This document shows positions 1 through 35,524 of a stretch of 35,524 bases of DNA, in pieces; the first letter of the stretch is position 1; each line of letters starts with the position of its first letter. This stretch comes from Candidatus Zipacnadia bacterium. GTDB lineage: Bacteria; Armatimonadota; Zipacnadia; Zipacnadales; Zipacnadaceae. The notes under the pieces are model-generated. The model made no database searches and was not told the DNA's origin. It saw nothing but the letters and a program-made list of their open reading frames with translations. Both the position numbers and the translations under genes were made by a program. The stretch lies in NCBI GenBank assembly GCA_029821195.1, contig JALGTU010000011.1, positions 1 through 35,524 on the forward strand, read 5' to 3'.

Positions 1-33
1 CTGGGATGCTGTCGAGGGAGGATTGTCATTCAT

Positions 34-339
34 ATGATTATGAAGCCGAATGCCAACAAGGGCCTGGACGATAAGCTCTACACGGTCAAATATGAGGTGG
101 ATGAAGAGAACTCCCACCTGGGGGTCATTGACCCGGAGGCGTGCGTCCGCTGTAAGAACAAGCCCTGCATCAGCAAGTGTCCCGCCGAGGTCTACCGCTG
201 GCTGGAGGACGAACAGCACCTGGAGATTGCCTACGAGAACTGTCTGGAGTGTGGCACCTGCCGGATAGTCTGCCCGTATGACAATTTCGAGTGGGAATAC
301 CCGCGCGGCGGCTTCGGCGTAGCCTACAAGTTCGGCTAG
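34..339 (+). CDS. fixX: FixX-like ferredoxin
   Basis: Small 101-residue ferredoxin that would pass electrons between an electron-transfer flavoprotein and its quinone oxidoreductase (FixC-like) partner in the FixABCX pathway. Two cysteine clusters are visible: C37-x2-C40-x4-C45-x3-C49-P, and C70-x2-C73-x2-C76-x3-C80-P. The irregular first cluster and regular second one, with the closing aromatic segment around residues 84-96, fit the FixX/ETF-QO ferredoxin family, which is about 95-100 residues long. A purine-rich GGGAGG lies at 16-21, 12 bases before ATG 34; ATG 40 is a possible alternative start. fixC would be expected just upstream, outside the window. A generic 2[4Fe-4S] ferredoxin is the alternative reading. 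Confidence 0.88.
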   Translation: MIMKPNANKGLDDKLYTVKYEVDEENSHLGVIDPEACVRCKNKPCISKCPAEVYRWLEDEQHLEIAYENCLECGTCRIVCPYDNFEWEYPRGGFGVAYKFG

Positions 340-570
340 CCTGGATAATTGACGAACGGCTTGTGGGAAACCGGCTTTTTAGGCAAAAAAAGCCGGTTCC
401 CCACACCCTTCCGGCAAAAACTTTGAAAGTTGAGTAATGCCGCGGATAATTGCATCGGGTCGTTCCTGACAGAGGGCTATGAATTGGTGTTGAGAGGTCT
501 TGACAGCTAGTTTCGGGCTGTTGACACACTGGTTGGGTTTATCTTCGGGAATGATGTGGGCCAGCTCTGT
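340..570. other. intergenic region between convergent fixX and response regulator
   Basis: The region holds the hairpin at 363-404 and a small palindrome at 419-431. TTGACA occurs on the plus strand near 502 and 523, but neither copy has a properly spaced -10 box and both point into the antisense strand of the response regulator. No gene was seen here. Confidence 0.6.
363..404. terminator. bidirectional terminator-like hairpin between fixX and response regulator
   Basis: An inverted repeat with arms at 363-380 and 386-404 (core ACCGGCTTTTT / AAAAAGCCGGT) has one mismatch and a short loop. It lies between two convergent genes, where a shared terminator is expected. The T-rich part sits inside the stem rather than as a classical tail after it, so termination is inferred from position and stem strength. 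Confidence 0.5.
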
Positions 571-969
571 TTATTCTTCTGCGGGCTGGCGAGCTTTGGT
601 TTCGTCGAGGATCTGGCGGATGACCAGGAGTAGGTCGTGGTAGTCGGTGATCGGCTTGTTGTAGAACCAGGTGCTGCCGCGGTTGAAGCTTTCTCTGACT
701 GTGTCACAGCCGCGCAGGGCCGTAAGCATCAGCACGGGGATCTCGCGCGTCTCATCCTGGCTCTGCAGCGCTTTAAGCGTATCCCAGCCGTTCAGGCGAG
801 GCATCATCACGTCCATCACGATAATGTCGGGCGGCTCGGCGGCTACAGCGGTCAGGGCTTCCAGGCCGTTGGCTGCGGTGGTGACGCGGTAGCCCTGATA
901 GTTGAGGAAGTCGCGCCCCGCTGCCAGGAAATCCTGGTTGTCGTCTACCAGCAAGATATGTTCGTCCAA
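571..969 (-). CDS. single-domain response regulator (CheY-like receiver)
   Basis: A 132-residue stand-alone receiver domain with no output domain. The signature is complete: acidic pocket D9-D10, phospho-acceptor D53 in the stretch IIVMDVMMP, switch T83, and K105 followed by proline. It should accept a phosphoryl group from a histidine kinase and act by protein contact, in the cytoplasm. The start is TTG at 969, preceded on the minus strand by AGGTGAAG at good spacing; the acidic pocket falls at the expected place from this start. No kinase lies beside it, so it is an orphan here. A minus-strand promoter with a 17-base spacer lies at 1052-1080. Its output partner cannot be told from the sequence. 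Confidence 0.9.
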   Translation of the reverse strand: MDEHILLVDDNQDFLAAGRDFLNYQGYRVTTAANGLEALTAVAAEPPDIIVMDVMMPRLNGWDTLKALQSQDETREIPVLMLTALRGCDTVRESFNRGSTWFYNKPITDYHDLLLVIRQILDETKARQPAEE

Positions 970-1051
970 GGTACTTCACCTGAGGGGCGGCCCCCCACCC
1001 CGCGTTGTCGTCCGGGTCGCTTAGTCATACCCGAGATGCTCTTACATATAC

Positions 1052-1080
1052 ATTATAGATAATATGCTCCCCGAAGTAAA
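1052..1080 (-). promoter_or_regulatory. sigma-70-type promoter for the response regulator
   Basis: On the minus strand, TTTACT (1075-1080) is followed after 17 bases by TATAAT (1052-1057). The -10 is a perfect consensus and the -35 matches at four of six positions. Transcription would start near 1045, giving a leader of about 75 bases before the TTG start at 969. Confidence 0.55.
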
Positions 1081-1187
1081 GCCTATTCGTCCTGCGCGTA
1101 TTTGCTGGCACTAAGCGGAGCTATTTGCAGCGACATCATTTCGCGCGTCCCGCATACCGGGCGGGCCGGTTCTCCGAGCGGGAAATC

Positions 1188-1216
1188 TTGACAGTTTGGC
1201 GAGACGGGCTTATAAT
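1188..1216 (+). promoter_or_regulatory. perfect consensus sigma-70 promoter upstream of secD
   Basis: TTGACA at 1188-1193 and TATAAT at 1211-1216 are separated by exactly 17 bases, so both hexamers and spacing match the consensus. It points at secD, whose ATG is at 1399. The predicted start near 1223 leaves a leader of roughly 175 bases. Confidence 0.8.
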
Positions 1217-1222
1217 GCTGGT

Positions 1223-1398
1223 CAGCTAACCGGTGGGGTTTTGTGTTATTCAGTAGTCTTGGACTTGACGATGCAAGCCTGGCTCTTTCTGCGCGCCGGG
1301 GCCGGGGCAGATTGTCCCGGCCTCGCGTACGTCATTACTTGCCAGGCCACCAGGACGCAGCTTAGCGCGGTTGCCTTGATACGGAGGAGTTCTACAGG
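1223..1398 (+). other. long untranslated leader of the secD operon
   Basis: This roughly 175-base stretch between the predicted transcription start and secD is unusually long for this compact window. It contains a GC-rich hairpin with arms 1300-1306 (GGCCGGG) and 1316-1322 (CCCGGCC) and a 9-base loop. The secD ribosome site GGAGGAG at 1383-1389 lies downstream of the hairpin. A short reading frame from 1196 crosses it but overlaps the promoter and looks non-coding. No known riboswitch class was recognised. Confidence 0.4.
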
Positions 1399-3414
1399 AT
1401 GCCAGATCGGTATAGATTCTGGATAATGACCATCATTGCCTTATTCATCGGCAGTTTTCTGGTTGGGTTTGCGCCGGTGCGGCGGCCGGATGCTGGTGGC
1501 TTCGCGGTGCAGAGCAAGTTCCGCTATGAATTTGCCCAGCCGGTGGCCACTGAACAGGAAGCAGCCCGGGCAGCGAAGGTCCAGGAACTGGTGGAAGCGG
1601 CTGGGATCACCCTGATGGAGGACGTCAGGATGGTGGACAGCGCGGTGGTGGAGGTTTACACGGCTGCGCCAACGGATGAGCAGGCGCGGGCGCACGAGCA
1701 GCTAGTGACCAAGACGCTCCAGGAGAACTTCGAGGGCATAAGCGGGCCGCAGGTCCCCCCGGCTGCTCGCACTGAGCGTCCCCTGTGGCAGGTCCTGGAT
1801 TTCGTGGCGGTCTATCCGCCGCGGCCGCAGATCAAGCTGGGCTTGGATTTGCAGGGCGGTGCGCATGTGGTTCTGCGCTGTCTGCCTCAGGCCACGATGT
1901 ACTTTGCTTCGCCCGAGGACAAGCCGTTGGTAAAGCCCGACAAGCCGGCTGACGCCGAGGAGGAGACAACGGGTACCACTTCAGGGTATGAACCGCCGGA
2001 GACCAGGACCAGCCTGGTGGACAAGGTGAAGGCGACGCTGGCCCGCGCGGGCGTTCCGGTTCAGGATGAGCAGGGCAATGAGCTGATTGATGTGCAAGTG
2101 GCGGCGCCTTATCTGTTAGTGGTGCGAACGCGGGCCAACGACAAAGACACGGCCGATAAGCACCAGAAGATAGTAGAGGACTTCCTGAATGCTAACTACC
2201 CGGGTGTAGTGATTGAGGTCCGGGAGATGGAAACGGTCTTTGTGGGGCCCCAGACCGCAGCCAAGGTCAAGAACATTGTTGATCGCCGGCTTTATCAGAT
2301 GAGCGATATCCGCGAGCCGGTTATTCAGCAGCAGGGCGCCGACCAGATCATCGTTGAGCTACCCGGCGTCAAAGACCCCGAGCGGGTAACGAAGATTCTC
2401 AAGAGCACCGCCCAGCTCGAGTTTCGGTTGATTCCGCCGCGCTACAGCCTGCCCGAGGGCGCCGCGGCGCGGGATGACTACAGCCAGTGGACGGACCAGA
2501 CCTCCGGTGAAATCGTCGCCTGGGATCGGGTCTACAACGAGGCGACCCTCGAATTCAGCGGGGCTGATCTGAAGAGCAATGCCCGGGTTGTGCCCGGGCA
2601 GGCGATGGACTTTGTGGTCGCGTTCGAGATGCGCGACGAGAAGAAAACCCCGTTTTATGACTTCACGCGGCGCAATGTCAAGAAGATAATGGCCATCGTG
2701 CTCGATCAGGAGTGCCAGATGGCGCCGGTGATACAGTCGGCGATCACCGGGGGCAGGGGCGAGATCACAGGCAACTTCAACGCGCAGGAAGCCGGCGACC
2801 TGGCGCTGCTGCTCAACGCCGGTGCCCTGCCGGTGCCGCTGGAGATCGCCGAGAACCGCACCGTCAGCGCCACGCTGGGCCAGGATACCATCCACCGCAG
2901 CTTGGTCGCGGGCGGGATAGCCTTCGGCTGTGTCATCCTGTTTATGATCGGCTTCTACCGGCTGCCGGGAATGCTGGCGGGTGTTGCGCTGATCCTGTAC
3001 GTGCTGCTGATCCTGGCGGTACTGGTCGTGGTCGGTGCTACGCTGACGCTGCCGGGCGTGGCCGGACTGATTCTCTCGATTGGCTTTGCGGTGGACGCCA
3101 ATGTTATCATATTCGAACGGCTCAAGGAGGAATTATGGGCCGGTCGGACCATGCGCTCGGCGGTGGAGGCCGGCTTTGACCGGGCCTGGACGGCCATTCT
3201 GGACGCCAACGTCACCACCATGATTGTGGCGGCAGTGTTGTATTTCCTGGGCACCAGCCTCATCAAGAGCTTCGCGGTGGTTCTGTTTCTGGGCATTTGT
3301 GCCTCGCTGTTCACCGCGGTGACCGTAACCCGCTGGCTGGTTACCATAGTCGGGCACACCTCGTTGAGCCAGAATCTGGCCCTCTACGGTGTTGCGCCGC
3401 GCCAAGAGAAATAA
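1399..3414 (+). CDS. secD: protein translocase subunit SecD
   Basis: A membrane component of the Sec pathway that works with SecF to help proteins leave the translocon, using the proton or sodium gradient. The 671-residue product has a first membrane segment at about residues 10-27, then a large exported domain with the SecD motif around D150 (GLDLQGGAHVVL, about 148-159). A block of membrane segments follows at about 500-655, including the conserved VDANVIIFERLKEEL stretch at about 565-579. A charged, low-complexity insertion (about residues 175-200) separates the D1 motif from the P1 core. ATG 1399 is preceded by GGAGGAG with 9-base spacing. secF follows after 39 bases. yajC, the usual upstream neighbour, is absent. 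Confidence 0.96.
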   Translation: MPDRYRFWIMTIIALFIGSFLVGFAPVRRPDAGGFAVQSKFRYEFAQPVATEQEAARAAKVQELVEAAGITLMEDVRMVDSAVVEVYTAAPTDEQARAHEQLVTKTLQENFEGISGPQVPPAARTERPLWQVLDFVAVYPPRPQIKLGLDLQGGAHVVLRCLPQATMYFASPEDKPLVKPDKPADAEEETTGTTSGYEPPETRTSLVDKVKATLARAGVPVQDEQGNELIDVQVAAPYLLVVRTRANDKDTADKHQKIVEDFLNANYPGVVIEVREMETVFVGPQTAAKVKNIVDRRLYQMSDIREPVIQQQGADQIIVELPGVKDPERVTKILKSTAQLEFRLIPPRYSLPEGAAARDDYSQWTDQTSGEIVAWDRVYNEATLEFSGADLKSNARVVPGQAMDFVVAFEMRDEKKTPFYDFTRRNVKKIMAIVLDQECQMAPVIQSAITGGRGEITGNFNAQEAGDLALLLNAGALPVPLEIAENRTVSATLGQDTIHRSLVAGGIAFGCVILFMIGFYRLPGMLAGVALILYVLLILAVLVVVGATLTLPGVAGLILSIGFAVDANVIIFERLKEELWAGRTMRSAVEAGFDRAWTAILDANVTTMIVAAVLYFLGTSLIKSFAVVLFLGICASLFTAVTVTRWLVTIVGHTSLSQNLALYGVAPRQEK

Positions 3415-3453
3415 ATCGGGCAGTTCGCCAGTAATCTGGGAGGTTCGTAAGAG

Positions 3454-4587
3454 TTGGACTTTTTCCGCCGGAGCAACTGGGACATTATTGGGCGTAGCAA
3501 GTTATGGTTTGGCATCTCGCTAATCATCATAGTGGCTGGGATGGCGAGTTGGGCGGTGCGGGGGCTGAACCAAGGCATTGACTTCACCGGCGGCAGCCTG
3601 CTCAAGTACCAGTTCGAGCGGCCGTTGGTTGGCGAGGGTAGTTCCGAGCGTCAGATAATTGCCAGGACGCGGTCGGTGCTGGAAGAGTACGGTCTGGGCA
3701 GCTCTCAGGTCCAGGTCTCGGGTGGCGATCAGCTTTTCATTCGCACCGGCACACTCGATGAGAAGCAGGCGGCTGAGCAGGACGAGCAGGTCAGCGCAGC
3801 TCTCCAGGAGCAGTTTGGGGAGCAGGCCGGGCAGCTCACCTCGCTGGGGCGCGACATGGTGGGGCCGGTGGTGGGCAAGCGCCTGCGCAACACCGCGCTG
3901 CTGGCCCTGATCCTGGGGTCGGTGCTCATTCTGCTGTACATTGGCATCCGCTATGAGTTCCGCTTCGGGGTGGCTGGGATCGTGGCCCTCATCCACGACG
4001 TGCTTATCGTCGTAGGGGCGATGGCACTGCTGCGGGCGGAGTTGAACAGCGAGTTCGTAGCAGCCATCCTGACTATTATTGGTTACTCGATCAACGACTC
4101 GGTAGTCATCTTCGATCGTATCCGCGAGAATATGCGGCTGTATCGGGGCAGGGATTTTGCTGAGATCGTCAACACTAGTCTGCTCCAGACGATGGCCCGC
4201 TCGATAAACACGACGATGACGACGCTATTCGCACTGATCGCGCTATTCTTCTTCGGTGGCCCGGCGATCCATGCGTTCTCGCTGGCGCTCATCGTGGGCA
4301 TTGCCAGCGGCGCGTACTCTTCGATATTCATTGCCAGCCCGATAGTGGTGCTCTGGGAGCGGGGGGGCGTACGTGTGGAACGGCGCGAGCGACGCCCCGC
4401 GTACGCCGGGGGGGGGGCGGCTGGCGATAGTGCTCTGGCGAAAGCCGAGGAAAAGGGAGCCGCGGCGGTGGGAATTAGTGCCGAGCAGGCGATCGAGCGC
4501 GCCAAGCAGGATGCCCAGGAAGAGAAGCGCCGGACCCGGCGCGATCGCCGCAAAAAGCGGCGTGACAGCAGCAAGCGCCGCCACTAG
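3454..4587 (+). CDS. secF: protein translocase subunit SecF
   Basis: The partner of SecD in the SecDF export motor. The 377-residue product has one membrane segment at about 17-34 and the signature NQGIDFTGGSLL at 39-50. An exported domain follows, then five further segments at about 145-305 with YSINDSVVIFDRIRENM at about 210-227. The start is TTG at 3454, with GGGAGG at 3438-3443 as ribosome site. After the last membrane segment comes an unusual cytoplasmic tail of about 65 residues ending in a dense Arg/Lys stretch, plausible as a ribosome or membrane-surface contact. The DNA of this tail carries G7 and G10 tracts. The identity is certain; the role of the tail is inference. Confidence 0.95.
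   Translation: MDFFRRSNWDIIGRSKLWFGISLIIIVAGMASWAVRGLNQGIDFTGGSLLKYQFERPLVGEGSSERQIIARTRSVLEEYGLGSSQVQVSGGDQLFIRTGTLDEKQAAEQDEQVSAALQEQFGEQAGQLTSLGRDMVGPVVGKRLRNTALLALILGSVLILLYIGIRYEFRFGVAGIVALIHDVLIVVGAMALLRAELNSEFVAAILTIIGYSINDSVVIFDRIRENMRLYRGRDFAEIVNTSLLQTMARSINTTMTTLFALIALFFFGGPAIHAFSLALIVGIASGAYSSIFIASPIVVLWERGGVRVERRERRPAYAGGGAAGDSALAKAEEKGAAAVGISAEQAIERAKQDAQEEKRRTRRDRRKKRRDSSKRRH
4361..4417 (+). repeat. paired G-tracts with inverted repeat inside secF
   Basis: Seven G at 4361-4367 and ten G at 4408-4417 lie on either side of an inverted repeat, GGCGTACG (4366-4373) and CGTACGCC (4400-4407). Both tracts are in the part of secF that encodes the cytoplasmic tail. Homopolymers of this length are prone to slippage in cells and to miscalls in sequencing. 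Confidence 0.7.
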
Positions 4588-4629
4588 CTGGCAGCCTTGT
4601 GCACCGCCGAGATTCCAGGGGGACTACTG

Positions 4630-5109
4630 ATGCGCCAGATTCTGGAGATCATCGCACGCGAAGGACCGGTTCCGGCCGAGGAGCTGGCTACGCGGCTGGG
4701 CATGTCGGTGGCGGACGCGCAGCGGTATATTGAGGAGGCCCAGGAGCAGGGCATCCTGCTGCGGTACAGCGCTCTCGTCAACTGGGAGAAAAGCGATATC
4801 GAGCGGGTGTACGCCTTCATTGCCGTGCAGGCCAGTCCCGAGCACGGGACGGGCTTCGATCAGCTTGCCAGCTACATCAGCCGCTTTGACGAGGTTCACT
4901 CGCTTTACCTGATGTCGGGCACTTCTGATTTGATGGTCGTTGTCCAGGGCGAGGACTTTCGCGAGGTGGCCCGCTTTGTCGCGGAAAAGCTGGCCCCCAG
5001 CCCCGGAGTAGTCAACACCGCGACCTCCTTCGTACTCAAGACCTACAAGACGGAGGGAGAAATCGTCGTCGAGGAGCCTGGTAACCACCGTCTGGCGGTG
5101 ACACCGTGA
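4630..5109 (+). CDS. Lrp/AsnC-family transcriptional regulator
   Basis: A 159-residue DNA-binding regulator. An N-terminal winged helix-turn-helix (about 1-55) contains the paired helices PAEELATRLGMSVADAQRYI. A C-terminal RAM-type ligand-binding and oligomerisation domain (about 60-140) follows, with the conserved SGTSDLMVVVQGEDF segment. ATG 4630 is chosen over the in-frame GTG 4597 because AGGGGGA lies just upstream and the first helix starts where expected. Its TGA overlaps the aminotransferase GTG in a GTGA junction, implying translational coupling. In Bacillus, AlaR (Lrp family) neighbours the alanine transaminase AlaT, so amino-acid-responsive control of the next gene is a reasonable inference. 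Confidence 0.9.
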   Translation: MRQILEIIAREGPVPAEELATRLGMSVADAQRYIEEAQEQGILLRYSALVNWEKSDIERVYAFIAVQASPEHGTGFDQLASYISRFDEVHSLYLMSGTSDLMVVVQGEDFREVARFVAEKLAPSPGVVNTATSFVLKTYKTEGEIVVEEPGNHRLAVTP

Positions 5110-6281
5110 AGTCCGACCAGCGGTTCGTGGCTCAGCAGTTGCATTGCGTACCCCCGTCGGGCATCCGCGAGTTCTTCGAGTTGGTAGTCGGCCGGGACGA
5201 CGTTATCAGCCTGGGGGTCGGCGAGCCGGATTTCCCCACGCCCTGGAAAATCTGCGACGCCGCCGTGGAGGCTCTTCGCCAGGGGCGGACCTCCTATACC
5301 AGTAACTACGGGCTGCTGGAGCTGCGCGAGGCCATTGCGCAGGATATCTGGTCCCGCTATGGGGTTGAGTACAATCCGGCCGCGCAGATCCTGGTAACGG
5401 TTGGGGTCAGTGAGGCGATGGACCTGGTAATGCGTGCGGTGCTGAAACCCGGTGACCAGGTGATTGTCCCTGAGCCCTGTTACGTTTCGTACCAGCCCTG
5501 TGTCATCTTTGCTGGGGGCGAGCCGGTCACTGTGGCCACCCGTGAACCGGACCAGTTCAAGCTTCAGCCCGAGGCCGTGCGTGCCGCGATAACTGAGCGT
5601 ACCCGGGCAATTCTGATCAGCTACCCCAATAATCCGACCGGCGCGATCATGACCCGGGAGGAGCTAGCCGAGATCGCCGCAATCGCCGCCGAACACGACC
5701 TGCTGGTCATCTCCGACGAAATCTACGCGCATCTGACCTACGACGGCGCCCACACCTGTTTCGCGTCTCTGCCCGAGATGCGGGAGCGGACGGTACTGCT
5801 CAACGGTTTCTCGAAGGCTTACGCCATGACTGGATGGCGCGTCGGCTATGCCTGCGGCCCGGAGGCGATTATCGAAGCGATGATGCGCATGCACAGCTAC
5901 ACGGCGTTGTGCGCGTCAATAGTCGGCCAGGTGGGGGCCATCGAGGCGCTGTACAACTGTGAAGAGGAAATGAAGCGGATGGTGGCCGAGTACGACCAAC
6001 GCCGCCGGGTGTTCGTCAGGGGATTGAATGAAATTGGTTTGTGCTGTGTGGAACCTCAAGGGGCGTTTTATGCGTTTCCCTCCATAGAACATACCGGTTT
6101 GACTTCGAAAGAGTTTGCGAAGGCGCTACTATTCGAGGAGGGAGTAGCAGCGGTTCCTGGAGATGCCTTTGGCGAGAGTGGTCGGGGCTATCTGCGCTGC
6201 ACCTACGCGACCAGCCTTGAGCAACTCAAAGAGGCACTTGCCCGGATGGAGCATTTCCTGGACAAACTGACCACTGGGTAG
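5106..6281 (+). CDS. class I PLP-dependent aminotransferase (AlaT/AspC-like)
   Basis: A fold-type I aminotransferase of 391 residues that swaps amino and keto groups between an amino acid and a 2-oxo acid in the cytoplasm. Visible hallmarks are SYPNNPTGA (substrate/PLP loop), SDEIYAHLTYDG (aspartate that binds the pyridine nitrogen), and GFSKAYAMTGWRVGY, in which K237 would be the PLP Schiff-base lysine. An arginine near the C-terminus in YLRCTYA would bind the substrate carboxylate. The start is GTG at 5106, overlapping the regulator's stop. Linkage to an Lrp-type gene points to alanine, aspartate or branched-chain amino acids. The substrate cannot be fixed from sequence alone. Confidence 0.92.
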   Translation: MKSDQRFVAQQLHCVPPSGIREFFELVVGRDDVISLGVGEPDFPTPWKICDAAVEALRQGRTSYTSNYGLLELREAIAQDIWSRYGVEYNPAAQILVTVGVSEAMDLVMRAVLKPGDQVIVPEPCYVSYQPCVIFAGGEPVTVATREPDQFKLQPEAVRAAITERTRAILISYPNNPTGAIMTREELAEIAAIAAEHDLLVISDEIYAHLTYDGAHTCFASLPEMRERTVLLNGFSKAYAMTGWRVGYACGPEAIIEAMMRMHSYTALCASIVGQVGAIEALYNCEEEMKRMVAEYDQRRRVFVRGLNEIGLCCVEPQGAFYAFPSIEHTGLTSKEFAKALLFEEGVAAVPGDAFGESGRGYLRCTYATSLEQLKEALARMEHFLDKLTTG

Positions 6282-6334
6282 GTCGCTGCCGCCAGCACTA
6301 CCTCGGCACCGATCCGCGGCGAACCGTCACGATT

Positions 6335-7951
6335 ATGATCCTGATACAACCCGTCACGACTCCGTCAACTGATTCAGACAGTAACCGTTCACCTCGCTGG
6401 GCAGCGGTGGTATTAGCGGCGGTAGTGTCGGCGGTGCTCGCTTTCCTGAGTTTCCCCCCGACTGGGTTTGGGCCGCTGGCCTGGTTCGCTCTTATCCCGC
6501 TGCTGTACGTGTTAGGCACTACCCGGCGGCCCTGGGAGGGCGGTCTGATTGGGCTGATCTACGGAGCGGCCTTTTATGGGTTGTTCTTCTACTATGTTGC
6601 CAGGTACGGCGTTCTGCCCCTGGTCACCCTTATGCTGTTCCAGGGGTTGTTCCTTGCCGTATTCGGGTGGCTGATGGTGTACGTGCGGGCGGTCAGGTGC
6701 TTGCTGTTGCGTGCGGCCGCAACAGCCGCGGCCTGGGTGCTCATTGAGTACGTGCGCGGGCACATCGGCTTGCTGTCGCTGACCCTGGCCGATTTGGCCT
6801 ATACCCAGCATCAGCTCTTATCGGTGCTCCAAATCGCCAGTGTCTTGGGTGCCGGCGCAGTGACATTTGTGGTCGTATTCGCCAACGGTATCCTGGCCTC
6901 AGTGCTGTTGCAGCCCAAGCTCTATCCGCACGATCCGCGGACCGGCGGCCCGCCCCCCTCGCTGGCCAAAGCGGTTATTGGTGGATTCGCGCTCATAGCT
7001 GTGGTGATTCTGGGCGGAGCCAGCGTGATCCAGATAGCGGCCTACGTACGCCCCGCGGTCAAAGAGATTGCCGCCGGCAAGAGCCTGCATGTCGCGGTGA
7101 TGCAGGGCAATGTGGAGATACATCATCCCACTACCGAAGAGGATGCCAACCAGTGCCGGCTCGTTTACACGTATATGACTGGCGAAATCCCCGCTAAGAT
7201 CGGTGCAGACCTGGTGGTGTGGCCGGAGACCGCCTTCCCGGTCGTGCTCAATAACCGGCCGTTCTACCTTGAGGAGGTCCAGGAATCGGCCCGCGAGGTG
7301 GATGCGTACCTGCTGATGGGGGCGCTGGAGCAAGGCGGCAGCGGCGAACTGTACAACACCGCCTACCTGTTTTCCCCTGAGGGGGAGATGGTAGACACCT
7401 ACCGCAAGCGCCGTCTGGTAATATTCGGCGAATATGTGCCTGACCTGGGGCCGCTCAACGCTCTAGTGAAACGCTATCCGGTTCGCCCCTTCAACATAGT
7501 GCCCGGGGGTGAGCGCCAGTTGCTGACCGTGAACGCGGTGCCGTTTGGCACGCTCATCTGCTGGGAGGCGACAATGGCGGGCCCGAGCCGGGAGCTGTGT
7601 CGCAAGGGGGCCCAGTTCCTTACCTTCATCACCAGCGACTCCTGGGCCGCCGGCAGCGCTGAATTGTGGCAAAACGCCGCCACTGCCCCGCTGCGGGCGG
7701 TGGAGAGCCGCCGGTACGTAGTGCGGGCGGCGACAATGGGGCCGTCGGCCATCCTCAATCCGTACGGCTGCCCACTATCCGGAGTAGCTGCGGGCGTGGA
7801 TGCGCCCGCTCACCACAAGATCTACCCCCTGGCTGGCCTGTCTATCTATCATCGCCTCGGCGACCTGCCCCTGCTGATTATCTGCTTGCTGGTTTGGGTA
7901 GTGGCGATGTTCCGGCGGGAAGCCGAGTCGTCTGGGCCGGAGTCCCGTTAG
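6335..7951 (+). CDS. lnt: apolipoprotein N-acyltransferase Lnt
   Basis: Adds the third acyl chain to the N-terminal cysteine of lipoproteins in the inner membrane, the last step of lipoprotein maturation in diderms. The 538-residue product has an N-terminal multi-span region (about 25-230) and a nitrilase-fold domain (about 245-500). The three catalytic positions are all present: E298 in VVWPETAFP, K358 in TYRKRRLVIFGEYVP, and C409 in GTLICWEA. Length and order match the family. No strong ribosome site precedes ATG 6335, so the first residues are uncertain. It lies 53 bases after the aminotransferase, probably in the same transcript as secDF. A 12-bp hairpin follows at 8005-8034. Confidence 0.95.
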   Translation: MILIQPVTTPSTDSDSNRSPRWAAVVLAAVVSAVLAFLSFPPTGFGPLAWFALIPLLYVLGTTRRPWEGGLIGLIYGAAFYGLFFYYVARYGVLPLVTLMLFQGLFLAVFGWLMVYVRAVRCLLLRAAATAAAWVLIEYVRGHIGLLSLTLADLAYTQHQLLSVLQIASVLGAGAVTFVVVFANGILASVLLQPKLYPHDPRTGGPPPSLAKAVIGGFALIAVVILGGASVIQIAAYVRPAVKEIAAGKSLHVAVMQGNVEIHHPTTEEDANQCRLVYTYMTGEIPAKIGADLVVWPETAFPVVLNNRPFYLEEVQESAREVDAYLLMGALEQGGSGELYNTAYLFSPEGEMVDTYRKRRLVIFGEYVPDLGPLNALVKRYPVRPFNIVPGGERQLLTVNAVPFGTLICWEATMAGPSRELCRKGAQFLTFITSDSWAAGSAELWQNAATAPLRAVESRRYVVRAATMGPSAILNPYGCPLSGVAAGVDAPAHHKIYPLAGLSIYHRLGDLPLLIICLLVWVVAMFRREAESSGPESR

Positions 7952-8004
7952 CCCCCTCGCCTGCCGCATCTTCCTCGGACTCGGTATTGTTCCCCGCTGC
8001 ATGG

Positions 8005-8034
8005 AGGTATTCGGGCGCTGGTGCCCGAATACCT
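8005..8034 (+). terminator. 12-bp perfect hairpin after lnt
   Basis: AGGTATTCGGGC (8005-8016) and GCCCGAATACCT (8023-8034) form a perfect 12-bp stem with a 6-base loop, 53 bases after the lnt stop and 57 before the next start. No U-rich tail follows. It may be a terminator, a processing site, or a dispersed palindrome like those near 30 kb. Confidence 0.5.
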
Positions 8035-8091
8035 TGCCATGAGACGGGTAGCGCGGCGGAAGGCCACAACCCCAAAGAGAGACAGGGATTC

Positions 8092-9957
8092 ATGGTGGCT
8101 AAGCTCGACGAGCGAGAGGACCGTATGCACTTCACCTTGTTTGTGCTGTTGGCCGTCACCGGCTGCTTGTGCTTGGTGATGACGGGGGGATGGGCGGCGC
8201 CCCCTACCGGCCACATGCTCAGTATCATAGACGACTTCGGCGCGGTGGGCGACGGTGTCGCCGATGACACGGAGGCTCTGCAGGAGGCCTTCGATAGCAA
8301 AGAAGACGTCTACATACCGCAGGGTACCTACCGGTTTACCCGCACGCTACATATGGCGGGTCGGACCAAGGTTTATGGGCACGGGGGAGGATGGGATCGC
8401 CACGGGCAGACTACCCTTAAGTATGATGGACCGGAGGCGGAGACTGCGATCGTAGTGAAGAAGGCCCATTTCTTCCAGATGCGCAGAGTTCGCCTCGATG
8501 GCAGTAACAAGGCTGGCGTCGGCATCCATTGGGAAGCGACCTGGACAGCAGCTTTGCTGGAGGACGTCGCTATTACCGGGACCACCCAGCATGCCCTGTT
8601 TATGACGCGCACCTGGTGTGTCTCTTTCACTCGATTGGTGGTGCGTAACAATCGGGGCAACGGCGTGACCCTGTCGAGCCAGGCGGGCCCCGTCAATTCT
8701 GTAAACTTCATTGATTGCCGTTTCCTGCAGAATGGGCTGGACTACAAATACGATGGGGAGGGCAACTTCGCCGTCGGTTACGGCTTCGGTATCTTCAACG
8801 CCGGCACCGTCATAAACCTGACCGGGTGTCTGTTCGAGGTCAATGGCGGCGCGGGACTGTATCTGGAGGGCTGGATGGCTCAGATTCATGTCTCCGGCGG
8901 CTACTTTGAGCAGAACAGCCAGGGAGCAATTCACCGCGACCTGGAGACAAATGGCGAAGACGCGCTGGCCGACAAGCATCGCTCTTCCTGCGGCCGGTGG
9001 GCTTCAATTATCGAGAATTGCAGCTCCACTGCGTACGGTGTGGTCTTCGAGAACATATACATCCATGGCAAGAACGGCATCTGGCTGAAAGGTCGAGGTG
9101 GCCAAAGCTCGCCGATTCGCTTCCGCAATTGCCAGGGCAAAGTCCTGTACGCTGACCACGGAAACTGGGAGTGGATCGAGTCGCAGCCCCAGACGGAGGT
9201 TACCCGCCTGCCTGGTGTCATCTTCCGGCCTCAGGGTGAGGGCTATCAGTGGTGGGCCGGCGAAGGCCCTCCTTCGGGGCACCCGGGCCACCGTGTTGAC
9301 GGGGGCATTTGCTACGTGATGCCGGCGCCCGCAGAGGGCCTTGCCCTGTACGTGGACACTGACAAGGGGGACGACGCCAACGATGGGCGCGCGCCTGAGC
9401 AGGCCTGGCGGAGCTTGCAGAAGGTCGCGAACCTGTTCGCCAATACGCGCGTGACAACCCCTTTCACGGTCATTATCAGCGGCAGCGAAGTGGTTGATGC
9501 TGAGTTTGCCGACATTGACGGTCGGGGCACGATCACGATTCAAGCCCAGGGGCAGGCCCACCTGGGCCGCGTGCGCCTCAGCAACGTCACCTGTGGACTG
9601 CGCATCGCTGGTGGCGGGAAGATGACCATCGCGCAGTTGACGGCTGGCCGCTGCCAGGATGTGGAGTTAACCCGGGTGCCGTTCGCCGGCGGCTGCGAGG
9701 GCGAAAGCCGTTTGCTGGCCGAAGGCGCGAGCAATGTTGTTATCAGCCAGTGCCAGTTTGCCCCCAACGAACAGGGAACCACGGGGGGCGTGTGGGCGCG
9801 CGCCAACTCGCGCGTTTACGTGGAAAGCTCGAGCATCCAGGGTGTCGCGGCGGGAAGGGGAGTACGGGCCAGCAGCGGCGCGGAGGTCAAACTCAAGCGA
9901 GTGGAGAACAATGCCGGGGAGATGCTGGAAGGTGGAACGATCGAGCATCTCCACTAG
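8092..9957 (+). CDS. secreted beta-helix protein with pectate-lyase-3 domain, copy 1
   Basis: A 621-residue exported protein. A hydrophobic signal segment (about 13-35) is followed by the Pectate_lyase_3-type opening IIDDFGAVGDGVADDTEAL and PQGTYRFTRTL, typical of right-handed beta-helix polysaccharide-active enzymes and phage tailspikes. Repeating strand-turn patterns run to about residue 400. A second module then opens with LYVDTDKGDDANDG and SLQKVANLF, resembling the start of another parallel beta-helix. ATG 8092 is preferred because it places C25 and the following residues in exact register with the paralog at 10010; ATG 8125 has a slightly better ribosome site. The V22-T23-G24-C25 stretch could be a lipobox. 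The substrate and catalytic residues were not recognised. Confidence 0.85.
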   Translation: MVAKLDEREDRMHFTLFVLLAVTGCLCLVMTGGWAAPPTGHMLSIIDDFGAVGDGVADDTEALQEAFDSKEDVYIPQGTYRFTRTLHMAGRTKVYGHGGGWDRHGQTTLKYDGPEAETAIVVKKAHFFQMRRVRLDGSNKAGVGIHWEATWTAALLEDVAITGTTQHALFMTRTWCVSFTRLVVRNNRGNGVTLSSQAGPVNSVNFIDCRFLQNGLDYKYDGEGNFAVGYGFGIFNAGTVINLTGCLFEVNGGAGLYLEGWMAQIHVSGGYFEQNSQGAIHRDLETNGEDALADKHRSSCGRWASIIENCSSTAYGVVFENIYIHGKNGIWLKGRGGQSSPIRFRNCQGKVLYADHGNWEWIESQPQTEVTRLPGVIFRPQGEGYQWWAGEGPPSGHPGHRVDGGICYVMPAPAEGLALYVDTDKGDDANDGRAPEQAWRSLQKVANLFANTRVTTPFTVIISGSEVVDAEFADIDGRGTITIQAQGQAHLGRVRLSNVTCGLRIAGGGKMTIAQLTAGRCQDVELTRVPFAGGCEGESRLLAEGASNVVISQCQFAPNEQGTTGGVWARANSRVYVESSSIQGVAAGRGVRASSGAEVKLKRVENNAGEMLEGGTIEHLH

Positions 9958-10009
9958 TAGAGCACACTATCCGCCGAGTCAGCTTCATACGGTCTGAAGG
10001 AGGGAAAAG

Positions 10010-11878
10010 ATGAGTGGTTTACTGAACGGCAGTGACAATCATCCGATCCGCTGGGGGATGCTTGCAGTCGCGCTGGCGGGCTGTCTGCTTGTAGCCGTTG
10101 CAAACGGCGTTGCCGCAGGCCCTACCGGCCACATGCTCAATATCATAGACGACTTCGGTGCGGTCGGCGACGGCGAGGCCGATGATACCGAGGCGTTGCA
10201 GAAAGCCTTCGGCAGCAGAGGGGATGTCTATATCCCCGAGGGTACCTACCGGTTCACCAAGACCCTGGTGATGAGGGGCGGCACGAAGATTTATGGCCAC
10301 GGCGGCCACTGGAACCCGCAAGGGGCCACCACTCTGTTGTACGACGGCCCGGAGGGCGGCACCGCGATCAAGGCCAAGCAGGCGCACTTCTTCCAGATGC
10401 GCGGCGTGACTCTCAATGGCAATAATAAGGCGGGGATCGGCATCTACTGGGAGTATTCGTGCAATGAGGCGATGCTGGAAGACGTAGCAATCCGCCAGAC
10501 TACCGAGCACGCGCTGTTCATCACCAGGACCTGGTATGCCTACTTCAATCGCCTGGTAGTGCGCGACAATCTGGGCAACGGCGTGACCTGCTCGCGCAAG
10601 GTCGGCGCTGTCAACTACGTCAATTTCATCAACTGCCGCTTTTCCAGCAACGGGGAAGACTACACATACAGCGATGAGAACTTCGAGACTGGCTACGGCT
10701 TCGGATTCCTGGGCGCTGGTACTGTCTGCAACTTGATCGGCTGTTGCATGGAGGGCAACGGCGGGCCGGGGCTGTATCTGAAAGACTGGGCAGTCAACTT
10801 CACCGTCTCCGGTGCTTATTTCGAGCAGAATGCCCAGGCGCCGATCCGGCGGGACATCGAGCTTCACGGCAAGGACGTGCTGCTGAACAAGAACCGCCCG
10901 CCCACCGAGCGCTGGCCGTCCATCCTTACGAACCTGACAGGTGGCCAGTGGGGTGTCGTCTTCGACAATGTCTACATCCACGGCAAAAACGGCCTCTGGC
11001 TGAAGGGCAACGGTGCAGGCGATCCCCTCCAGTTCCGCAACGTGCACGGTCCGCCGATCATCTGGGCCGAGCACGGCAACTGGGAGTGGATTGACTCTTA
11101 CACCAAGACCCAGGTGGCCCGGCTGCCCGGCGTCTTCTTCCGGCCCAAGGGCCAGAGCTACCGGTGGTGGGCGGCTGAGGGTATTGCTTCCGGCCATCCT
11201 GGGCATAAGATTAACAGCGGCGTCCGCACGGTCTTTCCCGCCCCGGAAGAGGGCCTCACGCTCTATGTGGACAGCGACAACGGTGACGACGCCAACGACG
11301 GCCGCACACCCGAGCAGGCCTGGCAGAGCCTGCAGAAGGTGGCCGACCTATTCCGGAATTGTACGGTGGACACACCTTTCATGGTTGTGGTGACAGGTCA
11401 AGAGGCGGCTCACGCTGACTTCCTCGACATATCAGGAGCCGGGTCGGTGGAGATCAGGACACATGGGAGTGCTCGGTTGGGGGTGATAACGGCCAAGAAC
11501 GTTAGCTGTCGGCTCGGCATATCGAGCCGCGCCGTGGTGACTTTTCGGGCTGCGAGCGATGTCACCCCCCGGCTGGTGGCTCCAGACGGCGGCAGCATTA
11601 CCATCGACCAGTTGCGAGTTGACCGCTGCGCGCAGGTCACATTAGATGGGTTGACCTTCGCCGGCGGGTTCGGAGGCAACATGCGCCTGGCCTGTTTCGG
11701 GGGTAGCAACGTCAACGTTGCCGATTGCCATTTCGTGGGCAGCCTCGAGATGATTGGCGCGATCGTAGCGCGGGAGAATTGCCGAGTGTCGGTGGTCAAC
11801 AGCACGTTTGTGCGCGTACCCTCGGCTGGGCAGGAGTTGGTGGCAACCAGTGGCGCGGTGATCAAGACGGAGCAGTGA
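10010..11878 (+). CDS. secreted beta-helix protein with pectate-lyase-3 domain, copy 2
   Basis: A tandem paralog of the gene at 8092, 622 residues, with the same two-module layout. It has a signal segment, then NIIDDFGAVGDGEADDTEAL and PEGTYRFTKTL, a long beta-helix, and a second module opening LYVDSDNGDDANDG, with SLQKVADLF soon after. The similarity runs nearly end to end, so it arose by duplication. ATG 10010 has a strong GGAGGG ribosome site 7-8 bases upstream; the gap to copy 1 is 52 bases. L22-A23-G24-C25 is a good lipobox match, but hydrophobic residues continue after C25, and a signal peptidase I site near residues 35-37 is equally possible. It ends 5 bases from the convergent gene at 11884. 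Binding or cleaving a surface polysaccharide is inferred from the fold only. Confidence 0.86.
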   Translation: MSGLLNGSDNHPIRWGMLAVALAGCLLVAVANGVAAGPTGHMLNIIDDFGAVGDGEADDTEALQKAFGSRGDVYIPEGTYRFTKTLVMRGGTKIYGHGGHWNPQGATTLLYDGPEGGTAIKAKQAHFFQMRGVTLNGNNKAGIGIYWEYSCNEAMLEDVAIRQTTEHALFITRTWYAYFNRLVVRDNLGNGVTCSRKVGAVNYVNFINCRFSSNGEDYTYSDENFETGYGFGFLGAGTVCNLIGCCMEGNGGPGLYLKDWAVNFTVSGAYFEQNAQAPIRRDIELHGKDVLLNKNRPPTERWPSILTNLTGGQWGVVFDNVYIHGKNGLWLKGNGAGDPLQFRNVHGPPIIWAEHGNWEWIDSYTKTQVARLPGVFFRPKGQSYRWWAAEGIASGHPGHKINSGVRTVFPAPEEGLTLYVDSDNGDDANDGRTPEQAWQSLQKVADLFRNCTVDTPFMVVVTGQEAAHADFLDISGAGSVEIRTHGSARLGVITAKNVSCRLGISSRAVVTFRAASDVTPRLVAPDGGSITIDQLRVDRCAQVTLDGLTFAGGFGGNMRLACFGGSNVNVADCHFVGSLEMIGAIVARENCRVSVVNSTFVRVPSAGQELVATSGAVIKTEQ

Positions 11879-11883
11879 GGTGG

Positions 11884-12759
11884 CTACACTGCCGGGATTT
11901 CTTCGTCGGCGACCTCGGCGATCCAGGCCTTGGTCCAGTTCACCGCAGCCAGGTCCATATCGAGCAGCGTGGAGCCGAGGAACTGCATCCCCACGATACG
12001 CTTCTCTTGGGCCCACTTTAGCGCTAGCTCACACTGGTGCTGCATCAGTTCCACCGGTATGAGCTTGCCTCGGGGGTGTTTGCCGGTAGGATCCGCGCCG
12101 CCGAAGTCGTACATATACAACCCCAGGTTAATAGGCTTCCCCCCGGCCATTTCTTCCAGCTGCTCGAAGTTGCGCTCCAGCTCAGTAAGATCCTCGGCAA
12201 ACCAATGCCAGAAGGAGAGGACATCGAAAAGCGGCAGATAGTCGCTCAGCGGCCAGATCGGACCTTCGTAGCCGTAGATGTGCTGGGGTATGCCGGGGAA
12301 ATTGTGAGTATAGATGACGCCCCACAGCGAGTAGGGGTGAGGCCGGCTCTGAATGGCGTAGCGGATGTCCGCCAGGTATTGGGGCGTTGTCCGGCGATGG
12401 CGGATGATCTTGGAGAAATCATCCAGCATTACCCCCTCGATGTTGGGATGATTAGCGGCGAGCTTGTCTATCTTCTGGAGCGCGGCGGTGATAGCGTCTT
12501 GGTCGGCCGGGTCGCGGGAGATCCCCGCCGTCCACACCACGCGGTCAAACTCGTCCAGCCCTCGAGCTTCTTCCTCCTCCGGCCCGAGTGCGGCGGTGAT
12601 ATTGCGAATATTGGGGCTTAGGGCCTTCGTGCCGGAAGCCGGAGTCGAATCGGACTCGATACCCACCCAGGAGTCGTGGCAGTGCGTACGCAGCGCAAAA
12701 ACCCACATTATTTCGTGCAGCCGGCGGGTAGGGCGTTCATTTGGGGAATCGGTTGCCAT
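11884..12759 (-). CDS. TIM-barrel-like protein of unrecognised family, cytoplasmic paralog
   Basis: A 291-residue protein I do not recognise. It contains alternating strand/helix motifs typical of a TIM barrel, such as FDRVVWTAGI, NHPNIEGVMLDDFSKI, YSLWGVIYTH and KPINLGLYMYDFGG. The pattern of acidic residues at strand ends (LDDF, YDFG) resembles glycoside-hydrolase-type barrels, but no catalytic pair could be assigned. ATG 12759 is chosen for its AAGGAA ribosome site; no signal peptide follows, so it is predicted cytoplasmic. It is clearly paralogous along its whole length to the gene at 12808-13794, 48 bases upstream in the same direction. The pair faces the beta-helix pair, suggesting a shared carbohydrate-related job. 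Confidence 0.8.
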   Translation of the reverse strand: MATDSPNERPTRRLHEIMWVFALRTHCHDSWVGIESDSTPASGTKALSPNIRNITAALGPEEEEARGLDEFDRVVWTAGISRDPADQDAITAALQKIDKLAANHPNIEGVMLDDFSKIIRHRRTTPQYLADIRYAIQSRPHPYSLWGVIYTHNFPGIPQHIYGYEGPIWPLSDYLPLFDVLSFWHWFAEDLTELERNFEQLEEMAGGKPINLGLYMYDFGGADPTGKHPRGKLIPVELMQHQCELALKWAQEKRIVGMQFLGSTLLDMDLAAVNWTKAWIAEVADEEIPAV

Positions 12760-12807
12760 GATTGGTTCCTTCCCTGCAAACATCCAGAGTAAGCGGTTTG
12801 TGCCTGG

Positions 12808-13794
12808 TCAGATCGGCGGTATCTCCTCGTCGGCTACTTCGGCGATCCAGCTCTGGGTCCACTTGACCGCGTCCAGATCCATACCCAGCAGTGCGGTGCT
12901 CAGGAAGCTCATAGCCACGATGCGCTTCTCCTTGGCCCACTGCAGCGCCAACTCACACTGGTGCTTCATCCGCTCGACGGACATCAGTTCCGTGCTCTCG
13001 CCGTGGCCGAAGTTGTGCATGTATAGGCCCAGGCTGATCGGCTTGCCCCCCGCCATCTCCTCCAGGCGCTCGAAGTTCTGCTCCAGCTTGAGCACATCAG
13101 CGCTGCGGATCGTCCAGAAGGAAATGACATTGAATAGGTCCAGATACTCATTGAGGGGCCAGGTCGGGCCGTCGTAGCCGTACAGACCGGCCACCGGAAT
13201 GCCGTCGAGGTCCTTGTCGTAGATGACGCCCCACAGCGAGTAAGGGTGAGCGCGGCTCTGGATGGCGTAGCACACATCCGCCAGCAGCTTGGGCGAGGCC
13301 CTAAGGTGGCGGATAAGCTTCTCAAAGTCATCGAGCACCACGCCCTCGATGTTGGGGTGGTTTGCGGCCAGTTCGTCCATCACGTGGAGCCGGTCCAGGT
13401 AGTCGCCTGCGGCTGGGTCACGGGGAATTCCCAGCGACCAGACCACCCGGTCAAACTCGTCCAGTTCATGTGCCTGCTCTTCGTCGGGGCTGATCGCGGC
13501 AATAACGTTGCGAATCGTGCCGCCGCCCAGTTGCTTGGTGCCGGAAGCGGGCGACGTGGGAACCGTCGCAATGTCCGTATACCTCTGGTATATGAGGGGA
13601 CGTACAGCGAACGACCACATTATCTCTCTTAGGCGGCGGGCGGGGCGTTCGCCTGAGGCTGTTGGTGCCATGGCTGGCTCCTCCTGTGCAGAGGTTGGTT
13701 GAATATGCTCACTCAGGCCGAGGCCAAGCGTTGCTGCACCGGCACCAGTGGCCGTCTCAAGAAACCTGCGCCGGTTCATCCCGCTCTGGGTCAT
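12808..13794 (-). CDS. TIM-barrel-like protein of unrecognised family, Tat-signal paralog
   Basis: A 328-residue paralog of the preceding gene with an added N-terminus. Residues 8-14 read RRRFLET, followed by a hydrophobic, glycine/alanine-rich stretch, which is a Tat export signal for folded proteins. The mature part shares RRLREIMW, LDEFDRVVW, NHPNIEGVVLDDFEKL, YSLWGVIYD, YGYDGPTWPLNEYL and GGKPISLGLYM with the other copy. The full-length start at 13794 has a poor ribosome site. An internal in-frame ATG at 13671 has a near-ideal AGGAGGAG six bases upstream and would yield a signal-free protein starting exactly like the cytoplasmic paralog. Function is unknown; a folded, possibly cofactor-bearing exported enzyme is an inference. 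Confidence 0.83.
   Translation of the reverse strand: MTQSGMNRRRFLETATGAGAATLGLGLSEHIQPTSAQEEPAMAPTASGERPARRLREIMWSFAVRPLIYQRYTDIATVPTSPASGTKQLGGGTIRNVIAAISPDEEQAHELDEFDRVVWSLGIPRDPAAGDYLDRLHVMDELAANHPNIEGVVLDDFEKLIRHLRASPKLLADVCYAIQSRAHPYSLWGVIYDKDLDGIPVAGLYGYDGPTWPLNEYLDLFNVISFWTIRSADVLKLEQNFERLEEMAGGKPISLGLYMHNFGHGESTELMSVERMKHQCELALQWAKEKRIVAMSFLSTALLGMDLDAVKWTQSWIAEVADEEIPPI
13671..13685 (-). promoter_or_regulatory. strong internal ribosome binding site in the Tat-signal TIM-barrel gene
   Basis: On the minus strand, AGGAGGAG (13678-13685) sits six bases before the in-frame ATG at 13671. It is among the best Shine-Dalgarno matches in the window, while the annotated upstream start at 13794 has almost none. 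Use of this site would skip the Tat signal. Confidence 0.5.
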
Positions 13795-13901
13795 CTCTTA
13801 CATCCGGCCATCAGCGGACTGAGATGGGCCAATGGAAGGGCTATTCCCCACCCACGGCTAACCTCCTTCTGAGCGACAGAGTAACGGGCAGGGAGAGCCC
13901 T

Positions 13902-15488
13902 GTGACTGCACAAATGAGGGATCATCCGGCATATCGGTCGCACCTGCGCCTCCTGCTTGTGGTCTGCGGCGTGGTTCTGGCGACAGGTAGCACTGTCGCC
14001 TGGCTCGACCCGCTCCTGGAGCCCTACGATGCGGCCAACTACGTGGAGGTTGCGCGCAACCTGCTGGCCGGGAGGGGCCTGAGCAGTGAGGTAGTCGGCA
14101 ACTTCTACCGCCAGTACCCGGAGGTGTTTCACCCCGAAGACCGCCGCGCGTCGGCGTGGTCGGTCGTGCTGGCCGCAAGTATGCGGCTGCTGGGCGAGAC
14201 GCCGTTCGCTGCGACGCTGCCCAACATCTTTCTGGGCCTGCTGGTCGGGCCCCTGCTGGTATGGGCCCTGGCTCGGCGGCTGGGGCTGGCCCCGCTGGTG
14301 GGTCTTGCCGCCGCGCTGCTGTTTCTGACCTGGCCGCATTGGCTGCGGGCGTCACTGAGCGCCACTGCCGATGTGCTCTGCACTGATTTGGCCTTGCTGG
14401 CCCTGCTGCTGCTCATTGCCGCCCGCGACCGGCCGGTGCTAACGCTTGCTGCCGGGGCAGCGCTGGGGGTCGCTTACACCGTCAAGCCGGCAGCGCTGTT
14501 GCTGGTGGTGCCGCTGGCGGTCTTCTTCTGGCTGGATGCCTCAAAGTTAGCTCCCGGGCGGCGGCTGGGCTGGCTGGCCGCGCTGGCCGGCCTTGCCCTG
14601 GTCTTCGCCTCCCCTGTATTGGTACGCAACTACCTGATCTTCGGCAATCCGGCCTATTCCACCAATGTCTACACCGCCGGGCACATTGGCAGCGACGCTT
14701 CGGGCCGGGCGTTGATGCACGTATACTGGGGGGAGTCGCTCCCCTCGGTGGGCGAGTGGGCCAGGAACAAGGGCCTGCTGGGCGTGGCGGGCAAGGCTGG
14801 TGAGCAGCTCCGCCGGGCGGTCCTGGAGCTGTTCGTGCGTGGCCCGGGGATATTCTTCGTACTGCCAGCATTGTATATTGTACTAGTACAATCGTACACC
14901 CCTCGGCTGCGGCGGATGTGGGTGATCCTGCTGCTGTTTGTGCTGGAGCTGGCGGTCTTTTGGGTGATTCGGCCCCGGCTGCTGCTGGTGGTGGTACCGG
15001 TTATCACGCTCAGCGCGGCAGCGGGTGGGCTGATGATAGCCCAGCGCCTGGTGCGGCGATGCCGGTGGGCGACGGGAATTGTGCTGGCTGTGCTGATGCT
15101 GGTCGGGAGCTTGGGCGTGGGCGCTTACGGCGGGTGGCGCCTGGGATTGAGTGAGCCGCGAACGAGGATAGGACAGCACACCGATGCCGCTCGCTGGATA
15201 AAGGTGAATCTTCCGGGGGATGCGGTGGTGATGTCGCACTATCCGTATCTGGTGCGCTTCTATGGTGCGCGGGCCGCGGTGCAGATTCCGTTCGACGAGC
15301 TTTCCCGCATCAGGCAGGTTATCGAGCATTATGGCGTGGATACGCTGGTCGTGCCACGATATCTGCCGGCGGTGCGGTGGGCTGCGGGGCTGCCCAGAGA
15401 GCGGCTGCGGGAGCTTGCCCAGGAAGAGGGATGGGCGGGAGTTTACGAGAACCACGGGGTCTCGGTCTTTCATACCGAGCGTGACTGA
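13902..15488 (+). CDS. PMT/ArnT-like membrane glycosyltransferase
   Basis: A 528-residue polytopic membrane protein of the GT-C glycosyltransferase class (PMT_2 type), which transfers sugars from polyprenyl-phosphate donors on the outer face of the inner membrane. After the first membrane segment comes the acidic loop LDPLLEPYDAANYVEVARNLLAGRGL, typed here in parts: DPLLEPYD then YVEVARNLL. This is the usual DxxxY/N-L-L-x-G pattern of the family. Many hydrophobic segments run to about residue 410, then a soluble C-terminal domain. GTG 13902 is chosen because GGGAGAG precedes it; ATG 13914 is an alternative. It faces the exosortase cassette, with 15 bases between the stops. Acceptor and sugar are unknown. 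Confidence 0.85.
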   Translation: MTAQMRDHPAYRSHLRLLLVVCGVVLATGSTVAWLDPLLEPYDAANYVEVARNLLAGRGLSSEVVGNFYRQYPEVFHPEDRRASAWSVVLAASMRLLGETPFAATLPNIFLGLLVGPLLVWALARRLGLAPLVGLAAALLFLTWPHWLRASLSATADVLCTDLALLALLLLIAARDRPVLTLAAGAALGVAYTVKPAALLLVVPLAVFFWLDASKLAPGRRLGWLAALAGLALVFASPVLVRNYLIFGNPAYSTNVYTAGHIGSDASGRALMHVYWGESLPSVGEWARNKGLLGVAGKAGEQLRRAVLELFVRGPGIFFVLPALYIVLVQSYTPRLRRMWVILLLFVLELAVFWVIRPRLLLVVVPVITLSAAAGGLMIAQRLVRRCRWATGIVLAVLMLVGSLGVGAYGGWRLGLSEPRTRIGQHTDAARWIKVNLPGDAVVMSHYPYLVRFYGARAAVQIPFDELSRIRQVIEHYGVDTLVVPRYLPAVRWAAGLPRERLRELAQEEGWAGVYENHGVSVFHTERD

Positions 15489-15503
15489 GAACCTCGCTGC
15501 TGA

Positions 15504-16166
15504 TTACTCCTTCGCCGAGTCCTCGTACCAGAAGCCGACGGCGTAGGGGTAGACTTCGGCCAGGAACTGCTCAAGCCGCCGCTGGGCGACGGCGAGGTTG
15601 GGCATCGGGTCAGTACGGAGGATGATGATCACGCCGCCAGCGCCGCGCTGGGAGAAGATCTGACCGAACAGTACATTGACAGTCTGCCAGGTCCAGTCGG
15701 AAGTGGTTCCGCCCGGATGGCAGAAGACAAACATCGCCAGGCGTTGCTGGTCTTCTTTGCTTACGCGAATCAGTTGCGCCTGGATATTCTCGGGGGTAGG
15801 TGAGTTGTGGGGGGCAGGCACCTCGACGGTTTCACTATTGACGATAAGCCAACCCTGGGCGGGGTAACAACCCGCGGGGGAGTGGACGTTGCGCCAGTGG
15901 GCGCCGTAGATCAGGGTTGCGCTCACCGTGCCTTCCGGGCCGGTGTAGAGCCGCTCGAGCATAGCGTCGGCACCCAGGAAGTTGAAGATGCTTTGGTCTA
16001 CCTCGATGGACTCACCCTCGTAATCAGCGATGCGGAGAGGCAGCGTTTCGAAGTTGGGGGTGTAGGCCGGCGACGCTGCGCTGATGGCGCGAATGCCCTC
16101 GAGCACACCGGCGGTGATCAGCAGTGTCGCCAGGGCCACTAGATATCTTCGCGCAACTGGAGACAT
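15504..16166 (-). CDS. EpsI-family exosortase-associated protein
   Basis: A 220-residue protein with one N-terminal membrane segment (about 7-25) and an exported domain. The signature HSPAGCYPAQGW, a conserved H-S-P-x2-C motif with trailing G-W, identifies the EpsI/exosortase C-terminal-associated family, which accompanies or is fused to exosortases in exopolysaccharide and PEP-CTERM systems. Its start overlaps the exosortase end by 28 bases, implying tight coupling. The ribosome site is weak, as expected for coupled translation. The biochemical role of EpsI proteins is not established; involvement in polysaccharide export or protein sorting comes from family association. It is the last gene of the minus-strand cassette. 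Confidence 0.9.
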   Translation of the reverse strand: MSPVARRYLVALATLLITAGVLEGIRAISAASPAYTPNFETLPLRIADYEGESIEVDQSIFNFLGADAMLERLYTGPEGTVSATLIYGAHWRNVHSPAGCYPAQGWLIVNSETVEVPAPHNSPTPENIQAQLIRVSKEDQQRLAMFVFCHPGGTTSDWTWQTVNVLFGQIFSQRGAGGVIIILRTDPMPNLAVAQRRLEQFLAEVYPYAVGFWYEDSAKE

Positions 16167-17026
16167 CCCAGCAACCTCCCCACACCAAACAGGCCGGCCA
16201 GGCCGAGCATAAAGACCAGGATTCCCGAGGCGCTGTGAAAGAAGCCTTCCGCCATCGCGGGGCCGAGGGTAGTACCGAGTACCACGGTAACGAATATCCG
16301 GACGGTGTTGGCCAGCAGAGCTACGGGGACGGCGACGGCAAAGAGCAGCAGTTTCTTCCAGCGCGGCGCTATCAGCAGGTAGGCAAAGAGCGCGGCCAGC
16401 GCGGTCATGGCGATCATTGACTTCAGGCCGCTGCAGGGAATGGCCACTTCGAAGGTATAGACCGGCGTGTGGATCGCCGTGCCCTCGATAGCGATGCGGG
16501 TGCCGATGGCGGCGACGGCTCTCCCGCCCAGCTGCGCGGAGAAGACCTGGAGAGGTTGAGCAAGCTGGTCAATGAGCAGTCGGTCCAGAGGCACCATAAA
16601 CAAGAGGAAGGCTACGGGAAAGGCCAACGCCCGGCCCCAGGAGCGGCCCCCGAGCCAGACGACCAGGCCGAATATGGTACCCACCAGCGCAAAGCCAGAG
16701 AGGAAGTGGACATCGCCGAAGGTGGCGGCGAGGTGCAGCAGCAGAGAGGCGGCGATGAGCTTGATGCCGGCGCGGAACTCTTTTCGGGGCAGTTTGCGCA
16801 GTTCCTCCCGCTGGCGCCAGATGAGGTAGCCGGTGACGATGGGGATCAGGAATCCGTGTCCGTAGTATTCGCTTCTCGACCACCAATCAACCATCCAGAA
16901 GATGTAACGGCGGTAGACGAGGAGAACCGCTGCGGATAAGATGAACAGTTGCACCGGTGAAATGACGCGGTTGCGGGCAGGGACACGCTGAGAGGGGCGG
17001 GCTGTGCCAACTGTTGATGTGCTCAT
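16139..17026 (-). CDS. exosortase (XrtA/EpsH-like membrane protease-transpeptidase)
   Basis: A multi-span inner-membrane enzyme that would cleave a C-terminal sorting signal such as PEP-CTERM and may attach the product to a glycan or lipid. The 295-residue protein shows the three catalytic positions of the family: C198 in IPCSGLKSM, R243 in NTVRIF, and H264 in FFHSASGILVF. About eight hydrophobic segments surround them. Two starts are possible: ATG 17026 (used here) and TTG 17068, which overlaps the upstream TGA as TTGA; neither has a strong ribosome site. EpsI follows with overlapping ends. None of the exported proteins in this window ends in a recognisable sorting signal, so its substrates must lie elsewhere. 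Confidence 0.93.
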   Translation of the reverse strand: MSTSTVGTARPSQRVPARNRVISPVQLFILSAAVLLVYRRYIFWMVDWWSRSEYYGHGFLIPIVTGYLIWRQREELRKLPRKEFRAGIKLIAASLLLHLAATFGDVHFLSGFALVGTIFGLVVWLGGRSWGRALAFPVAFLLFMVPLDRLLIDQLAQPLQVFSAQLGGRAVAAIGTRIAIEGTAIHTPVYTFEVAIPCSGLKSMIAMTALAALFAYLLIAPRWKKLLLFAVAVPVALLANTVRIFVTVVLGTTLGPAMAEGFFHSASGILVFMLGLAGLFGVGRLLGCLQLREDI

Positions 17027-17064
17027 TGCTATTCCAACCCACTGGATTGGGAAGAACTGGGTCT

Positions 17065-17619
17065 TCAACGCCTGCGGAGGTGTTTACGGTCTTTCCCAAG
17101 TCGCAGGAAGCCGCGGCGGGCCAGATAGGTGAGTGCTCCGATCGCGGCGCCGACGACGATTACCACGATAGCGGCGATGAGTCCGCCGCTCCTCTCGGCC
17201 AGATGGTGCCCGATCGTTTGCAGTATCGTCGCGATGGTGTCAATGGCCAGCCCCACTTTCTGGGTGATGGAGGTGGGGATCTGCTGGTCGCCGGAAATGC
17301 TGCGGCGGGCCAGTCCGGTGACGATGGCATTGAGCAGGGCGGCAACTACCAGTGCGACCCCGCTGCCCAGGGCGGCGGACTTGAGCATTGACTTATAACT
17401 GGGCCGCCGGAGTTTGGCTTTGCGGCGGATGCGCAAACTGGCAGACCAATCCGCGCCGCAGTTGGGGCAGCGTAGTGCCGTCACGAGGATCTCCGTGCCG
17501 CAGTAGCAGGTGCGATACTGCTTGAGGCCGCACTCGGGGCAGATCCTGGTGCCCTCCGGCAGGGGCGTGCTGCACCAGTAACACTCTGTAACCAGATGGG
17601 AATCTGGGGATGCGGGCAT
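17065..17619 (-). CDS. zinc-ribbon membrane protein of unknown function
   Basis: A 184-residue protein with cysteine pairs at its N-terminus: C-x2-C (YWCST), C-x2-C (ICPECG), then CYCG and CPNCG, forming two zinc ribbons of the kind often found ahead of membrane domains. A basic linker (RIRRKAKLRR) leads to two hydrophobic segments at about 85-105 and 145-165, and the protein ends in a very basic tail (KDRKHLRRR). ATG 17619 overlaps the upstream glycosyltransferase stop as ATGA, and its own stop abuts the exosortase start region, so it belongs to the same transcript. The zinc ribbons should face the cytoplasm. I do not know a named family; a regulatory or assembly role for the exosortase cassette is only inferred from position. 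Confidence 0.78.
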   Translation of the reverse strand: MPASPDSHLVTECYWCSTPLPEGTRICPECGLKQYRTCYCGTEILVTALRCPNCGADWSASLRIRRKAKLRRPSYKSMLKSAALGSGVALVVAALLNAIVTGLARRSISGDQQIPTSITQKVGLAIDTIATILQTIGHHLAERSGGLIAAIVVIVVGAAIGALTYLARRGFLRLGKDRKHLRRR

Positions 17620-19304
17620 CAGCTTTCCGATTCAGATGAATTCACTGGTGGGGCGCTTTCTGGGGGGCTGATCTCGAAAGGCGCCGTCGGTATCTTGCGG
17701 AACAGCACCCACGAACCATCACCAATCCGCTCCTGGACGACGAAGCCATAGCGGGGGAGTATGTCCCGGACAATGGCTTCGCGCCACATTTGCGCCCACT
17801 GGCGGGTCCGCTCGGCAGTTTCGTTGCGGGCTATGGCTGGCGTCAACAGCATCCAGGGGATCTGGCCGACCTTTTCCTGGATGCGTTTGAGGTCCTGGGG
17901 TGACTTCGGTATCCAGATGGAAACCATATCGTTATGCCATGCGGAGAGCCAGGGGACATCGCAGATGATCGGTTCGCCCCCCAACTCCTTGGCCTCGCGT
18001 GTCCAGGTAACGAATTGCTCCCGGGTGGTGGTTTCTCCCGGCCCGGGCCGGGTAGTCAGCGAGAACAGCATCGGAATAATCTGGGAGAGCAGCAGGACGC
18101 TCACGGCTAGGGTGGTGTAGCGTCGTTGTTCGCGCAATCCCAGATTCTGGACAATGGGCAGGAATACCCGGTAGAAGAAAGCGGCGGCGATCAAAGTGAC
18201 GATGGGCGCGAGCGGATACAACAAGCGGGGGTCCGCCATAACTACTATCAGGGCCAGAAATACCAGCACGAACATCCCGTACAGCAAGTACCGGAGCCTT
18301 TCGAAGTTTCGGGTGCCCAGGGGCACCAGGATAGCGACAACGAAGAAGGCAGTCACGTAGGCCCCGCCCACCTTCGGCAGAACGCCATAGAGGGTGGCGA
18401 CGCCAGTGCGGAACTTCTCGTATATCTCTACGGGGTGCTGAAGGGCGTAAGTGGGCAAGGGGGTGAGCTTTTCGGGGAACGAGCGGTACAGGGTCATGCC
18501 CGGATTGGTCCGGGTAGTCATGATGGTCTCATACCAGCGCCAGGTAAAGAAGGGATTACCGCTGACGTTGTACATCCGGTAGCACCATGGTGCTATGATG
18601 ACTAGGAAGACGACGACCAGAACGATCATAGCTTGGGCGCGTTGGCGGCGTTCGGAAACATAGTACAAGTATACCAGGATGGGAATGAGTATGATGGCCC
18701 ACAGGTACTTAGTCAGATAGATCAAGGCCAACAGGAGTCCGGCGGCGGCGGCGAGCAGCGGCCGGTATTCCCGGTGCTGTGCGTACTGGTATAGCACCAT
18801 AAGCAGACCGGTGACTAACAAGGCCAGCAGGTGCACTTCCAGCCCGGAGATGCTGTAGCCGAGCATAGCGATGTTGGTGACGTACAGGGCCACCGCCAGC
18901 CAGGCAACGCGGCTGTCGAAGAGCCACAGGGCAAATATCAAGATGAGCGGGATGGTGAGCAGGAAGGGAATGCCGCTGGCCAGAGCAACGGCGCGGTCGT
19001 TCATTCCCACGGTGTGCATAACCACCGAGATCAGCCAGGGATGGATGGGGGGATAGGTCAGGTCGGGATGACGCTCCAAGCTCAGTTGGCGTGTCAGGCT
19101 CAGCGGCTTGATGAAATTGGTGGTAAACCCTTCGCCCTGGGCGATGTTCCGGCCGATTTGGGCATAGTCCATGGCGTTGACGTCGGTGAGGCCTTTGAAC
19201 TGTCCGGCCATAAACACCAGGTACACAAATATCAGCGCCAACGCCAGCAGCAGATAGATAACGATCTGGGGTGCTCGCTCCTGCCAGGTCATATCTGCTC
19301 TCAT
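17619..19304 (-). CDS. PMT/ArnT-like membrane glycosyltransferase
   Basis: A 561-residue polytopic protein of the GT-C (PMT_2) class, first gene of the exosortase transcript. The first exported loop has the family pattern DVNAMDYAQIGRNIAQGEGF, then HPDLTYPPIHPWL. About ten hydrophobic segments follow to about residue 420, then a soluble domain. ATG 19304 is chosen over longer in-frame starts because GGAGGG lies about nine bases upstream and the preceding in-frame residues look non-coding (proline-rich, no helix). Its stop overlaps the zinc-ribbon start. It is similar in layout, though not closely in sequence, to the glycosyltransferase at 13902, so the cassette is flanked by two such enzymes. 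Donor and acceptor are unknown. Confidence 0.85.
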   Translation of the reverse strand: MRADMTWQERAPQIVIYLLLALALIFVYLVFMAGQFKGLTDVNAMDYAQIGRNIAQGEGFTTNFIKPLSLTRQLSLERHPDLTYPPIHPWLISVVMHTVGMNDRAVALASGIPFLLTIPLILIFALWLFDSRVAWLAVALYVTNIAMLGYSISGLEVHLLALLVTGLLMVLYQYAQHREYRPLLAAAAGLLLALIYLTKYLWAIILIPILVYLYYVSERRQRAQAMIVLVVVFLVIIAPWCYRMYNVSGNPFFTWRWYETIMTTRTNPGMTLYRSFPEKLTPLPTYALQHPVEIYEKFRTGVATLYGVLPKVGGAYVTAFFVVAILVPLGTRNFERLRYLLYGMFVLVFLALIVVMADPRLLYPLAPIVTLIAAAFFYRVFLPIVQNLGLREQRRYTTLAVSVLLLSQIIPMLFSLTTRPGPGETTTREQFVTWTREAKELGGEPIICDVPWLSAWHNDMVSIWIPKSPQDLKRIQEKVGQIPWMLLTPAIARNETAERTRQWAQMWREAIVRDILPRYGFVVQERIGDGSWVLFRKIPTAPFEISPPESAPPVNSSESES

Positions 19305-19441
19305 TAGTGCACCCTCCGGTAGGTCCCGGTTGCGGACTGGGGGTGGGGGTTGGAAGTCGGGCCCACCGACCGCAGCCCGGGCCAGACCCGAGCTGGTGTC
19401 GAACAGAATGAGACCGTTCTCGGGTGCTTTGATGCAAAACG

Positions 19442-19468
19442 CCCGCTTCCACACCCAGGAAAGCGGGG
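19442..19468 (-). terminator. rho-independent-like terminator after spoVS
   Basis: Read on the minus strand, CCCCGCTTTCC pairs with GGAAGCGGG around a 7-base loop, with one bulge, and is followed by CGTTTT. It sits about 50 bases after the spoVS stop and before the glycosyltransferase start, so it would end the recA/rny/spoVS transcript. Confidence 0.5.
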
Positions 19469-19515
19469 CACAGTGATCTCAGTCGCGGTGCCGATCCGCA
19501 GCCAGTGGGGTGTGA

Positions 19516-19782
19516 TCAATGCCCCCGTGGTTCGACGAACAGTTTGATAGCGGTGCGTTCATTACCATTAATGATCACGTCAACGAAGGCCGGATAGCAG
19601 ATTAAGTCTATCCCCGAAGGGGCGAGGAAGCCCCGGGCGATGGCCAACGCCTTAATGGCCTGGTTCAGGGCACCGGCGCCGATGGTTTGCATCTCGCAGC
19701 GATTCTCTTCCCGGATGGTCCCGGCCAGCGCTCCGGCAACCTTGTTGGGATCGGACTTGGATCCTACCTTCAGAAGAGCCAC
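19516..19782 (-). CDS. spoVS: stage V sporulation protein S (SpoVS, Alba-like)
   Basis: A small 88-residue Alba-fold protein, nearly canonical: KVGSKSDPNKVAGALAG, IGAGALNQAIKALAIARGF, APSGIDLICYPAF and ERTAIKLFVEPR. In Bacillus it is needed for a late sporulation step; homologs occur in non-sporulating Deinococcus-Thermus and other phyla and are thought to bind nucleic acid. The start is GTG 19782, with GGGGGA five bases upstream; it matches the family N-terminus (M-x-x-LKV) better than ATG 19812. It lies downstream of ymdB, a common arrangement. Its presence alone does not show that the organism makes spores. Confidence 0.95.
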   Translation of the reverse strand: MALLKVGSKSDPNKVAGALAGTIREENRCEMQTIGAGALNQAIKALAIARGFLAPSGIDLICYPAFVDVIINGNERTAIKLFVEPRGH

Positions 19783-19964
19783 CGCTACTCCCCCTTTTTC
19801 TGCTGTCTGCATTTGCCTCTTACCTCACCAGTGGAGGTAGCTACGTGCATTTGTGCTAGGATTGTTGTGCGTAGTAAGCCGATGTTCAGTATAATGTAGA
19901 GCACATTGAACAGGTTGTGCCGGGTGCAATCGGTCCTCAGCGATTGCTCATGTCATACGGTGCC
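19783..19964 (-). other. intergenic region between ymdB and spoVS
   Basis: No gene was recognised. On the minus strand a small stem, TACCTC...GAGGTA (around 19823-19841), lies in the spoVS leader. A TATACT box near 19890 has no convincing -35, so a separate spoVS promoter is possible but not supported. Confidence 0.3.
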
Positions 19965-20762
19965 TTATGGCTCGGGATGCCGGGAAGCAATACTTATCCG
20001 TGTTATCGCCTGGGCCACGCCATTAGCACGATTACATTGTATCACTACCGCCGATATTAGACAAGGCCCGTGCTTGGGTACTTCAAAGCGCTGAGGCAGG
20101 CGGTTGACGAATCTGTTGATTATTACCTCCTTTTTGGCGCCGATGACCGTATCGAGCGGGCCGGTCATGCCACAGTCGGTTATGTAAGCACTGCCGCCGG
20201 CTAGGATCTGTTCGTCGCTGGTTTGCACGTGTGTATGCGTACCGATGACGGCAGTGACCTGGCCGTCGAGAAAGAAGCCCATAGCGCGTTTCTCGGAGGT
20301 GGCCTCGGCGTGGAAGTCAACGATTATTACATCGGCTTGCGGCGCCAGGTTCTTAATCTCCTGCTCACCGCGGCGGAAGGGGCAGTCAACGGGGTCCATA
20401 AAGGTGCGCCCCAGGAGGTTGAGCACGCCTACTTTGGTGCCGTCGGCCGCCTGATAGACTGCGGCGCCTCGGCCCGGGGCTCCCGGAGGGTAATTGGCCG
20501 GGCGTAGGACGCGCGGGTGGCGGTCGAGGAGCTCGTAGGCTTCGCGCTGCGCCCAGATATGGTTGCCGGAGGTCAGGCAGTCAACACCGGCGGTGAAGAG
20601 TTCCTGGGCGGTCGGGGAGGTCAGCCCTTTGCCCCCGGCGGCGTTTTCGCCGTTGGCAATGACGAAGTCAACATTATGTTCGTGAACCAGGCCGGGTAGC
20701 CCATCAGTCAGGCCTGTGCGTCCGACCCGGCCCACAACGTCACCGATGAAGAGTATATTCAA
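19965..20762 (-). CDS. ymdB: YmdB-type metallophosphoesterase (2',3'-cyclic nucleotide phosphodiesterase)
   Basis: A 265-residue calcineurin-like phosphoesterase of the YmdB/TIGR00282 group. Metal-ligand motifs appear in order: GDVVGR with D8, NGEN, SGNHIW, DFHAEATSEK and GTHTHVQTSD. In Bacillus, YmdB hydrolyses cyclic nucleotides and influences RNA levels and the biofilm/motility decision. The start is TTG 20762, with AGGAGA seven bases upstream. It lies 59 bases after RNase Y, the conserved rny-ymdB arrangement, consistent with linked roles in RNA turnover. Length matches the family. Confidence 0.95.
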   Translation of the reverse strand: MNILFIGDVVGRVGRTGLTDGLPGLVHEHNVDFVIANGENAAGGKGLTSPTAQELFTAGVDCLTSGNHIWAQREAYELLDRHPRVLRPANYPPGAPGRGAAVYQAADGTKVGVLNLLGRTFMDPVDCPFRRGEQEIKNLAPQADVIIVDFHAEATSEKRAMGFFLDGQVTAVIGTHTHVQTSDEQILAGGSAYITDCGMTGPLDTVIGAKKEVIINRFVNRLPQRFEVPKHGPCLISAVVIQCNRANGVAQAITRISIASRHPEP

Positions 20763-20821
20763 ACTGCGTTCTCCTGGCCAAGATTATTGGCTAAGCAGGC
20801 ATCCTGCGGCGGTAGGGGCGG

Positions 20822-22390
20822 TTATTTGGCGTATTCGATAGCCCGGGTTTCCCGGATGACGGTGACTCTGATTTGTCCTGGATAGTTCATCTCCTGCTCA
20901 ATGCGCCCGGCCATGTCGCGAGCGAGCTCGTAGGTGGACAGATCGCTGATGTCTTCGGGTTTGACCAGGACGCGGATCTCGCGCCCGGCGTGGATGGCGT
21001 AGACTTTTTCCACGCCGGCGAAGGCCATAGCGATGTCCTCTAAGCTCTCGAGCCGTTTCAGGTAGTTTTCCAGCGTTTCGCGGCGTGCTCCGGGGCGCGC
21101 GGCGGAGATGGCGTCGGCGGCCTGCACGAGGGCGGCTTCGACCGACTCCAAATCAACTTCGCCGTGATGGGCGGCGACGGCGTGGATCACTTCCTCGCGT
21201 TCGCCGTGGGTCCGGCAAATCTCCGCACCGATCTGGGCGTGAGTGCCTTCGCGCTCGAAGTCAATGGCTTTGCCGATGTCGTGGAGCAGTCCAGCGCGGC
21301 GGGCTAAGGCCACACGGGCGCCGATTTCACCAGCCATGGCCCCGGCCAGGTGGGAGACCTCGATGGAGTGGCGCAGGACGTTTTGCCCGAAACTGGTGCG
21401 GAACTGGAGTTTACCCAGCAGGCGGACAATTTCCGGATGGACGCCGGTAACGCCGGTTTCGAGGGTAGCAGCCTCGCCGGCTTCGCGGATGCGGGTCTCG
21501 ATGGTTTGTTGGGCCTTTTCGATCATCTCTTCGATACGTCCGGGATGGATGCGCCCGTCGCGGATCAGATTCTCCAGGGCGACTCGGGCCACCTCACGGC
21601 GCACGGGGTCAAAGGCGCTGAGCACTACTGCTTCGGGCGTATCGTCCACAATCAGGTCAACGCCGCTGAGCTGTTCAAAGTGGCGAATATTGCGGCCTTC
21701 ACGGCCGATTATCCGGCCTTTCATGTCGTCGCTGGACAATGGCACCACCGAGACCGTGGTCTCGCTGGTGTGGTCAACGGCGCAGCGCTGGATGGCCTGG
21801 ACGATAGTATTGCGGGCGAGCCGTTCGGCCTGTTCTTCGGCTTGCTGCTGGCTACGTTGGATGAACTGCAGTCGCTCCTGGCGCAGTTCTTCGTTGAGCC
21901 GATCGAGCAGCTCCTGGCGCGCCTCGCTGCGGCTGAGCGCGGCGATTCGCTCGAGTTCTTCGAACTGTTGGACAGTGAGCTCTTCGATCTGTTGCCGCTG
22001 CTGTTCGAGCTGCTCTTCGCGGCCACTCAGGTCCTTGCTCAGTCTGTCCAGTTCTCTTTGGCGGGTGTCAATAATGTCTTCGCGCTGCTCGAGACGGCGC
22101 TTGGTCTTTTCCAGCTCGGCGCGTTGCTCCTCGACTTCCTGTTCGACCTTCTGGCGGACCTGGAGTATTTTCTCCTTGGCGGCCACTTCTGTCTCACGCT
22201 GGCTGGTTTCGAGCTGCTTGCGGGCTTCCGCGACGCGCTGCTCGGCTTCCTGCTGGGTATTGTTTAGCTGTTGGCGCAGCCGCAGGACGCGCTGAAGCAG
22301 GAATAGGAACAAAACCAACGCTACGAAGCCGGTTATCAGTACAGCCATTGTGTTTAGGTAGAGTATATGTGAAAGGGTCTCCAACGTCAT
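20822..22390 (-). CDS. rny: ribonuclease Y
   Basis: A membrane-anchored endoribonuclease that starts mRNA decay. The 522-residue protein has one N-terminal membrane helix (about 10-35), a long charged coiled coil (about 35-200), a KH RNA-binding domain with [19 protein letters not shown], and an HD catalytic domain with [12 protein letters not shown]-terminal region ends in [16 protein letters not shown], typical of the family. ATG 22390 is chosen because GGAGG lies eight bases upstream and the in-frame GTG at 22399 falls within that site. It sits between recX and ymdB. Confidence 0.97.
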
Positions 22391-22523
22391 AGGGAGCACC
22401 TCCAGTTTCGTTTATGGGCCTAGATGTGGCGCTTGCTGCTTGCAGCAGTGTGTCTCCCCGACCGATTGCCCGAGGAGCCACCGGGCCGGGCGGACTGCCG
22501 TCTGCGACGGTGCTGGTGCCAGG

Positions 22524-22539
22524 ACCGGTGACCACCGGT
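22524..22539 (-). terminator. short palindrome at the end of recX
   Basis: ACCGGTG and CACCGGT, separated by two bases, form a 7-bp stem overlapping the recX stop codon. There is no U-tract, so full termination is doubtful; it may protect or attenuate the transcript between recX and rny, which are 148 bases apart. Confidence 0.3.
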
Positions 22540-23234
22540 TAGCGGTCGTCGGTGAGCAGCTCGTCAATAACCTCGACAATCAGGGCATGCGGAAATCCGC
22601 GGCGCTGCAGATAGCTGTACAGACGGCGGCGTTGTACCGTTGGCTCAAGCCCACCCAGATGGCGCATCTGCTGGTGGGCGGCTTGCTCGGAATGGTGGCG
22701 CTCGTCGTAGTCAGCCAGCTCCTGCTCGATCACAGCTTGGGCGGCTTCCCGATCCACGCCGGCCTGTTCGATCTTACGGAGAATGGCCTGCTTGCTCAGG
22801 TGCTTGCTGCGGGCTAGGCTCCTGGCCATCTGCCGGGCGAACTCTTCGTCATTGATGTGCCCCTGGGCCTGGAGCTGTTCGATAACCCGTTGGACTGATT
22901 CGTCCGGTAGTCCTTTGATGCGCAGGCGCCGGATCAACTCGTGCCGAGTACGGGCGCGATGCTCCAGGAGATTCAGGGCTGCCCGCTGCGTCTGGCTATC
23001 CTGTTCGGCCGCGACTATCTGCGCGAGCCGCTGCGTGGTTACTGGCTCACCGAGCCGTAGTTGTAGCTTGACCATCACCTCCTCGCTTACGCCGGTGGCA
23101 AACTCGTCGTTGACGAATATCGCATAGCGATGCGGGTTGCGTTTTTGTGGCTTAATGGCAGTAACTCGCGGCGTGTTGTCCACTGCCAGGTTGCCCCCTG
23201 AGTGGCCGCTGCTCTTGTTATTGCTCGGACTCAT
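22539..23234 (-). CDS. recX: RecX recombination regulator
   Basis: A 231-residue protein made of repeated three-helix modules that binds and modulates RecA filaments. Recognisable segments are [48 protein letters not shown] and [15 protein letters not shown]. An N-terminal extension of about 30 residues precedes the conserved core. The start at 23234 overlaps the recA 3' end by 17 bases; overlap of recA and recX is common and suggests coupled translation. A somewhat later start cannot be excluded. Identity is supported by both motifs and position. Confidence 0.9.
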
Positions 23235-24273
23235 CGGACTCTGATTCGGCCCGAGCTGGCGCGGCGAGTGGCGTCAGGCCGTGCGCTTCGCGTATGCTTG
23301 CCTCCAATGTGGCACGGATGTCGTCGTGCTCAGCCAGGAACTGTACGGCATTATCGCGGCCCTGGCCGATGCTTTCGTCGTTGTAGCTGTACCAGCTTCC
23401 TGACTTCTCCACCAGCTTCAGCTCGACGGCCTCATCGAGGATGCAGCCCTCCTGGGATATACCCTCGCCATAGATGATGTCAAATTCACAGCGCTTGAAG
23501 GGTGGGGCGACCTTATTCTTGACCACGCGGATGTTGATGCGCCGGCCGATTGACTCCGTCGCGCGCTTGATGCTCTCGCGCGGGCCCAGATGCAGGCGGA
23601 CCGAAGACCAGAACTTCAGGGCGCGTCCCCCCGGAGTGGTCTCGGGATTGCCGAACATAACGCCAATCTTTTCCCGGATCTGGTTGATGAAGACCACGAT
23701 GGCATTGCTCTGGGAGACCGAGCCACTGATTTTGCGCAGGGCCTGGCTCATCAGCCGGGCCTGCAAGCCAACGTGGCTATCGCCCATTTCGCCTTCGAGC
23801 TCCGCGCGGGGCACCAGGGCGGCCACCGAGTCTATGACGATGACGTCCAAGGCGCCGCTGCGGATGAGGGTGTCACAGATATCCAGCGCCTGCTCGCCGG
23901 TGTCGGGTTGGGAGACGAGCAGGTCGTCGAGGTCCACGCCCAGATTCTCGGCATACTCACGGGCGAAGGCATGTTCGGCGTCAATAAACGCGCCGGTGCC
24001 GCCAAGCTTCTGGGCTTCGGCCAGCACGTGCAGGGCCAGAGTGGTCTTGCCCGAGCCTTCACTGCCGTATATCTCGACAGTGCGGCCCCGCGGCAGCCCC
24101 CCCACGCCCAGGGCGATGTCCAGGGACAGCGCCCCAGTGGGAATGACGTCAATGGCCAGGTTCGTGGGTGCTTCGCCCAGCCGCATTACTGCCCCTTCGC
24201 CAAACTGTTTGCGGATCTGGGTTACCGCCAAGTCGAGAGCCTTGCTCTTATCGTCGCCTTTTTTGTCCGCCAT
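23218..24273 (-). CDS. recA: recombinase RecA
   Basis: An ATP-dependent strand-exchange protein and SOS co-protease, 351 residues from this start. Walker [10 protein letters not shown] is at 70-78; the polymer and DNA-binding signatures [33 protein letters not shown] and QALRKISG are intact, as is [22 protein letters not shown]. The acidic C-terminal tail (ESESDESEQ) is typical. Three clustered starts exist: GTG 24282, ATG 24279 and ATG 24273; the last gives the usual MADKK beginning. No intein is present. No LexA-like box was recognised nearby; transcription may come from the operon promoter at 26590-26618. Confidence 0.98.
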
Positions 24274-24313
24274 TGTCATCACATCCCTTCGGGCAGGTTA
24301 TGCCTCGCCACGA

Positions 24314-24907
24314 CTACTGGCCGGGGTTCTCCCCGGTAAGGTCAAGTCGCGCCAGTTCCGTGTAGACCGGTGGTTGTCCCGGCTGCAGGTCACTGCGCAT
24401 CAGCACAAAGTGATCTACCGGCATCGGGCCGACCACGCGGTCAGCCAGGCGGTCCAGTTGCGCCGTCAGCTCGCTGAAGTTATGCCCACCGCGTACTCGG
24501 CCCAGCGTCAGATGGGGGACGAAGTCGCGCTTTTCTCGCCGGCTCAACTTCGCCTGGGCCAGGGCGCGATCCAGCTCGGTACCCAGGTGGCCCAGTTCGG
24601 CAGCGCCGTCGGTGCAGCCCAGCCAGATCACCCGGGGCCGGCGGGTGTGGGGAAAGGCGCCGACGGTCGCGACGGTGACCCGGTGGACCGGGCACGACTG
24701 AGCGACTTGCTCGGCGACTTCCGCCAGCTTGGGCACGCGGTTCTCGGGCGTATCACCCAGGAACTTCAGGGTAAAGTGCATGTTCTGCGGCCTGGTCCAG
24801 CCGATCTTGATCTCGTCGCAGGCGCACTCCTGTTGCAGCTCCCGGGCGGCAGCCCGGATCTCGTCCGGCAAGGGCACCGCGAAGAACAGCCGCAGCGTCT
24901 CAGGCAA
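24314..24907 (-). CDS. thpR: RNA 2',3'-cyclic phosphodiesterase (2H phosphoesterase, LigT/ThpR)
   Basis: A 197-residue member of the two-histidine phosphoesterase superfamily. The paired catalytic motifs are H44-F-T-L and H132-L-T-L, about 88 residues apart as expected. Enzymes of this type open 2',3'-cyclic phosphates at RNA ends. The start is TTG 24907, with GAGGGTG about seven bases upstream; it overlaps the cinA stop by eight bases, indicating coupling. The cinA-thpR-recA order is frequent in this kind of operon. The biological substrate is not fixed for most homologs. Confidence 0.92.
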   Translation of the reverse strand: MPETLRLFFAVPLPDEIRAAARELQQECACDEIKIGWTRPQNMHFTLKFLGDTPENRVPKLAEVAEQVAQSCPVHRVTVATVGAFPHTRRPRVIWLGCTDGAAELGHLGTELDRALAQAKLSRREKRDFVPHLTLGRVRGGHNFSELTAQLDRLADRVVGPMPVDHFVLMRSDLQPGQPPVYTELARLDLTGENPGQ

Positions 24908-26150
24908 GGCCCAGCACCCTCTTTCTGACCAGGTTCAGCGCCATCTGCGAGACGCGCCGCTTGAACTGGCTGCGCGTCCCCGGCCAATCAAATTGCCGGA
25001 TAACTCCCCCGGACTCGTCGTCCACCGCGATGTAGACCCGCCCCACCGGCTTCTCGGGGGTCCCCCCGTCGGGCCCGGCAATACCGGTCACGGCCAGCGC
25101 GTAATCGGCAGCGCTGGCCAAGCGGGCGCCCTGGGCCATCGCTTGAGCACATTCTGCGCTAACTGCGCCGTGCCTGGCGATGAGCTCAGGCTCTACCGCG
25201 AGCAGGCGCTGCTTGGATTCGTTGCTGTAGGTCACGTAACCGTTGAGGAAATAGCGCGAGCTACCCGGCACATCGGTGATGCGGCTGGCAATCAGCCCGC
25301 CGGTGCAGCTTTCGGCAATCGCCAGGGTTGCGCCCGCCGCCAGTAGCGCCTGGCCGAGGGCCACTTCCATCGTCTCGTGGTCCACGCCGTAGACGTGCTC
25401 GGCAAGCCGCTGGCGGACGAGCTGCTCGAGGCTACCCAGCTTCTTGTTGGCCTCGGACTGTGATTCGGCCTTAGTCCACATCCGCACGCGTACTTCCCCA
25501 GGGGAGGCATACAGGGCGAGGGCAGGATCGGTTTGATTGTCCAGAATGTCGGCGAGTTGCTCGGCCGCGGTGGACTCACCGATGTCAGCGAGGCGCAGGG
25601 AGCGGGTGAATAAGGGCACATCGCCTCGCTCGTGGAGTTGGTCGCGTAGGTAGGGCATCACGTGGCTGTGCATCATCTCGCGCATCTCGGGCGGCGGGCC
25701 CGGGACGGCAATTAGCGTGGAGCCTTCGTGCTCCACGAGAATTCCCGGGGCAGTGCCGACGGGGTTATCCAGAAGCTGGCCGCCACGGGGCACCTGGCAC
25801 TGCTTGAGATTATTCTCGGTGACCGTCCGGTGACGCTGGGCGAAGAACTGGCGGAGGTGCTGCTCGGCGCCCGGGACGGTTTGCAGGGCGCGGCTGGTGA
25901 CCTGGGCGAGAGCCTCGCGGGTGAGGTCATCAGGAGTGGGACCCAGGCCACCACAGACGATGACGACGTCACTACGGCGCATCGCCGCCCCCAGGACCTG
26001 GACGATGCGGCCCAGATCGTCGTCTACCGTATGGCGCAGGTATACGTCAACCCCGATGGTGGTGAGCTCTCGGGATATGTAGGTGGCGTTGGTGTCGTCT
26101 ATTTCGCCTAACAGCAGCTCGGTCCCGATAGCGACGATTTCGGCTTTCAA
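24900..26150 (-). CDS. cinA: CinA-like protein (NMN deamidase / ADP-ribose pyrophosphatase)
   Basis: A 416-residue two-domain protein. The N-terminal molybdopterin-binding-like domain (about 1-170) shows AIGTELLLGEI, CGGLGPTPDDLT and AVPGPPPEM, and is linked to ADP-ribose or NAD-derivative hydrolysis. The C-terminal PncC-type domain (about 255-410) shows AESCTGGLIASRIT and GIAGPDGGTPEKPVG, which in this family deamidates NMN for NAD recycling. The start is TTG 26150, with only a weak ribosome site; a conserved MKAEIVAIGTELL start supports it. It is co-transcribed with thpR and recA, a known association with competence and recombination in Gram-positives. Confidence 0.95.
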   Translation of the reverse strand: MKAEIVAIGTELLLGEIDDTNATYISRELTTIGVDVYLRHTVDDDLGRIVQVLGAAMRRSDVVIVCGGLGPTPDDLTREALAQVTSRALQTVPGAEQHLRQFFAQRHRTVTENNLKQCQVPRGGQLLDNPVGTAPGILVEHEGSTLIAVPGPPPEMREMMHSHVMPYLRDQLHERGDVPLFTRSLRLADIGESTAAEQLADILDNQTDPALALYASPGEVRVRMWTKAESQSEANKKLGSLEQLVRQRLAEHVYGVDHETMEVALGQALLAAGATLAIAESCTGGLIASRITDVPGSSRYFLNGYVTYSNESKQRLLAVEPELIARHGAVSAECAQAMAQGARLASAADYALAVTGIAGPDGGTPEKPVGRVYIAVDDESGGVIRQFDWPGTRSQFKRRVSQMALNLVRKRVLGLA

Positions 26151-26225
26151 GGGCTTGCTCAGTCCTCAACTGCTGCCCGCCTATCGTCTGCCGTGCTCAG
26201 AACCTGATGGAGACGGCCCCGTTAG

Positions 26226-26432
26226 CTATTCGCTCGCAGAGCTATCGTCGGTTTCCTGCTCGTTAATCTCCTCGGTATCGCTCTCAAGCTGCTCCTGGTC
26301 GGTCGGTTCAAACGAAATGGTGGCCGGCAGATCGGGATTCTCCGCTAGAATACCGCTCTCCTGGTCTTCCGGCGCGCAGTCGTAGGCCATATGGCTGGTG
26401 AGTCGCATTCTCAGGAGAATTTCCCTGGGCAT
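26226..26432 (-). CDS. small acidic protein of unknown function
   Basis: A 68-residue predicted protein at the head of the cinA-recA transcript, 75 bases before cinA. The N-terminus is basic (MPREILLRMRLTSHM), and the C-terminal half is strongly acidic and probably disordered (ESDTEEINEQ, ETDDSSASE). No family, metal site or membrane segment was recognised. ATG 26432 has a weak ribosome site. Support comes from its place between a consensus promoter and cinA and from the coherent amino-acid composition; no reading frame of a known gene covers this stretch. It could still be a chance reading frame in a long leader. Confidence 0.5.
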   Translation of the reverse strand: MPREILLRMRLTSHMAYDCAPEDQESGILAENPDLPATISFEPTDQEQLESDTEEINEQETDDSSASE

Positions 26433-26589
26433 AGCTTCACACTCTATCGGAAACTTGCTCTTCAGCTTGAGATCGCTTTACGGGCTCTGAGACGTCAGAC
26501 CGGTCAATACGGCTAGTGGCAGGCTGCAGAATTAGCAATACTGGTCGCAGCTTGCAACGCGTTGGGTTTCCCTAACAGTCACGGGTTAC
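26433..26589 (-). other. leader of the small-acidic-protein/cinA/recA transcript
   Basis: About 150 untranslated bases lie between the predicted transcription start and ATG 26432. No known riboswitch or strong hairpin was recognised, and no LexA-type box. Confidence 0.4.
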
Positions 26590-26618
26590 ATTATACCTAA
26601 GCTCCAGCCGGCTGTCAA
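26590..26618 (-). promoter_or_regulatory. perfect consensus sigma-70 promoter for the cinA-recA-rny operon
   Basis: On the minus strand, TTGACA (26613-26618) and TATAAT (26590-26595) are separated by exactly 17 bases. It reads into the small acidic protein and cinA. With the dut promoter at 26750 it forms a divergent promoter region. Confidence 0.8.
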
Positions 26619-26655
26619 CATCGGAACTCTTCGCCACCCCTGACCGGATACAGTC

Positions 26656-26706
26656 GCGACAGGATCCGCCTGCGCTGAAGCTACGGCGGACGAGATGTCG
26701 CTCCTA
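26656..26706. repeat. REP-like palindrome between divergent promoters
   Basis: Outer half-sites GCGACAG (26656-26662) and GCTCCTA (26700-26706) also occur close together at 30129-30149. Between them lies an inner inverted repeat, TCCGCC (26665-26670) and GGCGGA (26685-26690), with a GCTGAAGCTAC-type loop that resembles dispersed intergenic palindromes of uncultivated bacteria, from memory. Confidence 0.45.
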
Positions 26707-26749
26707 TCGGTGGGGAGGCAACGCGGCTGGCGGGCGCGCGTGGCGAACG

Positions 26750-26778
26750 TTGTGTGGGCCACAGGTCTCTGGTATAAT
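26750..26778 (+). promoter_or_regulatory. sigma-70-type promoter for dut
   Basis: TTGTGT (26750-26755) and a perfect TATAAT (26773-26778) are 17 bases apart. Transcription would start about 26785, directly at the first possible dut ATG (26786). Confidence 0.65.
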
Positions 26779-26785
26779 AGCGCCG

Positions 26786-27289
26786 ATGCGAAGAGAGCCG
26801 GAGGCGAGCAATCAGGTGAGCATAGGAGTGCAGAAGGTCGCGGTTCCCGTGCGGGTGATGCCGGAAGCGGAAGGCCTGGAGCTGCCGCGATACGAGACAG
26901 CGCAGTCGGCGGGTATGGACCTGCGCGCGGCGCTCGCCGACCAAGGGCGACGGCAGGTCGTGATCGAGCCGGGGCAGCGGGCGCTAGTGAGCACGGGCCT
27001 GCGCATTGCCCTGCCGCCCGGTTTTGAAGCCCAGGTGCGGCCGCGCAGCGGGCTGGCGGTTAAGCACGGCGTAACGGTGGTCAACTCGCCGGGGACCATT
27101 GACGCGGACTATCGGGGTACCGTAAAGGTGGCCCTCATCAATCTGGGTGACGAGCCGTTTGTAGTAAAGCACGGCGAGCGCATCGCTCAGTTGATCATCG
27201 CGTCCGTGACCCGGGGCGAGTGGCAGGTAGTCACCGACCTGCCCGAGACCAGCCGCGGCACGGGTGGGTTCGGTTCGACCGGTCAGTAG
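26786..27289 (+). CDS. dut: deoxyuridine 5'-triphosphate nucleotidohydrolase (dUTPase)
   Basis: Hydrolyses dUTP to dUMP, keeping uracil out of DNA and supplying the dTMP route; active as a homotrimer in the cytoplasm. All five family motifs are present: [37 protein letters not shown] and the C-terminal arm [11 protein letters not shown]. Up to 167 residues are encoded from ATG 26786, which lies about eight bases after the -10 box and so would be nearly leaderless. GTG 26816, preceded by GGAGG at 26800-26804, is an alternative giving 157 residues, still longer than the usual 145-152. The uroporphyrinogen-decarboxylase-like gene follows after 31 bases. Confidence 0.96.
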
Positions 27290-27320
27290 TCGCCGTACCA
27301 GGCGAAGGTATAGATTATTC

Positions 27321-28397
27321 ATGCCCCTCTCCGAACGCGAAAACTACCTGCGTAATGCCACGATGGCCGGCCCGGAGTGGATGCCCTGTATGGTGGTAAT
27401 CTCCGGGGCGAGCCGCCGCCAGCTCGGCGAGGAGCTCGACGCGGTCCTGGCCCGTCACCCGATATTGCTTCCCTACCTCGTGCGTGGTGATCCTGATTGC
27501 GATGAGACGGAGTCTGGCCCGGCCAAGTCCGAGCGGTGGGTGCTTACCGATAACTGGGGATGCCAGTGGCGGAGCGCGATTGAGGGGCTCGAGGGCATTG
27601 CTGTCAATCCCCCGCTTGCGGACTGGACAGCCCTGGATAGCTATCAGGTTCCTGACCCGTTGGTGCAGGCTGATCGAGCTCCGGCCGACTGGGAGAAGAT
27701 CCGCCAGAATATCGAAGCGACCAGGAAGGCGGACAAGCCGGTTACTGGCGGGCTGGCGCACGGCCACCTGTTCATGCGGCTGTGTTACCTGCGCGGCTTC
27801 GAGAACATGATGATGGATATGGCGACCGATGAGCCGCGCCTCCAGCAGCTAATTGATATGATCGTTGGCCACAGCCGGGTGATCATTGACCAGTACCTGG
27901 CGATGGGTGTTGATGTGATGAATTTTCCCGAGGACCTGGGAACACAGACCGCGTCAATTATGGGTCCTAGAGCCTTTGCAAGATGGATTGCGCCGGCCTA
28001 CCGAAAGCTGATGGCGCCGTCTCACCAGGCGGGCGTGCTCGTTTATATGCACAGCGATGGCTACATCATGGATATCATGGACGAGATCCTGGCGTGTGGC
28101 GTGGACATCATCAATCCCCAGGACCTGGTCAATGGCATTGATAACCTCGCCGAGCAGGTTAAAGGGCGGGTGTGTATCAGCCTGGACGTGGATCGCCAGA
28201 GTATCGTGCCGTTTGGGAGCCGCTGGGAAATTCACGACCTGATCGAGGAAGAGGTCAGGAAGCTGGGTTCGCCGCGCGGCGGGCTGGAGCTGGTCGTGGG
28301 CATCTACCCGCCGACGCCGTCAGAGAATATTGACGCGGTCTGCGAGGCTCTTGAAGGCTTTCGCACCTACTGGTGGGATGGACGCGGCAACGACTAG
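27321..28397 (+). CDS. uroporphyrinogen decarboxylase-fold protein (methyltransferase-like)
   Basis: A 358-residue TIM-barrel protein of the URO-D superfamily (PF01208-like), which holds true UroD and corrinoid-dependent methyltransferases such as MtaA and CmuA. Visible segments are the entry helix PLSERENYLRNATMAG, NFPEDLGTQTASIMGP, VLVYMHSDGYIMDIMDEIL and GVDIINPQDL, and a late GLELVVGIYPPTPSENI. The methyltransferase zinc motif H-x-C is seen here as H-S-D, so classical thiol methylation is doubtful, and the UroD substrate arginines at the N-terminus are not evident. ATG 27321 follows a modest GAAGG. Divergent copies of this family are common in Armatimonadota and planctomycetes, often near sugar genes; the substrate is unknown. 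Confidence 0.8.
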   Translation: MPLSERENYLRNATMAGPEWMPCMVVISGASRRQLGEELDAVLARHPILLPYLVRGDPDCDETESGPAKSERWVLTDNWGCQWRSAIEGLEGIAVNPPLADWTALDSYQVPDPLVQADRAPADWEKIRQNIEATRKADKPVTGGLAHGHLFMRLCYLRGFENMMMDMATDEPRLQQLIDMIVGHSRVIIDQYLAMGVDVMNFPEDLGTQTASIMGPRAFARWIAPAYRKLMAPSHQAGVLVYMHSDGYIMDIMDEILACGVDIINPQDLVNGIDNLAEQVKGRVCISLDVDRQSIVPFGSRWEIHDLIEEEVRKLGSPRGGLELVVGIYPPTPSENIDAVCEALEGFRTYWWDGRGND

Positions 28398-28438
28398 GCA
28401 AGATCGTCAGTCTGGCGCTTAACAACAGGGCTGCACAT

Positions 28439-29953
28439 ATGCGTGTCAGGTGGATTCGCCGGATAGTACAACTGGCTGCGCTGTTTGGCTTCGGGTGGCT
28501 GCTTTACCAGTCGCGCTGGGTGCCCGGCGGGGAGATGCCCCCCCCGGTGTTCCTGCGTATGGATCCGCTGGTAGCGCTGACTGCCCTGCTCTCACGCGGG
28601 CCAGTTGTCCTGCGCTACATACTTGGCGGGCTTTTACTGCTGGTGCTGACTGTTATCTTCGGGCGCTTCTTCTGCGGCTGGCTCTGCCCCCTGGGTACTT
28701 GCATTGATATATCCGATACGCTGCTCTTCCGCCGGCGCAGCGGCGAGCGGTCGGGGTACAGTCGTCCTCGGTGGAAATACTACCTCCTGGCTGTGGTGCT
28801 GGTGGCGGCGCTGTTCGGTACGCAGATCGCGTGGCTTGTTGATCCGATGCCGCTGCTCGCCCGTACCGGCGCTGTGGTCATCTACCCGCTGAGCCTCGGC
28901 GCGTACAACTTGTTTGTTGACCTAAGTGGCCCGCTCTTGCGCCAGGTCGGAGTGCACCTGTACCCGACTGCGGTCTACCATTTCCACCTGGAGGTTGCTG
29001 TGGGCCTGGTATTCCTGGCGGTGCTGGGCATGAGCTTTTTCGCCCGGCGGATGTGGTGCCGGACCTTCTGCCCGCTGGGGGCGCTGCTCGCCTTGGTGGG
29101 GAAATTCGGTCTGTGGAAGCGATACGTTTCCGAGCAGTGCACGGGGTGCGGAATCTGCGCCGGCAAGTGCAAGATGGGAGCGATTCCCGGCGACGAGTGC
29201 ACTAAGACTCATACGCCTGAGTGCATCCTGTGCTACGACTGCATGGCCTGCCCCCGCGAGGGCGCCGTACACATCGGAATCCGCGCCGGCATGGCGGGTG
29301 GTGCGGACGCAGCCACGCGCACCAGCCGGCGGGCGTTCATGGCTGCAGCGGGTTCGGGGCTGGTCTACGGGCTGGCAACGAGGCTGGGCCAGCGCAACCG
29401 GGAGGTCCATCCCAAACTCATTCGGCCTCCCGGCGCGACTGTCCGCGAGGCTAGTGGGCTGCTGCGGCGGATGACCGAGAGCGAATTCCGCGACCTGTGC
29501 GTGCGTTGTGGCAACTGTATGCGCGCCTGCCCCACCGGCGGGCTTCAACCCGCACTCAGTCAAGCGGGGTTGGATGGGGCGTTTACGCCAGTGCTCGTCC
29601 CGGCAATTGGCTGGTGCGAGCAGCAGTGCAATGCGTGCAGCCGGGTTTGTCCGACCGGGGCACTGCGGCCCCATACCATCGAGGAGAAGGCGGATATCAA
29701 GCTGGGCCTGGCCTCAGTGGACACCGGCAGGTGCCTGTCGTGGCAGCAGGGCGACGACTACAAGCTCTGCCTGGTCTGCGTAGAGCATTGCCCGTATCAG
29801 GCGGTGGTCGCCGAGATGCACGAGGGACAACTGCGGCCCTTCGTGCTGCCTGACAAGTGCGTGGGCTGCGGGCAGTGCGAGTACAACTGCCCCGTCAGAG
29901 AGCCCGACAATCCGGTGGCGGCGATTACGGTGTCGCGTTTGCCGTCAGTGTAA
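28439..29953 (+). CDS. membrane polyferredoxin, NapH-like and NapG/MauM-like fusion
   Basis: A 504-residue electron-transfer protein. The first part is NapH-like: several membrane segments with two FCGWLCPLGTC / WCRTFCPLGAL loops (Fer4_5 type), then two [4Fe-4S] clusters starting CTGCGICAGKC and CILCYDCMAC. At residues 295-301 comes TSRRAFM followed by a hydrophobic stretch, a twin-arginine signal-like element in mid-protein. The second part is NapG/MauM-like, with four cysteine clusters (CVRCGNCMRAC, CEQQCNACSRVC, CLVCVEHC with a distant Cys, and CVGCGQCEYNC). ATG 28439 is used; AGGG precedes it. It probably moves electrons between the quinone pool and an exported redox partner. No oxidoreductase lies beside it in the window. 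Confidence 0.85.
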   Translation: MRVRWIRRIVQLAALFGFGWLLYQSRWVPGGEMPPPVFLRMDPLVALTALLSRGPVVLRYILGGLLLLVLTVIFGRFFCGWLCPLGTCIDISDTLLFRRRSGERSGYSRPRWKYYLLAVVLVAALFGTQIAWLVDPMPLLARTGAVVIYPLSLGAYNLFVDLSGPLLRQVGVHLYPTAVYHFHLEVAVGLVFLAVLGMSFFARRMWCRTFCPLGALLALVGKFGLWKRYVSEQCTGCGICAGKCKMGAIPGDECTKTHTPECILCYDCMACPREGAVHIGIRAGMAGGADAATRTSRRAFMAAAGSGLVYGLATRLGQRNREVHPKLIRPPGATVREASGLLRRMTESEFRDLCVRCGNCMRACPTGGLQPALSQAGLDGAFTPVLVPAIGWCEQQCNACSRVCPTGALRPHTIEEKADIKLGLASVDTGRCLSWQQGDDYKLCLVCVEHCPYQAVVAEMHEGQLRPFVLPDKCVGCGQCEYNCPVREPDNPVAAITVSRLPSV

Positions 29954-29995
29954 TCGTCCTGGGCCATCTCATAACCCGTGGGTTGCTTGTACCGC

Positions 29996-30032
29996 GGGCG
30001 GATGTTTCGCACACAACGCTCAACATTCGCCC
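29996..30032. repeat. imperfect palindrome, REP-like element
   Basis: GGGCGGATGTT (29996-30006) and AACATTCGCCC (30022-30032) form an 11-bp stem with one mismatch, followed by CTACA. The CGCCCCTACA ending resembles intergenic repeats seen in several uncultivated bacterial genomes; that comparison is from memory. Confidence 0.45.
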
Positions 30033-30094
30033 CTACAGACAGCGGGGCCGAGAGGGGAGGTGTTGATGAACTCAGCCCCCTGCCCCTCGGTTGT

Positions 30095-30115
30095 GGACAG
30101 GCGAGACGCCTGTCC
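30095..30115. repeat. perfect 9-bp palindrome, REP-like element
   Basis: GGACAGGCG (30095-30103) and CGCCTGTCC (30107-30115) form a perfect 9-bp stem with a 3-base loop. It could also serve as a transcription end for the convergent polyferredoxin and dprA genes, but it has no T-tract. Confidence 0.5.
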
Positions 30116-30128
30116 TACTGAAGCAGTT

Positions 30129-30150
30129 GCGACAGAGGTCTGGCTCCTAC
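30129..30150. repeat. short repeat shared with 26656-26706
   Basis: GCGACAG at 30129-30135 and GCTCCTAC at 30143-30150 match the outer half-sites of the element between the dut and cinA promoters. At 26656 the two halves are split by a palindrome; here only seven bases separate them. Confidence 0.4.
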
Positions 30151-30166
30151 GAAGTGAGTTGTTGCT

Positions 30167-31126
30167 TCACTCTCCGCCAAAGAGTTGCTGCTGGGACTCC
30201 TCGGCGTGATCGCGGTGCATCTGCTCGCGGTGGAAGTACAGGGCCCTTACCAGGGCTTCGATTTGCTCCGGGCCGTCAATCGGCTCAGCGCCTTCAGCCA
30301 GAAGCTGGGCAGGCCCGGCGCGCCTCTCCCCCATTTCCGGCCATTCTATCGTGCACACGAGCCGGCCCTGGCGGCGGGCCCGTTCCACGGTCTTCATGGC
30401 CCCGCCGGATTCTCCCGCTTCAATGACGATGACCGCGCGGGACAATCCGCTCTGCAGGCGGTTGCGGGCCATGAGTCGCCCCACGGCGGGATGAGCCGTA
30501 GGCGGCTGCTCGGAGATGACCGCGCCGTGTTCGGCGATACTGAGGGCCAATTCGAGGTTGGCGCGTGGGTGGATGACCAGGATTCCCGAGCCCAGCACGG
30601 CGATGGTGCGGCCGCCGCCATCCAGCGCGCCGTGGTGCGCCGCGGTATCGCAGCCCAGCGCCAGGCCGCTGACAACGGTGATTTTGTGCTCGGCCAACGC
30701 GGCCGCCACATCGTGCGCCATGCGGTAGCCCTCCTCGCTGGGGCGGCGCGTGCCGACGATGGCCACGGCCGGGTCGTCAATGGGGAGAATGCGGCCGGCG
30801 ATGCATAGCACGGGCGGCGGGTTGGGGGTATCGTGCAGAATCTCGGGATAGTCCGGCTCGAAGTCGCATACCACGCGGATGTTCTGGTCACCCAGGTTCC
30901 CGATCTGCTCTTCGACCTCGGCCAGCTTATCACCCAGCCCGGATATCGCAGCAATCTGCTCGGCGTTGAGTCGCAGGCTGGGCAGGGCCAATTCCTGCTG
31001 CGGAGCAGCGAGTATGGCAGGCGCATCGCCCAGGTGACCGACCAGGCGGCGGAACCCCGCCGGCCCGATCTCGCCGTGCCACATCAGAGCAATCTGCGCC
31101 AGCCGCTTGTCAGTCTCTGCGGACAT
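30167..31126 (-). CDS. dprA: DprA/Smf-like DNA-processing protein
   Basis: A 319-residue protein that would load RecA on incoming single-stranded DNA during transformation. The Rossmann-type DprA core carries AIVGTRRPSEEGYR, TVVSGLALGCDTAAHHGAL, GGGRTIAVLGSG and RLMARNRLQSGLSRAVIVIEAGESGGAMKTVERARRQGR, quoted here in pieces: RLMARNRLQSGLS, VIVIEAGESGGAM and TVERARRQGR. An N-terminal helical region (about 1-90) precedes it. The C-terminal winged-helix domain found in many DprA proteins is missing, so the chain ends shortly after the core. ATG 31126 has GAGGGA seven bases upstream. It follows the GH127-like gene after 20 bases, an odd partner probably sharing its transcript. Confidence 0.88.
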   Translation of the reverse strand: MSAETDKRLAQIALMWHGEIGPAGFRRLVGHLGDAPAILAAPQQELALPSLRLNAEQIAAISGLGDKLAEVEEQIGNLGDQNIRVVCDFEPDYPEILHDTPNPPPVLCIAGRILPIDDPAVAIVGTRRPSEEGYRMAHDVAAALAEHKITVVSGLALGCDTAAHHGALDGGGRTIAVLGSGILVIHPRANLELALSIAEHGAVISEQPPTAHPAVGRLMARNRLQSGLSRAVIVIEAGESGGAMKTVERARRQGRLVCTIEWPEMGERRAGPAQLLAEGAEPIDGPEQIEALVRALYFHREQMHRDHAEESQQQLFGGE

Positions 31127-31146
31127 AGCTCAGTCCCTCACGCTTC

Positions 31147-33099
31147 TCAGCTACCCTCGAGTTGGGGGAACTCTGCGATTCGCAAATTGGTGGAGCCGTA
31201 AGGGACCAGGGTCACCTCTTCGTCTGGTTCGTTTGAGCTGGCCGGACTCTCCGGGGGTGGGGCGGCGGAGTTGTGATAGAGCGTCCAGTCCGGCAGCCGC
31301 CGACCCGTGGCTCGCATCCGGATAGGCGCGGCCTCGGGATCGAACGGTTGATAGGACATACCCGTCTCGGTGACCTCGACGCACTCGTCCGGGGCATCTT
31401 CATCCACTACCAGCCCGTAGTTCCAGGGGGTGGTGGGGAAGATTTCTCGCTGGGGCAGCGGGCCCTGGCCGATAACCCGAATGCGCTCGCCGATCTTCAG
31501 CCCGTACACCAGCGGCCCGCGTTCGATGCCCAGGGAGTTGCTGTACCAGCGCGAGAGGTGCACCTTCATCGGCAGGTGGAGCGTGAGCATGTCACCGTCG
31601 TGCCACTCGCGCTCAATGGCGTGGAAGCTGCCGGGCTTCAGCCCGGTGAACTGTTCATGGCTGATTTGTGCGGAAGCGTCCTCGCACCAGCCAGGGATGC
31701 GCAGCTTCAGTCCGAAGCGCACCGGCTCAGCGGCCTGGACGGTGAAGCGGATCGTCTCCGAGAAGGGGTACTCGGTGTCCTCGATGATGGTGACACTGAT
31801 CCCACCGGCGACCTCGGCGGTCACCTGGCAGGGACCGTAGACGACTGCCGCCAACCCGCCGTCGGGGGTCGCCATCCACATATGCTTCACGAACTTGGGC
31901 CAGCCCTGGTGCATATTGGCACTGCAACAGCGGAACATGTGCGGCGCGTAGCTGAAGATGTTGGAGGTGTCACCGTTGTTGGCCCAGTCGCGCTTGGCGA
32001 TGGTGCACAGGACCTGGTTGGCCTGTTGGTCGTACTGGTGGCCGAGCCAGTCGGGCATAATGGTGGCGGGCAGGGCGTTGTAGGCGAGGCGTTCGAGGCG
32101 GTCGCCCAGCGTCGGCTCGCCGAAGATGCGCAAGAGGTGCTCGAGGCTGAACATAAACTCGACCACCGCGCACAGCTCGGTGCCGTGGGTGGGACTGTTG
32201 CCGATGATATGCTCGTCACCGGTGAAGATGCCCGGGACGACGCCGTTGTACTTGAGCAGCTTGGCGATCCCCTCCAGGGAGGCGGTGCGATGCTTGTTAT
32301 CGTGCGACTGCTGCCACCAGACGCCGGGGTTTTTGGTGCCCATCGCAATGTTGACCACGTGCGTCTTCCAGTAAACTTCCGGGGCCGGATTGAAAGCAGT
32401 GATATTGTGGTACATAAACTGCTCGCCAAGCTGCGCGGTCCAGTTCATGCCCTGGTCAAAGATCTTCTGGGCCAGGTCGAGCAGGAAGCCTTCGCCGGTG
32501 CGGTTGTACAGCCAGTAAATACTTAACAGATTCTCCGCGCAGCGCACCTGGGCCCACCGGTACAGCGGCTGCTCGTCGAGGCCGGTCATCTGGAAGGAGA
32601 AGTACCGGAGCATAAAGGGGATGATCCGTTCGTCGCCACTGACCTCTTGGTATTGACTGAGCACTTTGAGCATAATCATCCGCTGCCACCAATCGGTGAT
32701 CGTCCCCTGCGGCTTAGGCACGAATGCGGGAGCGCGTTGCTCCTGCGGGCCGAAGAGTCCGTTGGGATTTTGGCTGCGCAGCGTCCAGTCTACGAAGGCG
32801 TGAACGTGGTCGAGCAGCGCGGTGTCCTGAAGCAGGTGAGCGAGGGGCAGCGCGCCGTCGCAGTAGTAGGGGCCGACTTCCCAGGCCTCACCGCTGCCGC
32901 CGAGCCAGCCGCTGTTGTTGCCGACGTAATCGGGCCAGATGTCCGGGAGGCGGCCGGTGAGCCCATCGCGCTGGATCTTAAGCTGGTTCTCCAGCCATCC
33001 CCGTGGACGAACGGCGCCCAGGGGCAGGGCGATGAAGGCGGTGGGCGCCAGGGGCGGGCGGTTGGGAAACCCGGCTGAGCTGGTGATGTCATCGTTCAT
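31147..33099 (-). CDS. GH127-type beta-L-arabinofuranosidase-like protein (DUF1680)
   Basis: A 650-residue glycoside hydrolase of the GH127/DUF1680 family, with an alpha/alpha toroid catalytic domain and C-terminal beta-sandwiches. In the studied bifidobacterial enzyme a zinc-bound cysteine acts as nucleophile; the matching residues are seen here as E-x-C in THGTELCAVVEF and the C-C pair in MFRCCSANMHQGWP. LPLGAVRPRGWLENQL near the N-terminus and GIERGPLVYGL near the C-terminus are further family hallmarks. ATG 33099 (or adjacent 33102) follows GGGGGAG at five bases. No signal peptide is present, so it should act on imported oligosaccharides in the cytoplasm. The exact sugar is not certain. 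Confidence 0.9.
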   Translation of the reverse strand: MNDDITSSAGFPNRPPLAPTAFIALPLGAVRPRGWLENQLKIQRDGLTGRLPDIWPDYVGNNSGWLGGSGEAWEVGPYYCDGALPLAHLLQDTALLDHVHAFVDWTLRSQNPNGLFGPQEQRAPAFVPKPQGTITDWWQRMIMLKVLSQYQEVSGDERIIPFMLRYFSFQMTGLDEQPLYRWAQVRCAENLLSIYWLYNRTGEGFLLDLAQKIFDQGMNWTAQLGEQFMYHNITAFNPAPEVYWKTHVVNIAMGTKNPGVWWQQSHDNKHRTASLEGIAKLLKYNGVVPGIFTGDEHIIGNSPTHGTELCAVVEFMFSLEHLLRIFGEPTLGDRLERLAYNALPATIMPDWLGHQYDQQANQVLCTIAKRDWANNGDTSNIFSYAPHMFRCCSANMHQGWPKFVKHMWMATPDGGLAAVVYGPCQVTAEVAGGISVTIIEDTEYPFSETIRFTVQAAEPVRFGLKLRIPGWCEDASAQISHEQFTGLKPGSFHAIEREWHDGDMLTLHLPMKVHLSRWYSNSLGIERGPLVYGLKIGERIRVIGQGPLPQREIFPTTPWNYGLVVDEDAPDECVEVTETGMSYQPFDPEAAPIRMRATGRRLPDWTLYHNSAAPPPESPASSNEPDEEVTLVPYGSTNLRIAEFPQLEGS

Positions 33100-33322
33100 C
33101 ATTGCTCCCCCTTGGTGCGGATCTTGCTGAGCGTGGAAAGCAAACTTGTGGCGTGTGAAGGGCCTGTTCGCGCTTTCGTGCCAATCTCCTCCCAAGAGAG
33201 CGCGTATGCGGGTGGGTGGCGGCGGCGCGCTCTTGCGCTAGGGAGGCTAGAATTGTACAATATGGGACGATCAAAGCCGCGTACTTGTGCGCTCCCCCTC
33301 AGGTATCAGGAGAGTTTGTCTT
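33100..33322. other. divergent intergenic region between GH127 and permease
   Basis: It contains a plus-strand promoter at 33233-33261 and the ribosome sites of both flanking genes. No minus-strand promoter with good spacing was recognised for the GH127 gene. Confidence 0.4.
33233..33261 (+). promoter_or_regulatory. sigma-70-type promoter for the permease
   Basis: TTGCGC (33233-33238) and TACAAT (33256-33261) lie 17 bases apart, leaving a leader of about 55 bases before ATG 33323. Confidence 0.5.
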
Positions 33323-35524
33323 ATGGCTGTGCAACCGGAGGCAGCACAACAAGAGGTATCCCTTAGCCGGGATATGGGGCTGCTAGATATCACGATGATC
33401 GGGGTCGGCGGGATGATCGGCGCGGGTATCTTTGTGCTGATGCCCATCGCCGCCGGTGTAGCCGGTCCGGCATTGATTCTGGCCTTCGTCCTCAACGGTG
33501 TGATCACGCTGATTACCGCGGCCTCCTACGCTGAGTTGGGTTCAGCCTTTCCGGAGGCGGGGGGCGGCTATCTGTGGGTCCGTGAGGGGCTACCTGGGCC
33601 TAATGGCTTTCTGGCGGGCTGGATGTCCTGGTTCGCCCACTCAGTAGCCTGCAGTCTGTACGCGCTGGGTTTCGGTGCCTACTTCGGCGAGCTGGTGCTG
33701 CACATTATTGGGGAAATGGGGGTCAACATTGGTCTGGCGCCCGAGCTGTTTGTCCAGGAGTGGTTGCACAAGGTTATGGGCGTTGTGGCAGTGATAGCCT
33801 TTACCTACATCAACTTCCGGGGAGCATCGGAGACCGGGAAGACGGCCGTGCTGATCACGATGGGCAAGATCGTGCTGCTGGCAGTCTTCATTGTCTCGGG
33901 GCTGTACTACATGTTCCTGCGGCCGGACTGGCAGGGATCGTTCACCCCCTTTATGCCTAGGGGATTCGGCAGCGTCTTCACCGCGATGGGCCTGACCTTC
34001 ATTGCCTTCCAGGGCTACGAGATTATCGTCCAGTGCGGGGAAGAGGTCAAGAACCCGCGGCGTAACCTGCCTCGGGCGGTCTTCTTCTCGATTGCGATCG
34101 TCGTGCCGATCTACTGTCTGATCGTCGTCGCTGCACTGGGGGGAGTTGATCCGAGCCTGCACGGCTTTGGCACCAACTGGCAGTGGTTGGGTCATGAGGG
34201 TGCAGTGGGGCTGGTCAAGGCCGCCAAGCTCCTGATGTTCGGCGGGCCGGCTCTTGGTGGGTTGATCTGGATCATCGGCGGTGTGTTGTCGACCACCTCG
34301 GCGCTCAATGCGACGGTCTATTCTTCTTCGCGGGTTTCGTTTGCGATGGCGCGCAACCGGGAACTGCCCAGAGCGATGAGCCGTGTGCATCCCGGGCGGC
34401 GTACCCCGCATATCGCCATCCTGGCCTCGGCCCTGATCATCATCCTAATGGCCCTCGCCCTGCCCATTCACGACGTGGGCAGCGCCGCTGACATCATGTT
34501 TCTGGTTCTGTTCCTCCAGGTCAACGTGGTGGTTATTACGATGCGACGGCGGCGTCCTGACCTCAAGCGCGGCTTCATGGTCCCGCTGTTGCCCTACATA
34601 CCCATTGTCGGGATCGTCATCCAGTTCTTCCTGGCCATCAATATGTTCCGTTTCAGTTGGATCGCCTGGGTCTTTGCAGGGGGCTGGATCGGGCTGGGCT
34701 TCGTCCTGTACTACTTCTATCTGCTCCCCCAGCAGAAGAGGGAGAAAGAGAGGGAAGCCCCCGTCGTCTTCGAGCGTGTTGCACCTGCGGGGAGCAAGTA
34801 CCACGTGCTGGTCCCGGTGGCCAACCCGAGGCATCTGGAGAACCTGCTGGCGACAGGTGCGGCTCTGGCTTCACCCCATCAGGGCGACGTCACTGCGCTG
34901 AACGTCATCACGGTGCCCGGTATATTGCCGGTGGAAGAAGGGCTCCGCTTCCTGGCCCCTGCCGAACGGATTCTGGAGGCGGCCCGCGATCTCGGGCAGG
35001 AACTCGGGGTGCCCATCCGCACGGTGGCCCGGGTGGGACATCGGGTCCACCCGGCGATCCTCAACACCATCGAAGATGACGAGGTTGACATGGTGGTACT
35101 GGGTTGGCGGGGCTGGACGGCCGAATCGCGCCAGGTGCTGGGGGCGACGCTTGATCCCGCGATCCGCCAGGCCAAGTGTGATCTGGCGGTACTCAGGGCG
35201 GTTGCGCCGATTCGGGAGGTCAAGCGGATCATTGCGGGGGTGACGGGCAGTCCGGAGAATCCGCTGGTAGTTGAAGCGGCGCAGGCGTTTGCGGGCTTCC
35301 TGGGTGCTGAGGTGACCTATGCCCACATTATTGGGCACGGTGAGCAGGTCAATGACGTAATCAAGCAGCGCTACATTGAGCCGGAGGATTCCAGTCAGCG
35401 CCTGCCGATCACCGTCTGGGAGGCGCAGTCAGTAGCTGCTGAGTTGGTGCGCCGGTCCGAGCAGTTTGATCTGCTGGTGCTGGGCTCAGCGCGCGAGTCG
35501 GCGATGCAGCAGTTGATGTTCGGC
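33323..35524 (+). CDS. APC-family permease fused to tandem UspA domains (3' partial)
   Basis: An amino acid/cation permease of the APC superfamily, open to the window edge, with at least 734 residues. It begins with the typical first helix ITMIGVGGMIGAGIFVL and runs through about twelve membrane segments (to about residue 470), including FIAFQGYEIIVQCGEEVKNPRRNLPRA, quoted in parts as FQGYEIIVQ and EVKNPRRNLPRA. Two universal-stress-protein-like domains follow, starting at about 491 (KYHVLVPVANP) and 632 (VKRIIAGVTGSPENPLV). The second is truncated at the edge, just past LLVLGSARES. ATG 33323 has AGGAGA at nine bases. The cytoplasmic Usp pair suggests nucleotide-linked control of transport, by analogy with similar fusions. 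The substrate is not determined. Confidence 0.9.
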   Translation, partial: MAVQPEAAQQEVSLSRDMGLLDITMIGVGGMIGAGIFVLMPIAAGVAGPALILAFVLNGVITLITAASYAELGSAFPEAGGGYLWVREGLPGPNGFLAGWMSWFAHSVACSLYALGFGAYFGELVLHIIGEMGVNIGLAPELFVQEWLHKVMGVVAVIAFTYINFRGASETGKTAVLITMGKIVLLAVFIVSGLYYMFLRPDWQGSFTPFMPRGFGSVFTAMGLTFIAFQGYEIIVQCGEEVKNPRRNLPRAVFFSIAIVVPIYCLIVVAALGGVDPSLHGFGTNWQWLGHEGAVGLVKAAKLLMFGGPALGGLIWIIGGVLSTTSALNATVYSSSRVSFAMARNRELPRAMSRVHPGRRTPHIAILASALIIILMALALPIHDVGSAADIMFLVLFLQVNVVVITMRRRRPDLKRGFMVPLLPYIPIVGIVIQFFLAINMFRFSWIAWVFAGGWIGLGFVLYYFYLLPQQKREKEREAPVVFERVAPAGSKYHVLVPVANPRHLENLLATGAALASPHQGDVTALNVITVPGILPVEEGLRFLAPAERILEAARDLGQELGVPIRTVARVGHRVHPAILNTIEDDEVDMVVLGWRGWTAESRQVLGATLDPAIRQAKCDLAVLRAVAPIREVKRIIAGVTGSPENPLVVEAAQAFAGFLGAEVTYAHIIGHGEQVNDVIKQRYIEPEDSSQRLPITVWEAQSVAAELVRRSEQFDLLVLGSARESAMQQLMFG

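Follow-up and report, generated by a model that had tools for sequence, protein, structure and literature searches.

Glycoside hydrolase families GH18 and GH84 are substrate-assisted glycosidases, of the chitinase type and of the O-GlcNAcase/NagJ type, respectively, and in barrels such as theirs the active site usually lies on the side formed by the C-terminal ends of the strands. GH84 (PF07555) is a barrel with an adjacent Asp-Asp pair past strand 4, a tyrosine past strand 5 and a DVxxFWT motif on strand 6, all of which it has in common with the proteins described here. In CpOGA its active site comprises Asp297-Asp298, Tyr335, Trp394, Asn396 and Asp401 (PMC2828546). GH18 (PF00704), likewise a barrel, bears a DGhDhD-like region at strand 4 and draws its catalytic glutamate from the motif DxxDxDxE. 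Here we describe a pair of bacterial genes whose products recall both families. Our best reading, held with a little over even confidence, is that they belong to an undescribed glycosidase-like barrel family which occurs in carbohydrate-rich neighbourhoods and has no dedicated partnership with beta-helix proteins.

The window, that is, the whole stretch of 35,524 nucleotides that was analysed, belongs to a 3.0 Mb MAG of an uncultured Armatimonadota bacterium. An earlier note on this DNA had described two tandem beta-helix genes on the plus strand facing two tandem TIM-barrel-like genes on the minus strand, with 5 bases between the stops, and all four frames were found as it had described them (Table 1). 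It had also held that both pairs kept full-length copies, which agrees with the intact frames and with codon changes that fall mostly at position 3. The differences at position 3 against position 2 were 0.55 against 0.26 in the beta-helix pair and 0.49 against 0.19 in the barrel pair, and since they are concentrated at position 3, it appears that no copy in either pair has been left to decay. The barrel genes share a strand, the Tat copy being the first, and the frame of the 291-aa protein is open up to an alternative ATG at 12783, the gap between the two genes being 24-48 bases depending on the start chosen. From this layout co-transcription of the two genes appears likely; a scan for promoters and terminators gave signals not in excess of shuffles. 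Beyond the Tat copy, a plus-strand PMT_2 glycosyltransferase gene (13914-15485) has a listed start at 13662 that overlaps the 5' end of the Tat copy; its true start probably lies downstream, near 13914, which would leave a short divergent intergenic region. This gene and a second PMT_2 glycosyltransferase gene (17622-19454, minus strand) stand on either side of an exosortase gene (EpsH, PF09721; 15507-17068, minus strand) and the adjoining gene for a DUF3485 (EpsI-type) protein. At 27264-33195 the window further encodes a URO-D protein, a polyferredoxin-like protein and a GH127 beta-L-arabinofuranosidase-like protein.

Table 1. Positions in the window of the two facing gene pairs and of selected codons in the barrel genes.
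Feature	Position	Strand	Remarks
Beta-helix paralog 1, 621 aa	8092..9957	+	N-terminal hydrophobic segment; Pect-lyase_RHGA_epim and Beta_helix
Beta-helix paralog 2, 622 aa	10010..11878	+	56% identity to paralog 1
Spacer between convergent stop codons	11879..11883		5 bases
Barrel paralog, 291 aa	11884..12759	-	No recognisable signal peptide; all near-invariant residues examined retained
D218 codon, 291-aa barrel	12106..12108	-	Loop after strand beta-7; 60/61
Y150 codon, 291-aa barrel	12310..12312	-	End of strand beta-5; 61/61
D113-D114 codons, 291-aa barrel	12418..12423	-	Directly after strand beta-4; 61/61 and 61/61
Barrel paralog with Tat signal, 328 aa	12808..13794	-	First gene of the minus-strand pair; TIGR01409
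N261 codon, Tat copy	13012..13014	-	D218 equivalent; Asp in 60/61 members
I229 codon, Tat copy	13108..13110	-	W186 equivalent; Trp in 53/61 members

The two barrel proteins are 61.3% identical (BLASTP E = 2e-123). Neither matched any entry in Pfam, NCBIfam or the PDB sequences; a Pfam search with 25 members of the family and a search of the PDB sequences with the barrel profile still returned no match, and a literature search on the family found nothing. The earlier note, which had recognised no name for the family, was thus borne out, and so was its assignment of a TIM-barrel-like fold by the structure prediction that it had asked for: AlphaFold (AF2) produced for the 291-aa protein a confident (beta/alpha)8 barrel with a mean pLDDT of 87.6 and a pTM of 0.88. 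When this model was compared with the PDB by Foldseek, the best matches included GH17, GH99 and GH18 glycosidases at TM ~0.5, together with aldolases, HisF and other non-glycosidase barrels at similar scores, and a viral structure library yielded generic barrels only. With TM values of ~0.5 and such a mixture of barrel classes, the fold alone reads as 'barrel, perhaps glycosidase-like' and nothing further.

Throughout the family D113, D114 and Y150 are invariant (61/61 members each), and W19 (60/60), Y215 (60/61), D218 (60/61) and W184 (55/61) are highly conserved. DSSP applied to the predicted barrel placed W184 at the end of strand 6 and Y215 and D218 after strand 7, and D113, D114, Y150, Y215 and D218 all lie at or just past C-terminal strand ends. 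We propose that the proteins most likely cleave glycosides, both the catalysis and the glycoside substrate being part of the proposal, and that their putative active site, on the C-terminal face of the barrel, is made up of the Asp-Asp pair past strand 4, the tyrosine past strand 5 and the Tyr/Asp residues past strand 7. The Asp pair may supply the central acid groups that do the chemistry, broadly as in the retaining glycosidases of GH18 and GH84.

Kinship with described families was examined with comparison alignments of GH84, GH18, GH20 and AP_endonuc_2 drawn from Armatimonadota genomes, which were run against the barrel profile in hhalign. Of the five families compared, GH18 gave the highest value (score 40.5, P 6e-5, prob 65%). 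GH84, which had been chosen for the already noticed Asp-Asp motif, so that this test of kinship is not blind, scored 34.6 (P 5e-4, prob 32%; 24% in a first comparison). URO-D, represented by a nine-hit alignment, was intermediate (27.6, prob 6%), higher than any shuffle of the other families had scored, and GH20 (20.7) and AP_endonuc_2 (20.5, prob 1%) both fell inside their own shuffles. Across 150 column shuffles the scores peaked at 23-24 and so stayed below those of both GH18 and GH84, and reversed profiles scored 10-16. Kinship with GH20 and with the xylose-isomerase-like AP_endonuc_2 barrels was dropped on account of these background-level scores, and GH114 (PF03537), considered for its strand-4 motif, offered too small a set to build a profile test on, with just three weak members across 81 genomes.

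In the GH84 alignment the two DD pairs coincide, as do the two tyrosines, and DVxxFWTW stands opposite DVxxFWTG. Asp297-Asp298 of CpOGA thereby find their counterpart in the DD of all 61 members, and Tyr335 finds its own in Y150 (61/61), an equivalence by motif order and not by superposition. The W-x-N-x4-D motif of GH84 (Trp394, Asn396, Asp401), however, has no counterpart in the aligned segment LGLYMYDF, and PF07555 was not among the Pfam matches of the 25 members at E <= 1. As these other active-site residues are missing, the barrel family is not GH84. In the comparison with GH18 the strand 4 region aligned with IEGVMLDDF, but the place of the catalytic glutamate, position F115, is occupied by F, M, T, L, A or Y and never by Glu in the 61 members, and PF00704 gave no match above the cut-off in the 25 members searched.

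The two window copies have probably diverged in role, judging from the predicted export of one of them and its two altered active-face residues. For the first copy, whose TIGR01409 score is above the cut-off, export by Tat is predicted; the other has no recognisable signal peptide and keeps all the residues examined. The exported copy has Asn in place of D218 and Ile in place of W186, and its branch is about double that of its sister (0.47 vs 0.22), so that its activity may be changed or lost. These same substitutions and the long branch would suit a non-catalytic, carbohydrate-binding barrel, whether that describes the whole family or the Tat copy at least; yet this copy retains the Asp-Asp pair and the equivalents of Y150 and W184, its codon changes are of the purifying type, and we take such a role to be most improbable. 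The case for a cytoplasmic metabolic enzyme of some other class (isomerase, aldolase, epimerase or URO-D-like) acting in sugar or sugar-acid breakdown draws on other evidence. In a crude test a signal peptide was not evident for the majority of members, which is a poor fit to polymer degradation, the non-glycosidase barrels score as well in Foldseek, and the URO-D score in hhalign exceeds the shuffle maxima noted above. Among 169 neighbour proteins within 2 kb of barrel genes, moreover, the commonest Pfam domains were URO-D (9) and Gfo/Idh/MocA (9), followed by sulfatase (5), carboxylesterase (4) and 3keto-disac_hyd or BNR types, with GH29 and GH123 also present and xylose isomerase-like or enolase-type proteins in some places. 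Against a metabolic enzyme stand the lack of profile similarity to xylose-isomerase-like barrels, the conserved Asp, Tyr and Trp residues, which form no recognisable metal or phosphate motif, the secreted members, and the fusions to BNR_2 (sialidase-like) and 3keto-disac_hyd domains in L094 and L098, two members examined; we consider it rather unlikely. Taken together, the neighbours suggest, loosely speaking, a setting of sugar breakdown, and they are heterogeneous and give no pointer to a substrate. The earlier note had thought of a surface polysaccharide; a role with carbohydrates does remain the best reading from fold, fusions and neighbours, but nothing points to a surface polysaccharide.

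The plus-strand proteins are, by Pfam score, ordinary members of PF12708 (Pect-lyase_RHGA_epim; 50.5 and 51.6 bits, gathering score 27) and PF13229 (Beta_helix; 51.3 and 28.9 bits, gathering score 25.9). They share 55.8% identity over aligned residues (BLASTP E = 0.0) and have no more than weak matches in NCBIfam and among the PDB sequences. An AF2 model from four sequences was moderate (mean pLDDT 67.2) and good in its first half; it resembles right-handed beta-helix proteins, its best PDB neighbours being tailspikes, AlgE epimerases, GH55 and GH87 enzymes and the lyase RbmB. Unlike other proteins with these domains, they form a full-length subfamily with a C-terminal half of its own, seen in the host and in none of the other 250 of the 251 Armatimonadota genomes sampled; the remaining matches listed extended over little more than the motif at the N-terminus or some short segment. 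The host has four copies: the two in the window and a single one on each of contigs C177 and C125. A third copy, from a different contig, is 52.5-55.3% identical to the window copies, and the tree of the three forks without resolution. With this copy about equally close and the fork open, a local duplication of the window pair is possible only. Local duplication, which the earlier note had claimed for both families, therefore stands for the barrel genes, sisters in the tree with support of 100/100, and not for the beta-helix genes. Near the two beta-helix copies outside the window we noticed a DUF4838 protein with GH67N and a CBM9-like protein. Probably these beta-helix proteins are secreted and carbohydrate-active or carbohydrate-binding, their family being spread over the genome.

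From the parallel pairs the earlier note had suggested that the two families are matched partners acting on two related substrates, and had proposed that their co-occurrence and co-duplication be checked. Spelled out, one beta-helix and one barrel protein would work jointly on each of two related polysaccharides, both pairs having been duplicated in parallel. Apart from the convergent adjacency and the two full-length copies per family, this idea can call upon a contig of the same genus (L088, 1666-14535), where four barrel genes stand among DUF4838, BNR/3keto-disac_hyd, dihydrodipicolinate-synthase-like (by eye) and NosD-type beta-helix genes, two of them with a beta-helix protein directly alongside, and upon a weak enrichment. 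About 4 beta-helix neighbours (three including L096 and L102, plus L088) were counted in ~272 kb of neighbour genes against ~1 expected from 433 PF13229 matches in ~116 Mb (summed by hand), with a Poisson P of ~0.02, worked out by hand and uncorrected. Common sugar neighbourhoods can account for this association, and the L088 beta-helix is of an unrelated, NosD-like type. The barrel and full-length beta-helix families rarely occur together across the 251 genomes; for beta-helix genes of any kind, co-occurrence at genome level carries no information, 25/26 genomes having such genes. Co-duplication did not hold up, as the full-length subfamily is confined to the host and has four copies there against two barrels, the order of its duplications is not resolved by the tree, and the two other copies had no barrel gene within the stretches read. 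Independent tandem duplications of barrel genes, in L139/L140 and in two of the four L088 copies, came without a duplicated beta-helix gene beside them; they look like a habit of the family for which no beta-helix partner is needed. Matched partnership thus appears quite improbable, and the placement of the beta-helix genes opposite the barrels probably reflects a common sugar-degradation neighbourhood and not a dedicated two-by-two system, the gene arrangement in itself being of little importance.

The barrel family reaches well beyond the window. Its profile matched 46 of the 251 Armatimonadota genomes at E <= 0.001, several of these matches being weak and partial and to more distant relatives, and a single window barrel protein as query matched 36 of the 251. 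In the species collection, loci were also found in Latescibacterota, Planctomycetota, Kiritimatiellota, Clostridia and Chloroflexi/Chloroflexota, and among the named relatives with the family are records of Candidatus Zipacnadia and of candidate division WS1. Two genomes placed in the host's genus or family carry the same contigs (G211 with L038/L040, G116 with L049), so that the host is probably a member of this group. For a degenerate search the 25-row alignment gave no conserved stretch, and 9 rows were used on repeat. Two short frames that match only the DD part of the profile (G000:C131:7303-7434, 67 aa; G059:C20:262578-262676, 62 aa) are possibly gene remnants. More distant relatives (L104, L105 and L108-L119) match the profile weakly but significantly over the DD region (E 1e-7 to 1e-20); they show lower similarity and different architectures, some being fused to GH42M-like or Laminin_G_3 domains, and, like the barrel family, have no Pfam domain over the matched part.

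If its members are enzymes, this is a carbohydrate-active family wholly missed by the curated libraries searched, across several phyla, and at about 270-290 aa it presents a clear and small target. As far as sequence profiles of moderate signal go, it resembles GH18 and GH84 and belongs to neither. That it constitutes a novel family of glycoside hydrolases, with a wide distribution among uncultured bacteria and no curated model so far, is a serious possibility to which we give somewhat less than even confidence; such a family would carry the Asp-Asp pair in an otherwise non-GH84 site, with the L104-L119 relatives perhaps forming a new branch of the superfamily.
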